Source of the DNA: Aestuariibaculum sp. M13 | GTDB lineage: Bacteria; Bacteroidota; Bacteroidia; Flavobacteriales; Flavobacteriaceae | DNA length: 64,000 nucleotides | Assembly: GCF_024723255.1 (NCBI RefSeq) | Contig: NZ_JANIAC010000006.1 | Coordinates: 62,001 to 126,000 of the forward strand | Direction: 5' to 3' | Shown here: positions 1-64,000 of the stretch, one piece after another | Numbering within the stretch: position 1 is the first letter of the stretch | Layout of the letters: each line of letters starts with the position of its first letter | The notes under the pieces: model-generated | The model's input: the letters and a program-made list of their open reading frames with translations, nothing else | What the model was told of the DNA's origin: nothing | The model's database searches: none | Made by a program: the position numbers and the translations under genes

Positions 1-2
1 TA

Positions 3-1589
3 ACTAATGGCGCTTTGTTTTTGTCGGTTCACGGGGCTTCGGTAGAAGCGGTTAATCAGGCCAATGCGTATAAACAAAAAGATTGGGGAAATTTAATAGC
101 ACCAACCAATCGACGTCCGTTTGGTTATGCCTGGGAAGATTTAGGACGTTTAGATGCCTTAGAGGTTTTGACTGATGCAAAAGATATTTATCAACCCAAT
201 CCACAAAAAATATATTTAACTGGGCACTCGATGGGAGGCCATGGTTCATGGTATTTGGGAGCTACCTATCCCGATAAGTTTGCAGCTATTGCACCTTGTG
301 CGGGTTACCCCGACTTGTTATTGTATCGAGATGTGTCTTTAAATAGAATTTTAAAAAGTTCTGAAGAAGAATTGCGAGCATTTGGAATCACCCCAAAGGT
401 TTTAAGTCGCTTGCAGTTAACGCCGGAATTGAATCCTGTGGAAACTATTATTGAACGGGCAGGGACGCCAAGCAGAACTTTAAAATTGATTAGAAATTAT
501 CTGCACCATGGGGTTTATATTTTACATGGAGAAAAGGATAATGTGGTACCAACGTACATCGCCCGAGATATGAGAAAAAGATTAGGAGAATTTCATCCCG
601 ATTTCACCTACTACGAATATCCTGAAGGAACACATTGGTATGGTAACCATAGTGTCGATTGGCCACCAATCTTCAATTTGTTTAGGGAAAGAACGATTCC
701 GGAAGATAAGGATGTCGATAAGTTGGAGTTTTATACAGGAGCACCGGGAGTGTCATCAAAATCACATTTTATAACCATTCATCAGCAGGAAATACCTTTT
801 GAGGTAAGCTCTTTTGATTATTCAAAAGAAGAGGGAAAGCACATTTTAAAAACAGATAATGTAGCATTAATTGAGATGGATTTTAGAATGTTCGATAAGG
901 TTGAAAGTGAGCTTTTAGTTGATGGTGTTTCTTTTTCAATAAACGGAAATGAAATGTTATTCTTAAAGAAGGAAGATGGAGAATGGAAAACAACTAATAA
1001 GCCAAGTTTAAAGGAAAAGGGACCGCATAGAAATGGTGGTTTTAAGGATGCTTTTAGAAATAATGTGGTTTTTGTATTCGCTACAAAAGGGACACAAGAA
1101 GAGAATAATTGGTATTATAACAGAGCGCGTTTTGATGCTGAAACAATGTGGTATCGAGCGAATGGTTCGGTAGATTTGGTTAAAGATGTTGATTTTTCTC
1201 TGTCTAAATATGCCAATCGTAATGTTGTGTTGTATGGGAATAAAACAAATAATGCTACGTGGAATCAATTGTTAAAAGAGTCTCCTATTCAAGTAGAGAA
1301 TGATCAGGTTGATATTAATGGTAAAAAACTATCAGGAGATCAATGGGGGATGTATTTTATTGTACCCAGAACAGATAGTGATATAGCAAGTGTTGGAGTT
1401 GTTACGGCCAGTGGAGAAAAAGGAATGAAAGCAGCATACATGAATCATTATTTAGTAAACGGAACGACGTTTCCTGATGTTTTATTGTTTGATGATGAGG
1501 TGTTAATTAATGGAACATCGGTAGTAAAATGTGCAGGTTTTTTGGGAAATGACTGGTCTGTTGAACGAGGTGATTTTGAATGGAAATAG
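3..1589 (+). CDS. Alpha/beta-hydrolase, prolyl-oligopeptidase/esterase-like, 5'-truncated by window edge
   Basis: The reading frame is open from the first complete codon, so the true start lies upstream of the window. A catalytic-serine elbow GHSMGG is encoded near base 222, followed by a candidate acid in HGEKDNVVP and a candidate histidine in EGTHWYGNH, the order expected of a Ser-Asp-His alpha/beta-hydrolase triad. The nearest families by eye are peptidase S9 C-terminal domains and feruloyl-esterase or PHB-depolymerase-like enzymes. About 330 residues follow the triad and look beta-rich, with no recognised domain. The substrate cannot be told. The gene is followed by a strong terminator and converges on the RND permease gene. 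Confidence 0.8.
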   Translation, partial: TNGALFLSVHGASVEAVNQANAYKQKDWGNLIAPTNRRPFGYAWEDLGRLDALEVLTDAKDIYQPNPQKIYLTGHSMGGHGSWYLGATYPDKFAAIAPCAGYPDLLLYRDVSLNRILKSSEEELRAFGITPKVLSRLQLTPELNPVETIIERAGTPSRTLKLIRNYLHHGVYILHGEKDNVVPTYIARDMRKRLGEFHPDFTYYEYPEGTHWYGNHSVDWPPIFNLFRERTIPEDKDVDKLEFYTGAPGVSSKSHFITIHQQEIPFEVSSFDYSKEEGKHILKTDNVALIEMDFRMFDKVESELLVDGVSFSINGNEMLFLKKEDGEWKTTNKPSLKEKGPHRNGGFKDAFRNNVVFVFATKGTQEENNWYYNRARFDAETMWYRANGSVDLVKDVDFSLSKYANRNVVLYGNKTNNATWNQLLKESPIQVENDQVDINGKKLSGDQWGMYFIVPRTDSDIASVGVVTASGEKGMKAAYMNHYLVNGTTFPDVLLFDDEVLINGTSVVKCAGFLGNDWSVERGDFEWK

Positions 1590-1622
1590 CCCCTTTTTAT
1601 ATTTTGAATTAGTCCATTAAAA

Positions 1623-1650
1623 AAAGCCCTGACATTTGTCAGGGCTTTTC
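1623..1650. terminator. Bidirectional intrinsic terminator
   Basis: A perfect 12-bp stem (AAAAGCCCTGAC / GTCAGGGCTTTT) closes a 4-nt ATTT loop, with A and T tracts on the two sides. It lies between the convergent hydrolase (plus) and RND permease (minus) genes and can serve both. Confidence 0.85.
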
Positions 1651-1735
1651 TGCTATTAATTAAGGCTTAAAGATAAAGCGTTAACTAATCTTCAATTTGA
1701 GTGTTAGTCACCACAGTAAATTGCTCTTCAATATT

Positions 1736-4700
1736 TTATGAACGCATTTTTGAACGATACCACATTTTAAGCTTCATACTTAAGAAGAATAAAACAGGTA
1801 CGACAATCAACGTTAAGAAGGTTGCTATAAATAATCCGTAGATTACGGTCCATGCTAATGGACCCCAGAATACCACGTTATCACCACCAATATATATGTT
1901 CGGATCAAGTTCGCCGAATAAGGTAAAGAAGTTAATATTTAACCCTATGGCTAAAGGTACTAAACCTAAAATGGTTGTGATTGCTGTTAATAATACTGGG
2001 CGTAAACGGGCTTTACCTGCTTTAACGATGCTTTCATATAAATCTTCAGTACCTAAGTATTCTTTGCGATCGATATCTAAATCATGCTTTCTTCGGTCAA
2101 TTAAAAGCTGAGCATAATCGAGGAGTACCACCCCGTTATTAACCACAATTCCCGCCAGCGAGATGATTCCCACCATGGTCATCATAATTACGAATGGTTT
2201 TGCTGTAATTACTAGTCCACCAAATACACCAATAAAACTTAAGAAAATAGCCAACATAATAATAGCTGGTTTTGAAACTGAGTTAAACTGGAAAATTAAG
2301 ATGAAAAAGATTAAACCAAGACCGGTAAAGAACGCACCAACAAGGAATTTCATTTGTTTGTTTTGTTCTTCAATTTGTCCTGTATAATCTATTTTAATGC
2401 CATTAGGAAGACCTTCGTAGCTCTTCATTTCATTTTGAATTTGAGCAACAATGGCACCTGCATCGGTAAATCCTGGTGATAATGCCGAATATACAGTTAC
2501 CACACGTTTAGTGTCGATATGTTTAATGGCACTAAACCCAGAAGTGTTTTCATGACTTGCCACTGCAGAAAGTGGAATTTCTTTAAGCTGACCTGTATTC
2601 GTTCTAAATGTAATATTCTGATTGAATAAGGCACTTGTATTATATCTGTTGGCTTCGTTAAAACGTACATAAATATCGTAGTCGTCACCATCTTCTTTAT
2701 AGATGCCTGCCTTAGATCCAAATATTGAGTTACGTAATTGTTGCCCTATTTGTGCAGCACTAATGCCTAATTCACCGGCTTTTTTCCTGTCGATAGTAAC
2801 TTTCATTGATGGCTTATCTTTATTCACATCAATTTTAAGTTCGTCGATACCAGGAATATTTTTTCCGTTAATAAACTGTCGCATATTCTCGGCAGTTGCG
2901 ATTAATTCATTGTAATCATCACCTTCAATTTCAATGTTAATCGGGGCTCCGGCAGGTGGTCCTTTGGCGTCTTTTTCAACCGAAATTAGAACTCCTGGAT
3001 AAACACCAACTAAGCTTTCCTGTACTTTTTGACGTAATAATTCACTGTCTGCTCCACGACGGTATTTGTATTCGCGCATTGAAGCGGTGATTTTTGCTTT
3101 ATGAGGCATTTCGGCAGCCGAACCACCATCGGTTTGTGGGTTTCCGGCACCTTCACCAACTTGAGAAACAGCGCTTTCTACTAAGAAATTGTAATCGCCA
3201 TCTTTATATTGATTATCATCTAAAACCTTATAAACACGATTTTCAATTTCCTTGGTTATGGCATTGGTTTTTTCAATCGCTGTACCCTGCGGATATTCAA
3301 TGTAAACAATGATTTGATTTGGTCTGTTATCTGGGAAGAACTCCACTTTTGTGCGCTGTGCTTTTAACGACATTCCAAATGCTATGAATGAAATGATTAA
3401 TAAGGAGAATGTACCAATACTAATAATATATGGCATTTTTCCTGAAAGCGCCCAACGCAATTGTTTTTCATATAAACGTTCCAGTTTTACCAAGGTGTGA
3501 TTTTGGAAATGGTTGGCGGCTTTACGTAAAAACAAACGGTATATCCAAAGTAAGCCAACTGTTACAATCATTAAGGTTCCTAAACCACGATAAGCACCAC
3601 CAGTAAAGACCACTATTAAACCAAGAACTAACATTATAATCGACATTCTTATAATGCGTTTTAAAGGCATGTCTTTATCTTCAATAGTCATGAATTCTGA
3701 TACCATTACCGAGTTAAAGAAAATAGCAACGAACAATGAAGATCCTAATACAACCGATAGTGTAATTGGTAAAATCATCATGAATTCACCCATAATTCCC
3801 GGCCATAATCCTAACGGAATAAAGGCGGCTACGGTGGTTGCTGTAGAAATGATAATCGGGAACGCAATTTCACCAATACCTTCTTTGGCAGCACGCATTC
3901 GGCTCATGCCTTCTTCGTCCATTAAACGGTAAACGTTTTCAACAACCACAATACCGTTGTCTACCAGCATACCAAGCCCCATGATTAATCCGAAAAGTAC
4001 CATAGTATTTAAACTATATCCCAATCCGTTAAGAATCATAATAGACATAAACATCGACATCGGGATGGCAAAACCAACGAAAATGGCATTCTTAAATCCT
4101 AAGAAGAACATTAACACAGTAACTACTAAAAGTACCCCGAAAATAATGTTGTTTACTAAATCGTCTACCTGACCAATAGTTTTTTCAGACTGGTCGTTGG
4201 TTATCGTTACTTTTAAGTCTGCTGGAAAAACATTTTCAACGGCATCTTTAACAATAACCTGAATTTGTTCTGAAGCTGCCACCATGTTTTTACCAGCACG
4301 TTTTTTAACGTCTAGCATCACTACAGGAGCACCAAATTCTCTGGCGAAGGTGGTTTTGTCTTCTTCTTTAAATTTTACTACGGCTACATCTTTTAAGTAA
4401 ATGGCATGACCATTTTCAGATTTAACCACGAAGTTTTCAAGCTCTGATGGTTTTTCAATTTCACCAATAATACGAATAGTTCTTCGTTGTCCGCTGGCTT
4501 TTAAATTACCTGCAGACATGGTCATGTTTCCGTTGTTAATAGTATTGATAATATCGCTGAAGGTTACTTTGGCAGCCATCATTTTATAAATGTCTACGGC
4601 AACTTCAACTTCTTTTTCCTGAGCACCACGAATATCAGCTTTTTTAATTTCAGCTAAATCTTCAATTTCATCCTGTAAATGCTCGGCGTATTCTTTTAAT

Positions 4701-5203
4701 TTTTCAATAGGATAATCGCCGGAAATATTAATGTTAAGAATTGGCATTTCTTCCGAAAGGCTCAACTCAAAAACATCTGGCTCGACTTTGGCACCATTAA
4801 AAGTAGGCCAGTCTTCGCTTGAGGTTTCCTGATCTATCTCGTCTTTTACCTTTTGTTTGGCGGCTTCAACCGAAATATTTTCGTCGAATTCTACCATTAA
4901 CATACCGTAATCTTCCTGAGATGTTGAGGTAATTTCAACCACATTACTTACCGTTTTTAAACGGTCTTCCAGCGGATCGGTAATTAATTTTTCTATGTCT
5001 TCGGCTGTATTTCCGGGGAAAACAGAACTGACGTAAATTTTAGTTTCATTAACTTCAGGGAAGCTTTCTCGAGGCATATCGAAAAAGGCCGCAACTCCTA
5101 AATAGAAAATGACAAGAATAAGCACGTACATCGTGGTCTTATTGTCTATCGCCCATGAAGAAAAACCAAATTCTTTATAGATGCTTTTTTTGTTTTTTGA
5201 CAT
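1736..5203 (-). CDS. RND-superfamily efflux permease (AcrB/HAE1-like)
   Basis: 1155 residues, the full length of a proton-driven inner-membrane RND pump. The order is a first transmembrane helix at about 22-42, a periplasmic porter domain, a helix bundle at about 345-550, a second porter domain, and a final helix bundle from about 985. The RND motif is seen as VDNGIVVVEN in the TM4 region. AcrB has two aspartates there (VDD); here the second is Asn, and the TM10 Lys position (KNA in AcrB) reads NNG. It is the last gene of the tetR-tolC-adaptor-permease operon, 12 bp after the adaptor gene. The substrate is unknown. Confidence 0.93.
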   Translation of the reverse strand: MSKNKKSIYKEFGFSSWAIDNKTTMYVLILVIFYLGVAAFFDMPRESFPEVNETKIYVSSVFPGNTAEDIEKLITDPLEDRLKTVSNVVEITSTSQEDYGMLMVEFDENISVEAAKQKVKDEIDQETSSEDWPTFNGAKVEPDVFELSLSEEMPILNINISGDYPIEKLKEYAEHLQDEIEDLAEIKKADIRGAQEKEVEVAVDIYKMMAAKVTFSDIINTINNGNMTMSAGNLKASGQRRTIRIIGEIEKPSELENFVVKSENGHAIYLKDVAVVKFKEEDKTTFAREFGAPVVMLDVKKRAGKNMVAASEQIQVIVKDAVENVFPADLKVTITNDQSEKTIGQVDDLVNNIIFGVLLVVTVLMFFLGFKNAIFVGFAIPMSMFMSIMILNGLGYSLNTMVLFGLIMGLGMLVDNGIVVVENVYRLMDEEGMSRMRAAKEGIGEIAFPIIISTATTVAAFIPLGLWPGIMGEFMMILPITLSVVLGSSLFVAIFFNSVMVSEFMTIEDKDMPLKRIIRMSIIMLVLGLIVVFTGGAYRGLGTLMIVTVGLLWIYRLFLRKAANHFQNHTLVKLERLYEKQLRWALSGKMPYIISIGTFSLLIISFIAFGMSLKAQRTKVEFFPDNRPNQIIVYIEYPQGTAIEKTNAITKEIENRVYKVLDDNQYKDGDYNFLVESAVSQVGEGAGNPQTDGGSAAEMPHKAKITASMREYKYRRGADSELLRQKVQESLVGVYPGVLISVEKDAKGPPAGAPINIEIEGDDYNELIATAENMRQFINGKNIPGIDELKIDVNKDKPSMKVTIDRKKAGELGISAAQIGQQLRNSIFGSKAGIYKEDGDDYDIYVRFNEANRYNTSALFNQNITFRTNTGQLKEIPLSAVASHENTSGFSAIKHIDTKRVVTVYSALSPGFTDAGAIVAQIQNEMKSYEGLPNGIKIDYTGQIEEQNKQMKFLVGAFFTGLGLIFFILIFQFNSVSKPAIIMLAIFLSFIGVFGGLVITAKPFVIMMTMVGIISLAGIVVNNGVVLLDYAQLLIDRRKHDLDIDRKEYLGTEDLYESIVKAGKARLRPVLLTAITTILGLVPLAIGLNINFFTLFGELDPNIYIGGDNVVFWGPLAWTVIYGLFIATFLTLIVVPVLFFLSMKLKMWYRSKMRS

Positions 5204-5215
5204 TACGTGTTTGGT

Positions 5216-6388
5216 TTAGTAGTTAATGATTTCAACTGTTTGTCCGTCTTTAACGCTACGTGCACCTTCCTGAACAATTTCAGTTCCGTTCTCTATACCA
5301 CTTAAAACCTCAATAACATCGCCTTGTGTTTTTCCGGTAGTAATAATAACACGGTTTGCTACGCCAATATTTTTATCGTTTTTATCTGAGATAACGTAAA
5401 CATATTGTTCGCCATTTGCATTCTCTGAAATGATACTTTGTGGAATTAATAAGGCGTTTTCGTTAGTATAATCGTTAATTTTTAGTCTTGCCGTTAAGTT
5501 AGGCTTGATAGACTTGTCCTTATTTGGAATACCAACTTCCACTTTAAACGTACGGTTGTTTGGGTTGATATAATCTCCGGCCTGACGTACTTTAGTCTCA
5601 ATGGTTGTTCCTAAAATAGGAAAGTCTACAATAACGTTTTTACCTTTGGTAACATCGGCGATATAACGTTCCGGGATATCGGTTTCAATATACATATCGT
5701 CAAGGTTAACCAAACGCATTAATTGCGTTTGCCCGGCTGCTACAACACTTCCTTGTTCTGTAATAACATCGTCAATAGTTCCTGAAAAAGGCGCTCTAAC
5801 GGTTGTTTTAGCGATTTGTTGTTCTAACTGACTTACGGCTTCTTCTTGAGATTCGTAAGTTGATTTAGCTTGTAAATACTGAATTTCACTACCAATGTTT
5901 TGTTCCCATAAACGTTTCTGGCGCTCGAAAGTGGTTTTAGCTAAATCGGCCTGGATTTTAAGCTGTGATAATTGCTGGCTTAAACCACCATCATCAATTT
6001 TTGCCAATAATTGCCCTTTGCTTACTTTTTGTCCTTCCTTAACGTAAACGCTAGTTAAAATACCGTTATATTCTGGCGTGATGACTAATAAATTTTTAGT
6101 AGTCACGTTACCTTGAATTTCTAATGTATGATTAAAAACTTCGGTCTCGGCCTTAAAAGCTGTAATTAGAGGGACGTGTTTTACCGTGTCTAATTTTGAA
6201 ATAGCTTCGTCTAAAAGTTTAATTTTAGAATTTATAGTTTCCTGATCGTTAACCAGCTCGGCGCGTTTTGCACGAATGGTTGTTAGGTTGTTGCTCTCTA
6301 AAACTTTTTCAACAGAGTTTCTTTTCTTTTCGCCTCCACAAGAGACCAATAGAATACTTACGATGAATAATGAATATATCTGTTTCAT
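5216..6388 (-). CDS. RND efflux periplasmic adaptor (membrane fusion protein), lipoprotein
   Basis: 390 residues. A signal peptide ends in a lipobox (LLVSC, Cys at about 17), so the mature protein is probably lipid-anchored in the inner membrane. A first predicted coiled coil covers about 28-70. A biotinyl-lipoyl half-motif (VKEGQKVSKGQLLAKIDDGG) is followed by an alpha-hairpin rich in Gln and Leu at about 145-195, the second lipoyl half (TVRAPFSGTIDDV), and beta-barrel and membrane-proximal domains. It bridges the RND permease to the outer-membrane channel encoded just upstream. The extra N-terminal coiled coil is common among Bacteroidota adaptors. Confidence 0.92.
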   Translation of the reverse strand: MKQIYSLFIVSILLVSCGGEKKRNSVEKVLESNNLTTIRAKRAELVNDQETINSKIKLLDEAISKLDTVKHVPLITAFKAETEVFNHTLEIQGNVTTKNLLVITPEYNGILTSVYVKEGQKVSKGQLLAKIDDGGLSQQLSQLKIQADLAKTTFERQKRLWEQNIGSEIQYLQAKSTYESQEEAVSQLEQQIAKTTVRAPFSGTIDDVITEQGSVVAAGQTQLMRLVNLDDMYIETDIPERYIADVTKGKNVIVDFPILGTTIETKVRQAGDYINPNNRTFKVEVGIPNKDKSIKPNLTARLKINDYTNENALLIPQSIISENANGEQYVYVISDKNDKNIGVANRVIITTGKTQGDVIEVLSGIENGTEIVQEGARSVKDGQTVEIINY

Positions 6389-6415
6389 TTGAAATTGAAA
6401 TTTTCTTTTGATTGA

Positions 6416-7762
6416 TTAATTTATTTGAATTGTATTTAGAATCGTTTCCAACTCTGCTTTGGTATTAATAACATCTAGCATGGCTTGTAGAAACTCTTGT
6501 TGTGCGTTGTATAACTGCGTTTGTGCCTGGCGTAAATCGAAACTTGAACCAATACCTTCAAAAAATTTGGTTTGGTTTTTACTTTCAATACGCTCGGCAA
6601 GATTTAGGTTTAGTTTTTTGTTTTCGTAATCTTCAATGGCGAACTGGTATTCACTTTTGGCCGATGCGATTTGAAGTTTTAATTGTTGTTCGGTTTCCTT
6701 TAAATCGTTTTCAGCTTTTTCAAGATCGATTTTTACACGCGCTGTGGCAGCAGTTCTTCCTAAAGAACTAAAAATAGGAATGTTTAAACTTACTCCAAAC
6801 AACGAAGTTCCAAACCATTCCTGGTCTTTACTTAAAAAATTAAAACTATTTGAAAACCCCGAATATCCGCCGTTTAAAAAGGCGTTAAGTGTTGGCATGG
6901 CTTTACTTTTTTCGAGTTTTAAAAGTAATTCCTGTGACACTTTTGAATTTTCAGCAATTTTATAATCAATGTTGTTTTCTACATTTTCTTCAGTGCTTAA
7001 TAACGATAAACTAATGTTTTGAGCCGTTAGCATTTCCAGCTTGTCACTTAATGTTGTTTTAGCGTTAATATCAATGCCTAAAGTAATGTTTAGCATTTGG
7101 TAAGCTAAGACCTTTAAACGCTCGGTTTTGTTTAGATTACTCATTAAGCCGGAAAGGGTAATTTGTAATTGCTCTACACTTTCTTCCTCTTCTAAACCAT
7201 TTTCAAACATTTTAGAAGTGTCGTTAACATTGTCCTCTAAAATTTTACGGTCTTTGTTTAAAAGGATTAAACTTTCTTCTGCTAATAGCACATTTCCGTA
7301 AGCGTTAATAACGGCTTTTCTAATTTCTAAATCCGTTTTTTGTTTGGCATTTTTAGAAATATCTAAATATACTTTAGCTGATTGTAAACCTACAATATAC
7401 GACCCGTCAAATATTTTTTGAGTGATGGTTGCTGTGGCTGTCATGTTTTGTTTTGTTCCAAAAACAACTTCTTCAAACTCGCCAGGGTTACCTCCAAAAG
7501 CTTCTGCTGGAATTAAAGAGACCTGTTGTTTTAAGAAATTTTGATAATCTACGGAAGCGCTTAATTGTGGCAAACCGGTAGCTGTGGTTTCCCATTTTTG
7601 TTTTTCCGCAGCATCAATATCCTTAGCAGCGTTTATGGCTGTTCTATTGTTTTCAATGGCAAAATTAATAGCTTCCTCTAAACTAAAGGAATACGACTGT
7701 TCTTGTGAAAACATCGATATAGAAAGCAATAGACTAAATAATAGTATAAGACTTTGTTTCAT
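6416..7762 (-). CDS. TolC-family outer-membrane efflux channel
   Basis: 448 residues with a signal peptide ending near SISMFSQEQ. Two repeated halves are rich in long amphipathic helices, with paired motifs such as LEEAINFAIENN at the N-terminus and FDLRQAQTQLYNAQQEFLQAM near the C-terminus, as is typical of the OEP/TolC family. It forms the trans-periplasmic exit duct for the adaptor and permease encoded downstream. Its start codon lies immediately after the tetR stop codon, with which it is presumably co-transcribed. Confidence 0.92.
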   Translation of the reverse strand: MKQSLILLFSLLLSISMFSQEQSYSFSLEEAINFAIENNRTAINAAKDIDAAEKQKWETTATGLPQLSASVDYQNFLKQQVSLIPAEAFGGNPGEFEEVVFGTKQNMTATATITQKIFDGSYIVGLQSAKVYLDISKNAKQKTDLEIRKAVINAYGNVLLAEESLILLNKDRKILEDNVNDTSKMFENGLEEEESVEQLQITLSGLMSNLNKTERLKVLAYQMLNITLGIDINAKTTLSDKLEMLTAQNISLSLLSTEENVENNIDYKIAENSKVSQELLLKLEKSKAMPTLNAFLNGGYSGFSNSFNFLSKDQEWFGTSLFGVSLNIPIFSSLGRTAATARVKIDLEKAENDLKETEQQLKLQIASAKSEYQFAIEDYENKKLNLNLAERIESKNQTKFFEGIGSSFDLRQAQTQLYNAQQEFLQAMLDVINTKAELETILNTIQIN

Positions 7763-7763
7763 T

Positions 7764-8369
7764 TTATGATTGATTGTTGTTTAAATATTCAGTTAAATGT
7801 TCTAGCCCTTTTGGGGTGCATATACCTCGTAAATGATATTCCAAATAGTTGTTCATTAAGGTGTGCATCGAAAAATTATTTAAAGGAAATAGTTCTTTAT
7901 CCTTTAAAGACATCATACTGTTGAAATAGATTTTCGAAATGAACTCTTTATTAATGGTGTCTCGGTATAACCCCATTTGAACACCACGATCTAAGTTGCT
8001 AATCACACATTCACCCATAACGCAAGATTGTTTTTTCATTAAATCGGCGTAAATCTTCGGGTAGTACTTTTGAAGCTGAAATTGAGGTGATGATTTCTCA
8101 TCTTTTAAATGCTTCATAACAAAACGCTTTATTTCGTAAAGTTCTTCAATCGGTGATTTGTCCTGCAGAATGATTTCATTAATACCTGTTTGTATGGTGT
8201 GATACATATACAAGGTAGTGGCTTCTACAAGATCGTTTTTGTTTTCGAAATATTGATAAAGTGTTTTTTTCGACATGCCAAGGGCATTGGCAAGTTCGTC
8301 CATCGTCACACTCTTAAACCCATAGTTTAAGAATAATTCTGCAGCTGTTTTTAAAATATCATCTTTCAT
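7764..8369 (-). CDS. TetR-family transcriptional regulator of the efflux operon
   Basis: The frame can open at a GTG at 8378, but the ATG at 8369 (MKDDILKTAAELF) is the better start: it gives the usual TetR N-terminus, and the upstream bases belong to the promoter box. 201 residues. The N-terminal HTH matches the family pattern (FLNYGFKSVTMDELANALGM, then SKKTLYQYFENK); the C-terminal half is the ligand and dimer domain and is unassigned. It is the first gene of the operon with tolC, adaptor and permease, and a perfect inverted repeat sits over its promoter, so autorepression released by a pump substrate is likely. Confidence 0.9.
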   Translation of the reverse strand: MKDDILKTAAELFLNYGFKSVTMDELANALGMSKKTLYQYFENKNDLVEATTLYMYHTIQTGINEIILQDKSPIEELYEIKRFVMKHLKDEKSSPQFQLQKYYPKIYADLMKKQSCVMGECVISNLDRGVQMGLYRDTINKEFISKIYFNSMMSLKDKELFPLNNFSMHTLMNNYLEYHLRGICTPKGLEHLTEYLNNNQS

Positions 8370-8377
8370 AAGTAGCA

Positions 8378-8407
8378 CAAAACTAAGCTAAGAAACTTTA
8401 AAAACAA
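8378..8407 (-). promoter_or_regulatory. Flavobacterial promoter of the tetR-efflux operon
   Basis: Read on the minus strand: TTG (8407-8405), a 19-nt spacer, then TAGTTTTG (8385-8378). This fits the TTG-N(17-23)-TAnnTTTG consensus of Bacteroidota. The expected transcript start is only a few bases before the ATG at 8369. Confidence 0.6.
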
Positions 8408-8417
8408 AAAAAGTTTC
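8392..8417. promoter_or_regulatory. Candidate TetR operator (inverted repeat)
   Basis: GAAACTTT (8392-8399) and AAAGTTTC (8410-8417) form a perfect 8-bp inverted repeat around a 10-nt A-rich spacer. The dyad is centred at 8404/8405, on the TTG -33 element of the tetR promoter, so a bound repressor would block polymerase. Confidence 0.55.
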
Positions 8418-8456
8418 CTCAGTTTTAACAGTTTTTTAATATTGCATTAAATTGGG

Positions 8457-8488
8457 TTGCATTAGTTAGGGCAATTACTTTATTTTTG
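8457..8488 (+). promoter_or_regulatory. Promoter of the polyprenyl synthase gene
   Basis: TTG (8457-8459), a 21-nt spacer, then TATTTTTG (8481-8488). The ATG is at 8493, so the transcript may be leaderless or nearly so. Confidence 0.55.
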
Positions 8489-8492
8489 TTCC

Positions 8493-9467
8493 ATGCAAAA
8501 CGTACTATTTTATCAAGACGCTGTAACGTCGTACTTAGAAGGGTTTACTAAAGAAAGAGAACCTGTTTCTTTATACAATCCGATAAATTATATTTTACAA
8601 TTGGGTGGCAAGCGTTTGCGTCCGGTGTTAACATTAATGACTGCTGAAGCCTTTAATGTTGATTATAAAAAGGCTTTAGACGCAGCTTTGAGTATTGAGG
8701 TGTTTCATAACTTCTCTTTGGTACACGACGATATTATGGACGATGCGCCCTTAAGACGCGGACAAGAAACAGTACATGAAAAATGGGATGTAAACACCGG
8801 GATTTTATCGGGCGATGCGATGCTGATTATGGCTTATCAGTTGTTCGAGAAATACGAACCAACGGTGTTTCAGGCTTTGGCAAAATTGTTTAGCAAAACG
8901 GCACTTGAGGTTTGTGAAGGTCAGCAGTACGATGTCGATTTCGAGATTCGCGATGATGTAACGATTCCGGAGTATTTAAAAATGATTGAATACAAAACAG
9001 CTGTTTTGGTTGGAGCAGCCATGCAAATGGGAGCCATTGTGGCAAAAGCTTCAGAAGAAGATCAAAAAGGGATTTACGAATTTGGAAGAAACCTTGGAAT
9101 TGCCTTCCAGTTGCAGGATGATTATTTAGATGCGTTTGGCGACCCTAAAACCTTTGGAAAACAGGTAGGAGGTGATATAATTGAGAACAAAAAAACGTAT
9201 TTGTATATTAAAGCGGTAGAGTTTGCTTCCAAAGAGAACAAGTTAGAACTGCAGCATTTATTTAGTTTAAGTCCGAGTGATCCTTCAGATAAAATAGAAA
9301 CAGCAAAAAACATATTTTTGTCGAGTGGAGCTGCTGAAGCAACGAGAGCTGAAATTGAAAATTATACCAATAAAGCGTTTGAAGTATTAGAAACTTTGAA
9401 TATTTCTGAAAAGAATAAGGACATATTAAAAGCATTTGGTTCAAGTTTAATGAATAGAAACGTATAA
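8493..9467 (+). CDS. Short-chain polyprenyl diphosphate synthase (FPP/GGPP synthase-like)
   Basis: 324 residues. It condenses isopentenyl diphosphate with allylic diphosphates. The first aspartate-rich motif is HDDIMDD (about 78-84) followed by LRRG, and the second is QDDYLD. The GGKRLRP substrate-binding motif is at about 38-44. The fifth residue before the first Asp motif is Phe (F74), a bulky residue that caps product length in the Ohnuma chain-length rule. This points to C15-C20 rather than octaprenyl product. There is no two-residue insertion in the first motif, unlike E. coli IspA, so a GGPP-type enzyme is possible. The stop codon overlaps the next ATG (TAATG). Confidence 0.9.
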   Translation: MQNVLFYQDAVTSYLEGFTKEREPVSLYNPINYILQLGGKRLRPVLTLMTAEAFNVDYKKALDAALSIEVFHNFSLVHDDIMDDAPLRRGQETVHEKWDVNTGILSGDAMLIMAYQLFEKYEPTVFQALAKLFSKTALEVCEGQQYDVDFEIRDDVTIPEYLKMIEYKTAVLVGAAMQMGAIVAKASEEDQKGIYEFGRNLGIAFQLQDDYLDAFGDPKTFGKQVGGDIIENKKTYLYIKAVEFASKENKLELQHLFSLSPSDPSDKIETAKNIFLSSGAAEATRAEIENYTNKAFEVLETLNISEKNKDILKAFGSSLMNRNV

Positions 9468-9817
9468 TGCAGTTGCCATCAACGTTTGAAGATTTAATAA
9501 CTGAAGCTAACAATTTAGACTTGTATAGTAAATTAGTAGTGCAGTTAAATAAAGACTTTTTACTGGCAAATATCGATTTAGATTTTGATGAAGCTATTTT
9601 ACCTTCCAGTTTAAAATTGATGTTGCACGAGACGATTTATAAACTCATTCAGGAAAAATTTGCCGATTATTTAAACCTGCTATACATCATTGATGTGTCT
9701 GAAAAACAAGTGAAAGAACTTGATGGGAGTGATGTTTTAAAACTCTCTGAAGATGTTGCGTTTTTGGTATTAAAACGGGAATGGCAAAAGGTATGGTTTA
9801 GACATAAATATCAATAA
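9467..9817 (+). CDS. Conserved hypothetical protein, translationally coupled to the polyprenyl synthase
   Basis: 116 residues, apparently soluble, with no signal peptide or membrane helix. It is rich in Leu, Asp and Lys and predicted mostly helical. Its ATG shares a base with the upstream stop codon, which argues for a real gene under translational coupling. I do not recognise a domain; it resembles small flavobacterial proteins found next to prenyl synthase genes, but I cannot assign a role. A strong terminator follows 4 bp later. Confidence 0.75.
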   Translation: MQLPSTFEDLITEANNLDLYSKLVVQLNKDFLLANIDLDFDEAILPSSLKLMLHETIYKLIQEKFADYLNLLYIIDVSEKQVKELDGSDVLKLSEDVAFLVLKREWQKVWFRHKYQ

Positions 9818-9820
9818 CAT

Positions 9821-9855
9821 AAAAAAACACCCTCTTAGATAGAGGGTGTTTTTTT
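9821..9855. terminator. Bidirectional intrinsic terminator
   Basis: A perfect stem (AAAAACACCCTCT / AGAGGGTGTTTTT and further A:T pairs) closes the loop TAGAT. It lies between the convergent hypothetical gene (plus) and TonB receptor gene (minus). Confidence 0.88.
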
Positions 9856-9859
9856 ATGT

Positions 9860-11860
9860 TTAATTGAAAACGAAAGATGTGTTAATATAAAAATTGCGTC
9901 CTTGTCTGGCTATATTATTCCAGTCGGCGTAGGTTGAATAGTAAGTATCTAAAATGTTTTCAACACCATATTTTAAAACCAGTTTGGTGCTTTTTAAATA
10001 ATACATGTTTCCAAAGTTTAAATTCAGAACACCATAAGAAGGTGTTTCATTTTCTCCATAAAAACTGCTGTAATTACTTTGGTTTCCGTTGCCTTCTAAT
10101 TGTAAAGCCGCATTAAAGTGCGTTGTTGTGTAGGTTACTTCAGCTAAATAGGATAATGGTTTTATAAGCGGAAGCGGTTCCCTGTTACTTCCTGTTCCGT
10201 AGTTATAACCAATTGAAGAATTTACCGAAAACTGCTTACTAAATTGGTAACTTGTGTTTAGATATACATCGAAAATAGAAGCGTCATTTAAAGCTGTGTA
10301 TAATTTTACGCCGTTCGCACCAATGGTCATTGGGCTTAAGCTGGAATCGATTTCGCCAATAATATAATTCTTAATAAGAAAATAGGAAGATTCTAAGCCT
10401 ATTTTAAAATTATCGGTATGATAATTAGCTTTTATATTAGCTTCGAAAGCTTTTTCGTTTTTCATATTAGGATTTCCAATATAATCGAAATTGTCAAAAC
10501 TATTATAAAGGAAAAACCCGTAACCTTCACTAACCGAAGGTGCACGCTCTCCATAACCTAAGCCAAAAGATAGATGATAATCATTCTTGTGCAGATTGTA
10601 ATTTGAAGCCGCCGACGTTAAGAATCGGTTTTTAGAATTGGTTAAATCCGCATAGAAAATTTTTAAACTTTCAACGCCTTCATCTTTTGCAATGGTGTTA
10701 TTGTGAAACCCGAATCGGACAGAAGTGTTTATGGATTCTGAATCATTTAAAGTGTAATTATCTTTAACAAATAAACCACTGTAACCTGTTCTAATGTCTG
10801 GCCAGGTATACATAAACATGCTCGGTTGATTGGAGTCGTTAGGGTACATGGTCATTTCGGCTAATGAACGATTGTAAAATCCATTGAGGTTGAAACTTAA
10901 TTGATGTTTATTTTCAACTATTTTTAGTTTACTGTAAAAACCATAAGTATCACTCCATCCGGGCATATCCATACGAATGGGTACATCAGGACGTTTAGAG
11001 TCGTCCATAATATGAGTGATGGTGTTAAAATACAGTTTAGTTTCCCAAGATTTTATGTAGCTGAGGTTGCTATTGTAATTATGTGATAACGATGTTATAA
11101 AAGCTTCGGCTAACGATACATCCATAGGTAGCGCTGGGTAGCCAATATCCGTGGCTTTGTCGTAAATAATATTAGCATCCAGACTGTGGTTGTCCGATAG
11201 TTTGTAACCCGCTTGAGTCGACAGATTGTATTTTTCAAATTGTGAAAACAGAACTTCGGTATTGTTTCCGGCATCATAATTATCAGATTTTCGGTAAATA
11301 CCATCCGTATTTAGGTAAAACTTTTTGGTTGAATATTCCAGTTCTAAACCTCCGGTTTTGTAGTTGCCATTGGTTTCGTAGCCTAAATCGATACTTGACC
11401 TTAATCCCGAATGATTAAATTTAGATTCCGGTAATTGTAAATCGATAGCGCCACCAATATTATGTCCGTTTTCTGATCCTTCCTGTCCTGAATGCACAGC
11501 TACTTGTTTCAGATTTGAGACATCTACATACGAAGTTATTGGATCCATTTTATCGGTGCAGGCACCAAAAATCTGCATCCCGTCAATGGTTACATTCAGG
11601 CGTTCGCTGGTCATGTTATTTAACGTTGGTTCCCAGGCGTAGTTTCCGCGTTTTATCATGGTAATACGATTCGATTTTTCTAAATAATCGTCAATACTCG
11701 ATAAGGTTTTTTCTTGACGGTAATTACTCAGGTCTTGGGTGCCAATAACTATAATTTCATTTAACAGCGTGGTATCTTTTTTTGTAATGACATGTGTTTC
11801 TTGTCCAAAGGACATACCACTGAAAATAATGCCCAAAATGAGAACAATATGTTTTTTCAT
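9860..11860 (-). CDS. TonB-dependent outer-membrane receptor, OprC-like putative copper receptor
   Basis: 666 residues with a signal peptide (cut near MSFGQ), a TonB box-like stretch (LLNEIIVIG), a plug domain at about 45-145 and a 22-strand-type barrel ending in aromatic Phe-Asn (FVFN). The plug contains GACTDKMDP, a CxxxM with Cys101 and Met105; the barrel contains THIMDD, an HxM with His283 and Met285. From memory, the Cu(I) receptor OprC uses CxxxM (143/147) and HxM (323/325), almost the same spacing of about 180 residues. Copper uptake is therefore an inference from motif and spacing. The gene ends a cluster with a Met/His-rich lipoprotein and a Cys-rich small protein. Other metals or an orphan role remain possible. 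Confidence 0.88.
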   Translation of the reverse strand: MKKHIVLILGIIFSGMSFGQETHVITKKDTTLLNEIIVIGTQDLSNYRQEKTLSSIDDYLEKSNRITMIKRGNYAWEPTLNNMTSERLNVTIDGMQIFGACTDKMDPITSYVDVSNLKQVAVHSGQEGSENGHNIGGAIDLQLPESKFNHSGLRSSIDLGYETNGNYKTGGLELEYSTKKFYLNTDGIYRKSDNYDAGNNTEVLFSQFEKYNLSTQAGYKLSDNHSLDANIIYDKATDIGYPALPMDVSLAEAFITSLSHNYNSNLSYIKSWETKLYFNTITHIMDDSKRPDVPIRMDMPGWSDTYGFYSKLKIVENKHQLSFNLNGFYNRSLAEMTMYPNDSNQPSMFMYTWPDIRTGYSGLFVKDNYTLNDSESINTSVRFGFHNNTIAKDEGVESLKIFYADLTNSKNRFLTSAASNYNLHKNDYHLSFGLGYGERAPSVSEGYGFFLYNSFDNFDYIGNPNMKNEKAFEANIKANYHTDNFKIGLESSYFLIKNYIIGEIDSSLSPMTIGANGVKLYTALNDASIFDVYLNTSYQFSKQFSVNSSIGYNYGTGSNREPLPLIKPLSYLAEVTYTTTHFNAALQLEGNGNQSNYSSFYGENETPSYGVLNLNFGNMYYLKSTKLVLKYGVENILDTYYSTYADWNNIARQGRNFYINTSFVFN

Positions 11861-11878
11861 TTTGTATCTATATTAAAG

Positions 11879-11913
11879 AACAGTATCGTATTGTATTGAA
11901 ACACGATACTGTT
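11879..11913 (-). repeat. Intergenic hairpin between the lipoprotein and TonB-receptor genes
   Basis: AACAGTATCGT (11879-11889) and ACGATACTGTT (11903-11913) form a perfect 11-bp inverted repeat with a 13-nt loop, inside the 62-bp gap. On the minus strand it is followed only by TCTTTAAT, too poor in T for a classical terminator. It could be a partial terminator, an mRNA stability element or an operator. Confidence 0.6.
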
Positions 11914-11922
11914 GCTTGAGTT

Positions 11923-12765
11923 TTAAAATTCTAATTCCAGATATAAACTGCTTTGAATATTTTCTTCGGTAACATCTTCGCCTTTTAAAACCGTATTTTC
12001 TGAATCAATCAGTTTTAGGTTTAAAATCCAGTATCCTGTCATGGTTAACGATAAATTGGCGTGATACATATTATCAATGCTGTTGAATGATAAATCGGTG
12101 TTATTTGGTGAACTGTGATTTCCCATGCCAGGCATTCTCGGGTCTAAAGTTAAAGTGTAGTCTTCAACCACAGGAAAAGACATCATGGTTTCCATAGTGT
12201 AAAGACCAACAACTAAATTGTTTATGCCAATTATTGGATTGCTTGGTTCAATTAGGGCTACAACATAACGTTTACCATCACTTCCCATAAAGCTACTCAC
12301 ATTTTGTAATTCATTTTGTAAAACGGTAATGGTATCGGTAACGGTATACTCAACATCATCAATGGTGTAATTGATAGTTAATGACCAGCCAGAGCCATCG
12401 GTGTTGGTCATTTGGTAAATAATATAACCTTCATAAAGTGTTTCTTTATCAGATGCTTTTGAGACCTCAGATTTTGGACACGAATGCTGCATGGTTGGCA
12501 TTTGCATAACAGGCACCCAGTCTATTGAGGCGTTTTCAATATAGCTTTTTGTTGCGTTATCAATAATTCGAACACTTATGGTATTGTAGCCAGTATAGAA
12601 TCGGCCAGATGTTGTGTAAAGTTCAATAGTATGTTTGTCGTTTGATAGGTTTTGAACTTTAATTAGATTGTCCAATTCGTTAACTATGTTGTCGTCATTA
12701 TCGGTTGAACAACTAACAGAGAATATAGTAATAAAGATTAAGGGTATTATATGTGTAAGTTTCAT
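11923..12765 (-). CDS. YtkA-like, Met/His-rich lipoprotein of the copper cluster
   Basis: The open frame extends to 12849, but the ATG at 12765 gives a proper lipoprotein signal (IFITIFSVSC, Cys19), so 280 residues. Two beta-rich halves are visible. The first carries VPVMQMPTMQHSCP (Met87, Met89, Met92, His94, Cys96); the second carries DPRMPGMGNHSSP (Met211, Met214, His217) and MTGYWILNLKL, the pattern of the YtkA-like fold. Clustered Met, His and Cys in an exported protein suit copper binding in the periplasm or at the outer membrane. It lies between the Cys-rich small gene and the TonB receptor, all on one strand. Function is inferred from motif and context. Confidence 0.78.
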   Translation of the reverse strand: MKLTHIIPLIFITIFSVSCSTDNDDNIVNELDNLIKVQNLSNDKHTIELYTTSGRFYTGYNTISVRIIDNATKSYIENASIDWVPVMQMPTMQHSCPKSEVSKASDKETLYEGYIIYQMTNTDGSGWSLTINYTIDDVEYTVTDTITVLQNELQNVSSFMGSDGKRYVVALIEPSNPIIGINNLVVGLYTMETMMSFPVVEDYTLTLDPRMPGMGNHSSPNNTDLSFNSIDNMYHANLSLTMTGYWILNLKLIDSENTVLKGEDVTEENIQSSLYLELEF

Positions 12766-12906
12766 TTTTTTGTAATTCAGTTTCGTGTATAGCCATTTGC
12801 ATAAAGCGTTTAGGCAATATGTTTTTTGTTTTGATTTTCGCATAAGCAATTGCTCTAATACATCGTGAATGGATGAATTAGAAGTCAGGAATCTATTAAA
12901 TAAGAA

Positions 12907-13302
12907 TTACAAAAAATTGGGTGGAGGGGTGTCTACAGTAAGGGTATTTTCGTAAACTATAGGTGTTTTATAAAACAGCTTGTGTTTAGCTGTTAATTGA
13001 ATTGTATTCTGACAATCGATAGTGTTGATATTAGAAATGTAAAAGGCATCTAACATCATACGTTTGTTTTCCTGCTGAGGAATGTTTTTATCTGGTCCAG
13101 TTTCGTTTTTAGCCAGTTGTTTTTGCAAATGACATTTACCGTTACAACCTTGCTGGTTGTCTTTTTGAATACAAAGTGTTTTTGCGATAAAATCCTGATT
13201 AGCAACAAAGTCGACCATAATCAACAAGGTGTTGATGTTGTGCGCTAATAGAATGACAATTAGAACGAATGCGGTTATTTTTTGACTCAAGGTTTTTATC
13301 AC
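12907..13302 (-). CDS. Small membrane-anchored Cys-rich protein, first gene of the copper cluster
   Basis: 131 residues from a GTG start at 13302; the next in-frame Met (Met29) would remove the membrane segment, so GTG is preferred. One hydrophobic helix at about 10-30 is followed by CIQKDNQQGCNGKCHLQKQL, with Cys44, Cys53, Cys57 and His58 (Cx8Cx3CH), which looks like a soft-metal site. The C-terminus is Pro-rich (TPPPNF). Proteins with a CNGKCHLxKQL signature recur in Bacteroidota in my recollection, but I know of no assigned function. The position before the Met-rich lipoprotein and OprC-like receptor suggests a copper-related role. Confidence 0.72.
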   Translation of the reverse strand: MIKTLSQKITAFVLIVILLAHNINTLLIMVDFVANQDFIAKTLCIQKDNQQGCNGKCHLQKQLAKNETGPDKNIPQQENKRMMLDAFYISNINTIDCQNTIQLTAKHKLFYKTPIVYENTLTVDTPPPNFL

Positions 13303-13306
13303 GCCG

Positions 13307-13314
13307 CAAAAGTA
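13307..13314 (-). promoter_or_regulatory. -7-like box before the copper cluster
   Basis: On the minus strand it reads TACTTTTG (13314-13307), ending 5 bases before the GTG start. The nearest TTG (13342-13340) is 25 nt away, slightly outside the 17-23 range. If used, the mRNA would be leaderless or almost so. Confidence 0.35.
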
Positions 13315-13382
13315 GTGATAAAAGCATATTTAAATGTCACAAACATTACATTTATGAAACATTTTAATTTTAGTCAAAGGAT

Positions 13383-13904
13383 TTAAAAATAGACTCTCAC
13401 AAAAGGCGCCCACGGATCGGCATAAATACTTTTGTTTCTATCGTAAAGTACATCGTAACGAATGCCGAAGGTAACATTTCGGTTTCTGTACCCAGCACCT
13501 AAAAACAAGGCAGGATACCAATAGCTGTCATCTCGGAATATATTATTGTCGTATTTCCTGCTTACATAAAGTTCTTCAAATTCAGCAGACATTTGTATGG
13601 AATTAACAGGACTATATAAACCTATTAAACTACCTCCAAAAATGGTCGATTTATAAAAGTCCTTACTTCGATTATAAGTGCCGTTTAACCCCACGCCCAT
13701 AGCAAAATTATTATTAAACTCATAAAGTGCACTTGGGGCTAATGTTCCGCTAAAAAAGCCGTTTCCAAAACTTAAGCCTATGCCGCCTCCAAATCTTACG
13801 TGTTTCCAGAAATCACTTTCTGATTGTTGTGCAATTAAAATGTTAAAACTCCAAAGAGTTGCTAATAAAAGAGGTAGAGTCTTTTTATTTATTAAAGTAA
13901 TCAT
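13383..13904 (-). CDS. Outer-membrane beta-barrel protein, hypothetical
   Basis: The ATG at 13904 (MITLINKKTLPLLLATLW) gives a standard signal peptide cut after ILIAQQ; the frame opens nine codons earlier at 13931. 173 residues. Alternating aromatic and Gly-rich strands (FGGGIGLSFGNGF, ALFLGAGYRNRNVTFGIRYDVLY) end in an aromatic Phe (VRVYF), as expected of a small 8-stranded outer-membrane barrel. It has no assigned function and no obvious operon partner: the copper cluster starts 80 bp further on, and sucA is divergent. Confidence 0.75.
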   Translation of the reverse strand: MITLINKKTLPLLLATLWSFNILIAQQSESDFWKHVRFGGGIGLSFGNGFFSGTLAPSALYEFNNNFAMGVGLNGTYNRSKDFYKSTIFGGSLIGLYSPVNSIQMSAEFEELYVSRKYDNNIFRDDSYWYPALFLGAGYRNRNVTFGIRYDVLYDRNKSIYADPWAPFVRVYF

Positions 13905-14019
13905 ACTTAGTTCTTTAAAATATGTCAACAAAATAAAGTAAAAATTTAATTTTTAATTATAAGCGTGTTAGGGTAATCATAAATATAGCAAAATAAACAT
14001 CTAATATTCGCAAAAGTTG

Positions 14020-14027
14020 TATTTTTG
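14020..14027 (+). promoter_or_regulatory. -7-like box upstream of sucA
   Basis: TATTTTTG followed by CCGG, 41 bases before the sucA ATG. No TTG lies at the -33 distance. Confidence 0.35.
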
Positions 14028-14067
14028 CCGGTAAATTTGACTAATTGATAGTGAATTAAATATTATA

Positions 14068-16809
14068 ATGGATAAATATTCCTTTTTAAACGCAGCGCAT
14101 ACAGCTTACTTTGCTGATTTATACGATCAATATTTAGAGAACCCAGACGCCGTAGAACCAAGTTGGAGAGCCTTTTTTCAAGGGTACGATTTTGGAAGTG
14201 AAAACTATGGTTTAGAAGGAGAGATTGTTGAAGGTGTTTCGGCGCAAATGCCAGAATATCTTCAAAAAGAGTTTCAGGTTTTAAAACTTATTGATGGGTA
14301 TAGAATGCGTGGGCACTTGTTTACTAAAACAAACCCAGTGCGTGACAGAAGATCTTACTCGCCTACTTTAGAAATTGAAAATTTTGGTTTATCCGCAAAC
14401 GATTTAGATACCGTTTTTAATGCAGGTGAAGTTTTAGGTATTGGTGCAAAACCATTACGTGAAATTTTAGTGCATTTAGATAAAATCTATTGCAGTTCTA
14501 TTGGGGTAGAGTATATGTACCTGCGTAATCCAGAGGTGATTGCGTGGTGGCAAGGTAAATTAAATTTAAATGATAATCAGCCAACATTTGATACAGAAAA
14601 GAAAAAGTATATTCTTTCTAAATTAAATCAGGCGGTAACGTTTGAGAACTTTTTACAAACTAAATATGTTGGACAAAAGCGTTTCTCTCTTGAAGGAGGG
14701 GAATCTTTAATTCCTGCAATTAGTAACGTGTTATTTTATGCTGTAGAAAAGTATGGTGTAAAAGAATGTGTTCTTGGTATGGCACACCGCGGACGTTTAA
14801 GTACCCTGGTGAATATCTTTAGAAAACCAATGCATGAGTTATTCAGTGAGTTTGATGGTAAAGATTTCGAAGATGTAGATATCGATGGAGATGTTAAGTA
14901 TCACTTAGGATTGACCTTAGATAAAACCTACCAAAACGGTAAAAATATTAAAATGAACTTAGTGCCAAACCCATCGCACTTAGAGACCGTTGCGTCTGTT
15001 GCTGAAGGGATTACCCGCGCTAAGATTGATAACGATTACGATGGTGATGATTCTAAAATCATTCCTATTGTAGTTCATGGGGATGCGGCTATCGCAGGAC
15101 AAGGTATTGTTTATGAGGTGGCGCAAATGAGTCAGCTTGCAGGTTACAAAACTGGAGGAACTGTTCATATTGTTGTTAACAACCAGATTGGATTTACCAC
15201 CAACTATTTAGACGCACGTTCTAGTACCTATTGTACCGATGTTGCTAAAGTAACTTTATCTCCGGTATTACACGTAAACGCAGATGATGCTGAAGCTGTA
15301 GTTCATGCCGTTGAGTTAGCATTAGATTATAGAATGCGCTATAAAAAAGATGTTTACATCGATTTATTAGGGTATAGAAAATATGGTCATAACGAAGGTG
15401 ATGAGCCACGTTTTACACAACCTAAATTATATAAAGCGATTGCGAAACACGATAACCCATTTGATCTTTATTCAAATAAGTTAATTGCTGAAAACACGAT
15501 TGATGCTGCTTATAAAAAAGGTATCGTTGATGAATTTAAAGATACTCTTGAGTCTGAATATACCAAGGCAAGAGAATCTGATTCTTCGAAAGTAAGAGAG
15601 TTTATGCAAGAGCGTTGGCAAGGTTTCGAGCGTTCTGAATTAGATGGTATGTTAGTGCCAACGGATACGACTTATGCTAAAGAACGCTTGGAAGGTATTT
15701 CTAAAGTAGTTTCAACTGTTCCGGAAGGTGTTAAGTTTGTTCGTAAAGCAGAACGTATTTTAGATGGTCGTGCCAAAATGGTATTTGAAGCTGATGCTTT
15801 AGACTGGGGTATGGCTGAAACTTTAGCTTACGGAAGTTTACTTGAAGAAGGTTTCAATGTGCGTATTTCAGGTCAGGATGTTGAGCGTGGAACGTTCAGT
15901 CACCGACACGCGATTTTACGTGATGAGATTTCTGAAGATCGTATAAATCTATTAAATACAAACCCTGAAAATAAAGGAGAGATGTATATCTACAACTCTT
16001 TCTTATCAGAGTACGGGGTATTAGGTTTCGATTACGGTTATGCCATGGCAAACCCGAATACCTTAACTATTTGGGAAGCTCAGTTTGGTGATTTCAGTAA
16101 TGGAGCCCAAATTATTTTCGACCAGTATTTATCGGCTGCTGAAGATAAATGGAAAGCGCAAAATGGTATTGTGGTTTTATTACCTCACGGATACGAAGGT
16201 CAGGGGTCTGAGCACTCTTCGGCAAGAATGGAGCGTTATTTACAGTTATGTGGAGATGATAATATGATTGTTGCAGACTGTACAACACCTGCAAACTTCT
16301 TCCACTTGTTACGTCGTCAAATGAAACGTAATTTCAGAAAACCATTAATTGTTTTCACTCCTAAGAGTTTATTACGTCATCCTAAAGCGATTTCAAGTAT
16401 TAATGAGTTAGCTTCTGGAACATTTCAGGAAGTTATTGATGATACCGTAAATCCTGATAATGTTAAGAAATTAGTATTCTGTACCGGTAAATTCTACTAC
16501 GATTTATTAGCAGAACGCGAAGAGTTAGGAAGAGAAGACGTGGCATTAGTTCGTATCGAGCAGTTATTCCCACTTCATTTAGATAAGATTCAGGAAGTTA
16601 TTAACCGTTATCCAAATGTTTCAGAATATGCATGGGCACAGGAAGAGCCTAAAAACATGGGAGCTTGGACGCACATGACACAACGTATGGAGCTGGTTAA
16701 GTTAGCATGCTATTCTAGACCATACAATTCGGTACCGGCACCAGGATCAAGTACACGTGATAAAAAGAGACAGCGCAACGTTATCAATGCTGTTTTTGAT
16801 AATAACTAG
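14068..16809 (+). CDS. sucA: 2-oxoglutarate dehydrogenase E1 component
   Basis: 913 residues, the full length of OGDH E1. It decarboxylates 2-oxoglutarate with thiamine diphosphate in the TCA cycle. The N-terminus has the family motif FLNAAHTAYFADLYDQYLENP and PSWRAFF. The thiamine/active-site region includes ECVLGMAHRGRLSTLVNIF, PNPSHLE, HGDAAIAGQG and NNQIGFTT. The transketolase-like C-terminal part has HGYEGQGSEHSSARMERYLQL. sucB follows 40 bp later in the same operon. The E3 (lipoamide dehydrogenase) is not in the window. Confidence 0.97.
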   Translation: MDKYSFLNAAHTAYFADLYDQYLENPDAVEPSWRAFFQGYDFGSENYGLEGEIVEGVSAQMPEYLQKEFQVLKLIDGYRMRGHLFTKTNPVRDRRSYSPTLEIENFGLSANDLDTVFNAGEVLGIGAKPLREILVHLDKIYCSSIGVEYMYLRNPEVIAWWQGKLNLNDNQPTFDTEKKKYILSKLNQAVTFENFLQTKYVGQKRFSLEGGESLIPAISNVLFYAVEKYGVKECVLGMAHRGRLSTLVNIFRKPMHELFSEFDGKDFEDVDIDGDVKYHLGLTLDKTYQNGKNIKMNLVPNPSHLETVASVAEGITRAKIDNDYDGDDSKIIPIVVHGDAAIAGQGIVYEVAQMSQLAGYKTGGTVHIVVNNQIGFTTNYLDARSSTYCTDVAKVTLSPVLHVNADDAEAVVHAVELALDYRMRYKKDVYIDLLGYRKYGHNEGDEPRFTQPKLYKAIAKHDNPFDLYSNKLIAENTIDAAYKKGIVDEFKDTLESEYTKARESDSSKVREFMQERWQGFERSELDGMLVPTDTTYAKERLEGISKVVSTVPEGVKFVRKAERILDGRAKMVFEADALDWGMAETLAYGSLLEEGFNVRISGQDVERGTFSHRHAILRDEISEDRINLLNTNPENKGEMYIYNSFLSEYGVLGFDYGYAMANPNTLTIWEAQFGDFSNGAQIIFDQYLSAAEDKWKAQNGIVVLLPHGYEGQGSEHSSARMERYLQLCGDDNMIVADCTTPANFFHLLRRQMKRNFRKPLIVFTPKSLLRHPKAISSINELASGTFQEVIDDTVNPDNVKKLVFCTGKFYYDLLAEREELGREDVALVRIEQLFPLHLDKIQEVINRYPNVSEYAWAQEEPKNMGAWTHMTQRMELVKLACYSRPYNSVPAPGSSTRDKKRQRNVINAVFDNN

Positions 16810-16849
16810 TTATATAAAAAGTAAAAAATTCAATTAAAATTATAAGATA

Positions 16850-18061
16850 ATGATTTTAGAAATGAAAGTGCCTTCGCCAGGGGAATCCATTACAGAAGTG
16901 GAAATTGCAACATGGCTGGTAGAAGACGGTGATTATGTAGAAAAAGACCAGGCTATTGCTGAGGTTGATAGTGACAAAGCGACATTAGAGTTGCCTGCTG
17001 AAGTAAGCGGAACTATTACTCTTAAAGCTGAAGAAGGTGATGCTGTTGCCGTTGGGGCAGTAGTATGTTTAATCGATACCAGTGCAGCTAAGCCGGAAGG
17101 TGGTGAGGCTCCTAAAGCTGAAGCTAAAGTAGAAGCTCCTAAAGCTGACACTCCAGCTCCTGCAGCAGCTGAAACTAAAACCTATGCTACAGGGTCGGCA
17201 AGTCCTGCTGCTAAAAAGATTTTAGCTGAAAAAGGTATCGAAGCAGCTTCAGTTTCTGGAACAGGAAAAGATGGTCGTGTAACTAAAGAAGATGCTGTTA
17301 AAGCAGTGCCTTCTATGGGAACACCTTCAGGTGGAAACCGAGGTACTTCAAGAACTAAAATGTCTATGTTACGTCGTAAAGTAGCAGAGCGTTTAGTTGA
17401 AGCTAAAAATACAACAGCGATGTTAACAACGTTTAACGAAGTTAACATGACGCCTATATTCGAATTAAGAAACGAGTATAAAGATGCCTTTAAAAACAAA
17501 CATGGTGTTGGTTTAGGGTTTATGAGTTTCTTTACATTGGCTGTAGTTAGAGCATTGAAAATGTATCCTGCAGTAAACTCAATGATTGACGATAAAGAAA
17601 TGATCTCTTACGATTTCTGTGATATTAGTATCGCTGTTTCAGGACCAAAAGGATTAATGGTTCCTGTTATTCGTAACGCTGAAAACTTAAGCTTTAGAGG
17701 TGTGGAATCTGAAGTTAAGCGTTTAGCTTTACGTGCTCGTGATGGTCAAATTACTGTTGATGAAATGACAGGAGGTACATTCACCATTACTAACGGTGGT
17801 GTATTTGGAAGTATGTTATCTACGCCAATTATTAACCCTCCTCAAAGTGGTATCTTAGGAATGCACAACATCATCGAGCGTCCTATCGCTGTAAATGGTA
17901 AAGTTGAAATTCACCCAATGATGTACGTAGCGTTATCTTACGACCACAGAATTATTGATGGTAAAGAAAGTGTTGGTTTCTTAGTTGCTGTTAAAGAAGG
18001 TATCGAGAATCCAGTTGAGTTATTAATGAATAACGACATTAAAAAAGCATTAGAATTATAA
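16850..18061 (+). CDS. sucB: Dihydrolipoyllysine succinyltransferase (2-oxoglutarate dehydrogenase E2)
   Basis: 403 residues. The single lipoyl domain has the modified lysine in DSDKATLE (Lys43). An Ala/Pro/Lys-rich linker covers about 83-120. A peripheral-subunit-binding domain follows ([20 protein letters not shown], then GRVTKEDA). The catalytic acyltransferase core starts near 170 and ends in SYDHRIIDG, with catalytic His366 and Asp370. It transfers the succinyl group to CoA in complex with SucA. A strong terminator follows 25 bp after the stop. Confidence 0.96.
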
Positions 18062-18085
18062 TTCAAGAGCTTTTCTAAATAAAAT

Positions 18086-18118
18086 AAAAAAGTACTAGTG
18101 TTTCGCTAGTACTTTTTT
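18086..18118 (+). terminator. Intrinsic terminator of sucAB
   Basis: AAAAAAGTACTAG pairs with CTAGTACTTTTTT around the 7-nt loop TGTTTCG, ending in a T tract. Confidence 0.88.
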
Positions 18119-18137
18119 TATTTAACTAAAAAACTAA

Positions 18138-18248
18138 CTAAAATAAAACTAAAACGTTTATTGCGATTACAATGACTACCAATGTAGCTAAGCCAATAAC
18201 AAAGTATTTGTTAATATAATCGTTTTCCTTTTCCATTTTTGGAGGCAT
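18138..18248 (-). CDS. Candidate 36-residue small membrane protein
   Basis: Begins MPPKMEKENDYINKY and continues as one hydrophobic helix (FVIGLATLVVIVIAINVLVLF), ending directly at the stop. A charged N-terminus followed by a single C-terminal transmembrane helix is typical of bacterial small membrane proteins. A second in-frame Met (residue 5) is an alternative start. There is no recognisable promoter or ribosome binding site, and a terminator-like hairpin lies 27 bp upstream, so this may be a chance ORF. Confidence 0.38.
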   Translation of the reverse strand: MPPKMEKENDYINKYFVIGLATLVVIVIAINVLVLF

Positions 18249-18274
18249 TTTGTGATTAATGGTGACTGATTTAA

Positions 18275-18302
18275 AAACGCTGTATGTAAGGACACAGCGT
18301 TT
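18275..18302 (-). terminator. Terminator-like hairpin at the distal end of the repeat array
   Basis: AAACGCTGT and ACAGCGTTT form a perfect 9-bp stem with a 10-nt loop. Read on the minus strand it ends in TTTTTAA, so it would terminate transcripts coming from the repeat array. Confidence 0.6.
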
Positions 18303-18372
18303 ATATATACTTCCCTCTAAAGAGACTGATTAATAGCATTATAAAATTAAGGATGAATTGTGAGAAAAAAAA

Positions 18373-18388
18373 TACGCAGTTCTACTTA
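18373..18388. promoter_or_regulatory. 16-bp repeated motif, copy 1
   Basis: TACGCAGTTCTACTTA, an imperfect inverted repeat (5 of 7 arm positions pair) followed by a T tract. It is identical to the copies at 18520 and 18670. Confidence 0.4.
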
Positions 18389-18424
18389 TTTTTTGTTTCA
18401 TGAAAGATGGCTAAAACAAAAGAA

Positions 18425-18448
18425 GCTCCAAACAATAAAGTCCAGAGC
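18425..18448 (-). ncRNA. Conserved hairpin in repeat unit 2
   Basis: As minus-strand RNA, GCTCTGGAC pairs with GTTTGGAGC over 9 positions with G-U wobbles around the loop TTTATT. The plus-strand copy would have A-C mismatches, so the structure favours minus-strand transcription. It may be part of a small RNA. Confidence 0.4.
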
Positions 18449-18472
18449 CTCCTGTATAATCCTCCCTAAGAA

Positions 18473-18511
18473 TTAATTAATAGCAATGTAAAGGTAAGTA
18501 GTGTTTTGCAT
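18473..18511 (-). other. 12-codon micro-ORF in repeat unit 2
   Basis: ATG to TAA encoding MQNTTYLYIAIN, just after the T tract behind the 16-bp motif. It may be a leader peptide or chance; no coding-selection signal can be drawn from two copies. Confidence 0.25.
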
Positions 18512-18519
18512 AAAAAAAA

Positions 18520-18535
18520 TACGCAGTTCTACTTA
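18520..18535. promoter_or_regulatory. 16-bp repeated motif, copy 2
   Basis: TACGCAGTTCTACTTA, identical to the other two copies. Confidence 0.4.
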
Positions 18536-18574
18536 TTTTTTGTTTTAAATGTAATGTGTCTGAAAACTAAAGAA

Positions 18575-18598
18575 GCTCCGAACAATAAAGTCCAGAGC
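18575..18598 (-). ncRNA. Conserved hairpin in repeat unit 3
   Basis: Minus-strand GCTCTGGAC pairs with GTTCGGAGC around the loop TTTATT. The single base difference from unit 2 changes a G-U pair to G-C, so pairing is kept. Confidence 0.4.
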
Positions 18599-18622
18599 CT
18601 CCTGTATAATCCTCCCTAAGAA

Positions 18623-18661
18623 TTAATTAATAGCAATGTAAAGATAAGCAGTGTTTTGCAT
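18623..18661 (-). other. 12-codon micro-ORF in repeat unit 3
   Basis: ATG to TAA encoding MQNTAYLYIAIN. It differs from the unit-2 peptide by one residue plus one synonymous change. Confidence 0.25.
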
Positions 18662-18669
18662 AAAAAAAA

Positions 18670-18685
18670 TACGCAGTTCTACTTA
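18670..18685. promoter_or_regulatory. 16-bp repeated motif, copy 3
   Basis: TACGCAGTTCTACTTA, 4 bases from the stop codon of the response regulator gene. Confidence 0.4.
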
Positions 18686-18688
18686 TTT

Positions 18689-19321
18689 TTAAAGGAATGC
18701 TTTGTGGTTATTTGCCCAGATTCCCAGAGATGTAGGTTTGTCGTCAAGTTCCAGTTTATTAATGGCGTTGCTTCTGTGTTTATCTACTGTTCTCACAGAT
18801 ATAGATAATTCGTTTGCAATATCCTGACTGGTTTTGTTTTCGGCAACCAATTTTACAATTTTTAATTCCGATTTGGTAAGTAAATCTAAATTCTTAGGTC
18901 TGTTACTATGATTGTTTATGTTTAGATAAGAAGCTATTTCTTTACTAAAATAGGGTTCCCCTTTTATTACGTGCGAAATGCAGATTTCTATTTCTTCAAC
19001 AGCAAATTCCTTTAAAATATAGCCGTATACGTTGAATTCTTTGGCTTGATCAAAGAGTTCTTCTTCCTTATCAAAAGTTATTAGAATAACTTTAGTAGCT
19101 AGATTGTTTTTTTTACAGGCTTCAGCTACCTCTAAACCTGTTTTGTACGGCATTCTTATATCTAAAATCGCAATTTCAGGTTTAAGTTTTACTATAAGAT
19201 TATAAGCGGCATTACCATCTTGCGCGCTTCCAACGATATCAAATCCTTTGGAAGTTAAGAAATCAGACATTCCTCTAAGCATAAGAGGGTGGTCATCTGC
19301 AATAACAATAGATGGCTTCAT
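18689..19321 (-). CDS. NarL/FixJ-type response regulator, orphan
   Basis: 210 residues. The N-terminal receiver domain (1-120) has the acidic pocket ADD at 8-10, phospho-acceptor Asp54 in LDIRMP, Thr82 and Lys104. The C-terminal LuxR-type HTH at about 147-192 reads LTKSELKIVKLVAENKTSQDI, then SISVRTVDKHRSNAINKL. No histidine kinase gene lies nearby, so its partner is encoded elsewhere. Its 3' end touches the repeat array, whose 16-bp imperfect palindrome could be a LuxR-type site; that link is speculative. Confidence 0.93.
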   Translation of the reverse strand: MKPSIVIADDHPLMLRGMSDFLTSKGFDIVGSAQDGNAAYNLIVKLKPEIAILDIRMPYKTGLEVAEACKKNNLATKVILITFDKEEELFDQAKEFNVYGYILKEFAVEEIEICISHVIKGEPYFSKEIASYLNINNHSNRPKNLDLLTKSELKIVKLVAENKTSQDIANELSISVRTVDKHRSNAINKLELDDKPTSLGIWANNHKAFL

Positions 19322-19369
19322 TTAATAAAAGGGAGTATTTTCTGCTATTAGTTTTGTACAGTAAATATA

Positions 19370-19819
19370 CTAATTTTCTAACTTTAGGTAAATGTATTTC
19401 TTTTCATAATCTATTATAGCCTTCGATTTTTTTAAAATATCGGCGCCAATAATGCCATCAACCGGTTTTGAGTTATGATTAATTAAAGCGGTATTGACAT
19501 GACTAAGATTAAAAAGGACTAAAACCACCTTGTTTTGTTTCCATTTGCCAATCTTTAATTTATTCTTTTTAGACATTTTAGTTTCCATGTTTATGGCACC
19601 GGCACCCGCCGCCATAATTTCAGAATCTTTTACCTTAAGGTTAAAAGTGTTAATGGCTTCAAAGCCAACACAGGAATTTGATGCTCCAGTATCCAGAATA
19701 AAACGGCCTTTTACTCCGTTTAAGATGGCTTTTATTTCAAAGTGATTGGTTTTTGTAAAGCGTAACTTTACTTTCGTGTATCCTTTATCAAGAAGAAAAT
19801 GACCTAATGTATCTTCCAT
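19370..19819 (-). CDS. Retropepsin-like aspartic protease family protein
   Basis: 149 residues. It has one aspartic-protease signature FILDTGASNS (Asp43-Thr-Gly-Ala-Ser) and, at the right distance, the second hydrophobic-Gly motif VDGIIGADIL (about 120-129), as in single-lobed retropepsin-like (clan AA) proteins. A dimer would be needed to form an active site. There is no signal peptide or membrane helix, so it is probably cytoplasmic. The substrate is unknown. It lies between the orphan response regulator and the divergent tatD gene. Confidence 0.85.
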   Translation of the reverse strand: MEDTLGHFLLDKGYTKVKLRFTKTNHFEIKAILNGVKGRFILDTGASNSCVGFEAINTFNLKVKDSEIMAAGAGAINMETKMSKKNKLKIGKWKQNKVVLVLFNLSHVNTALINHNSKPVDGIIGADILKKSKAIIDYEKKYIYLKLEN

Positions 19820-19967
19820 AGTAATTTATTATGGTTTAAAAGTAGTATAAATAGTGTGATACTAGAGTTAAAAAAATATAAAATTGAATGTATTCCAAAT
19901 GTACTTTTAAAACTAAAATTATCTAAAAGACAGCTATTAAAAGTCTTTACTTTTTTATTTTTACCGC

Positions 19968-20735
19968 ATGATAATTACCGATACACATACACATTTATAT
20001 AGTGAAGCTTTTGAAGAAGACAGACATGAGATGATTAATCGTGCGATTGATCTGGGCATTTCTCGTTTTTTTATTCCTGCTATCGATTCGACCTACACCG
20101 AATCAATGTTACAACTTGAAAAGGATTTTCCGGAGCATATGTTTTTAATGACAGGTTTACATCCAACACATGTTCAAGAGAATTATAAAGTAGAATTAAA
20201 ACATGTTGAAGACATGTTGGCTGCCAGGCATTTTTATGCGGTAGGTGAAATAGGAATTGATTTGTATTGGGATAAGGGCACTTTAGAGATTCAGAAAATT
20301 GCCTTTAAATATCAAATTCAATTGGCGAAACAATATAAATTACCAATCGTTATCCATTGTCGTGAAGCATTTGATGAAATTTTTGAAGTTTTAGAAGAAG
20401 AAAAAGGAGATGATTTATTTGGTGTTTTTCATTGTTTTACCGGAACTTTAGAACAAGCACATAAAGCTATATACTATAATATGAAGCTGGGCATTGGTGG
20501 TGTTGCAACATTTAAGAATGGAAAAATTGATCAGTTTTTAAATGAAATCGATTTAAAGCATATTGTTTTAGAAACCGATGCACCTTACTTGTCGCCAACT
20601 CCATATAGAGGGAAACGAAATGAAAGTTCCTATATCATTAAGGTGTTAGAAAAATTGTCTTCCTTATATAATAGGAGTGAAGAAGATATTGCGAACATAA
20701 CTACACAGAACTCCAAAGACGTATTTGGTATATAA
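19968..20735 (+). CDS. tatD: TatD-family metal-dependent hydrolase / DNase
   Basis: 255 residues. The metal ligands of the TatD amidohydrolase fold are all visible: DTHTHLYSE (His-x-His), VGEIGIDLYW (Glu), IVIHCREAFDE (His), FHCFTG (His) and ETDAPYLSP (Asp). Length fits the family. The likely activity is a 3'-5' exonuclease or DNase in DNA repair or quality control. The asparaginase gene follows 18 bp later, so the two are probably co-transcribed. Confidence 0.93.
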   Translation: MIITDTHTHLYSEAFEEDRHEMINRAIDLGISRFFIPAIDSTYTESMLQLEKDFPEHMFLMTGLHPTHVQENYKVELKHVEDMLAARHFYAVGEIGIDLYWDKGTLEIQKIAFKYQIQLAKQYKLPIVIHCREAFDEIFEVLEEEKGDDLFGVFHCFTGTLEQAHKAIYYNMKLGIGGVATFKNGKIDQFLNEIDLKHIVLETDAPYLSPTPYRGKRNESSYIIKVLEKLSSLYNRSEEDIANITTQNSKDVFGI

Positions 20736-20753
20736 TTTAAAGTCTTCAATAGA

Positions 20754-21785
20754 ATGAGTCCATCAAAACCAAACATATTACTTATTTACACAGGAGGTAC
20801 CATTGGTATGGTTAAAGATGCCAAAACAGGAACCTTAAAAGCGTTTAACTTTAAAAACCTGTTGAAGCAAATACCGGAGTTACAATTATTAGATTGTAAC
20901 ATCGATACAGTGTCGTTTGATGAACCGATTGATTCCAGTAATATGAATCCGGCTTACTGGGTGCAAATAGCTGAAATAATAGAAGTTCATTATGAGGCGT
21001 TTGATGGTTTCGTGGTTTTACATGGAAGTGATACCATGAGCTATACAGCTTCAGCTTTAAGTTTTATGCTTGAAAATTTAGCAAAACCTGTTGTGTTTAC
21101 AGGATCGCAATTACCTATTGGAGATCTGCGTACCGATGCCAAGGAGAATTTAATCACCTCTATTCAGGTAGCTTCACTTCAGGACAAGGGAAAAGCAGTT
21201 ATAAAAGAGGTGTGTTTATATTTTGAATATAAACTTTACCGTGCCAATCGAACAACAAAAATAAATGCCGAGCATTTTCAGGCGTTTACATCTTTTAATT
21301 ATCCTGCCTTAGCAGAATCAGGTGTGCACTTAAAAGTTAATTATGAATATTTATACCAGCCAAGTCTGAAAAAAGGCTTTCAGGTGAACAAAAATTTAGA
21401 TACCAATATTGCTTTAATTAAGGTGTTTCCAGGAATGTCTTCCAAAGTTTTTCAGAATATTTTAAATACTGAAGACCTAAAGGCAGTAATTATAGAGACT
21501 TATGGTGCAGGAAATGCCACAACCGAAGATTGGTTTTTAAATAGTATAAAAGAAGCTATCAATAAAGGGATACATATTGTTAATATTACTCAGTGTGCAG
21601 GAGGAAGTGTCATGATGGGACATTACGAAACTAGTAATGAGCTGAAAAATATAGGTGTTATATCAGGTAAAGACCTGACGACTGAAGCTGCGTTAAGTAA
21701 ATTAATGTACATGTTAGGGCAAAATGTTTCGAGTAAAGTATTCAAAACAGCCTACGAAACACAATTAAGAGGAGAAATGACCTAA
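20754..21785 (+). CDS. ansA: Type I L-asparaginase
   Basis: 343 residues. Catalytic threonine motifs are YTGGTIGM near the N-terminus and HGSDTMSYTASALSFML at about 95. Other family motifs are PVVFTGSQLPI, RTDAKEN and the C-terminal ITQCAGGSVMMG. No signal peptide is seen, so it is cytoplasmic type I, hydrolysing asparagine to aspartate and ammonia. It probably forms an operon with tatD. Confidence 0.95.
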   Translation: MSPSKPNILLIYTGGTIGMVKDAKTGTLKAFNFKNLLKQIPELQLLDCNIDTVSFDEPIDSSNMNPAYWVQIAEIIEVHYEAFDGFVVLHGSDTMSYTASALSFMLENLAKPVVFTGSQLPIGDLRTDAKENLITSIQVASLQDKGKAVIKEVCLYFEYKLYRANRTTKINAEHFQAFTSFNYPALAESGVHLKVNYEYLYQPSLKKGFQVNKNLDTNIALIKVFPGMSSKVFQNILNTEDLKAVIIETYGAGNATTEDWFLNSIKEAINKGIHIVNITQCAGGSVMMGHYETSNELKNIGVISGKDLTTEAALSKLMYMLGQNVSSKVFKTAYETQLRGEMT

Positions 21786-21866
21786 AATTAACGGTTAAAA
21801 TTTTAAGGTTCAAAGAATTTTTCGTTATTTGACCCCCCGAAAAAAGTGCTTTAAAAAAAAATTACA

Positions 21867-21953
21867 GAGAGGTGGCCGAGTGGTCGAAGGCGCACGCCTG
21901 GAAAGTGTGTATACGCCAAAAGCGTATCGAGGGTTCGAATCCCTTTCTCTCTG
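21867..21953 (+). tRNA. tRNA-Ser (anticodon GGA)
   Basis: The cloverleaf closes fully. Acceptor AGAGAGG/TCTCTCT (one wobble), D-arm with GCC and GGC, anticodon stem CACGC/GTGTG with loop CTGGAAA, the long variable arm TATACGC/GCGTATC typical of tRNA-Ser, T-arm GAGGG-TTCGAAT-CCCTT, discriminator G. The 3' CCA is not encoded. Confidence 0.96.
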
Positions 21954-22025
21954 CTGAAATATGTTTTTAAATTGTATTTTTTTTATATCTTTAACACTTT
22001 AACTAATAAAATTAAGATCTAGAAC

Positions 22026-22799
22026 ATGAAAAGATTATTTTCTATCCTTGCCATTACTGGAATGATGGCTTTTGGAACTGTTAATGCAACTACAAATGCA
22101 AGCACAACTGCAGTTACTACAACTGTAACAACTACACAAGATGATGCTGCTGATGCTCCTGCTGAAGAGCTTACGTTTCATCAAGAATTAAAAAAGAGAT
22201 TTATTGAAGGGGGTCCAGGATTCATGGGGATCGTACTTTTATGTTTAATCTTAGGTTTAGCAATTGCTATCGAGAGAATTATCTTTTTAAATCTTTCAAC
22301 TACAAATACTAAAAAATTAACTCAAGAAGTAGAAGACGCTCTTAACTCAGGTGGAGTAGAAGCTGCTAAAGAAGTTTGTAGAAATACTAAAGGGCCTATC
22401 GCTTCTATTTACTACCAAGGTTTAGATAGAACAGACGAAGGTTTAGACGCTGTTGAGAAAGCTGTTGTAGCTTACGGTGGTGTTCAAATGGGACAATTAG
22501 AGAAAAACGTGTCTTGGATTTCATTATTTATCGCATTAGCACCGATGTTAGGATTCATGGGTACGGTAATTGGTATGATTCAGGCATTCGATAAAATTGA
22601 GGCAGCTGGTGATATGCAACCTTCTCTTGTAGCGGGTGGTATTAAAGTAGCACTTTTAACAACAGTATTCGGTCTTGTTGTAGCGATGATTCTTCAAGTA
22701 TTCTACAACTACATTATTGCTAAGATTGATAGTATCGTTAACTCTATGGAAGATGCTTCTATTACGTTAATGGATCTATTAATCAGAAACAAAAAGTAA
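22026..22799 (+). CDS. exbB: MotA/TolQ/ExbB proton channel family protein
   Basis: 257 residues. An N-terminal signal-like segment and Thr/Ala-rich stretch precede three ExbB-type helices at about 59-85, 160-183 and 200-226, with the family hallmarks LAPMLGFMGTVIGMIQAF and KVALLTTVFGLVVAM. With the ExbD proteins encoded downstream it forms the proton-driven motor that energises TonB receptors such as the one at 9.9-11.9 kb. It opens a four-gene cluster after tRNA-Ser. Confidence 0.94.
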   Translation: MKRLFSILAITGMMAFGTVNATTNASTTAVTTTVTTTQDDAADAPAEELTFHQELKKRFIEGGPGFMGIVLLCLILGLAIAIERIIFLNLSTTNTKKLTQEVEDALNSGGVEAAKEVCRNTKGPIASIYYQGLDRTDEGLDAVEKAVVAYGGVQMGQLEKNVSWISLFIALAPMLGFMGTVIGMIQAFDKIEAAGDMQPSLVAGGIKVALLTTVFGLVVAMILQVFYNYIIAKIDSIVNSMEDASITLMDLLIRNKK

Positions 22800-22820
22800 T
22801 AATAAAACAAAACTCGAATT

Positions 22821-23243
22821 ATGAAATTACATACAATTCTTAAATATATAGCGTATGCTCTGGGTATCGTTGGTGCTATCTTAGCACTAATGATTATGAC
22901 CTCAGACTCTGAAGGGCTAATAGATAACATTCTTTATGTTACTTATATCGTGCTTTTCATTGTATTGGCATTAATCGTTATATACGTTGTAAAAGGTCTG
23001 TTCGCAGGCAACATTAAAAAGACCTTATTAACTGTAGGTTTATTTTTTGCTGTAATCTTAATCTCTTACGGAATTTCTTCTGGTACAGATTTAGATTTAG
23101 CTCAGTTTAACGCAAAAGGATTAGGTATTACCGAAGCAATCTCTAAGAATGTAGGTGCTGGTTTAATTGCCTTCTATATCCTTTCAGTTACTGCTATTGG
23201 AGCAACATTGCTTTCAACAGTTAAAAAATTATTACACAAATAA
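22821..23243 (+). CDS. Small integral membrane protein of the ExbB/ExbD cluster
   Basis: 140 residues with about four hydrophobic helices (IAYALGIVGAILALMIM, ILYVTYIVLFIVLALIVIYV, TVGLFFAVILISYGISSG, GLIAFYILSVTAIGATLL). I do not recognise a named family. Its fixed place between exbB and exbD, 21 bp from one and 11 bp from the other, suggests an accessory part of the Bacteroidota ExbBD complex. No catalytic motif is seen. Confidence 0.82.
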   Translation: MKLHTILKYIAYALGIVGAILALMIMTSDSEGLIDNILYVTYIVLFIVLALIVIYVVKGLFAGNIKKTLLTVGLFFAVILISYGISSGTDLDLAQFNAKGLGITEAISKNVGAGLIAFYILSVTAIGATLLSTVKKLLHK

Positions 23244-23254
23244 AAAAATAAGAT

Positions 23255-23845
23255 ATGGCAAAAAGAGCAGCTCCAGAAGTAAATGCAGGCTCCATGGCCG
23301 ACATCGCGTTTTTACTGTTAATATTTTTCTTAGTAACAACTACTATTGAAACAGATGCAGGAATCAACCGTAAGTTACCACCTATGGAAGATGAAAACGT
23401 TCAGCCTCCAACAATTAAAAAGAAGAACATCTTTGAAGTTTTATTAAATGGAAAAGATCAGTTACTTGTAGAAGATGAATTAATGGAAATTAAAGATCTT
23501 AGACAAGCTGCTATAGAGTTCTTAGATAATGGTGGAGATGGTTCTTGTAGTTACTGTAACGGTAAAAAAGATTCGGAATCATCAGATAATCCAGATAAAG
23601 CAATTATTTCGTTAAAGAATGAGCGTGAAACTACTTATAAAACATATATCGCAGTACAAAATGAATTAGTAGCTGCATACAATGTTTTAAGAGATCGTAG
23701 AGCAAAATCGCAGTACGGAATGACATTTGCTGAAATGGAAGCTAATTATGATGATGTAAATTGGCCAGGAAATAAAACTAAATTGAAGGAACAAATTGAG
23801 CAGATAAAAGTAGATTATCCTCAAAAGCTTTCAGAAGTACAATAA
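23255..23845 (+). CDS. exbD: ExbD/TolR-family biopolymer transport protein (first copy)
   Basis: 196 residues, longer than the usual 135-150. The N-terminal membrane helix has the functional Asp in SMADIAFLLLIFFLVTTTI. The periplasmic domain carries an unusual insertion with CSYCNGKKDSES (a CxxC pair near residue 94) and a long C-terminal helical extension. It couples proton flow to TonB. A second exbD follows 17 bp later. Confidence 0.92.
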   Translation: MAKRAAPEVNAGSMADIAFLLLIFFLVTTTIETDAGINRKLPPMEDENVQPPTIKKKNIFEVLLNGKDQLLVEDELMEIKDLRQAAIEFLDNGGDGSCSYCNGKKDSESSDNPDKAIISLKNERETTYKTYIAVQNELVAAYNVLRDRRAKSQYGMTFAEMEANYDDVNWPGNKTKLKEQIEQIKVDYPQKLSEVQ

Positions 23846-23862
23846 TTAAAATTTAACATTTT

Positions 23863-24339
23863 ATGGCTAAATTTAATAAGAAAAAAAGCGGCGATATGCC
23901 GGCAATATCTACAGCATCGCTGCCCGATATTGTATTCATGTTATTATTCTTCTTTATGGTTGCGACCGTAATGAGGCAAAATACATTAATGGTTGAAAAT
24001 AATTTGCCATTTGCTGATCAGGTTGAAAAGTTAGATAAGAAAGATTTGGTAATGTATATTTATGCAGGTAAACCAAGTGAAAACTATACTAAACAATTTG
24101 GTACAGCGGCTAAAATTCAGCTAAATGATAAATTTGCCGATGTTAGCGAGATTGCTGCCTTTATTGCAGCCGAGCGCGCATCAAAAAGAGAAGAGCTGGT
24201 TCCGTTTTTAACTACTGCTTTAAAAGTAGATAGTGATGCTAACATGGGATTAGTAAGTGATATTAAGAAAGAATTGCGTAAAGTAAATGCGCTAAAAATT
24301 AACTACACTACTAAAAAAGGTAGCGTAGTAGGTGAATAG
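23863..24339 (+). CDS. exbD: ExbD/TolR-family biopolymer transport protein (second copy)
   Basis: 158 residues. The membrane helix with the conserved Asp reads LPDIVFMLLFFFMVATVM. A periplasmic ExbD domain follows, ending in KINYTTKKG. The two different ExbD proteins in one cluster could form a heterodimer inside the ExbB pentamer, as Bacteroidota clusters with paired exbD genes suggest. A terminator follows. Confidence 0.92.
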   Translation: MAKFNKKKSGDMPAISTASLPDIVFMLLFFFMVATVMRQNTLMVENNLPFADQVEKLDKKDLVMYIYAGKPSENYTKQFGTAAKIQLNDKFADVSEIAAFIAAERASKREELVPFLTTALKVDSDANMGLVSDIKKELRKVNALKINYTTKKGSVVGE

Positions 24340-24363
24340 ATTTTAATTCTTAATTTTATATTT

Positions 24364-24393
24364 AAAAGCGTTTTGAGTAATCAAAACGCTTTT
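24364..24393 (+). terminator. Intrinsic terminator of the exbB-exbD cluster
   Basis: AAAAGCGTTTTGA and TCAAAACGCTTTT form a perfect 13-bp stem with loop GTAA, followed by ATTTTTT. Confidence 0.88.
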
Positions 24394-24463
24394 ATTTTTT
24401 AAGGAACTATTTGTAATTATTATAAATTTACAAAAACTAAAGAGTCGGTTTAAAACAGGTTGC

Positions 24464-25159
24464 ATGAGACGTATTTATTCATTTATTATTGTTTTTATTA
24501 TTTGTGCGCATCAAATGGTGGCTCAGCAGACTGTAGAGAAGGTGGTAGACTCGCTTTATAAGGAAGATCAGTTTTATATTGGCATTACTTATAACATGTT
24601 TGGTAATCGGCCTGTAGACCTCTCTCAAAATGGGTTTTCTAATGGTATTCACCTTGGGGTTATAAAAGACATGCCTTTAAACAAACGAAGAAATGTTGCT
24701 TTAGGTCTGGGTTTAGGCTATTCAGCAAATTCATTTTACCATAATTTACATATCAGTCAGGATGATAATCAGGTAACTACGTATAATCTCATTTTAGAAA
24801 GTGATACCTACACCAAAAATAAATTCTCTAATCATCTTGTTGAAATGCCTTTTGAGTTTCGATGGCGAACTTCTACACCCGAAGAATATAAATTCTGGCG
24901 TATTTATACAGGATTTAAACTAGGTTATATTTTTAGAAATCGAGTAAAGTACAGGGGAGATTTGGGAGATGTTCGTTATACTAATGTAAAAGGATTTGAA
25001 AAGTTTCAGTATGGCTTCACTTTAAGTTTTGGTTACAATACATGGAACGCTTACATGTATTATGCCTTGTCTCCAATTTTTTCTAAAGAGAACGAAATTA
25101 ACGGACAAACCATAGACATGAATAACATTAAAATAGGACTTATGTTCTATGTGTTATAA
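24464..25159 (+). CDS. PorT-family outer-membrane beta-barrel protein
   Basis: 231 residues with a signal peptide (cut after MVAQQ) and an amphipathic barrel pattern. It has features I associate with PorT/SprT-like proteins of the type IX secretion system: QFYIGITYNMFGNRP near the N-terminus, FRWRTSTPEEYKFWRIYTG in the middle, and a strand-like C-terminus. If that is right it supports protein secretion and gliding; a generic porin-family barrel is the alternative. It is convergent with, and overlaps by 6 bp, the PAP2-like gene. Confidence 0.72.
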   Translation: MRRIYSFIIVFIICAHQMVAQQTVEKVVDSLYKEDQFYIGITYNMFGNRPVDLSQNGFSNGIHLGVIKDMPLNKRRNVALGLGLGYSANSFYHNLHISQDDNQVTTYNLILESDTYTKNKFSNHLVEMPFEFRWRTSTPEEYKFWRIYTGFKLGYIFRNRVKYRGDLGDVRYTNVKGFEKFQYGFTLSFGYNTWNAYMYYALSPIFSKENEINGQTIDMNNIKIGLMFYVL

Positions 25160-25762
25160 CCAATAATTCACTAAAAGTAATTGAGGTAGCATACCTACAA
25201 AAAGGCCTAAAATTAACTCTAAATACGTATGGGCATTTACATGTAATCTTGAAGTAGCGATTGCTCCTGTTATAATGCTCATTAAAGCTAAAGTTCCGTT
25301 TATGTTTATGCTAAAATGAATACTTAAAGCTATAAAGAACATAAACAATCCAGAGATACCCATCATATGAATACTGGCTTTAAACTTAAATACAGCAAGC
25401 ATTAAACAGGTCATTGAGGAGATTAAAATGCCTAAAAAGAAATAGTAAAGCTCAACAATTTGATTTGGCGTTAAAATACGCTGAAGAATAACGATTACAA
25501 CAATACAGTTTAATGCTAAGGGTAATATGCGTTCCTGTGCTGTTGGCATGTAAATAGATTTTACTTTGCCCAATGTTTTCAACAAAAAGTACAGTAAGAT
25601 CGGGAGAATAATAGTTAGAATAGAAAGAGAAACTAACTTGGCCTGTATGATTTCCTGAGGAATAAAACGCGGTGATTTTGAAAAGTAGAAAATAACACCA
25701 AGAAGTGGCATTATTAACGGATGAAAAACAAACGAAATACTTTTTAAAATCTTATTCATCAT
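25154..25762 (-). CDS. PAP2-like integral membrane protein
   Basis: 202 residues, about six transmembrane helices. Degenerate phosphatase motifs appear in the right order: TAQERILP (compare KxxxxxxRP), KASIHMMG (compare PSGH) and SRLHVNAHTYLE (compare SRxxxxxHxxxD). The catalytic His pair is kept but surrounding residues are changed, so lipid-phosphatase activity is uncertain. It overlaps rpoN by 4 bp (ATGA coupling) and the PorT-like gene by 6 bp. Confidence 0.75.
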   Translation of the reverse strand: MMNKILKSISFVFHPLIMPLLGVIFYFSKSPRFIPQEIIQAKLVSLSILTIILPILLYFLLKTLGKVKSIYMPTAQERILPLALNCIVVIVILQRILTPNQIVELYYFFLGILISSMTCLMLAVFKFKASIHMMGISGLFMFFIALSIHFSININGTLALMSIITGAIATSRLHVNAHTYLELILGLFVGMLPQLLLVNYWL

Positions 25763-27219
25763 ATCTTTTTACGTAATCGGGCAACAGGAATGTCAAGTTG
25801 CTCTCGGTATTTTGCAACCGTACGTCTAGCAATAGGATAACCTTTTTCTTTTAAAATGGTGGCTAAGGTTTCGTCGGTTAGGGGCTTTTTCTTGTTTTCT
25901 TCTTCAATGACCGTTTCTAAAATCTTTTTAATTTCTCGAGTAGAAACATCTTCACCCTGATCATTTTTCATAGCCTCAGAGAAGAAATCCTTGATTAGTT
26001 TTGTTCCGTAAGGGGTGTCGACATATTTGCTATTAGCAACTCTTGAAACCGTTGAAACATCCATATTAATCTCGTCGGCAATATCTTTAAGAATCATCGG
26101 TTTTAAATTGCGCTCATCACCAGTTAAAAAGTATTCTTCTTGGTAATGCATAATCGCACTCATCGTCACAAACAAAGTCTGCTGGCGTTGTTTAATGGCT
26201 TCAATAAACCATTTGGCAGCATCTAATTTTTGTTTGATGAAGATTACTGCGTCTTTTTGAGATTGCGATTTTTCTTTAGATTCTTTATAACCTTTAAGCA
26301 TGTCGTTGTACCCACGAGATACATGAAGTTCGGGCGCATTACGACCGTTAAGCGTAAGCTCAAGTTCACCATCAACAATTCTAATGGCAAAATCGGGAAC
26401 CACATGTTCTACAATGCGGTTATTACCAGCGTAAGATCCTCCGGGTTTTGGGTTTAGATGCTCGATTTCATGAATGGCGTCTTTGAGTTGTATTTCGGTA
26501 ACATCAAATTTTTGTAATAATTTATCATAATGTTTTTTCGTAAATAATTCGAAAGCATTATCGATAATATCAATAGCCAATTCGGTATCGGGTGTTTTAC
26601 CCTTGCGGTGTAATTGAATGCTTAAACACTCTTGAAGGTTTCTGGCCCCAACACCCGAAGGATCTAACTGGTGAACAATTTTTAATACTTTATTTATTTT
26701 CTCTTCGGTAGTATAAACGTTTTGGGTAAATGCCAAATCGTCCATAATATCGGTTAGAGAACGACGAATATATCCGCTTTCATCAACGCTGCCAACTAAA
26801 AATTCGGCAATCTCTCGTTCTTCGTCGTCTAATCTGTAGGTGTTAAGCTGACTAATTAAGTGTTGGGTGAATGAGGTTCCAGCAGCATATGGCATGCTTT
26901 TTTCTTCATCGTCGCTGCTGTAATTATTGGCCTGCATGCGATAATCGGGAATCTCATCGTCACTTAAGTATTCATCAACATTAATATCATCGTTTCCAAT
27001 GGTTTCATTGTCGTTGTATTCATCGTTTGAATTGTCGAAATCGCTATCAAAGTCAGAATCTATAGATTCTTTACCACTATCTAAAGCAGGATTTTCTTCC
27101 AGTTCCTGTTTTATACGTTGCTCAAAAGCTTGTGTAGGCAACTGTATCAATTTCATCAATTGAATTTGTTGCGGTGATAGCTTTTGCGATAATTTAAATT
27201 GTAAATGTTGCTTGAGCAT
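25759..27219 (-). CDS. rpoN: RNA polymerase sigma-54 factor
   Basis: 486 residues. Region I is Gln/Leu-rich (LSPQQIQLMKLIQLPTQAFE), followed by an acidic region II (about 50-110). The core-binding domain and HTH include DIADEINMDVSTVSRVANSK and YVDTPYGTKLIKDFFSEA. The RpoN box ARRTVAKYRE binds the -24 element. It directs transcription from enhancer-dependent promoters. The PAP2-like gene is coupled downstream; asnS lies upstream on the same strand. Confidence 0.97.
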   Translation of the reverse strand: MLKQHLQFKLSQKLSPQQIQLMKLIQLPTQAFEQRIKQELEENPALDSGKESIDSDFDSDFDNSNDEYNDNETIGNDDINVDEYLSDDEIPDYRMQANNYSSDDEEKSMPYAAGTSFTQHLISQLNTYRLDDEEREIAEFLVGSVDESGYIRRSLTDIMDDLAFTQNVYTTEEKINKVLKIVHQLDPSGVGARNLQECLSIQLHRKGKTPDTELAIDIIDNAFELFTKKHYDKLLQKFDVTEIQLKDAIHEIEHLNPKPGGSYAGNNRIVEHVVPDFAIRIVDGELELTLNGRNAPELHVSRGYNDMLKGYKESKEKSQSQKDAVIFIKQKLDAAKWFIEAIKQRQQTLFVTMSAIMHYQEEYFLTGDERNLKPMILKDIADEINMDVSTVSRVANSKYVDTPYGTKLIKDFFSEAMKNDQGEDVSTREIKKILETVIEEENKKKPLTDETLATILKEKGYPIARRTVAKYREQLDIPVARLRKKI

Positions 27220-27287
27220 ACTGTGATTTGGTAAAAGATAAAAGTAAAAAAACTTTTACTGATGTGTAACCATTATATTGATGTTTT

Positions 27288-28724
27288 CTAAAATTCGGCG
27301 TTTTGTGGTGTTCTTGGGAACGGAATTACGTCTCTAATATTGCTCATTCCGGTTGCGAACATTACTAAACGTTCGAAACCTAAACCAAAACCAGAGTGTA
27401 CAGCCGTACCAAATTTACGTAAATCTAAATACCACCAAAGGTCTTCTTCAGGAATACCAATAGCTGCCATTTTTTCTTTTAAAACATCCAAACGCTCTTC
27501 ACGTTGTGCACCACCCACGATTTCACCAATACCTGGGAATAGAATATCCATGGCACGAACGGTTTTACCATCGTCATTTAAGCGCATGTAGAAGGCTTTG
27601 ATATTTGCTGGATAATCAAATAAAATTACCGGACAGTTAAAGTGTTTCTCTACTAGGTAACGCTCGTGTTCACTTTGTAAATCGGCACCCCACTCATCAA
27701 TAATATATTTGAATTTCTTCTTTTTATTTGGCTTACTGTTACGTAAAATATCGATAGCTTCAGTGTAGCTTACACGTTTGAAGTTATTATCGGTAACGAA
27801 TTTTAATTTTTCAATTAAAGTCATTTCGCTACGTTCAGCCTGTGGTTTTTTCTTGTCTTCTTCCTGTAAGCGATTATCTAAGAACTCTAAATCTTCTTTA
27901 TTGTTATCTAAAATGTACTTAATAACCGATTTCATAAAGTCTTCAGCTAAATCCATGTTGCCTGGTAAATCCATAAAGGCAACTTCTGGTTCAATCATCC
28001 AGAATTCAGCTAAGTGGCGTGACGTATTTGAGTTTTCAGCTCTAAAAGTAGGTCCGAAAGTATATACTTTCCCTAAAGACATCGCGTAAGTTTCAGCTTC
28101 TAATTGTCCAGAAACCGTTAAGTTGGTTTCCTTACCAAAGAAATCTTTGCTGTAATCTACTTCGCCAGCTTCATTTAAAGGTGCATTTTTAGCATCTAAA
28201 TTGGTTACTCTAAACATTTCTCCGGCACCTTCAGCATCACTACCAGTAATAATTGGTGCGTGCATGTAGTAGAATCCGTTTTCGTTAAAGTACTTGTGAA
28301 TTGCAAAAGACAAAGCAGAACGTAGACGCATAACCGCACTAAATGTACTTGTTCTGGTACGTAAGTGTGCATTCTCTCTTAAGAATTCAAACGAGTGTTT
28401 TTTAGGTTGAATAGGATAGGTTTCAGGGTCTGAATCACCTAAAACGTCAACAAATTTAGCCTGTACTTCAACAGTTTGTCCTTTTCCCTGACTTTCTACC
28501 AAGTCTCCTTTAATGTGAACCGCAGCACCCGTAGTAATGCGTTTCAATAATGCTTCATCAAAATTCTCAAAATCTACAACACACTGAATGTTGTTTAAAG
28601 TCGATCCGTCGTTTAAGGCAATAAAACGATTTGCTCTAAAGGTTCTTACCCAACCTTTAATTTCAACTTCAGTATTAGGAGCAACCTTTTGAGATAATAA
28701 TTCTGAAACGGTATATGATTTCAT
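27288..28724 (-). CDS. asnS: Asparaginyl-tRNA synthetase
   Basis: 478 residues. An N-terminal OB-fold anticodon-binding domain ([28 protein letters not shown]) precedes a class II catalytic core with motif 2 [21 protein letters not shown] and motif 3 [12 protein letters not shown]. It charges tRNA-Asn. Its length suits bacterial AsnRS rather than AspRS, and the Asp-specific insertion is absent. Confidence 0.96.
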
Positions 28725-28789
28725 AGGTATTAAAATTAATAATGTAAATATAAAATTTAGCCTGCTTATATTAAAACCAAGACAAACGC

Positions 28790-31180
28790 TTATTCTTCGT
28801 TATCGTCTTCTTCCGGAATAATATTTATTGAAGGCTCTTTTAAAACTTCTTTATTGGCTATACTACGCTCTAACGATAATAATAACGAAGGCAATAGTAA
28901 TAGGTTCGACAACATAGCAAATAATAGGGTAGTCGATACTAATGCACCTAGGGCTACTGTTCCACCAAAGCTTGAAATGGTAAACACCGAAAAGCCGAAG
29001 AACAATACAATAGATGTATAGAACATACTTACACCAGTTTCGCGTAATGCACCGTATACCGATGGTTTAATTTTCCAGTGTCTGGCTTGTAATTCCTGAC
29101 GGTATTTGGCCAGGAAATGTATGGTATCGTCTACCGAAATACCAAAAGCTATACTAAATACTAAAATAGTTGATGGTTTTATAGGAACGCCTAAATAGCC
29201 CATTAAACCAGCTGTTATAAGTAAAGGTAGCAAGTTTGGTATTAATGAAATGATAATCATTCTAAACGATCTGAACATGTAAGCCATGAAAAGCGCAATT
29301 AAAATAATGGCCAGAGATAGAGAGATTACCAAGTTCTTAACTAAGTATTTTGTTCCTTTTTGGAACACAACGGCTTTACCTGTCATGGTTACCGTGTAGC
29401 GTTCAGCAGGGAATAACTTATCTATTTTAGTTTGAAGGTTTTCTTCAATACGCTCCATTTTTTCGGTACCAATGTCTTTCATAAACGTAGTGATACGAGC
29501 ATATTGCCCCGTACTATCAACAAAGTTTTTCAGTAAGTCGACATTCGATGATGAATTTTTGGCGTACGATAAAATGAAACTGTTTTCCTGACTTGTAGGT
29601 AACTGGTAATATTTTGTGTTTCCGTTGTAGTAAGCTTGTTTAGAGTATTTTACTAAATCTACAACCGAAATAGGTTTCGATAATTCAGGAATTTCGTTAA
29701 TAGCTTCCTGTAATTCGTCCATTCGTTTTAAAGTCGCCAGTTTCATAACGCCTTTTTTACGTTTGGTGTCAATCATGATTTCAACTGGCATAATACCGTT
29801 AAATTCTTTTTCGAAGAAACGAATATCGCTAACAAATTCCGAATCCTGAGGCATGTCTTCAATTAAACTTCCTGTAATTTTTATCTGGTAAATTCCAATA
29901 ATACTAACAATAAGTAAAACCAAACCGGTACAGTAAATAGCAATGCGCTCGTGTTTTACCATGCGCTCCATCCAGTCGACAAAACCACCAATCCAACGTT
30001 TGTTTAAGTGTTCTAAGTGACGGTCTTTTGGGTAAGGTAAAAAGGTGTAAATGATTGGAATAATCAATAAACACAATACAAAAATAGCCAGGATACTTAA
30101 TGAAGCTACAATACCAAATTCTTTTAAAAGAGTGCTTTCTGTAAGTATAAAGGTAGCAAAACCAGAAGCGGTTGTAATGTTAGTCATTAAAGTAGCATTA
30201 CCAATTTTGGTAATAACACGTTGTAGCGACTTTACTTTATTCCCGTGTTTCTTTACTTCGTTCTGGTACTTATTGATTAAGAAAATACAGTTAGGAATTC
30301 CGATAACAATAATAAGCGGCGGAATTAAAGCGGTAAGTACGGTGATTTCATAATTAAGAGCTCCTAAGATTCCTAAAGTCCACATCACGCCAATACTCAC
30401 TACGATAAGTGAAATAAACGTGGCTCTGAACGATCTGAAGAAAAAGAAGAATATAAGTGATGTTACCAATAAAGCTGCACCAACAAACCATCCAATTTCA
30501 CTAACAATAACCTGAGCATTTAAAGTACGTATGTAAGGCATACCCGAAATACGCACGTCTAGATTATAGGCTTTTGAAAATTCTTTTATTTTAGGTTCAA
30601 GCGTATTGGCTACAAAGTCCTTTCTAATCGAGGTATTTACAATATCTTTCTTTAAATATATTGCAGTTCTAATCGTTTTAGTCTCCTTGTTGAATAAAAC
30701 ATTATCGTAAAACGGATATTTGTTAAAGAGTTCGTATTCTAAAGATTCTATTTGTTGTATTGAAGAAACAGAGTCTTTAATAAAAGGTTCTAAAGCAAAC
30801 TTTTCATGCTCTGTATCTTTTACTAATTTCTGAAGGTCTTTAACAGAAACAACAGTTTCTACTTCGTCGTATTGTTTAAAGCTTTGTGCAAGGTTGTTCC
30901 AGGCGTTTAGTTTTTCAACAGTTAAAAGGGTTGAATCTTTAACACCAAGAATGATAAGGTTGCCTTCTTCTCCAAAGATTTTTAGAAAGTCGTTGTACTT
31001 AATATTAACCTCGTGGTCGTCTGGTAGCAAATTGGCTTCGGTATTGGTGAAGCGCATATTTTTCCATTGCGTACTGAATAAAACTGTGATGATTAAAATA
31101 CCAAGAAGTATGGCTATTTTATTACGCAGAATAAGTCGCGCAACAACGTCCCAAAAGTGTTTTGTAAAAAGTTTAAGCAT
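28790..31180 (-). CDS. MMPL/RND-superfamily exporter
   Basis: 796 residues with the two-fold RND plan of MMPL or HpnN-like lipid exporters. One N-terminal helix ([18 protein letters not shown]), a periplasmic domain, five helices at about 230-375, one helix at about 405, a second periplasmic domain, and five C-terminal helices. The TM4-type motif is [16 protein letters not shown] and the second-half counterpart [20 protein letters not shown]. It is much smaller than AcrB-type pumps and has no adaptor partner. The cargo is likely a lipid or hydrophobic compound but is unknown. Confidence 0.88.
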
Positions 31181-31227
31181 GCCTTAAATAAAAGTTGGGC
31201 AAAGGTAGGAAAAACAAGTGTATTACC

Positions 31228-32499
31228 TCATAAAGTCACGTTAAATGTAAATTTTAAAGCAATATTATCTTCTATGTTAGGCAGGTGGTAAGCACCGTAT
31301 CTGTAAGTGAAACTTAAACCAAAGCCAAAAAGTAATTTGTTAAGTTCGAAGCCCGATTCGGTGTAGCCTTTATCCAAAGAGCCGAAGGTAATGTTTTCAT
31401 GACGTTCCGGATGATCTATACTTCCCAAGGCATAGCGCATAATTAAAACCATTTGAGGTTTGTGGCTTGGAGAAACATTGAAAGGTTTCAGGTAATGTTT
31501 AAATTGAAGTGTTGTAAATTTATCTGAAAAGAATTCATTAAAATACATAGTCTCAAAACTATTAATACCTGCTACCGAAAAACGTTGTAAGATGGTTTCT
31601 TTATTAATATTATTTGGGTAAGCGTGGTACAAATGTGTTAGCGGAATATCGCCATTGGCTATTCCTGCAACTAATACAATTTGAGAATAACTTGCTTTTT
31701 CATCACCAAATTCATAAATCGTTCTAAAATCGAATTTTGAAAAATTAAAATCACTTTTAAAAGCATCTTTGAAGCTTTTAGTATACTGAAAAGTAAACTT
31801 AGGGAACCCTTTTTTGACTTCCTTCAATCCCTGTCGGGAATCTTCGTAATGACTAAATGGACTCCATTGCACAGCAAATTTTGCCGAACTGATGTCGAAT
31901 TCTGAAAAAGATTGATTGTCTACGACATATGCATAACTATAAGTGGGATCAATATGGCTTATTGAAAATTCAGACTCAGTTATTAGTTTTGGATTTATCT
32001 GGTGTTCTAAACCAAGCGTTTTTGTAACATGCGCATGAAAAAGACTGATGTTAAGTAAGCGAGGCTCGAAAAATTGAAAGAAGCGTTTGTCGGTTAAAAA
32101 TTTGGTGCTTCCTGTTTCCTGTAAATCATCTGTATATGAAGCGCTAAGCCATGTGTTTGTTTTTTCGGCTAAACGATAGGCACCACCAGCACTGTATTTA
32201 AATTTGTCGTCTCCAAATCCGTAAACCAAATATCCGTTAATACGAAATGATTTTGAAAGCGCATCGTTTGTAATTCCTCCAAGTCCGGTTCTTAGGGCTT
32301 CGTACTGGTTGTATTTTATTAAATAACGTAAGTCGAAATTGAAGTATTTAGTAGGGAAATAACCATTGCCTAAATGTTCGATAAAAGCTTTCCGCTTTAA
32401 AGAATCTTTTACGGTTTCGTTGGTGTCTATAGATGATGACTGTGCCTGCAACATTGATGAAGCACAAAAACAAAGGATAATAAAGAAATGCTTTAACAT
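31228..32499 (-). CDS. DUF5686-like outer-membrane barrel protein lacking the regulatory-like N-terminal domain
   Basis: The ATG at 32499 (MLKHFFIILCFCASSMLQAQ) is preferred over the upstream TTG at 32511, giving 423 residues with a signal peptide. The C-terminal part (SLDKGYTESGFELNKLLFG, FTYRYGAYHLPN) matches what I know of the barrel end of DUF5686 proteins, which usually have about 830 residues with a carboxypeptidase-regulatory-like N-terminus. Here only the barrel half is present, directly after a signal peptide. There is no catalytic motif. The function is unknown. Confidence 0.75.
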   Translation of the reverse strand: MLKHFFIILCFCASSMLQAQSSSIDTNETVKDSLKRKAFIEHLGNGYFPTKYFNFDLRYLIKYNQYEALRTGLGGITNDALSKSFRINGYLVYGFGDDKFKYSAGGAYRLAEKTNTWLSASYTDDLQETGSTKFLTDKRFFQFFEPRLLNISLFHAHVTKTLGLEHQINPKLITESEFSISHIDPTYSYAYVVDNQSFSEFDISSAKFAVQWSPFSHYEDSRQGLKEVKKGFPKFTFQYTKSFKDAFKSDFNFSKFDFRTIYEFGDEKASYSQIVLVAGIANGDIPLTHLYHAYPNNINKETILQRFSVAGINSFETMYFNEFFSDKFTTLQFKHYLKPFNVSPSHKPQMVLIMRYALGSIDHPERHENITFGSLDKGYTESGFELNKLLFGFGLSFTYRYGAYHLPNIEDNIALKFTFNVTL

Positions 32500-32531
32500 A
32501 GTTGCAGCCAAAAAGCTTCAGGTTTTGCAAA

Positions 32532-32556
32532 AAAAAGCGACTTAATGTCGCTTTTT
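32532..32556 (-). terminator. Intrinsic terminator of pyrH-frr
   Basis: AAAAAGCGAC and GTCGCTTTTT form a perfect stem with loop TTAAT. The A tract at 32529-32536 gives the T run on the minus strand, 5 bp after frr. Confidence 0.85.
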
Positions 32557-32560
32557 AATA

Positions 32561-33118
32561 TTATACGGTCATGATTTCCTTTTCTTTCACTTCGAAAAGT
32601 TCATCAACCATTTTAACGTACTTATCTGTAATATGTTGTACGTCTATTTCAGCATTTTTCTTTAAATCTTCAGAAACGTCTTCTAACTTTTTAATATCGT
32701 TGTTAGCATCTTTTCTTGCAGATCTTACACTAATTTTTGCATCTTCAGCTTCAGATTTAGCTTGTTTTGCTAAATCGCGTCTGCGCTCTTCTGTTAAAGG
32801 CGGCACGTTGATAATAATGGTATCACCATTGTTCATTGGGTTGAAGCCTAAGTTTGCAATCATGATAGCTTTTTCAATTTCTTGAAGCATCTTTTTTTCC
32901 CATGGTTGTACGGTAATGGTTCTACCATCTGGAGTGTTAACGTTTGCTACCTGACTTAATGGTGTTTGAGACCCGTAATAATCTACCATAACACTGCCTA
33001 ACATTGCCGGACTTGCTTTTCCCGCACGAATGTTTACAAACGACTTTTCTAAGTGTTTTATAGAATTAGTCATCGATTCTTTTGCTGTGTCTAGTATAAA
33101 TTGAATGTCTTCGTTCAT
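32561..33118 (-). CDS. frr: Ribosome recycling factor
   Basis: 185 residues, exact family length. Motifs include HLEKSFVNIRAGKASPAML, VNTPDGRTITVQPWEKKML, IMIANLGFNPMNNGD, and PPLTEERRRDLAKQAK near 105. With EF-G it splits post-termination ribosomes. It lies 49 bp after pyrH, the classical pyrH-frr pair. Confidence 0.97.
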   Translation of the reverse strand: MNEDIQFILDTAKESMTNSIKHLEKSFVNIRAGKASPAMLGSVMVDYYGSQTPLSQVANVNTPDGRTITVQPWEKKMLQEIEKAIMIANLGFNPMNNGDTIIINVPPLTEERRRDLAKQAKSEAEDAKISVRSARKDANNDIKKLEDVSEDLKKNAEIDVQHITDKYVKMVDELFEVKEKEIMTV

Positions 33119-33167
33119 GTTTTTAGCTTTTAAGTAAAAATGAATGTTTCAAAAATTACGCCAAATG

Positions 33168-33875
33168 TTATAGGTTAACTTCGGTTCCAACATTTTCTCC
33201 GGAAACGACTTTTAAGAGGTTTCCTTTTTTATTCATATCGAAAACGATAATTGGTAACTGGTTTTCTTGACTTAAGGTGAATGCCGTAGTATCCATAACT
33301 TTTAAGCCCTTTCTTAAAACATCATCGAAAGATATGAAATTAAATTTAGTGGCTTTGGCATCTTTTTCAGGATCAGCATTGTAAATACCATCAACACGAG
33401 TTCCTTTTAAGATTACATCGGCCTCAATTTCTATGGCACGTAATACGGCTGCAGAATCGGTAGTGAAGTAAGGATTTCCTGTGCCTCCGCCAAAAATAAC
33501 TACACGACCTTTTTCAAGGTGACGCATGGCTCTTCTTCTAATGAAAGGTTCGGCAACTTCGTTAATTTTAATTGCTGATTGTAATCTTGTAGGTATTCCA
33601 GCATCTTCAAGGGCACTTTGTAATGCTAAACCGTTAATTACGGTGGCTAACATTCCCATATGGTCTCCTTGTACACGATCCATACCGTTGCTTGCCCCAG
33701 CTACGCCTCTAAAAATGTTTCCGCCGCCAATAACGATGGCAACTTCTACACCTTTATCGGTGATGTCTTTAATGTCTTTTGCATATTCGGCTAAACGTTC
33801 TGGATCTATACCATATTGACGATTTCCCATTAGGGCCTCGCCAGATAATTTAAGGAGTATTCTTTTGTATTTCAT
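33168..33875 (-). CDS. pyrH: UMP kinase
   Basis: The ATG at 33875 ([17 protein letters not shown]) is the family start; the frame opens at a TTG eight codons earlier. 235 residues. The amino-acid-kinase fold has [31 protein letters not shown] and DPEKDAKA. It phosphorylates UMP to UDP in pyrimidine synthesis, usually as a hexamer. It is followed by frr. Confidence 0.96.
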
Positions 33876-33896
33876 TATTTGTTTACTCAGGTTGTG

Positions 33897-33904
33897 CAAA
33901 TATA
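33897..33904 (-). promoter_or_regulatory. -7-like box upstream of pyrH
   Basis: Minus-strand TATATTTG followed by CACAACC, 22 bases before the pyrH ATG. No well-placed TTG. Confidence 0.35.
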
Positions 33905-33970
33905 ATCAATATCTTAAATTGCTAAAGTGAATTTTTTAGGCAATTTGTAAACTAAAGATTGGTGTATAAA

Positions 33971-34002
33971 AAAACCATTGCACGGTAAAGCACAATGGTT
34001 TT
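33971..34002 (-). terminator. Intrinsic terminator after tsf
   Basis: AAAACCATTG and CAATGGTTTT form a 10-bp stem with a 12-nt loop. The A7 run gives a T tract on the minus strand, ending the rplM-rpsI-rpsB-tsf block. Confidence 0.8.
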
Positions 34003-34023
34003 ATATTTTTGTTGTTAAGTAGA

Positions 34024-34998
34024 TTAACCTACAGAAGCTCTTTTGAAACCAGTGATTACAACATCACCGTAAGAAGCTACATATTTAGCAACATTAATTT
34101 TGTCATCTTTAATGAAGTTTTGGTCTAATAAACATTGCTCTTGATCAAGAGTTGTGTTATCAGAAACGAAACGATCCATTTTACCTGGTAAGATGTTCGC
34201 CCAGATTTTTTCTGGTTTACCTTCAGCAGCTAATTGAGCTTTCGCATCTTCTTCAGCTTGAGCTAAAACTTCAGGAGTTAATTGAGACATAGAGATGTAT
34301 TTAGGAACGTTTTTAAGTGTTTTTCCTAAACGAGCTAACTCTTCGTTATCTTTTTCGATTACAGCAATTCTAGCTTCAGTTTCTGAAGCAACGAAAGCAG
34401 GATCGAAATCTTTGTAAGATAAAGTAGTAGCACCCATAGACGCTACTTGCATAGCTACATCTTTAACTAAAGTTTCAGCGTTATCTACTTTTGCAGATAA
34501 ACCAACTAAAGCAGCGATTTTGTTAATGTGAACGTAAGAACCAACATAAGGAGCTTCTAATCTTTCGAAAGAAGTGATGTCTAATTTCTCACCAATAACA
34601 CCAGTTTGCTCAACTAATTTATCAGCAACTGTTAAACCACCAAAATCCGCAGCTAAGAATTCTTCTTTAGTGTTGTAGTTTAATGCAAGATCAGCTAAAT
34701 CGTTAGCTAATTTTACGAAGTTTTCGTTTTTACCTACGAAATCAGTCTCACATCCTAAAACAATAGCAACACCAGAAGTGTTATCTGCGTTTATTTTAGC
34801 AACAGCAGCTCCTTCAGAGTTATCTCTGTCAGCTCTTTTTTCTGCTACTTTTTGTCCTTGTTTACGTAAAACTTCAATTGCTTTATCAAAATCTCCACCA
34901 GCTTCAACTAAAGCTTTTTTACAATCCATCATCCCTGCACCAGTAGCTTGTCTTAACTTGTTAACTTCTGCTGCTGTAATTTTTACTGTAGATTCCAT
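34024..34998 (-). CDS. tsf: Elongation factor Ts
   Basis: 324 residues. The N-terminal UBA-like domain reads ITAAEVNKLRQATGAGMMDC, then KKALVEAGGDFDKAIEVLRKQG, and the core has GCETDFVGKNENF, the TDFV motif that exchanges nucleotide on EF-Tu. About 30-50 residues longer than the E. coli protein, usual for Bacteroidota. rpsB lies upstream with an 85-bp gap holding a terminator-like hairpin. Confidence 0.97.
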   Translation of the reverse strand: MESTVKITAAEVNKLRQATGAGMMDCKKALVEAGGDFDKAIEVLRKQGQKVAEKRADRDNSEGAAVAKINADNTSGVAIVLGCETDFVGKNENFVKLANDLADLALNYNTKEEFLAADFGGLTVADKLVEQTGVIGEKLDITSFERLEAPYVGSYVHINKIAALVGLSAKVDNAETLVKDVAMQVASMGATTLSYKDFDPAFVASETEARIAVIEKDNEELARLGKTLKNVPKYISMSQLTPEVLAQAEEDAKAQLAAEGKPEKIWANILPGKMDRFVSDNTTLDQEQCLLDQNFIKDDKINVAKYVASYGDVVITGFKRASVG

Positions 34999-35011
34999 GT
35001 ATTTTAAATTT

Positions 35012-35061
35012 TAAAAAAAAGTCGTTCAAATATTTTAGCAAAGAAAATAATTAAACGACTT
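35012..35061 (-). terminator. Terminator-like hairpin between rpsB and tsf
   Basis: AAGTCGTT (35019-35026) and AACGACTT (35054-35061) pair; read on the minus strand the stem is followed by eight Ts. The loop is long (27 nt), so it may terminate only partly and set the S2:EF-Ts ratio. Confidence 0.55.
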
Positions 35062-35083
35062 AGTTATATTGCGTAAATGTTAA

Positions 35084-35845
35084 TTATTCTTCCTCATTAG
35101 CTGCAACTGTTTTAGCTGCACCTTTTTTAGCTTTAGGAGCGTCTCCTTCAACTTTATCAGCTTTTCTTTCTGCTAAACCAGAAGAGATAGAAGCTGTAAC
35201 ATGAGATAAGATTTTATCGATTGACTTAGAAGCGTCGTCGTTTGCTGGGATAACATAATCAACCTGACGAGGGTCAGAGTTAGTATCTACCATAGCAAAG
35301 ATAGGAATGTTTAATTTTTGAGCTTCTTTAATCGCGATGTGTTCACGTTTAATATCAACTACAAATAAAGCACCTGGTAAACGAGTCATGTCGCTTATAG
35401 AACCTAAGTTTTTCTCTAACTTAGCTCTTAAACGATCTACTTGTAAACGCTCTTTTTTAGATAACGTGTTGAAAGTACCATCTTTCTTCATTCTATCGAT
35501 AGAAGCCATTTTCTTAACAGCTTTTCTAATAGTAACGAAGTTAGTTAACATACCACCTGGCCATCTTTCAGTGATGTAAGGCATGTTGATAGCTCCTGCT
35601 TTTTCAGCAACGATATCTTTAGCTTGCTTTTTAGTTGCAACAAATAAAATTTTACGACCAGAAGCAGCGATTTTTGCTAACGCTTCTCCAGCTTCGTCAA
35701 TTTTAGCTGCTGTTTTATATAAGTTGATAATATGGATGCCATTACGCTCCATGTATACGTAAGGAGCCATGTTTGGATCCCACTTACGAGTAAGGTGTCC
35801 GAAGTGTACACCTGCTTCAAGTAATTCTTTTACTTCTACTGCCAT
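35084..35845 (-). CDS. rpsB: 30S ribosomal protein S2
   Basis: 253 residues. Family signatures: LLEAGVHFGHLTRKWDPNMAPYVY, GRKILFVATKKQAKDIV, RWPGGMLTNF, LPGALFVVDIKREHIA and VDTNSDPRQVDYVIPAND. A Lys/Ala-rich tail ends in EEE. It belongs to the rplM-rpsI-rpsB-tsf block. The 144-bp gap upstream could hold an autoregulatory leader. Confidence 0.98.
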   Translation of the reverse strand: MAVEVKELLEAGVHFGHLTRKWDPNMAPYVYMERNGIHIINLYKTAAKIDEAGEALAKIAASGRKILFVATKKQAKDIVAEKAGAINMPYITERWPGGMLTNFVTIRKAVKKMASIDRMKKDGTFNTLSKKERLQVDRLRAKLEKNLGSISDMTRLPGALFVVDIKREHIAIKEAQKLNIPIFAMVDTNSDPRQVDYVIPANDDASKSIDKILSHVTASISSGLAERKADKVEGDAPKAKKGAAKTVAANEEE

Positions 35846-35879
35846 TTTTGTAATAGTTTACGTTCTGTTGAATTAGCAA

Positions 35880-35913
35880 TGATTAAGTGGTCATAGAATA
35901 TTCGCCTTAACCA
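35880..35913 (-). promoter_or_regulatory. Possible structured leader of rpsB
   Basis: Minus-strand TGGTTAAG pairs with CTTAATCA (8 bp with one G-U) around an 18-nt loop, 35-68 bases upstream of the rpsB ATG. S2 autoregulates its operon in other bacteria; here this is only a structural hint. Confidence 0.3.
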
Positions 35914-35989
35914 TTTAGATGCTAAACTAAATCCTGTTTTACAAACAAGGACAACAACAATAACTGTTATTAATTTTTTTAAATAGATA

Positions 35990-36376
35990 TTAACGTTTAG
36001 AGAACTGGAATTTCTTACGAGCTTTCTTCTGACCGAATTTCTTACGCTCTACCATTCTTGGATCTCTTGTTAATAATCCTTCTGGTTTAAGAGTTAATCT
36101 GTTTTCAGCATCTACTTCGCACATAGCACGAGAAATAGCTAAACGGATTGCCTCAGCTTGACCAGTGATACCACCTCCATATACATTTACGGTAATATCA
36201 AAGTTGCTTTCATTGTTAGTCATAACTAATGGTTGCTTAACTTTATACTGTAATGTAGCAGTTGTAAAGTAGCTAGTCATGTCTTTTTTGTTAATAGTGA
36301 TGTTACCACTTCCTTGAGCAACATACGCACGAGCAACAGCCGTTTTTCTACGGCCAATTTTGTGAATTACTTCCAT
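35990..36376 (-). CDS. rpsI: 30S ribosomal protein S9
   Basis: 128 residues. N-terminal VIHKIGRRKTAVARAYVAQGSG, middle GGGITGQAEAIRLAISRAM and the conserved basic C-terminus KKFGQKKARKKFQFSKR, whose last residues reach the ribosomal P site. Its ATG shares one base with the rplM stop codon. Confidence 0.98.
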   Translation of the reverse strand: MEVIHKIGRRKTAVARAYVAQGSGNITINKKDMTSYFTTATLQYKVKQPLVMTNNESNFDITVNVYGGGITGQAEAIRLAISRAMCEVDAENRLTLKPEGLLTRDPRMVERKKFGQKKARKKFQFSKR

Positions 36377-36831
36377 TAATTGAATTCGTTTAAGTTAATT
36401 GCAGTTGGCTTTTGTGCAGCGTGAGCGTGCTCTGTTCCAACAACAACTGTTAAATTACGGAATAAATCTGCTCCTAATTTGTTTTTAGGTAACATTCCTT
36501 TTACTGATTTTTCAACAACTCTTGCTGGATCTTTTCCAAACAATTCTGTAGCTGTTAATGTTCTTTGTCCACCTGGGTAACCTGTGTGACGAACGTAAGT
36601 TTTATCGTTCCACTTGTTTCCGGTTAAGTTGATTTTCTCAGCGTTAACAACGATTACGTTATCACCACAATCAACGTGAGGTGTGAAGCTAGGCTTGTGT
36701 TTTCCTCTTAAAAGTTTTGCAACTTTAGAAGCTAAACGACCCAAAGATTGTCCTTCGGCGTCAACTAAAACCCACTGCTTATCTGCAGTAGCTTTGTTAG
36801 CTGATACTGTTTTGTAGCTTAATGTGTCCAC
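36376..36831 (-). CDS. rplM: 50S ribosomal protein L13
   Basis: 151 residues. Signatures WVLVDAEGQSLGRLASKVAKL, LRGKHKPSFTPHVDCGDNVIV, YVRHTGYPGG and VKGMLPKNKLG. First gene of the ribosomal block and the standard partner of rpsI. Confidence 0.98.
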   Translation of the reverse strand: MDTLSYKTVSANKATADKQWVLVDAEGQSLGRLASKVAKLLRGKHKPSFTPHVDCGDNVIVVNAEKINLTGNKWNDKTYVRHTGYPGGQRTLTATELFGKDPARVVEKSVKGMLPKNKLGADLFRNLTVVVGTEHAHAAQKPTAINLNEFN

Positions 36832-36878
36832 GTTTTTAATTAATTTTTATTAAACATTCCTCTCTCAAAAAGAGTTTG

Positions 36879-36908
36879 CAAATTTACGATTAATTATTTG
36901 ATTACCAA
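36879..36908 (-). promoter_or_regulatory. Promoter of the rplM-rpsI-rpsB-tsf block
   Basis: Minus strand: TTG (36908-36906), 19-nt spacer, TAAATTTG (36886-36879). This gives a leader of about 40 nt before the rplM ATG. The rest of the 325-bp gap to the divergent gene at 37157 is AT-rich; apart from the -7-like box at 37142 I see nothing else in it. Confidence 0.65.
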
Positions 36909-37141
36909 ATAGTGTGCTAACTTATTTTTATACAGCTTTTTAAATTCATATATTATTGGTGATTTTAAGTGTAATTATATTATAATGAATTGTTTGTGGA
37001 TTTATCATTTAAACAGATTTGTTAGTTATTATTTTTCAGTTGAAACACTTTTTACAACGTTTAAACGTCAATTTTAGATTTTAGGACCTTCAAAAAACTC
37101 ACAAAGCTTTCATAAATAAGTATCAAGAGCTGAATTTTGAT

Positions 37142-37149
37142 TAATTTTG
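37142..37149 (+). promoter_or_regulatory. -7-like box of the YgiQ-type gene
   Basis: TAATTTTG followed by CAGCG, 7 bases before the ATG at 37157. No TTG at the -33 distance. Confidence 0.4.
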
Positions 37150-37156
37150 CAGCGTT

Positions 37157-39103
37157 ATGCAAGAATTACAACTTTCAGATTGGTTACCTACCACAAACAA
37201 AGAGGTGAAGATACGCGGATGGGAAGAACTTGATGTTATCCTGTTTAGTGGAGATGCTTATGTGGATCATCCAACCTTTGGTCCGGCTGTTATTGGTCGT
37301 ACCTTAGAAAGTTATGGTTTAAAAGTGGCTATTGTGCCTCAACCTAATGTTAACGACAATCTTCAGGATTTCGTTAAGCTTGGTCGTCCTAAAATGTTTT
37401 TTGGGGTTACCGGTGGTTGTATGGATCCGATGATTAGTAATTATAACGCTAATAAAAAACGTCGAGATAAAGATGCCTATACGCCAAATGGTGAAATAGG
37501 ATTTCGTCCGGATTATGCCACGACGGTTTACTCTAATATATTAAAGGAGAAATGGCCTGATGTTCCCGTATTAATTGGTGGAATTGAAGCCTCTCTTCGT
37601 CGTGTGACACATTACGATTACTGGAGTGATAAATTGATGCCGACTATTTTAGAATCATCTAAGGCTGATATGCTGGTATATGGAATGGGAGAGCAACCAC
37701 TGCGTGAAATCGTGCGTTTGCTTCAAAAAGGTGTACCTTTTAATAGTTTAAATACTATTAGTCAGACTGCGGTAATGGTGAGTGCAGATGAAAGCATACC
37801 AAAAAACAGTAATTGGGAAGATGTTGAAATTGCATCGCATGAAACCTGTTTAAAGGATAAGAAGGCCTATGCTTCTAACTTTAAGGTTATAGAGCAGGAG
37901 TCTAATAAACTGGCTGCACGCCGAATTTTTCAAAAGGTTGGTGATAAAACCTTAATGATTAATCCGCCGTATCCAACAATGACGGAAGAGGAAATTGATG
38001 CCTCTTTCGATTTACCCTATACACGATTACCCCACCCAAAATATAATAAACGCGGACCAATTCCAGCGTTTGAAATGATTAAGTTCTCCATTAACATTCA
38101 CCGCGGATGTTTTGGGGGTTGTAGTTTCTGTACCATTTCGGCACATCAAGGGAAGTTTATTGCTTCTCGTAGTCAGGAGTCTATTTTAAAGGAAGTTGAT
38201 AAGGTGGCGAATATGCCGGACTTTAAAGGTTATTTGTCTGATATTGGAGGGCCAAGTGCAAACATGTATAAAATGAAGGGAAAAATTCAGTCTATATGCG
38301 ATAAGTGTGTAGCGCCTTCATGTATTTCGCCGGTTATTTGTAGTAATCTGGATACTTCACACAAGCCATTAACCGAATTATATAAAGCGGTTGATAGTCA
38401 CCCCAAAGTAAAAAAATCATTTATTGGTAGTGGTATTCGTCACGATATGTTGGTTCCGGAGTTCAATAGAAATGCAGATCCTAAGGAACTTGATGATTAT
38501 ACTGAAGAGGTGATGACGAAGCATGTTTCTGGTAGACTTAAGGTAGCTCCAGAACATACCAGTGATCCTGTTTTAAAATTGATGCGTAAACCATCGTTTA
38601 CCTATTTCCATAAATTTAAGGAGCGCTTCGATAAGATTAATGTTAAGCACAAACTGAAGCTTCAGTTAATTCCTTATTTTATATCTAATCATCCGGCGTG
38701 TGAAGCTGAAGATATGGCGAATCTGGCTGCGGAAACTAAAGATATGGGCTTTCAGCTGGAGCAGGTACAAGGGTTCACACCAACGCCTATGACGGTAGCA
38801 ACGGTAATTTATTACAGTGGTTATCATCCGTATACTTTAAAGAAGGTAAAAACCCCAAAGACAAGAAAAGAGAAGGATGAGCAACATCGTTTCTTCTTTT
38901 GGTATAAAGATGAAAATAAAGCCTGGATTAGAAATACGCTTAATAAATTGGGGCGTCAGGATTTGTTAAAAGTATTACTGCCTGAAAATGATTCATGGCG
39001 AAAAAATAAACCCGGTAAACCTAAGCATACGTTTAATGATGCTGTGCCTTTTAATCAGCGTAAGGATAAAGCTAAGTTTAGACCTAAAAATAAGAAGCGA
39101 TAA
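37157..39103 (+). CDS. YgiQ-family radical SAM protein
   Basis: 648 residues. An N-terminal B12-binding-like domain (VILFSGDAYVDHPTFGPAVIG) precedes the radical SAM domain with its [4Fe-4S] cysteines in RGCFGGCSFCTI (Cys318, Cys322, Cys325). Extra cysteines CDKCVAPSCISPVIC at about 381-395 may bind another cluster. The basic C-terminus is KKPG/KDKAKFRPKNKKR-like. The UPF0313 family has no firmly assigned reaction that I know of. A strong terminator follows. Confidence 0.92.
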   Translation: MQELQLSDWLPTTNKEVKIRGWEELDVILFSGDAYVDHPTFGPAVIGRTLESYGLKVAIVPQPNVNDNLQDFVKLGRPKMFFGVTGGCMDPMISNYNANKKRRDKDAYTPNGEIGFRPDYATTVYSNILKEKWPDVPVLIGGIEASLRRVTHYDYWSDKLMPTILESSKADMLVYGMGEQPLREIVRLLQKGVPFNSLNTISQTAVMVSADESIPKNSNWEDVEIASHETCLKDKKAYASNFKVIEQESNKLAARRIFQKVGDKTLMINPPYPTMTEEEIDASFDLPYTRLPHPKYNKRGPIPAFEMIKFSINIHRGCFGGCSFCTISAHQGKFIASRSQESILKEVDKVANMPDFKGYLSDIGGPSANMYKMKGKIQSICDKCVAPSCISPVICSNLDTSHKPLTELYKAVDSHPKVKKSFIGSGIRHDMLVPEFNRNADPKELDDYTEEVMTKHVSGRLKVAPEHTSDPVLKLMRKPSFTYFHKFKERFDKINVKHKLKLQLIPYFISNHPACEAEDMANLAAETKDMGFQLEQVQGFTPTPMTVATVIYYSGYHPYTLKKVKTPKTRKEKDEQHRFFFWYKDENKAWIRNTLNKLGRQDLLKVLLPENDSWRKNKPGKPKHTFNDAVPFNQRKDKAKFRPKNKKR

Positions 39104-39115
39104 TTCGTGAGAATA

Positions 39116-39149
39116 AAAAAAGCCTTGTATCGAAATACAAGGCTTTTTT
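39116..39149. terminator. Bidirectional intrinsic terminator
   Basis: AAAAAAGCCTTGTAT pairs with ATACAAGGCTTTTTT around loop CGAA, between the convergent YgiQ-type and S9 peptidase genes. Confidence 0.9.
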
Positions 39150-39167
39150 GTTTTATAAAAATTAGGG

Positions 39168-41957
39168 CTATTCTTCTATAAGTTCATAGCCTTGATTAAT
39201 TCCTTTTTCAGTAGCGGGCACACCACGATCCATCCAAAGTGGTTTTGCAGCTCCTTTTAAATAGTAATCGAAAAACTGAGACATTCTTAAAGTGAAGTCT
39301 TTTCTGTTCTGGTATTTTAGCGGCCAATGTGGTTCGTCGTTATAATTTAAGAACCAGGCAGGTTTTCCTAAACGGCGTAAGCTTACAAAAAATTCAATAC
39401 CTTGATACCATGGTACGTGTCCGTCGGCATCGTTATGTAAAATTAATAAAGGGGTATTGATTTTATCAAGGTTGAAAATTGGTGAATTTTCAATGTAACG
39501 CATTGGGTATTCCCATGGTGTTCCTCCAATACGGCTTTGGGTATGCTCATATTGAAACTGACGGCTTAAACCAGTCCACCATCTAATTCCACCGTAGGCA
39601 CTAATCATATTTACTACGGGCGCACCAGATTCGGCAGCTTTAAACATATTGGTTTTTGTTACCAGTTGCGCTATTTGATAACCTCCCCAGCTGTGACCTT
39701 GTAAACCGATGTTGTCTTTATCTATAAAACCTTTTTTAATGATATCGTTGGTTCCCGATACCACACAGCTTAAAGCACTTTCACCAGGGTAGCCTTCGCG
39801 GTATTTTACATCCGGATTGAAAATAACATAACCACGGCTGGTATAATAGCTGTAACTAATGGTTGAACGACCAAATACTGGTGCTCTGTGTTTGTGGATA
39901 TCATCAGAACTGCGTTCGTAGAAATTCACAATCATCGGGTATTTTTTATTCGGGTCGAAGTTTTCGGGTTTAGCCAATAAACCTTCTAATTCTTCTCCGT
40001 CAAGCGACGTCCATTTTACCAATTCTATGGTTCCCCAGTTGTAATCTTTTTGTTGCGGATTGGCATCACTTAAAACATTTTGGGTTTTAAAGTTTAAATC
40101 GGTTAATCTTAAATCTGGGAATTCTTTAAACGATTCGCGAGTAAATAATAAGGCATCACTTAGTTCTGCTTTTACAGGTTTGCTATAGCTGAAATTACCT
40201 GTTTCAAGTTCTTTTAATGCACTGTTTTTTGGGTTGAATTCAGCGAAACCTCCGGCTTTTGTTGTTTCATTAAATGTTGATAATAACCATTTGTTTTTCG
40301 AACTAACAGATTCTTCTTCTTTATCTAATTTGATGTAACGATATACTATTTTGTTAGCACGGCCATTGGTTAGGTTAGTTGCTTCTCCTGAATTTGGGTT
40401 GTATTTCCAGATGTCGTAACGGTCGTAAAGTAAAATGTATTTATCGTTTTCCATCCATCCTGCTGTTCCATAGGCATGTGGAAAATCTGGCGAATCATTT
40501 AATTCGTCGTAAAAGACTTTTCCTTTGGTCAGTTCAATGTATTTGTCTGTTTTTATGTTGTAAGTAAACCAGGTGCTGTCGATAGAATGATAGCCGAAAA
40601 CAAATGCGCCTTTTGGACTTAAAGAGGCATTAGGCGTCTTTTTTAGTATGATGGTTTGCGTTCCTGTTTTAGTATCTACAATGGCATAATCTTTAAGGCT
40701 TCTTCCTGTCCACTGGCTTTCTAAAGCGTAAGGTGTTGGGGTGTTTATTAATGTAATATTGGAGTTGCCTTTATCTGTAGTAGTTGAGTAAGGAAAAGGT
40801 TCCGTTTCAATTTGAACTGTTTTTTTCGTATTGAAATTATAAACCGTTTCGTAAGCTTTAATCGTATCATTTTTTACCTGTAATTCCTGAACCGTATATA
40901 GTCTTGGTTCGTTATACGTCCAAACTTCTACATTAACAATTTCGTCTTTTAATAAAGTCGTGTCTTTAATAACAGGCGGTTTTCTTAGTCCGAAATATAA
41001 CTTCGATTCATCTTTTGAAAATCTAATGCTTCCGTCTTTAGACACTAAATACCCCTCAGGTGTTGTGGTATTGTCGTAAAGTTTATTAGCTATTTCTTGT
41101 CCGGTTTCCCAAATGTATAATTCGTTAGGGCGAATTTGAACTTTCGTAGTATCTGTATCTACCACAAATGCAAACCGATTTCCTGTTTCGCTAAAGCTTA
41201 ATTTATTGTATTTGGCTTTTTTAGCTGAATAAATATTGGTTAATTTCGAGGTGTTAAAATCGTAAACATATACGCCTTCGCCTTCGTTATCTTTTTCGCC
41301 GGTGGTTGAAAATGCTAAGGTTTTACCTGTTTTGGCAAATGTATAGTTGGTTACGAATTTAAACGTATCCTGTGCTTTGGTATTTAGGTTTCTAACCACT
41401 AAATGATAACCGTTTGTTTTGCTCACCTTTTTAGGTTTCGCTTCTTTTTTATCTTCTTTCGTATCGGTGCTATCTGTTTTTGTTTCTTTTTTCGGAGCTT
41501 TTATCTCTTCTAAAAGGTATGCGACATAGCTAGACCATTTTTCAGGTAATGCATATGATTTTACATTCCCTATTTTATCCAGTTCCTTAGTGTCAAGGTT
41601 GTAAATAGCCAATGAGTCTTTAGGAAGTTTGTCTTTTTTTACCTTATGACGAAGCATATCGTCTACGCTATCTTTTAAAGGTTTAATCGTAAACGCTAAA
41701 AATTTAGAGTCATAAGAAAAGTTGCCTTGAGTTCCTCTAAAATATTCTAAAATGGTTTTTCCCTTATTTGAAGTTAAATGGAGATGGCTATCGGAGTTGT
41801 CTTGTTCTAAATCATAAACGATAAAGTTTCCGTTAGGAGCAACAGCTTCGTTTTTAATGCTATTCCATTGTTGAATATCTGAAAATTCAAGGGGCTTTTT
41901 TTGTGCGATTGATAGAAACGACACCAAAAAGAAAAGGTAGGTAAGGTTTAATTTCAT
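39168..41957 (-). CDS. Exported S9-family (prolyl oligopeptidase-type) peptidase
   Basis: 929 residues with a signal peptide (MKLNLTYLFFLVSFLSIAQ). An N-terminal beta-propeller with repeated WD-like and Lys-rich segments fills about 30-640. The C-terminal alpha/beta-hydrolase domain has the catalytic Ser in GLQGHSWGGYQIAQ (about 755), Asp in HNDADGHVPW and His in NDEPHWPL. It likely cleaves peptides after penultimate Pro or Ala in the periplasm. No type IX secretion C-terminal domain is seen. The long propeller with a charged insert (KTDSTDTKEDKKEAKPKK) is notable. Confidence 0.93.
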   Translation of the reverse strand: MKLNLTYLFFLVSFLSIAQKKPLEFSDIQQWNSIKNEAVAPNGNFIVYDLEQDNSDSHLHLTSNKGKTILEYFRGTQGNFSYDSKFLAFTIKPLKDSVDDMLRHKVKKDKLPKDSLAIYNLDTKELDKIGNVKSYALPEKWSSYVAYLLEEIKAPKKETKTDSTDTKEDKKEAKPKKVSKTNGYHLVVRNLNTKAQDTFKFVTNYTFAKTGKTLAFSTTGEKDNEGEGVYVYDFNTSKLTNIYSAKKAKYNKLSFSETGNRFAFVVDTDTTKVQIRPNELYIWETGQEIANKLYDNTTTPEGYLVSKDGSIRFSKDESKLYFGLRKPPVIKDTTLLKDEIVNVEVWTYNEPRLYTVQELQVKNDTIKAYETVYNFNTKKTVQIETEPFPYSTTTDKGNSNITLINTPTPYALESQWTGRSLKDYAIVDTKTGTQTIILKKTPNASLSPKGAFVFGYHSIDSTWFTYNIKTDKYIELTKGKVFYDELNDSPDFPHAYGTAGWMENDKYILLYDRYDIWKYNPNSGEATNLTNGRANKIVYRYIKLDKEEESVSSKNKWLLSTFNETTKAGGFAEFNPKNSALKELETGNFSYSKPVKAELSDALLFTRESFKEFPDLRLTDLNFKTQNVLSDANPQQKDYNWGTIELVKWTSLDGEELEGLLAKPENFDPNKKYPMIVNFYERSSDDIHKHRAPVFGRSTISYSYYTSRGYVIFNPDVKYREGYPGESALSCVVSGTNDIIKKGFIDKDNIGLQGHSWGGYQIAQLVTKTNMFKAAESGAPVVNMISAYGGIRWWTGLSRQFQYEHTQSRIGGTPWEYPMRYIENSPIFNLDKINTPLLILHNDADGHVPWYQGIEFFVSLRRLGKPAWFLNYNDEPHWPLKYQNRKDFTLRMSQFFDYYLKGAAKPLWMDRGVPATEKGINQGYELIEE

Positions 41958-42054
41958 CTGTAAGATTTAAAAAGTGTAAAAATAGTTAAACCAATGAAGT
42001 TGAGTGAGGTGTTTTCTTAAGTTTAACATAGTAAGCTTTTGAAGCCTGCAAACA

Positions 42055-42086
42055 AAAATGCCTGACAGCAAGGCTTCAGGCATTTT
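42055..42086 (-). terminator. Intrinsic terminator after the Cys-rich lipoprotein
   Basis: AAAATGCCTGA and TCAGGCATTTT form a perfect 11-bp stem with a 10-nt loop; the minus strand continues in TTTTTG. Confidence 0.82.
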
Positions 42087-42107
42087 ATATTATGTTGAAT
42101 GTTAAAA

Positions 42108-43025
42108 TTATTCTGCAGAACAAATGAATTTAATGTTTTCTGTATCTCCTTTTTTAGAGTCCCCGTTTACTTTAAAATCTGTAAATAAGTTGGCGAATTT
42201 TCTGTTTTGTTCACAGTCTGCTTCAAAAAGAATAGTGAAAGAGATTGGTGTACAACCCTCAAGGTTTCCTGTCCATGTCAATACTGTTGGAGAACCGTTA
42301 CCATTGCCTGGATTAACAGTGTATTCTTTTCCGTCTAAAGCAGCGAAATCAGTAATATGAGGACAAGTGAATTTAATTTCGGCATCGGTTACATCTTCAG
42401 GGCTCATGTAAGTGAAGGTATAGCTGCCATCGTCATTTGCTTCGTAACTAAAACTTTCTTCGCAGGTATCTTGGCAAATACCAATTAATGAGTATGAACT
42501 TTCAATTAAAACATCGTCGTTTAGACCTTTTTGAAAGATAGTAAATGGAATTTCTTGGCACGCTTTCCAATCTAAAGGTAAATTGATAAAGTGTGTAGAC
42601 ATGGATCCAGAAGAAATACTTTCTTCGAATTTTTCATTACCGTCAATATTAATGGTAATATCTGCTTGTGCATTTGAGTTTCCTGAAACAATGTTGTAGT
42701 AAACGTTAATGATTAGTTGAGTTTCGGTGTTGTAAACATCATAACTAACTTCTTTTGTGTTTTTGCTATTTCCTGATGTTTTGGATTCAAGACCTGATTT
42801 TTTATAATAAGTATTTGAGCCTTCTTCAATACACATGGAAGAGCAATCATCCGAATATTCTTTAAGCGTTGCCGTAGATGTTTCAGATACTAGGGAGGTA
42901 CTTGCTTTAGCATTAGCTGTTAATAATTCTTCAGAAGATAAGTCTTCTTGTTGACAGGCAAAAAATGTTGCTGATGAGATAATAGCACAGGCTATTAAAT
43001 GAAATATTGGTGTAGTTTTTTTCAT
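42108..43025 (-). CDS. Cys-rich surface or periplasmic lipoprotein, hypothetical
   Basis: The ATG at 43025 (MKKTTPIFHLIACAIISSAT) gives a lipoprotein signal with TFFAC (Cys24), 305 residues; the frame opens at a GTG ten codons earlier. The mature part is acidic, Ser/Thr-rich and has at least nine more Cys, including CSSMC and CQDTC, suggesting disulfides outside the cytoplasm. It seems to hold two similar beta-sandwich segments, each introduced by a CxxxC element. I recognise no family. It has its own terminator and no clear operon partner. Confidence 0.72.
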   Translation of the reverse strand: MKKTTPIFHLIACAIISSATFFACQQEDLSSEELLTANAKASTSLVSETSTATLKEYSDDCSSMCIEEGSNTYYKKSGLESKTSGNSKNTKEVSYDVYNTETQLIINVYYNIVSGNSNAQADITINIDGNEKFEESISSGSMSTHFINLPLDWKACQEIPFTIFQKGLNDDVLIESSYSLIGICQDTCEESFSYEANDDGSYTFTYMSPEDVTDAEIKFTCPHITDFAALDGKEYTVNPGNGNGSPTVLTWTGNLEGCTPISFTILFEADCEQNRKFANLFTDFKVNGDSKKGDTENIKFICSAE

Positions 43026-43226
43026 TTTAAGTATGGTTAAGCTGCTAATAAACACTATTGTTTAGTAGATTGAGGGAGCAGCAAATGAAGGAAGAAATAC
43101 ATTTTGGTCGAAAATTATTTGATGAAAATCATTGAATTTCAGACCATCTGAAAGAATGTGTAAAAAATACCGATGAATAGCATAGTTTAAGGTGATTGAT
43201 GCTATTCATCGGGTGTAAAAAGTGGA

Positions 43227-46082
43227 TTAATGCGCTTCTAACCAGTTATTGCCAGTGCCTAAATCGACATCTAAAGGTACGGCCAATTGGTAAGCGTTTT
43301 CCATTTCTGTTTTTACTAAGGTTTTAATGGTGTCCAGTTCTGGTTTGTATACATCGAACACCAACTCATCATGAACCTGAAGTAGCATTTTGGTTTTAAA
43401 ATTGCCTATTTCTAATTTCTTATGAATATTAATCATGGCAATTTTAATAATATCTGCAGCACTTCCTTGGATTGGGGCATTTACGGCATTACGTTCAGCA
43501 GCACCTCGAACCACAGCGTTACGTGAATTGATATCTTTTAAGTAACGACGTCGCCCTAAAACAGTTTGTACATAACCATGGTCGCGCGCAAAATCGACTT
43601 GCTGACTGATGTAGTTTTTTAACTTCGGATAGGTTTCATAATAGGTGTCAATAAGCTCTTTCGCCTCGCTACGCGATAAATCGGTTTGGTTGCTTAATCC
43701 GAAAGCAGAAACCCCGTAGATAATTCCGAAGTTTACCGTTTTGGCATTACTACGTTGCTCACGGGTTACCTCTTCAATAGGTACATTAAAGACTTTTGAA
43801 GCTGTCGAAGCGTGAATATCTTCACCGTGTTTAAAGGCGTTAATCATGGTTTCTTCCTCACTTAAGGCGGCTATGATTCGTAGCTCAATCTGACTGTAAT
43901 CGGCAGCAAGTAAGGTATAATCTTCATTACGCGGAATAAAGGCTTTACGCACTTGTCGTCCGCGTTCGGTACGAATCGGGATATTTTGTAAGTTCGGGTT
44001 GTTACTACTCAATCGACCGGTAGCTGCAACGGTTTGCATATAATCGGTGTGCACACGATAGTCGTTTGCATCAATCTGTAACGGTAACGCATCAACATAA
44101 GTGCTTTTTAATTTTGATAATCCTCTGAAATCTAAAATATGTTGAATGATTTCGTGGTCTTTAGCTAAGTAGCTTAATATATCTTCGGAAGTGGCGTATT
44201 GCCCGGTTTTGGTCTTTTTAGGTTTGTCAACCAACTTTAATTTTTCAAATAAAATATCGCCTAATTGCTTTGGTGAAGCAATGTTGAATTCTTCACCGGC
44301 AATCTCGTAAATTTTACTTTCCAAAGTTTTAATATCGTTGTCTAACTGCTCTGCCAGACTATGCAAAAAATCTTTGTCTAAATTGATGCCTTCCAGTTCC
44401 ATTGACGATAATACGCGTAATAACGGAATTTCAATCTCGTCAAATAATTTTTGGGTATTGGCTTCGCCTAATTCTTTCTCAAAATGTTCCTTTAATTGCA
44501 ATGTAATATCGGCATCTTCAACGGCATATTCAGTTTGCTTATCTAAAGCCACCTGACGCATCGATAGCTGATTTTTCCCTTTTTTTCCAATTAAAGTTTC
44601 AATAGAAATTGGTGTATAGTTTAAATAGGTTTCAGCCAGAACATCCATGTTATGACGCATATCCGGATTTATCAGATAATGAGCCAGCATGGTGTCGAAT
44701 AATTTGCCTTTTACGGTAATGTTGTATTTTGCTAAAACTTTAATATCGTATTTTAAATTCTGACCAATTTTTTCGATGCTTTCACTTTCAAAAAACGGAC
44801 GTAATTGTTCGATAAGTTCCTGTGCTTCGGTTTTATCTTCCGGAAACGGTAAATAAAAGCCTTTGCCCTTTTCCCATGAAAAAGCGATGCCTACCAATTC
44901 AGCAGCTAATGGATTAAGGTCTGTGGTTTCAGTATCAAAACACACCGACGTTTGATTCATTAAGTTTTTAATGAATAGTTTGGTTGCCATGCCCGAAGCC
45001 ACACTTTGGTAAAAGTGTGATGTGGTTTCTGCTGTTTTTCTGGTGTATGCTGAACTTGTTTCAGTAGTTTCTTCATCATCTCCACTTCCAAATAAAGAGA
45101 ATTGTCCGGCTCCAGCTGAAGCAGGTTCTTTTTTGGTTTCGGTTGCTTTTACAGTTTCGGTAGTTTCGGTTACTTGAGCAGGGGCAACTTCAGTACTTGT
45201 TGAAAACGTTTTTAAGAAATTGGTTAAAAGCTGTCTGAACTCTAAATCGTTGAAAATAGTGGTTACTTTTTCAATATCTGGCGTAGACATTTCAAAGTCT
45301 TGCTCGTCGAATTCCACTGGCACATCCAACATGATAGTCGCCAGTTTTTTAGAAAGTAATCCAAGCTCTTTATTGGCTTCAATTTTCTCTTTCATCTTTC
45401 CTTTTAGCTCATGGGTGTTTTCCAGCAAGCCTTCCATGCTACCGTATTCGGCAATAAACTTTTTGGCTGTTTTTTCACCCACACCAGGTAGACCAGGAAT
45501 ATTATCACTTGAATCACCCATCATGCCTAAAAAGTCAATAACCTGTAATGGGTCGGTAACTTCGAATTTCTTTTTCACCTCTTCGATACCCCAGGTTTCA
45601 TAACCACCGCCAAACGATTTTGGGCGATACATAAAAATGTTTTCGGTAACCAATTGCGCAAAGTCTTTATCAGGGGTTACCATAAAGGTTTGGTAGCCTT
45701 GTTTTTCGGCTTGTTTAGAAAGCGTTCCAATAACATCATCGGCTTCATAACCTTCTTTTACCATAATGGGAATATGCATAGCCTTCAGGATTTCCTGAAT
45801 ATAAGGTACAGCTACTTTTATAGCTTCTGGAGTTTCATCACGATTGGCTTTATAAGCCTCAAACATCTCCACGCGATCGGTACTTCCGCCTTTGTCGAAA
45901 CAAACGGCTAAATGGTCTGGTCTTTCACGTTTAATAACATCTAAAAGTGAGTTCATAAAACCCATAATGGCTGAGGTGTCGATACCTTTGCTGTTAATTC
46001 TTGGGTTCTTTATAAAGGCGTAGTACCCACGGAAGATTAAGGCGTAGGCATCAACTAAAAATAGACGTTTTTGATCAGACAT
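43227..46082 (-). CDS. polA: DNA polymerase I
   Basis: 951 residues with all three domains. 5' nuclease at 1-290 (FLVDAYALIFRGYYAF, TPDKDFAQL, GDSSDNIPGLPGVGEKTA). A Thr/Glu-rich linker lies at about 298-350. The 3'-5' exonuclease at about 370-560 has an intact first acidic motif FDTETTDLNPL. The polymerase domain has DYSQIELRIIAAL, RSNAKTVNFGIIYG and LQVHDELVFDV. It processes Okazaki fragments and fills repair gaps. The linker carries a short QFSLFG motif that looks like a beta-clamp-binding peptide. Confidence 0.97.
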   Translation of the reverse strand: MSDQKRLFLVDAYALIFRGYYAFIKNPRINSKGIDTSAIMGFMNSLLDVIKRERPDHLAVCFDKGGSTDRVEMFEAYKANRDETPEAIKVAVPYIQEILKAMHIPIMVKEGYEADDVIGTLSKQAEKQGYQTFMVTPDKDFAQLVTENIFMYRPKSFGGGYETWGIEEVKKKFEVTDPLQVIDFLGMMGDSSDNIPGLPGVGEKTAKKFIAEYGSMEGLLENTHELKGKMKEKIEANKELGLLSKKLATIMLDVPVEFDEQDFEMSTPDIEKVTTIFNDLEFRQLLTNFLKTFSTSTEVAPAQVTETTETVKATETKKEPASAGAGQFSLFGSGDDEETTETSSAYTRKTAETTSHFYQSVASGMATKLFIKNLMNQTSVCFDTETTDLNPLAAELVGIAFSWEKGKGFYLPFPEDKTEAQELIEQLRPFFESESIEKIGQNLKYDIKVLAKYNITVKGKLFDTMLAHYLINPDMRHNMDVLAETYLNYTPISIETLIGKKGKNQLSMRQVALDKQTEYAVEDADITLQLKEHFEKELGEANTQKLFDEIEIPLLRVLSSMELEGINLDKDFLHSLAEQLDNDIKTLESKIYEIAGEEFNIASPKQLGDILFEKLKLVDKPKKTKTGQYATSEDILSYLAKDHEIIQHILDFRGLSKLKSTYVDALPLQIDANDYRVHTDYMQTVAATGRLSSNNPNLQNIPIRTERGRQVRKAFIPRNEDYTLLAADYSQIELRIIAALSEEETMINAFKHGEDIHASTASKVFNVPIEEVTREQRSNAKTVNFGIIYGVSAFGLSNQTDLSRSEAKELIDTYYETYPKLKNYISQQVDFARDHGYVQTVLGRRRYLKDINSRNAVVRGAAERNAVNAPIQGSAADIIKIAMINIHKKLEIGNFKTKMLLQVHDELVFDVYKPELDTIKTLVKTEMENAYQLAVPLDVDLGTGNNWLEAH

Positions 46083-46104
46083 ATGTATTGTTTTATAAGA
46101 AGTT

Positions 46105-46112
46105 CAAAACTA
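46105..46112 (-). promoter_or_regulatory. -7-like box upstream of polA
   Basis: Minus-strand TAGTTTTG followed by AACTTC, 23 bases before the polA ATG. No TTG at the -33 distance. Confidence 0.35.
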
Positions 46113-46202
46113 CAAAAACTTACGAGATAATTGCTGTTTAAATAGGTTGAGGCCTGTTTTAAAATCAATTTTTTGTGTGGCTGTTTAGTGTTTTTGAATC
46201 TG

Positions 46203-46210
46203 TATATTTG
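46203..46210 (+). promoter_or_regulatory. -7-like box upstream of cutC
   Basis: TATATTTG 18 bases before the ATG at 46228; the nearest upstream TTG is 27 nt away, slightly long. Confidence 0.35.
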
Positions 46211-46227
46211 TTTTATAATTGAAAGTT

Positions 46228-46959
46228 ATGATAGTAGAAGTTTGCGCAAACTCATTTGAATCAGCGCTTAACGCAGAAAAGGCCGGAGCGCATCGTATTG
46301 AATTGTGTTCGGAACTGGCAGTTGGTGGAATAACCCCGTCGTTCGGACTTATTAAAAAAGTGATGGAAAGTTTATCTATTCCCGTATTTGTTTTAATTCG
46401 TCCAAGAAGTGGGAATTTTACGTTTAGTGATGACGAAATGGATATTATGAAACATGATATTGCTATGTGTAAAGAATTGGGTTGTGCTGGGATTGTTTCT
46501 GGTATTTTAAATAGAGATAACACGATTGATACCGAAAAAACAAAAGAGCTTATTGAACTTTCAAAATCATTAGAATTTACATTTCACCGGGCGTTCGATT
46601 GGGTCCCTAATGCGAAAGAGGCTTTGGAACAATTGAAAGCCTTAGGGGTAAATCGCATTTTAACTTCAGGGCAGGAATCTTCAGCAGAAAAAGGACTTGC
46701 TCTACTTCAGAAATTAAAAGATAAAACTGAAGGTGAGTTAAATATTCTTCCCGGGGGTGGAATTAAACCCGAAAATGCAGGCAAGTTTAGGTCGGCTGGT
46801 TTTTCAGAAATACATGTATCGGCATCAACCATAGAAACGGTTATTGAAACCCCAAAGGTATCTATGAATAGTGCTAAGTTTTTTGATGAAACCATAAAGT
46901 CGTATTCCGATATCAAAACCATAAAGCAGATTTTGGCTGTTACAGGTTCTGACGCATAG
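46228..46959 (+). CDS. cutC: CutC family copper homeostasis protein
   Basis: The ATG at 46228 (MIVEVCANSFESALNAEKAG) is the family start; the frame opens at a TTG three codons earlier. 243 residues, a TIM-barrel protein. Signatures: AHRIELCSELAVGGITPSFG, IPVFVLIRPRSGNF, TFHRAFDW, ILTSGQESSAEKG and ILPGGGIKPENAG. The family is linked to copper tolerance, but its biochemical role is debated. It stands alone on the plus strand, divergent from polA. Confidence 0.93.
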   Translation: MIVEVCANSFESALNAEKAGAHRIELCSELAVGGITPSFGLIKKVMESLSIPVFVLIRPRSGNFTFSDDEMDIMKHDIAMCKELGCAGIVSGILNRDNTIDTEKTKELIELSKSLEFTFHRAFDWVPNAKEALEQLKALGVNRILTSGQESSAEKGLALLQKLKDKTEGELNILPGGGIKPENAGKFRSAGFSEIHVSASTIETVIETPKVSMNSAKFFDETIKSYSDIKTIKQILAVTGSDA

Positions 46960-47037
46960 TTGGTTAACTTACTTACAAGGAAGTCTTAAGGTAGCGTTAA
47001 AAGCATTTCAGCATTTATTTTAGAGTTTAAATTCAGT

Positions 47038-47045
47038 TATATTTG
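47038..47045 (+). promoter_or_regulatory. -7-like box upstream of the metallophosphoesterase gene
   Basis: TATATTTG 15 bases before the ATG at 47060; no well-placed TTG. Confidence 0.35.
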
Positions 47046-47059
47046 ATAAAAAAACGATT

Positions 47060-48295
47060 ATGATGCGTTGGCTCATCTTTATTATAATTTACATCATCGC
47101 CGATTTATATGCCTTTCAAGCCTTTAGAACGGTCACAAAAAACAATTGGATTTTAGGCTTGTATTGGCTTATTTCCCTATTGGTTATTGGTAATTTTGTT
47201 TATAACTATTACGGTTTTAACCGAAGTGATGGTTTTAGCCACAGACATGCCTTTGCGTTTGGTTTTTTTATAGCTTTATTGGTGCCTAAAATGATTGTAT
47301 TGGTTGCTATGTTGGGCGAAGATATATTCAGGATACCTCAGGCGATTTACCGATATTTTACCGAAGGAAGTTCGGCTGAAGGGAACTATTTTGCTTCGCG
47401 TCGTCAGTTTATAAGCAAGATTGCTTTGGGTGTTGCTGCGATTCCCTTTGCATCGATTATCTACGGAATTTATAAAGGAAAATACAATTTTAAAGTTTTA
47501 AAATATACTTTGACTTTTGATGATTTACCAGATGCATTCGATGGTTATAAAGTCACACAGGTGAGTGATATTCACTCGGGGAGTTTTGATGATGTTAATA
47601 AGGTAGATTATGCGATTAACCTGATAAATGAACAGGAAAGCGATATGATTTTATTCACAGGAGATATGGTGAATAATAAAGCGGAAGAACTGAAACCTTA
47701 TTTAGGAATCTTCGGAAAATTAAATGCTAAGGATGGTTTGTATTCTGTTTTGGGGAATCATGATTATGGCGATTATGTGTCTTGGGATTCTGAGGCTGCG
47801 AAACATCAGAATTTGGAAGATTTAAAAGCACACCAAAAGGAAATAGGCTTCGATTTGTTGTTGAATGAAAGTCGATTTATAGAACGCGACGGACAACGAT
47901 TGGCTTTAGTAGGTGTTGAAAACTGGGGAACCGGCGGATTTAAGAAGGCCGGAGACCTTAAGAAAGCGACTAAAGATGTTCATGCCAATGACTTCAAAAT
48001 ATTAATGAGTCACGACCCTACACACTGGGAAAAGAAAGTGAAAGACGATGAGTATCATTACCATCTTACTTTAAGTGGGCATACACACGGGATGCAGTTT
48101 GGTATTGAAATTCCGGGGTGGTTTAAATGGAGTCCTGCAAAATGGCGTTACAAATACTGGGCTGGGATGTATAATGAAATGGGGCAATACCTTAATGTAA
48201 ACAGAGGTTTTGGCTATTTGGCATTTCCCGGACGTGTGGGTATTTGGCCTGAAATTACCGTTATCGAACTTAAAAAAGGTACTGCTACGGCTTAA
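47060..48295 (+). CDS. Membrane-anchored metallophosphoesterase (YkuE-like)
   Basis: 411 residues. Three to four N-terminal helices (about 1-25, 33-50, 65-90, 118-140) precede a calcineurin-like domain from about 165 with every metal motif: VSDIHSG, FTGDMVNN, LGNHDYGDY, LMSHDPTHW and LSGHTHGMQFG. The active site probably faces the periplasm. The closest family is the YkuE/YaeI-type lipid-associated phosphoesterases; the substrate is unknown. Confidence 0.9.
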   Translation: MMRWLIFIIIYIIADLYAFQAFRTVTKNNWILGLYWLISLLVIGNFVYNYYGFNRSDGFSHRHAFAFGFFIALLVPKMIVLVAMLGEDIFRIPQAIYRYFTEGSSAEGNYFASRRQFISKIALGVAAIPFASIIYGIYKGKYNFKVLKYTLTFDDLPDAFDGYKVTQVSDIHSGSFDDVNKVDYAINLINEQESDMILFTGDMVNNKAEELKPYLGIFGKLNAKDGLYSVLGNHDYGDYVSWDSEAAKHQNLEDLKAHQKEIGFDLLLNESRFIERDGQRLALVGVENWGTGGFKKAGDLKKATKDVHANDFKILMSHDPTHWEKKVKDDEYHYHLTLSGHTHGMQFGIEIPGWFKWSPAKWRYKYWAGMYNEMGQYLNVNRGFGYLAFPGRVGIWPEITVIELKKGTATA

Positions 48296-48462
48296 GCTTA
48301 ATTTGCTTTTAAGGCATCTCGAATTAGTAACGAATATCGATTGCTTAAGAAATGTTGTATTTCCTAAAGAAATTGCGTATTTTTATAAGTAGGCATTGTT
48401 AAATATAAAGTAAAACTATGCGAATATTCGTAATATGAAAAAAATGTGTAGGTTTGTAAAAG

Positions 48463-48470
48463 TATATTTG
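48463..48470 (+). promoter_or_regulatory. -7-like box of the thioredoxin-fold gene
   Basis: TATATTTG 18 bases before the ATG at 48489. No TTG at the -33 distance. The rest of the 193-bp gap shows no gene. Confidence 0.4.
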
Positions 48471-48488
48471 ACTCATAAACAATAAAGT

Positions 48489-48785
48489 ATGTCAAAATTT
48501 GGGGAACTTATTGATGTAGAAATTCCAGTGCTGTTAGATTTTTTTACTGATTGGAATGAACAGTCTTCTACAATGCACGCTGTTTTAAGAGATGTTGCAG
48601 CAGCGTTAGGCGATAAGGCAAAAGTAATTAAGATTGATGTTGAAAAAAACGGAGAACTTGCTGAAGCTTTACGGGTAAAAGCGATACCAACACTAATAAT
48701 CTATAAAGGCGGTGAAATGAAATGGCGTCAAAGTGGAGAACAGGACGCTAACACCATTATTGGTATTGTTCAACAGTATATTTAA
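48489..48785 (+). CDS. Thioredoxin-fold protein without active-site cysteines
   Basis: 98 residues, the whole length of a thioredoxin. The order of elements is intact: PVLLDFFTDW (PVLVDFWAxW in thioredoxin), the helix, KVIKIDVEKNGELAEALRVKAIPTLIIYKGG with the cis-Pro (Pro67), and the last helix. After Trp22 the expected CGPC is replaced by NEQS, and the protein has no cysteine at all. It cannot do dithiol exchange and is more likely a binding or chaperone module. It overlaps the convergent deacetylase gene by 4 bp. Confidence 0.9.
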   Translation: MSKFGELIDVEIPVLLDFFTDWNEQSSTMHAVLRDVAAALGDKAKVIKIDVEKNGELAEALRVKAIPTLIIYKGGEMKWRQSGEQDANTIIGIVQQYI

Positions 48786-49435
48786 TTCGGAATCGCTTCA
48801 AACCGATATCCCTTGTATGTAAAGTGTTTTAATACTTTGGGCAATGCATACTGCATGTTTCTTGCTGCTTTTAAGCTGTCATGAAACACAACAACACTCC
48901 CGTTTACAGCTTTAGAAATGACATTCTCTACACATTGTTCTTCGGTTATATCTTTATCCCAGTCAAAAGAAATAATGTCCCACATAACAATCTTATAATT
49001 CAAAGCTAACAATTGTTTTCCTTGATTTGGTTTGAGTTTACCGTAAGGCGGCCTGAATAGATTTGTGGTTACAGGTTGGCCTTCAAATTGCTGTTTTTCG
49101 AAGATTTCCTGAGCTTGCTTTATGTTGGCTAAATAATCGTTGTTTTTGGTTTTCCAGCCCTTAAGGTGGTTGTGTGTGTGGTTGCCGATAGCGTGCCCTT
49201 CTTTTAGAATATTCAGAAAGATTTCAGGATGTTTTTCCACGTTATTACCAATGCAGAAAAATGTGGCTTTGGCATTGTAAGCTTTAAGAGTATCTAATGT
49301 CCAGTTTGTGATTTCGGGAGTAGGTCCGTCATCAAAAGTAAGGTAAATGATTTTTTCGGTAGTAGAGATGTCCCAAACATAGTTTGGGAACATCTTTTTT
49401 ATAACTACCGGTATTTTTACAAAAGACGTAGGCAT
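48782..49435 (-). CDS. Polysaccharide deacetylase (NodB domain)
   Basis: 217 residues. Catalytic motifs of carbohydrate esterase family 4: LTFDDGPTPEIT (general base and metal Asp), GNHTHNHLKGW (metal His pair) and RPPYGKLK; WDIISFDWDKD and VVFHDSLKA near the C-terminus complete the pocket. No clear signal peptide, though a short hydrophobic stretch is near the N-terminus. It likely de-N-acetylates peptidoglycan or surface glycan. The DUF2723 gene lies 3 bp upstream on the same strand, so the two are probably co-transcribed. Confidence 0.92.
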   Translation of the reverse strand: MPTSFVKIPVVIKKMFPNYVWDISTTEKIIYLTFDDGPTPEITNWTLDTLKAYNAKATFFCIGNNVEKHPEIFLNILKEGHAIGNHTHNHLKGWKTKNNDYLANIKQAQEIFEKQQFEGQPVTTNLFRPPYGKLKPNQGKQLLALNYKIVMWDIISFDWDKDITEEQCVENVISKAVNGSVVVFHDSLKAARNMQYALPKVLKHFTYKGYRFEAIPN

Positions 49436-49438
49436 ATC

Positions 49439-52400
49439 TTAATCAAGGATATCTGCACTACTGTCTTGTGGACTGAAGGTTGTGTCTTCTTCCTCTGGAG
49501 CGTAATAGTCTTCATCGGCTTGATCTCCATAAAAATGCTTAAATAACATTAAATGATTGTTGAAAATATCACCTTCTGTTTCAGCGAATTTAGGATCGTA
49601 TTTTGCCAATACATCTACAAGAGCTTTATAACGCTGAATATCGGTATAGATTTCTTCGAACATTCTGTTCTGGCTATCGATAGATAAACTACTGTAATAG
49701 GTTAAACTCTCCTGATATTTTTTAGCAACCTGTTTGAATAAATTTTCAGCTTTATCCTTGTTATTAACCTCATAATACGCACTTATGTATGGTTCTAATA
49801 GTGTGTAGTAACCAAAGTAGTCAACCGGCATATTCGTCATAGCTATATCGGCTATTTCTTCAGCTTTATCCAGTTTGTTTTCGTTTAATAACTGTTCTAT
49901 TAAACGCGCTAAGTTACTTCTGTATGTAATAGAGTTTTTACGAGTTTCGGTGTCGTGGTAAATATCCGGGCTTCCGCTGTTACCCCAATACCAGTTTTTT
50001 ACTTTTTCATACATTAAATCGCTATCTACACGTCCCATATCAAACGGATTTGACTTGTTGATAGGAGTTTTAATAGGAACTAATTTGTAGCATAAACCAT
50101 CTAATTGTAAATAGTCTTTCATCCAGATGTAATCATCATCACCAAAACTTCCGCCAGTAAAATAAATAGGACGTTTCCAGTCGTTGTTGGCAACAATGTC
50201 CAGCATTAATAAACGGTTTTTAAATAATGCATTTCCTGAAATTGTAAGATCTATATATGGCACAATTTTATCTACATCTTTTGGTTTTACAATGCCTGAT
50301 TTTAACGCGTTTTCTTTGTTTACCGGAAGACGTAAATGACGTGTAGGTAAATAGCTTGCATTTAAATCTTGACGACGTACCTGAGAAATGTCGATATTGT
50401 TTTGCTGTAATACATATTTGTATTTTGTTTTAGGGTTATCACTAGATATAAAATCTAAAAATTGTTTAATTTCTAAGGTATCAGGGATAACCTCCTCAAT
50501 CATAATTACGTCATTTGTTCCATATTGGTAATTTTTATGATGTAATTGTGACGGAATCGGGTCGCTATCGTATGCTTTGCGTTTCATTTGATCGATATAC
50601 CAATCGGTTTGGAATAAACTGGTATTTACTACTCGAACATCGGTACGATAACCTTCAATTTCCTGAGCATACCAAAGCGCAAAGGTGTCGTTATCGCCAA
50701 TAGTGAATAAAATACCATTTTTTTCACAGGAATCCAGATACATTTTAGCCATAGAGTTGGCAGTGTATTTTCCTGAGCGGTCATGGTCATCCCAGTTGTT
50801 GGCAGCCAAAATACCAGGAACTAAAACCAAACAAACTATGGTAATTACCGGAGCTGTAAATTTAGATGGCGCGAATTTTTTAATAGCATCGTAAATAGCA
50901 TATACTCCAAAACCAATCCAAAGGGCAAAAACGTAAAACGATCCTACTACAGAATAGTCACGCTCTCTTGGCTCAAACGGACGCACATTGGTGTACACCT
51001 GAATGGCAACGCCTGTAAACAGGAAGAAAACCAACAAGGTCCAGAATACTTTTTTGTCTTTATTGAATAAAAAGAAGAATCCGATTAGTCCTAAAATAAA
51101 AGGTAGCAGGTAATAGGTGTTTCTTGCTTTATTATTTTTAACATCGCTTGGTAGGTTGTCTTGAGATAAACCAAGTAATTTTTCATCTAAAGGTTTAATG
51201 CCGGTAATCCAGTTTCCGTGGTTGTCGTATTTACCTTGAATATCATCTTGTCTTCCTGAGAAGTTCCACATAAAGTAACGCCAGTACATATATCCTAATT
51301 GATATTGAAACATGTATTTAATGTTGTCGGCTAAGCTTGGCTTTTCAATATCGATATAGCTTTTAAAGCGCTTTAAAAAGGTGTTGTAGCCTTCGCGGTC
51401 TACATTACCCTGGGCTACATCATTTTTAAATTGATTAATGGCACTGCGAAGTTGGTTATCCATTTGATGTTCTGGCTTTAATTTGAAATTTAAGAATCCG
51501 GTAAACATCATGTAGTTTTCAGCATGCTCAGCACTCCACATACGTGGTAAGTAAGAGGCGTGTTTAGAGTTGTAGTTTTGTTTCGCGTTTTTATAATCGT
51601 TAACAATAACGTATTCTCTTTTTTCTTCGTCTTTTTCGTATTTAGGCTTGTCGTCTACATACGGATTGTTTTCATCTAAAAAGGCATATTGATCGGTAAA
51701 TTGTGGCCCGTAAAATAAATGGGTTTCCGGATACTGTTCTAAGTTGTAATATGCTAAAAGCTCTCTGGCACTGGATGGATTGTTTTCGTTAATTACGACA
51801 TTAGCGTTAGCTCGAATAGGTAGCATTAACCAGGTTGAAAATCCAATGATAACAAACGTTAAACAAAGCACGGTTGTGTTTAAGTGTGTGTAACCTTTGG
51901 TTTTGGTGTATTTTAAAGCGTAATATATAAGAGCAACCAATACAATGCCAGCAATAATAGTTCCTGAATTAAAAGGAAGACCTATTGTGTTAATAAAGAA
52001 TATTTCAGAAGCACTAAATATTTTAAGAATATTAGGTGCTAATAATTTAAATACAAATAATAAAACCGCAACCGAAGCAACATTGGCAATAATGAAGTTT
52101 TTAAGGGTGATGGTTTTGTAATTTTTAAAGTAATAGATTAAACCAATTGCCGGAATGGTTAATAACCCCATAAAGTGTACCCCAAAAGACAGACCAATAA
52201 TAAAGGAGATTAAAATTAACCAGCGGTTACCTCGAGGTTTATCCATGTCCTGTTCCCAGCGTAACCCTAGCCAAAACATTACAGACATGATAAGTGTTGC
52301 CATGGCATATACTTCGGTTTCCACAGCGTTAAACCAAAACGAATCGGTAAAAGTGAAAGCCAAACTACCTACTAAACCACTTCCTAGAATAGCGATTGCT

Positions 52401-52750
52401 TTATTTTGGTTTAATTCTTCATCATTAGTTATTAATTTTTTTAATAATAGTGTAATGGTCCAGAACATAAATAAAATAGTGAAGGCACTAGATATGGCGC
52501 TCATCATATTCATCATGAAACCAACCTGAGAAGGTTCTAAGGCAAACATCGAAAAGAATGCACCAAGCATTTGAAATAACGGAGCTCCAGGTGGGTGACC
52601 AACCTGTAACTTTGCTGAGGTTAAGATATATTCTCCGGCATCCCAGAAGCTTACAGTAGGTTCGGTAGTTAAGGTGTAAGTTATAAGAGCAATTAAAAAA
52701 GCAAACCATCCTAAAATGGTATTCCATTTCTTAAAGTTGAAATTGGTCAT
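49439..52750 (-). CDS. DUF2723 (TMEM260-like, GT117-type) multi-pass membrane protein
   Basis: 1103 residues. The N-terminal DUF2723 signature is TTEPTVSFWDAGEYILTSAK, then GHPPGAPLFQMLG, inside a bundle of about 10-12 transmembrane helices with a second group at about 545-660. A soluble C-terminal part has TPR-like helices (DKAEEIADIAMTNMPVDYFG). Human TMEM260, which shares this domain, is a protein O-mannosyltransferase, and the acidic DAGEY loop resembles GT-C enzymes. A role in O-glycosylation of exported proteins is inferred from the family. Confidence 0.88.
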   Translation of the reverse strand: MTNFNFKKWNTILGWFAFLIALITYTLTTEPTVSFWDAGEYILTSAKLQVGHPPGAPLFQMLGAFFSMFALEPSQVGFMMNMMSAISSAFTILFMFWTITLLLKKLITNDEELNQNKAIAILGSGLVGSLAFTFTDSFWFNAVETEVYAMATLIMSVMFWLGLRWEQDMDKPRGNRWLILISFIIGLSFGVHFMGLLTIPAIGLIYYFKNYKTITLKNFIIANVASVAVLLFVFKLLAPNILKIFSASEIFFINTIGLPFNSGTIIAGIVLVALIYYALKYTKTKGYTHLNTTVLCLTFVIIGFSTWLMLPIRANANVVINENNPSSARELLAYYNLEQYPETHLFYGPQFTDQYAFLDENNPYVDDKPKYEKDEEKREYVIVNDYKNAKQNYNSKHASYLPRMWSAEHAENYMMFTGFLNFKLKPEHQMDNQLRSAINQFKNDVAQGNVDREGYNTFLKRFKSYIDIEKPSLADNIKYMFQYQLGYMYWRYFMWNFSGRQDDIQGKYDNHGNWITGIKPLDEKLLGLSQDNLPSDVKNNKARNTYYLLPFILGLIGFFFLFNKDKKVFWTLLVFFLFTGVAIQVYTNVRPFEPRERDYSVVGSFYVFALWIGFGVYAIYDAIKKFAPSKFTAPVITIVCLVLVPGILAANNWDDHDRSGKYTANSMAKMYLDSCEKNGILFTIGDNDTFALWYAQEIEGYRTDVRVVNTSLFQTDWYIDQMKRKAYDSDPIPSQLHHKNYQYGTNDVIMIEEVIPDTLEIKQFLDFISSDNPKTKYKYVLQQNNIDISQVRRQDLNASYLPTRHLRLPVNKENALKSGIVKPKDVDKIVPYIDLTISGNALFKNRLLMLDIVANNDWKRPIYFTGGSFGDDDYIWMKDYLQLDGLCYKLVPIKTPINKSNPFDMGRVDSDLMYEKVKNWYWGNSGSPDIYHDTETRKNSITYRSNLARLIEQLLNENKLDKAEEIADIAMTNMPVDYFGYYTLLEPYISAYYEVNNKDKAENLFKQVAKKYQESLTYYSSLSIDSQNRMFEEIYTDIQRYKALVDVLAKYDPKFAETEGDIFNNHLMLFKHFYGDQADEDYYAPEEEDTTFSPQDSSADILD

Positions 52751-52855
52751 GAATTTTTCTTTATTTTTATGAAGGCGAATTTAATAATAAATATGGTTTA
52801 CAATACCTTTTTAAGGAAACCTTAAGGGGAGAATAAAAATTTTTTTAAAAAAAGC

Positions 52856-52885
52856 TTGCAGAAACCAAACTTTGTTATAAATTTG
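52856..52885 (+). promoter_or_regulatory. Promoter of tRNA-Gln
   Basis: TTG (52856-52858), 19-nt spacer, TAAATTTG (52878-52885), 17 bases before the tRNA: a textbook flavobacterial promoter. Confidence 0.7.
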
Positions 52886-52902
52886 CACCCGCAATCAAGC
52901 AT

Positions 52903-52975
52903 TGGCCTATGGTGTAACTGGCAACACGTCTGGTTTTGGTCCAGAAGAGTCTAGGTTCGAGCCCTAGTAGGCCAA
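52903..52975 (+). tRNA. tRNA-Gln (anticodon TTG)
   Basis: Acceptor TGGCCTA/TAGGCCA fully paired, D-stem GTGT/ACAC, anticodon stem TCTGG/CCAGA with loop TTTTGGT, T-arm CTAGG-TTCGAGC-CCTAG, discriminator A. The 3' CCA is not encoded. Confidence 0.96.
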
Positions 52976-52986
52976 CAAAATTGCTA

Positions 52987-53018
52987 AAATCCTAATCTAA
53001 TAAGATTAGGATTTTTTT
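52987..53018 (+). terminator. Intrinsic terminator after tRNA-Gln
   Basis: AAATCCTAATCT and AGATTAGGATTT form a perfect 12-bp stem with loop AATA, followed by a T tract. It may also serve the convergent universal stress gene. Confidence 0.88.
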
Positions 53019-53048
53019 ATGCGCTAAATTTAAGGTTTTAAATGAGTA

Positions 53049-53879
53049 TTATTCTTTGATTTTGAAGGTCATAATGGGTTGATTGGCATGGTTTACCAAA
53101 TCTTCACTTATACTGCCATTAAAAAAATGAGATAAACCTTTTCTGCCATGTGTGCTTATGCTAATTAAATCGGCTGAAATAGATTTGGCATAATTTAAAA
53201 TGCCGCTTTCTACACTGGCATCGTTGTAAATTACCGTTGTATAGTCTTTTAAATTGAAATCTTTTGTGAAGTTTTCTATTTTGGCTTTAGCTTCATCTGT
53301 TGTGATAAAGAAGTTAGGCGTATTCACCATGATTAGGTGTAGTTTGCTTTTAAAAAGTTTTGCGAATCCCACAGCACTTTCGAAGGCACTTTGGCTATCG
53401 GTTTCAAAATCTGATGCGTAAACCATATTCTCAACATTAAAGTTGTTGTGTTCGTTTTTAATAACCAATACAGGTACTTCTGAGGTGCGCACTACTTTTT
53501 CGGTGTTACTTCCAATGAATATTTCTTTGAGTCCGTTAGCGCCACTCGAGCCCATAATAACTAAATCGATGTTTTGTTTTTTGCAAACATGAAAAATACC
53601 TTTAAAAATTTCATGAAACTCGACATGTTCTTGAATATTAAGTCCTTCGAGATAGCTTTTTTCTCTTAGTTCGGTAAATTGCTTGTGTGCCAGTTTCATA
53701 AAAAACATAGCTTCCGGTAATTCACTAAAACCACTAATTGGATCTACCTGATGCAATGGAATTTCAAGTATATGTAATAAGTGAAGTTCGCACTTGTGTT
53801 TTTTTGCCAGTTGAGCGGCGACCTTTAGGGCGTTTTCAGCTTCAGTAGAAAAATCGGTGGGAACAAGAATTTTTTTCAT
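53049..53879 (-). CDS. Universal stress protein, tandem UspA domains
   Basis: 276 residues with two Usp domains. The first (about 1-143) begins MKKILVPTDFSTEAENALKV and has the nucleotide-binding motif VIMGSSGANGLKEIFIGSNT (GSSGxxGL...GSNTEKV). The second (about 150-276) has VYASDFETDSQSAFESAV and ends with ISISTHGRKGLSHFFNGSIS. Both keep Gly-rich ATP-binding patterns. Such proteins aid survival under stress; the target is unknown. Single gene, divergent from rimP. Confidence 0.93.
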   Translation of the reverse strand: MKKILVPTDFSTEAENALKVAAQLAKKHKCELHLLHILEIPLHQVDPISGFSELPEAMFFMKLAHKQFTELREKSYLEGLNIQEHVEFHEIFKGIFHVCKKQNIDLVIMGSSGANGLKEIFIGSNTEKVVRTSEVPVLVIKNEHNNFNVENMVYASDFETDSQSAFESAVGFAKLFKSKLHLIMVNTPNFFITTDEAKAKIENFTKDFNLKDYTTVIYNDASVESGILNYAKSISADLISISTHGRKGLSHFFNGSISEDLVNHANQPIMTFKIKE

Positions 53880-54033
53880 TGGTTTTGAGGTTTTGTATTT
53901 GAGTTTAATGTTTGTTAGGATTGATTGATTTTTAAAAATTCTGGTATGAATTTAATGATTTTAATTTACTTGTAGCTATAGGTGTTTATATCTAAATTTA
54001 TGAAATATTCCTTTAAAAATCAATAAAATGTTA

Positions 54034-54041
54034 TATATTTG
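54034..54041 (+). promoter_or_regulatory. -7-like box of the rimP-nusA-infB operon
   Basis: TATATTTG followed by CAGCG. The leader to the rimP ATG would be about 58 nt and contains the hairpin at 54068-54088. No TTG at the -33 distance. Confidence 0.45.
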
Positions 54042-54067
54042 CAGCGTTGAAAGGCGAAATTAAGAAC

Positions 54068-54093
54068 GAGGGGACATAGGGTCCCCTCTTTTT
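54068..54093 (+). terminator. Leader terminator-like hairpin before rimP (candidate attenuator)
   Basis: GAGGGGAC (54068-54075) and GTCCCCTC (54081-54088) form a perfect GC-rich 8-bp stem with loop ATAGG, followed by TTTTT. It lies between the promoter box and the rimP ATG with no gene upstream on this strand, so it must act within the operon's own leader. Confidence 0.75.
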
Positions 54094-54103
54094 ATAATAA
54101 AAA

Positions 54104-54565
54104 ATGTTTAAAGAAACCGTAAAAGATTTACTTGGTGCTGCGTTGGAAGAACGCTCAGACTTGTTTTTAATCGAGTTCACTATTAGTCCAGATAATCATA
54201 TTAAAATTGTGATTGATGGCGATAGTGGTGTGTTGGTTGAAGACTGTATGTTTGTAAGTCGTGCAATAGAACATAATATCGATAGAGAAGAACATGATTT
54301 TTCTCTGGAAGTTATGTCGGCAGGAGCAGCATCTCCATTAGTAAACAAAAGGCAGTATAAAAAGAATCTGAATAGAGACCTTAAAGTAAAAACAGCTTCA
54401 GAGAAATTTGAAGGAACACTTGCAAAGGCTACCGAAGCAGATATAACATTAGAATGGAAGGTTAGAGAACCTAAACCTGTAGGTAAAGGGAAAGTAACTG
54501 TAACAAAACAAGCGAACATCGCTTACGAGGATATTGTAGAAGCAAAAGTTATGATTAAATTTTAA
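54104..54565 (+). CDS. rimP: Ribosome maturation factor RimP
   Basis: 153 residues. Motifs LFLIEFTISPDNHIKIVIDGDSGV and VEDCMFVSRAIEHNID are the N-terminal domain; EVMSAGAASPLVNKRQYKKNLNR is the family Ser-Pro region (usually SPGxxxPL, here SAGAASPL). The C-terminal SH3-like domain follows. It aids 30S assembly. First gene of the conserved rimP-nusA-infB operon, 13 bp before nusA. Confidence 0.95.
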   Translation: MFKETVKDLLGAALEERSDLFLIEFTISPDNHIKIVIDGDSGVLVEDCMFVSRAIEHNIDREEHDFSLEVMSAGAASPLVNKRQYKKNLNRDLKVKTASEKFEGTLAKATEADITLEWKVREPKPVGKGKVTVTKQANIAYEDIVEAKVMIKF

Positions 54566-54578
54566 TTCAATAAGAGTT

Positions 54579-55811
54579 ATGGAGAATATCGCGTTAATTG
54601 AATCTTTTTCAGAATTCAAAGACGATAAGCTAATTGACCGTGTTACGTTAATGGCGATTTTAGAGGAAGTGTTTAGAAGCGCCTTAAAAAAGAAATATGG
54701 TGATGATGATAATTTCGACATTATTGTAAATCCTGATAAAGGAGATTTAGAGATCTGGAGAAACAGAGTTGTAGTGGCTGATGGTGAGGTTGAAGATCCA
54801 AATCAGGAGATTTCATTAACAGAGGCTCGTAAAATTGAACCAGACTTCGAAGTAGGTGAGGACGTATCAGAAGAAGTAAAGCTTATAGATTTAGGAAGAC
54901 GTGCTATTTTAGCATTACGCCAAAATTTAATCTCAAAAATTCACGAACACGACAATACTATAGTATTTAAAAACTTTAAAGACTTAGTAGGAGAAATATA
55001 TACAGCTGAAGTGCACCACATTCGTCACAGAGCTGTTATTTTATTAGACGATGAAGGTAATGAGATTGTTTTACCAAAAGACAAACAAATTCCTTCAGAT
55101 TTCTTTAGAAAAGGAGATAATGTAAGAGGTGTTATTGATAGTGTAGAGCTTAAAGGAGCAAAACCAACTATTATCATGTCTAGAACATCGCCTTCATTCT
55201 TAGAGAAACTTTTCGAACAAGAAATTCCAGAGGTATTCGACGGTTTAATTACTATTAAGAATGTAGTAAGAATACCAGGTGAAAAAGCGAAAGTAGCGGT
55301 AGATTCTTATGATGACAGAATCGATCCTGTTGGAGCGTGTGTTGGTATGAAAGGTTCTAGAATTCACGGTATTGTTCGTGAGTTAGGTAACGAAAATATC
55401 GACGTTATTAACTATACAAATAACTTACAGTTATATATTACCAGAGCGTTAAGTCCTGCAAGAGTTACTTCAATCAAAATCGATGAAGATAATAAACGTG
55501 CAGAAGTCATCTTAAAGCCGGAAGAAGTAAGTAAAGCTATTGGTAGAGGTGGTCACAACATCCGTTTAGCGGGTCAGTTAACAGGCTACGATATCGATGT
55601 GTTTAGAGAAGGTGCTGAGGAAGACGTAGAATTAAGTGAGTTCTCAGATGAAATAGAAGGATGGATTATTGAAGAATTTAGCAGAGTTGGATTAGATACT
55701 GCAAAGAGTATTTTAGAAGAGGATGTTAAAGATTTAGTAAAACGTACCGATTTAGAAGAAGAAACTATTAAAGAAGTTATTCGAATTTTAAGAGAAGAAT
55801 TCGAAGAATAA
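54579..55811 (+). CDS. nusA: Transcription termination/antitermination factor NusA
   Basis: 410 residues. N-terminal polymerase-binding domain (1-130), S1 domain (about 132-205, VGEIYTAEVHHIRHRAVILL), then two KH domains (VRIPGEKAKVAVDSYDDRIDPVGACVGMKGSRIHGI and KPEEVSKAIGRGGHNIRLA, GxxG loops intact). A short acidic tail replaces the C-terminal acidic repeats of E. coli NusA. It modulates pausing and intrinsic termination. Its own operon leader contains an intrinsic-terminator-like hairpin. Confidence 0.97.
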   Translation: MENIALIESFSEFKDDKLIDRVTLMAILEEVFRSALKKKYGDDDNFDIIVNPDKGDLEIWRNRVVVADGEVEDPNQEISLTEARKIEPDFEVGEDVSEEVKLIDLGRRAILALRQNLISKIHEHDNTIVFKNFKDLVGEIYTAEVHHIRHRAVILLDDEGNEIVLPKDKQIPSDFFRKGDNVRGVIDSVELKGAKPTIIMSRTSPSFLEKLFEQEIPEVFDGLITIKNVVRIPGEKAKVAVDSYDDRIDPVGACVGMKGSRIHGIVRELGNENIDVINYTNNLQLYITRALSPARVTSIKIDEDNKRAEVILKPEEVSKAIGRGGHNIRLAGQLTGYDIDVFREGAEEDVELSEFSDEIEGWIIEEFSRVGLDTAKSILEEDVKDLVKRTDLEEETIKEVIRILREEFEE

Positions 55812-55842
55812 CATATATATTTGAGTATTTTAAAGGCAATTT

Positions 55843-58686
55843 ATGGCTGAAACAATTAGATTAAATAAAGTATTACGCGAGCTGAATATTTCTTTAGATC
55901 GTGCCGTAGAATTTTTAGATTCTAAAGGTATCGAAATAGAGAAGCGACCAACCACGAAAATTTCCGAGGAAGTATACAATGTGCTTTCTAGTGAATTTCA
56001 AGTAGATGCAAACAAAAAAGTAGCATCTAAAGAGGTTAGTGAAGCTAAGCAGAAAGAAAAAGAGGAGCTGCGAGAGCAACGTGAGCGTGAACTTGAAGAA
56101 AAACAAAAAGAGGCAGCTAGAAAGGAAGAAATTGTAAAAGCCACTAAAATACTTTCTGGTCCTAAGCAAGTAGGTAAGATTGATTTAGATCCTAAAAAAC
56201 CTGCTGAAACTCCTCAGGCTGAAACACCAGAACCACCAAAACAAGAAGAACCTAAGGTTGAAGCTCCAAAAGAAGAGCCTGTTAAAACCGAAGCTCCAAA
56301 AGAAGAGGTGGCAAAAACAGAAGTGAAAACCGAGGCTCCTGTTCAGGAACCAAAGGCAGAAGAAAAACCAAAAGTTGAAACTCCAAAACCTGTGCAAGTA
56401 AATAAACCTAAAGAGCACAAAGGTCCTGAAGTTGAGAAAACACTTGTTACTAATGAAAACGGTGAAATCGTTGCAGAAGAAAAAGTAAAAACTCAGTACC
56501 AAAAGCTTACCGGTCCTAAAATTGCAGGTGATAAAATTGACTTATCTCAATTTAATAAGCCTAAGAAAAAGAAGGAAGATAAAAAAGGTGATAATAAGCC
56601 AGGTAATGCTGCCGATGCCAATAAGAAAAAGCGTCGTCGTATAAGTAAAGCAGGAGGTCCAAATCAACCAGGTCAGCCAGGTCAAGGTGGTGGTGATAAC
56701 AGAGGAAACACTAACCGTCCTAACGATCGTTTTAATAAAGGAGGTAACAAAGCTAGACGCCCTATTATTAAAGAGGATCCTAGTGATGAAGATGTTAAAA
56801 AACAAGTGCGTGAAACACTTGAAAAACTTCAGGGAAAATCAACTAAAGGTAAGGGAGCTAAATACCGTAGAGATAAGAGAGATCAGCACAGAGATCAAAC
56901 TCAAAAAGAGTTGATGCAGGAAGCTGCAGAAAGCAAAATCCTTAAGGTAACCGAGTTCGTTACAGCGAACGAGGTGGCTACTATGATGGATGTGCCTGTT
57001 ACACAAATTATCTCAGCTTGTATGTCGCTTGGTATGATGGTGACTATGAACCAACGTTTAGATGCAGAAACTTTATCGATTGTTGCTGAAGAATTTGGTT
57101 ATAAAGTAGAATTTGTAACAGCAGATATTGAAGAGTCAATAGAAGTTGTTGAAGATAAAGAAGAAGATTTAAAACCAAGAGCGCCGATTGTAACGGTAAT
57201 GGGTCACGTAGACCACGGTAAGACATCGCTTTTAGATTACATCCGTAAGGAAAATGTAATCGCTGGTGAGTCTGGAGGTATTACACAGCACATTGGAGCT
57301 TATGGAGTTGAATTAGAAAACGGACAAAAAATAGCATTCCTTGATACACCAGGTCACGAGGCCTTTACTGCGATGCGTGCTCGTGGTGCTCAGGTAACCG
57401 ATATTGCTATTATTGTGGCTGCTGCCGATGATGATATCATGCCACAAACTAAAGAGGCGATTTCTCACGCACAGGCTGCAGGTGTTCCAATTGTATTTGC
57501 AATTAACAAAATTGATAAGCCGACAGCGAATCCTGATAAGATTAAAGAAGGATTAGCAAATATGAACCTTTTAGTAGAAGATTGGGGTGGTAAAATTCAA
57601 TCACACGATATCTCTGCAAAAGTGGGAACCGGTGTTAAAGAATTATTAGAAAAAGTATTACTTGAAGCTGAATTATTAGAGCTTAAAGCGAATCCTAACA
57701 AGCCTGCAGTAGGTACGGTTGTAGAAGCTTTCCTTGATAAAGGTAGAGGTTATGTAGCAACAGTATTAGTAACAGGTGGTACATTAAAAGTTGGAGATTA
57801 CGTTTTAGCTGGTAAAAACAGTGGTAAAGTTAAAGCAATGCACGACGAGCGTGGTAACGATGTTATCGAAGCTGGTCCATCTACTCCGGTATCTATTCTT
57901 GGTTTAGATGGTGCACCACAAGCAGGTGATAAATTCAACGTATTCGAAGACGAACGTGAAGCAAAACAAATTGCAGCAAAACGTTCGCAATTACAACGTG
58001 AGCAATCGGTGCGTACGCAACGTCATATTACACTTGATGAGATTGGACGTCGTATTGCATTAGGAGACTTCAAAGAATTAAACATCATCCTTAAAGGTGA
58101 CGTGGATGGTTCTGTTGAGGCACTTACCGATTCATTCCAGAAATTATCAACTGAAGAAATTCAGGTTAACATTTTACATAAAGGCGTTGGTGCTATTACC
58201 GAAAGTGACGTATTATTAGCTTCTGCTTCAGATGCGATTATTATCGGATTTAACGTTCGTCCTGTTGGAAATGCTCGTGCTACAGCGGATAGAGAGGAAA
58301 TCGATATCAGAACTTACTCAATCATCTATGATGCTATTAACGATCTTAAAGATGCGATGGAAGGTATGTTGTCTCCAGAGTATAAAGAAGAGGTTACTGG
58401 TACAGCCGAAATTAGAGAAATCTTTAAAGTTTCTAAAATTGGTAGCATAGCTGGATGTATGGTAACTAATGGTAAAATCTTAAGAAGCTCGGGTGTTCGT
58501 ATTATTAGAGATGGTGTGGTTGTTTACACTGGAGAGTTAGCGTCGTTAAAACGTTTCAAAGACGATGTTAAAGAAGTAACTAAAGGATACGATTGTGGTA
58601 TGCAGATTAAAAATTACAATGATATTAAAGAAGGTGATATTATTGAAGCATTCCACGAGGTTGAAGTTAAGAAGAAGCTTAAATAG
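55843..58686 (+). CDS. infB: Translation initiation factor IF-2
   Basis: 947 residues. An N-terminal IF2 domain ([21 protein letters not shown]) leads into a long Lys/Glu/Pro-rich linker (about 60-310) with a Gly/Gln/Asn-rich segment. The GTPase domain has G1 GHVDHGKT, G3 DTPGH, G4 NKID and G5 SAK; domains II-IV follow, with the fMet-tRNA-binding C-terminal part ([15 protein letters not shown]). It recruits initiator tRNA to the 30S. Last gene of the operon; terminator 18 bp downstream. Confidence 0.98.
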
Positions 58687-58704
58687 TAGCTTAGTCATAA
58701 AAGG

Positions 58705-58736
58705 AAAGACGCTTAGAAATAAGTGTCTTTTTTTTT
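58705..58736 (+). terminator. Intrinsic terminator of rimP-nusA-infB
   Basis: AAAGACGCTTA pairs with TAAGTGTCTTT (one G-U) around loop GAAA, then a nine-T run. Confidence 0.88.
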
Positions 58737-58740
58737 GCGT

Positions 58741-58767
58741 TTAACTTAACTTAACTTAACTTAACTT
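58741..58767. repeat. Pentanucleotide tandem repeat (TTAAC)n
   Basis: Five perfect copies of TTAAC plus TT, between the infB terminator and the terminator of the SPOR gene. Noncoding. Confidence 0.9.
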
Positions 58768-58791
58768 GTAAAACTGTTTAAAGCATAAAAA

Positions 58792-58817
58792 AAAAGCGAC
58801 ATGTTTATGTCGCTTTT
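58792..58817 (-). terminator. Intrinsic terminator of the SPOR gene
   Basis: AAAAGCGACAT and ATGTCGCTTTT form a perfect 11-bp stem with loop GTTT; the minus strand continues in a T run. Confidence 0.86.
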
Positions 58818-58838
58818 CTTATTCGTATGAGTGTCGAA

Positions 58839-59234
58839 TTAACTTGTCTTTTTCGGCTTAAAAATAAAGGCTGTTGGAAATTCTGTTTTTATCTTTTTTA
58901 AAGCACGGTCGGCTTCCAGTCGGGTTCTGAAATTACCAGCCCAAATTTTAAAATTTGGTGTTTCATATTGAATACTGGCATGCCAATCTGGAAAAAGCTC
59001 TTCGAATTGAGATTGAGTTGATTCGGCTTTGCTTCTATTGCCTGAATAAATTTGTATTCTATATCTCTCAGAATCATTTTCACTACTGTTAATTTCTTTC
59101 TTTAAATTCAGTAACGTAGGAATGTTTTTATCTTGATTTATAGTAACCTTACCTTCTTGTCCATAACAAAAATTGGTTACAATAACAATGATAAATGTTG
59201 TTAATAGCTTGATTTTTAATTTCAAAGGTTTCAT
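58839..59234 (-). CDS. Exported SPOR-domain protein
   Basis: 131 residues. A signal peptide (LLTTFIIVIVTNFCYGQEG) precedes one C-terminal SPOR domain at about 57-130 (ERYRIQIYSGNRSKAE, FKIWAGNFRTRLEADRALKKIK, FPTAFIF). SPOR domains bind denuded glycan strands of peptidoglycan, often at the division site. Single gene with its own terminator, divergent from the act operon. Confidence 0.9.
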   Translation of the reverse strand: MKPLKLKIKLLTTFIIVIVTNFCYGQEGKVTINQDKNIPTLLNLKKEINSSENDSERYRIQIYSGNRSKAESTQSQFEELFPDWHASIQYETPNFKIWAGNFRTRLEADRALKKIKTEFPTAFIFKPKKTS

Positions 59235-59311
59235 TGTGTAATGGGTTTATGCAAATGTATACGTAATAAAGTGAAAATGGGGCTATTTTTATTATTTAGA
59301 ATCCCTCTAAA

Positions 59312-59333
59312 TTAGACATTAACACTTGTCTAA
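59312..59333. promoter_or_regulatory. Dyad upstream of the act operon (candidate operator)
   Basis: TTAGACA (59312-59318) and TGTCTAA (59327-59333) form a perfect 7-bp inverted repeat with an 8-nt spacer, 25 bases upstream of the TACTTTTG box. This is the place of a -33 element, suiting a repressor or a class II activator. Confidence 0.45.
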
Positions 59334-59358
59334 CATTTCTATAATCGAGTTTAAATGT

Positions 59359-59366
59359 TACTTTTG
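59359..59366 (+). promoter_or_regulatory. -7-like box of the act operon
   Basis: TACTTTTG followed by CGTGAG, 39 bases before the first candidate ATG of actA. The only TTG upstream (59326-59328) is 30 nt away, so an activator may be needed. Confidence 0.4.
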
Positions 59367-59405
59367 CGTGAGATTTTATAACTGCGTTTTATTTTAAATT
59401 ATTGT

Positions 59406-60746
59406 ATGAAAAAATCATACCAAAGTTTAGAAGTTAATATAACCAACAATATGAAAAAGGTGATTCACCGTAAATTAAGCAAGAACATTCTTGGTTTAGG
59501 TTTAATTGTTTTATTAATCTTTACCGCTTCCCTTTCTGCTCAGGAAGGAGATCCAGCAAAAGGAAAATCATTATTTAACGCGAATTGTGCTGCATGTCAC
59601 CAATTGGATAAAAAGATGACAGGACCAGCGCTTCGAAATGTTGAAGCGCGTTTAGCCGATGAGCAAGGGTTAGACCGAGCTTGGATTTATGATTGGGTTC
59701 ATAACAGTTCTGGTGTTATCAAGTCTGGTGACGCTTATGGTAACAAAGTTTATAACGAGTACGGTGGAGCTGCAATGACAGCTTTTCCTCAGTTATCTGA
59801 AAAAGATATTGACGATATCTTAGCCTATACTGCAGAAGTTAAAAAAGAAGCGCCTGCTGCTGCGGCAACTGCTGCCGCTGGAACTGCTGCTGGTGCGACT
59901 ACAGGAGGTGTATCTAACGAGTTAGTGTTAGGTGCTCTTGCTGTATTATTTGCACTTTTGGCAATAGGTTTAATTTTAGTAAACAAAACGCTTCGTCGTT
60001 TTGCAGAAGCTCAGGGTGTTGAATTACCTGAAGCCTCTAAAAGAATGCCGCTTTGGAAAGCATTTGTTAAGAATCAATTCTTAATGTTAGTGTCTGCAAT
60101 TTTCTTATTGCTTGCAAGTGCTTACTTTGTATATGGATATTTTATGCAGGTTGGTGTTGATCAAGGGTATCAACCAGTGCAACCAATTCATTTCTCACAT
60201 AAAATTCACGCTGGTGATAACGGTATCGATTGTAAATACTGTCACTCTTCAGCTCGTGTTAGTAAAACTTCAGGTATTCCGTCTGTAAACGTTTGTATGA
60301 ACTGTCATAAATCTATTTATGAATATAACGGTGAAACAACTGCAGAGTATACTAAAGACTTTTATGATGCACAAATCAAAAAATTATATGCAGCAGCAGG
60401 ATGGGATGATGCTAACCAAAAATATACTGGAGATTCACATCCGGTAAAATGGGTTCGTATTCATAATTTACCTGACTTCGTTTACTTCAACCACTCTCAG
60501 CACGTTTCTGTAGCAGGTGTTGAATGTCAAACATGTCATGGTCCTGTTGAGACTATGGAAGTAATGTATCAACATGCGCCATTAACAATGGGATGGTGTA
60601 TCGATTGTCACAGAACTACAAATGTTAAAGTAGAAGACAATGCATACTACGAGAAAATTCACGAAGAATTATCTAAGAAGTATGGTGTAGATAAGCTTAC
60701 AGCTGCACAAATGGGTGGTTTAGAATGTGGAAAATGCCACTATTAA
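59406..60746 (+). CDS. actA: Alternative complex III subunit ActA with fused N-terminal monohaem cytochrome c domain
   Basis: 446 residues from the ATG at 59406; the in-frame ATG at 59451 gives a tidier signal peptide and may be the real start. Six CxxCH haem sites: CAACH (61) in an N-terminal cytochrome c domain with SGVIKSGDAYGNKVYNEYGGAAMTAFP-like Met ligand region, then, after an Ala-rich linker and two membrane helices (about 175-195 and 222-243), CKYCH (276), CMNCH (297), CQTCH (374), CIDCH (398) and CGKCH (441). The five C-terminal haems are the usual ActA part. It passes electrons from quinol to periplasmic carriers with ActB and ActC encoded next. Confidence 0.9.
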   Translation: MKKSYQSLEVNITNNMKKVIHRKLSKNILGLGLIVLLIFTASLSAQEGDPAKGKSLFNANCAACHQLDKKMTGPALRNVEARLADEQGLDRAWIYDWVHNSSGVIKSGDAYGNKVYNEYGGAAMTAFPQLSEKDIDDILAYTAEVKKEAPAAAATAAAGTAAGATTGGVSNELVLGALAVLFALLAIGLILVNKTLRRFAEAQGVELPEASKRMPLWKAFVKNQFLMLVSAIFLLLASAYFVYGYFMQVGVDQGYQPVQPIHFSHKIHAGDNGIDCKYCHSSARVSKTSGIPSVNVCMNCHKSIYEYNGETTAEYTKDFYDAQIKKLYAAAGWDDANQKYTGDSHPVKWVRIHNLPDFVYFNHSQHVSVAGVECQTCHGPVETMEVMYQHAPLTMGWCIDCHRTTNVKVEDNAYYEKIHEELSKKYGVDKLTAAQMGGLECGKCHY

Positions 60747-60780
60747 TAAAATTTAATAAGAAGTAATTCAATTATATAAT

Positions 60781-63700
60781 ATGTCATCAAACAAGAAATA
60801 CTGGAAAAGTGTTGAAGAGCTAAACGAGAATAGCTCTATTGTTGAGACGCTAAAACAAAACGAGTTTGTAAGCGAGATTCCTACAGATGAATTTTTAGGT
60901 GATAAAAATGCATTGGAGTCAAGTTCTACAACGCGTCGCGATTTCTTAAAATATGTAGGATTCAGTACAGCTGCGGCATCATTAGCTGCCTGTGAAGGTC
61001 CTGTAGTTAAGTCGATTCCTTATGTAGTACAACCAGAGGAAATTATTCCTGGTGTTGCTAACTACTATGCAACTACTATTGCAGATGGTTTCGATTTTGC
61101 TAGTGTTTTAGTGAAAACACGTGAAGGTCGTCCAATTAAGATTGAAAATAATGCTTTGGCTGCTACAAATGGTAGTGCTAATGCCAGAGTTAATGCTTCG
61201 GTTTTAGGATTGTATGATAGTTTAAGAGTACAAGGTCCTAAAAGAGATGGTAATGCCATTACATGGGGTGATTTCGATGCTGATACGACTAAAAAGTTAA
61301 ATGAGTTAAAAGCGGCTAACAAGAAGATTGTTTTATTAACACAAACTTTTGCGAGTCCTTCTACACGTAACTTAATTGCAGATTTTAAAGAAGAATACGG
61401 TAATGTACAACACGTTGTGTACGATGCGGTATCAGAATCTGCTGCTTTAGATGCTTTCCAGGCTAAATATGGAAAACGTGCTTTAGCTGGTTACGATTTC
61501 TCTAAAGCGATGACTATTGTATCTGTTGGAGCTGATTTCTTAGGTGACTGGCAAGGTGGCGGATTTGATTCTGGCTATGCTAAGAACAAAGTACCTAACC
61601 ACGGTAAAATGTCTCGTCACATTCAGTTTGAATCTAACATGTCGCTAACAGGTGCTAATGCCGATAAACGTGTGCCTTTAACACCAAGTCAGCAAAAAGT
61701 AGCGTTAGCTAAATTATATAGCTATGTAGTCGGTGGTGCCGTTGCAGGTGAATTACCAGCGCACATAGACGAAGCTGTTCAAAAGGCAGCTGCTCAATTA
61801 AAGAAGGCAGGTTCAAATGGTGTTGTAGTTACAGGAATTCAAGACGTAAATGCACAAACTGTTGTTCTAGAAATAAACGAGTTTTTAGCGAGTAAGGCTT
61901 TTGATGCTAAGGTTGCTATTAAAACAAGACAAGGTAATGATAAAGATGTTGCAAACTTAGTTGCTGATATGAAAGCAGGTAAGGTTTCTGCAATTATTAT
62001 GGCTGGGGTTAATCCATTATATACATTACCAAATGCTGCAGATTTTGCTGAAGGTTTAAAGAAGACTGAATTATCTATTACCTTCTCAATGAAAGAAGAT
62101 GAAACAGCTTCAGAATCTCAGTATATCGCTGCTGCTCCTCACTATTTAGAGTCTTGGGGTGATGTTGAAATTAAAAACGGACACTATGCATTAATGCAGC
62201 CAACTATCCGTCCGTTATTCGACACTAGGCAATTCCAGGAAGCGTTATTAATCTGGACATCTAATAGTGTAGCTTACAACGATTATATTAAAGAAATCTG
62301 GACTTCAGATATTTTAAACGGAGCATCGTTTAACCAAGCCTTACACGATGGGCAGTTTGTATCTCAAGAAGTTCATGCAATTAACGATATTGATGCTTTA
62401 GAAGGTTTAGTTGAAAACAACGACGTTGAAAAACCATCTAATGTTGCAGCTAGTGCTTTAGCGGCTTCTGCTAAAAGTTCTGGTTTAGAATTATCATTGT
62501 ATACCAAAGTAGGTATGGGAGACGGGCAACAAGCCAATAACCCATGGTTACAAGAATTCCCGGATCCGATTACCAGAACATCTTGGGATAACTACTTAAC
62601 GGTTTCTAAAGTTGATGCTGATGCCTTAGGTTTAAAAAACTATAACGTTGCTAATGGTGCGTTAAATGGTAGTTATGCTAAAGTTACTGTAAACGGTACG
62701 TTTTTAGTTGTTCCTGTGTTAATTCAACCAGGTCAGGCTAAAGGTTCTGTAGGTTTATCATTTGGATATGGTAAAACAAAAGGGATTAAAGAAGAAATGC
62801 AAACCGGTGTCAATGCGTATACGTTATACCACAACTTCAACAACGTACAGGATGTAACTGTTGAAGCTGCTGCTGGTGAGCACGAATTCGCTTGTGTACA
62901 GTTGCACAATACTTTAATGGGACGTGGTGATATTGTTAAAGAAACTACTTTAGAGATATTCAACACTAAAGATAAAAAGTACTGGAATGCTATTCCTCAA
63001 GTGTCATTAAACCACGAGGAAACACCAGTAACTTCTCCAGACGTTGATTTATGGGATGAGTTCGATCGTTCAATTGGTCACCACTTTAACTTATCAATCG
63101 ACTTAAACTCTTGTACAGGATGTGGGGCATGTGTTATTGCTTGTCACGCTGAAAACAATGTACCTGTAGTAGGTAAATCTGAAGTACGTCGTAGCCGTGA
63201 TATGCACTGGTTACGTATCGATAGATATTATTCATCTGAAGAGTCATTCGCAGGTGATGATGAGAAGAAAGATAACATCTCTGGTTTAGGAAGCTCATTA
63301 AGTGAGTTCGGTGAAATGGAGCATGCTTCGGCTAATCCTCAGGTTGCCTTCCAACCAGTAATGTGTCAGCACTGTAACCACGCACCTTGTGAAACTGTAT
63401 GTCCTGTGGCTGCAACATCACACGGTCGTCAAGGTCAAAACCACATGGCGTATAACCGTTGTGTAGGTACTAGATACTGTGCTAACAACTGTCCTTATAA
63501 AGTTCGTCGTTTCAACTGGTTCTTATATAACGGTAACGATGAGTTCGATTATCATATGAATGATGATTTAGGACGTATGGTATTAAATCCAGATGTTGTA
63601 GTTCGTTCTCGTGGTGTTATGGAGAAATGTTCTATGTGTATTCAAATGACACAAAAAACAGTTCTTGATGCTAAACGTGATGGACGTGTAATTAAGGATG

Positions 63701-63888
63701 GTGAATTCCAAACAGCTTGTTCTGCGGCTTGTTCTAGCGGCGCTATGACTTTTGGAGACATTAACGATAAGGAGAGCAAAGTTGCTAAACTTAAAGAAGA
63801 TAACCGTATGTATCACTTACTAGAGCACGTAGGTACTAAACCAAACGTGATCTATCAAACGAAAGTGAGAAATACAACTGAAGCATAA
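60781..63888 (+). CDS. actB: Alternative complex III subunit ActB (molybdopterin-oxidoreductase-like with Fe-S domain)
   Basis: 1035 residues. A Tat-type signal TTRRDFLKYVGFSTAAASLAAC (residues 50-71) sits unusually far in and ends in a lipobox-like LAAC, so the protein may be lipidated at Cys71. The long molybdopterin-like domain (about 90-730) is expected to lack cofactor, as in other ActB. The ferredoxin-like domain has four cysteine groups: CTGCGACVIAC, CQHCNHAPCETVCP, CVGTRYCANNCP and CSMCIQ/CSAACSSG. It relays electrons in the quinol-oxidising complex. 34 bp after actA, 28 bp before actC. Confidence 0.94.
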   Translation: MSSNKKYWKSVEELNENSSIVETLKQNEFVSEIPTDEFLGDKNALESSSTTRRDFLKYVGFSTAAASLAACEGPVVKSIPYVVQPEEIIPGVANYYATTIADGFDFASVLVKTREGRPIKIENNALAATNGSANARVNASVLGLYDSLRVQGPKRDGNAITWGDFDADTTKKLNELKAANKKIVLLTQTFASPSTRNLIADFKEEYGNVQHVVYDAVSESAALDAFQAKYGKRALAGYDFSKAMTIVSVGADFLGDWQGGGFDSGYAKNKVPNHGKMSRHIQFESNMSLTGANADKRVPLTPSQQKVALAKLYSYVVGGAVAGELPAHIDEAVQKAAAQLKKAGSNGVVVTGIQDVNAQTVVLEINEFLASKAFDAKVAIKTRQGNDKDVANLVADMKAGKVSAIIMAGVNPLYTLPNAADFAEGLKKTELSITFSMKEDETASESQYIAAAPHYLESWGDVEIKNGHYALMQPTIRPLFDTRQFQEALLIWTSNSVAYNDYIKEIWTSDILNGASFNQALHDGQFVSQEVHAINDIDALEGLVENNDVEKPSNVAASALAASAKSSGLELSLYTKVGMGDGQQANNPWLQEFPDPITRTSWDNYLTVSKVDADALGLKNYNVANGALNGSYAKVTVNGTFLVVPVLIQPGQAKGSVGLSFGYGKTKGIKEEMQTGVNAYTLYHNFNNVQDVTVEAAAGEHEFACVQLHNTLMGRGDIVKETTLEIFNTKDKKYWNAIPQVSLNHEETPVTSPDVDLWDEFDRSIGHHFNLSIDLNSCTGCGACVIACHAENNVPVVGKSEVRRSRDMHWLRIDRYYSSEESFAGDDEKKDNISGLGSSLSEFGEMEHASANPQVAFQPVMCQHCNHAPCETVCPVAATSHGRQGQNHMAYNRCVGTRYCANNCPYKVRRFNWFLYNGNDEFDYHMNDDLGRMVLNPDVVVRSRGVMEKCSMCIQMTQKTVLDAKRDGRVIKDGEFQTACSAACSSGAMTFGDINDKESKVAKLKEDNRMYHLLEHVGTKPNVIYQTKVRNTTEA

Positions 63889-63916
63889 ATCTAATTAAAG
63901 AATCAATTATATAATT

Positions 63917-64000
63917 ATGGCGTCTCATTACGAAGCACCTATTAGAAGACCCTTAGTTACAGGAGAGAAGTCTTACCACGATGTAACTGTGGATGTAGCA
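63917..64000 (+). CDS. actC: ActC (NrfD/PsrC-like quinol-binding membrane subunit), 5' end only
   Basis: The first 28 codons (MASHYEAPIRRPLVTGEKS and on) are in the window and run off its end. The N-terminus matches what I know of ActC in Bacteroidota (a cytoplasmic start with PIRxPLVxG), and the position after actB is where actC belongs. The rest of the multi-helix protein lies outside. Confidence 0.85.
   Translation, partial: MASHYEAPIRRPLVTGEKSYHDVTVDVA

Follow-up and report, generated by a model that had tools for sequence, protein, structure and literature searches.

We report a three-gene operon on the minus strand of a 64,000-nt stretch of the Aestuariibaculum sp. M13 genome (the window; contig NZ_JANIAC010000006.1, positions 62,001 to 126,000) that probably serves copper acquisition, joining a leader ORF that would act as sensor, a copper lipoprotein and an OprC-like TonB-dependent receptor under a stalling control that copper would release. 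Read from right to left, the operon consists of the leader (12907..13302, GTG start), a YtkA-like two-domain lipoprotein (11923..12765, ATG start) and the receptor (9860..11860, 666 aa), the same ORFs and coordinates as in the original prediction. Our reading is built on what computation shows: the homology of the receptor and the residues of its site, the order of the genes, the signature of the leader and, in relatives, the promoter elements. The original prediction had described a complete acquisition system in which the small Cys-rich membrane protein was a transport component; the three genes encode no inner-membrane step, and the small protein bears the marks of regulation instead, looking like a leader ORF rather than a part of the transporter.

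Searched against the PDB with phmmer, the receptor hits six distinct sequences with E ≤ 0.001, every one of them an OprC entry (lowest E 1.3e-19). The alignment places C101 and M105 of its plug motif Cys101-T-D-K-Met105 (11546..11560, minus strand) on OprC C143 and M147, and H283 and M285 of its barrel motif His283-I-Met285 (11006..11014, minus strand), 182 residues away, on H323 and M325. These OprC ligand numbers come from the accessible text of PMC8610252, and two PDB OprC entries with His at the M147 column and the M325 column agree with them. OprC is also the top fold match of the predicted receptor structure, which points to an OprC-type fold; model pLDDT falls below 50 at residues 105–109, adjoining the copper site. 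The receptor shares the TonB receptor fold and the CxxxM-HxM copper site with OprC and NosA of Pseudomonas aeruginosa and P. stutzeri (TIGR01778), but has only ∼21% identity to them and scores below the family cut-off (133 versus 472.45 bits, E 1.5e-38); it also differs in being paired with a YtkA-type lipoprotein and preceded by a leader from a different sequence family.

Conservation of the site was surveyed in 199 Flavobacteriaceae genomes, with the best six candidates per genome scored. In 75 of these genomes it found 78 receptors, 40 with ≥41% identity and 38 with 24–29%; since at most six candidates were scored, no conclusion is drawn where a genome lacks clade A or clade B. All four site residues are invariant in 78/78. 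Among the 80 named loci (of 590 relatives) the site is kept in 79, the one exception reading HxV, so that homologs do not lose it freely; the named-loci counts for C101 and M105 are biased because the search patterns themselves contain the CxxxM motif, and the 78-receptor set is the motif-free survey. Among phylum-wide receptors with both site regions present, the Cys is missing in 2/15. Two further TonB receptors encoded by the window's genome lack CxxxM. In the receptor tree, long branches leave the deep order of clade A, clade B and the Proteobacteria unfixed. The receptor is well supported as a putative OprC-like copper importer, which would take in ionic copper through the CxxxM-HxM site, energised by TonB. 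Given four invariant OprC copper ligands and partner genes that indicate copper, it is very improbable that the cargo is instead a copper chelate, zinc or silver.

The lipoprotein matches YtkA (PF13115; E 7.9e-07, score 30.1 bits, family cut-off 25.9), bearing out its earlier YtkA-like assignment, and its predicted structure combines the YtkA domain with a CrdA-like fold, CrdA being the closest match. It carries the Met/His motif DPRMPGMGNH and is a putative copper-binding partner of the receptor that would catch copper at the outer membrane or pass it on. A YtkA/CrdA-like lipoprotein gene adjoins the receptor in 40/40 window-clade loci examined and in 80/80 named loci. PDB alignment, site conservation and neighbouring genes support a copper receptor of OprC type that is partnered by a lipoprotein of copper type.

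Copper uptake by a flavobacterial OprC-like receptor is not new: an OprC-like TonB receptor with CxxxM-HxM (G2EC70) was proposed in Bizionia argentinensis in 2024 and is listed between CcoG and NosL (PMC11213822, accessible text). The description of such a function as seldom reported in flavobacteria was partly right, and has to yield on the receptor itself. G2EC70 is most likely an ortholog of the window receptor, judging by gene order rather than by sequence comparison, because in B. algoritergicola (L159) a window-type operon sits between nosDF and fixH-ccoG-ccoP. The leader and the lipoprotein are undescribed in the accessible part of the B. argentinensis report. CutF-like ORFs before TonB genes in Bacteroidota have likewise been catalogued (PMC9973294, in the text available), and what is new here is the reading of the third gene as a leader. 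Our search of the Bacteroidetes literature, with most subscription papers outside it, turned up a single genome paper that proposes a copper receptor and no paper on its control.

The leader is the first gene of the operon. Its family is diverged (22% mean column identity over 79 sequences) yet has seven invariant residues, among them C44, C53, G55, C57 and L59, which define a C-x8/9-CxGxC motif; a further leader ORF found by eye (L050) reads CRAKC. In the window, the 131-aa leader carries this putative copper-sensing motif as Cys44-x8-Cys53-N-G-K-Cys57 (13132..13173, minus strand) and ends in PPP (12919..12927, minus strand; P127 and P128 invariant), a putative ribosome-stalling motif three residues before the stop, followed by 141 nt to the lipoprotein ATG. 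PP lies at most 9 residues from the stop in 77/79 leaders and at 10 and 14 in the other two, as compared to 1/540 control ORFs of ≥200 aa; one named leader carries 27 residues beyond PP. From the last Cys to PP there are 64–72 residues in the 79 leaders and 63–72 across all leader sets. A hydrophobic segment, putatively for export, precedes the Cys in 76/79. ORFs as called reach ≥150 aa in 3/79, 1/77 and 3/41 leaders. Some taxa occur in both set A and set N, and related sequences do not count as independent.

Export-type segment and conserved Cys, in a gene co-encoded with the receptor throughout, would also suit a stable protein, anchored in the membrane and working with the receptor as a copper chaperone, reductase or assembly factor in the periplasm; the Pro-Pro would then act at the protein level. 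We consider this unlikely. The stretch from Cys box to PP is the least conserved part of the leader (∼26% majority identity) and its length is nonetheless held at 64–72; this variable spacer of fixed length, the position of the gene ahead of the rest of the set and the PP near the stop together speak more for a nascent-chain device than for a folded protein. Counting against a stalling mechanism is the possibility that the Pro-Pro has its role in the mature protein.

As a nascent-chain device, the leader resembles the CruR and CutF copper-sensing arrest peptides, from which we infer stalling, copper sensing and the direction of control. CruR of Bordetella pertussis (DUF2946) likewise comes first, ahead of a TonB receptor linked to copper, with a gap before the next gene; it too has an export segment, a Cys motif and a PP close to its stop. 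In P. aeruginosa, oprC also follows a leader ORF, which is homologous to cruR (PMC9426467 for both). CruR has CXXC and RAPP 45 residues apart (PMC9426467), as compared to 64–72 from C-x8/9-CxGxC to PP in window-type leaders. RAPP or RGPP occurs in 0/197 of the latter (79 + 77 + 41), and 0/79 match DUF2946 (profile search at E ≤ 1, 24 families matched); the lack of a DUF2946 match counts against the mechanism. As a positive check, three proteobacterial ORFs show CxxC and RAPP or RGPP. CutF and CutF-like ORFs are short, exported, placed upstream of copper genes and share CxxxC and a Pro-rich C terminus, with a spacing of 45 rather than 68; according to the available part of PMC9973294, 5,334 are catalogued, 19% from Bacteroidota (40% after the authors' normalising), with TonB genes among the commonest neighbours. 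Window-type leaders probably sit in that catalogue, from which they stand apart by their tie to a defined OprC-like receptor and YtkA operon with a Crp/Fnr-type promoter. The CrtA/BfrG receptors resemble the window system as copper-regulated TonB receptors under a CruR leader linked to heme-copper oxidase function, but cluster apart from OprC and import chelated Cu(II) (PMC12914433, accessible portion); the term CxxxM is absent from the text of that paper.

In the proposed mechanism, the leader would be a copper sensor exported during its synthesis, its Cys motif emerging into the periplasm while the terminal Pro-Pro occupies the peptidyl-transferase centre. At low copper the ribosome would stall at the Pro-Pro and the downstream genes would be on; copper bound by C-x8-CNGKC would release the stall and turn expression off, as in CruR logic. 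The reverse, in which copper lengthens the stall and raises expression of an operon for copper handling or defence, is how CutF (CxxxC; here CNGKC) works in Rhodobacter capsulatus (PMC9973294, in part), and CrdA, the closest lipoprotein fold, is titled a copper resistance determinant. It is nevertheless quite improbable here: copper lowers NosA, OprC and BfrG (PMC8610252 and PMC9426467, accessible text), and in some relatives the genes alongside serve cbb3 and nos assembly, which require copper.

Release by copper would be joined in relatives by a second input. An exact Crp/Fnr-type box (TGAY-N4-RTCA) precedes 24/43 leaders of set A, 25/36 of set B and 65/72 of the named set, against a background of 3.1% of 1600 windows, and has its centre at -41.5 in 14/17 of set A and 18/21 of set B, which we take to be the class-II position of a Crp/Fnr site. 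A Crp/Fnr-family activator there would add oxygen/redox control, matching cbb3-oxidase demand. The exact box is not in the window itself: the corresponding position (13337..13348, minus strand, ∼41 nt 5' of the leader start) is degenerate, with ∼2 of 8 defined bases differing. This degeneracy, and the rarity of the box phylum-wide (6/41), count against the mechanism. Genome-wide, TTGAY-N4-RTCAA occurs 36 times as compared to 27 for a control reading, hardly enriched, so that the operator is supported by position and not by number. Four nt 5' of the GTG, TACTTTTG (13307..13314, minus strand) fits the Bacteroidota -7 box TAnnTTTG, which spans -12 to -5 (PMC9723704, available text); a leaderless mRNA is therefore predicted, and the promoter of relatives predicts a nearly leaderless leader mRNA. 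The classic TTTG-N17-23-TAnnTTTG does not occur at the leader (6 in the window, 5.8 expected by chance), and a sigma-70 scan was uninformative (24 promoter-like sites, 18.4 in shuffles).

More tentatively, and with some doubt, Bacteroidota may own a phylum-wide class of copper-sensing arrest peptides with a non-RAPP stall, ∼68-residue spacing, direct reading of periplasmic copper and a two-input gate. Such peptides would show no homology to DUF2946 that profile searches recognise, and would mostly have H, P, R or K before the Pro-Pro. Their spacing would set the Cys motif ∼20 residues further out than that of CutF, clear of the SecY channel, and so let free periplasmic copper be read directly. 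In Flavobacteriaceae, nearly leaderless mRNAs and a class-II Crp/Fnr site would gate uptake on oxygen/redox and low copper together, and in other families the same peptides would lead MbnP/MbnH-like, SCO or oxidase genes. The leader family is present in 153/395 Bacteroidota genomes. The phylum-wide loci (40) were hand-picked among the matches listed, with 12 others aligned only at profile positions 66–99 left outside, so the phylum-wide 41/41 may be optimistic; in that set the next gene had no Pfam match at three loci (L232, L236 and L256, one tested each), and nine more downstream genes were assigned by size or layout only. Little is known of how copper crosses the outer membrane inwards. Should the proposed working of the leader hold, a single family of short ORFs would flag operons for copper acquisition throughout the phylum, among them TonB receptors and lipoproteins whose cargo is unknown, and would add a second, non-RAPP stalling motif with a nascent-chain geometry different from those of CruR and CutF.

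NosY and efflux-type labels were given by inspection. As a purpose in the window's genome, NosZ supply was considered and set aside, with a weak partial match only (E 4.3e-4, 19.7 against a 625-bit cut-off). At the RNA level, post-leader gaps fold no better than controls (mean z -1.9 for 27/79 gaps, -2.0 for 10/42; every third locus, gaps <50 nt skipped, 25 shuffles by a home-made dinucleotide routine), which counts against the mechanism, and we therefore claim neither a stem-loop nor a terminator. A putative hairpin of 14 pairs lies between the lipoprotein and receptor genes (11879..11913, minus strand), and the operon ends in a terminator-like hairpin of 20 pairs with a T-rich tail (9816..9860, minus strand).

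On the minus strand, a three-gene operon (13302 to 9860) closed by a terminator-like hairpin runs from a 131-aa Cys-rich ORF (12907-13302), the leader, through a YtkA-type lipoprotein gene (11923-12765) to the gene for a 666-aa TonB receptor (9860-11860). By inspection, the flanking genes in the window have no copper-related look. Nearby, a TetR-like regulator gene together with outer-membrane-factor, membrane-fusion, and RND-pump-like genes (1736-8378) make up what we take, by inspection, to be an ordinary efflux operon. Between the lipoprotein and receptor genes lies a 14-pair hairpin (11879-11913) that could adjust how much receptor is made relative to the rest of the operon.

By motif search, 76 of 78 Flavobacteriaceae loci (40 of clade A, to which the window belongs, and 38 of the more distant clade B) have the Cys-rich ORF ahead of the receptor gene; a second copy in three of these brings the collection to 79 leaders, and in the remaining two loci a variant Cys-rich ORF was recognized by eye. 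In a separate set of 80 loci from 590 relatives (the named loci), the leader is present in 77, the other three having a receptor start at most 1.4 kb from a contig end. The leader precedes receptor and lipoprotein genes in all loci scored. Across the phylum, the family turned up in 153 of the 395 genomes searched, with one copy in that of the window. Four operons (L045, L047, L048, and L229) begin with a pair of leader ORFs, both of which have a Cys motif and end in PP.

Seven leader positions are invariant (C44, C53, G55, C57, L59, P127, and P128), and mean column identity is 22%. The first two Cys are separated by 8 or 9 residues. The PP lies at most 9 residues from the stop in 77 of 79 leaders and at 10 and 14 in the other two; such ends occur in 1/540 control ORFs of at least 200 aa and in 8/276 other small ORFs. 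The distance from last Cys to PP is 64-72 (mean 68.2, sd 2.3), yet this linker is the least conserved part, with about 26% majority identity as compared to 75% for the Cys box. Among 41 leaders at 40 Bacteroidota loci that we picked by hand (the phylum set), all keep CxGxC and PP, with spacing 63-72. Neither Pfam nor NCBIfam has a model for the leader; matches are scattered and weak, for example to Pfam DUF6769 (4/79 leaders, best E 0.0036) and to a CzcI-like NCBIfam model (one leader, E 0.0077).

The leader resembles CruR and CutF in being a short, predicted-exported ORF with a Cys motif and a proline end that heads a copper operon; its action as a copper sensor is putative. The Bacteroidota leaders differ in sequence, putative stall motif, and spacing (about 68 versus 45): none of 197 has RAPP or RGPP, and PP usually follows H, P, R, or K. 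According to PMC9973294, a spacing of 45 puts the Cys motif inside the SecY vestibule; counted in this way, a spacing of 68 would carry it beyond the channel, into the periplasm. The oprC gene of P. aeruginosa has a cruR homolog in front (PMC9426467). Three proteobacterial loci on plasmids, in Pandoraea, Thioclava, and Acetobacter (L116, L117, and L118), encode OprC-type receptors that have both CxxxM and HxM. In each, a small ORF with CxxC and RAPP or RGPP precedes the receptor gene; only the Pandoraea ORF is annotated as DUF2946. CutF-like ORFs ahead of TonB genes, part of them in Bacteroidota, have already been counted (PMC9973294). By our literature search, three things appear to be new: a leader family defined by spacing and motif, its association with OprC-like receptor and YtkA lipoprotein genes, and the predicted promoter described below, which combines Crp/Fnr control with leaderless transcription.

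Relatives share a TAnnTTTG element 4-5 nt ahead of the start codon (29/43 clade A, 29/36 clade B, 55/72 named, and 21/41 phylum-set leaders; background 7.2%) and a TGAY-N4-RTCA box whose first base lies 35 nt upstream of that element (24/43, 25/36, 65/72, and 6/41, respectively; background 3.1%). With the -7 box placed at -12 to -5, as described in PMC9723704, the predicted transcription start of leaders with the element coincides with the start codon in 16/28 clade A, 8/29 clade B, 31/54 named, and 3/21 phylum-set cases. The box is centered at -41.5 in 14/17, 18/21, 27/50, and 2/5 cases, respectively, and at -42.5 in 19 further named leaders. Crp/Fnr proteins that act as class-II activators bind at -41.5. 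A divergent Crp/Fnr gene adjoins the leader in 8 of the 80 named loci and in none of the other 78. In the window, the -7 box is present ahead of the leader, but the operator is degenerate, which makes Crp/Fnr input doubtful in this strain. On contig C5 of the same genome (L294, 4093 and 6551), identical copies of the Crp/Fnr-type box, TGACTTTTATCA, lie ahead of ccoNO and ahead of a heavy-metal P-type ATPase gene in the cbb3 cluster, with an Fnr-like gene adjoining.

At the 40 phylum-set loci, an OprC-like receptor gene directly follows the leader in 13 and stands behind a YtkA gene in 3. Another TonB receptor is downstream in 7 by Pfam and 3 by size only, and MbnP- or MauG-like genes in 3 by Pfam and 3 by size only; MbnP/MbnH names also matched in a profile search, with scores below cut-offs. 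SCO1 is the second gene in one locus, with three more assigned by like layout alone, and COX1 the third gene in one. In three loci the downstream gene lacks a Pfam match.

For Bizionia argentinensis, an earlier paper proposed a TonB receptor of the copper type that has CxxxM-HxM (PMC11213822). Since a window-type operon sits between nos and cco genes in B. algoritergicola, that protein is most likely an ortholog of the window-type receptor. With neighbor identities confirmed on examples, a nosD-like gene lies near the operon in 12/40 clade A and 20/80 named loci, a ccoG-like gene in 5/40 and 6/80, and cydA in 8/38 clade B loci. Three COX1-family genes score above cut-off in the genome of the window, and a search there found no convincing NosZ; copper supply to oxidases is the likeliest purpose of the operon there. 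Clade B is a second, distantly related copper receptor lineage with the leader and without YtkA; in the locus inspected (L063) the gene for subunit I of cytochrome bd, a copper-free oxidase, stands divergently beside copper uptake.

The receptor site also varies: a clade A receptor from a Lutibacter MAG (L139) has HxV, and two distant receptors (L238 and L244) have GxxxM...HxM with the leader still present. In one genome (G130; L014 and L083), a stop codon interrupts the receptor gene while leader and lipoprotein genes are retained; relatives with an intact receptor exist, and this genome is a possible natural receptor mutant.
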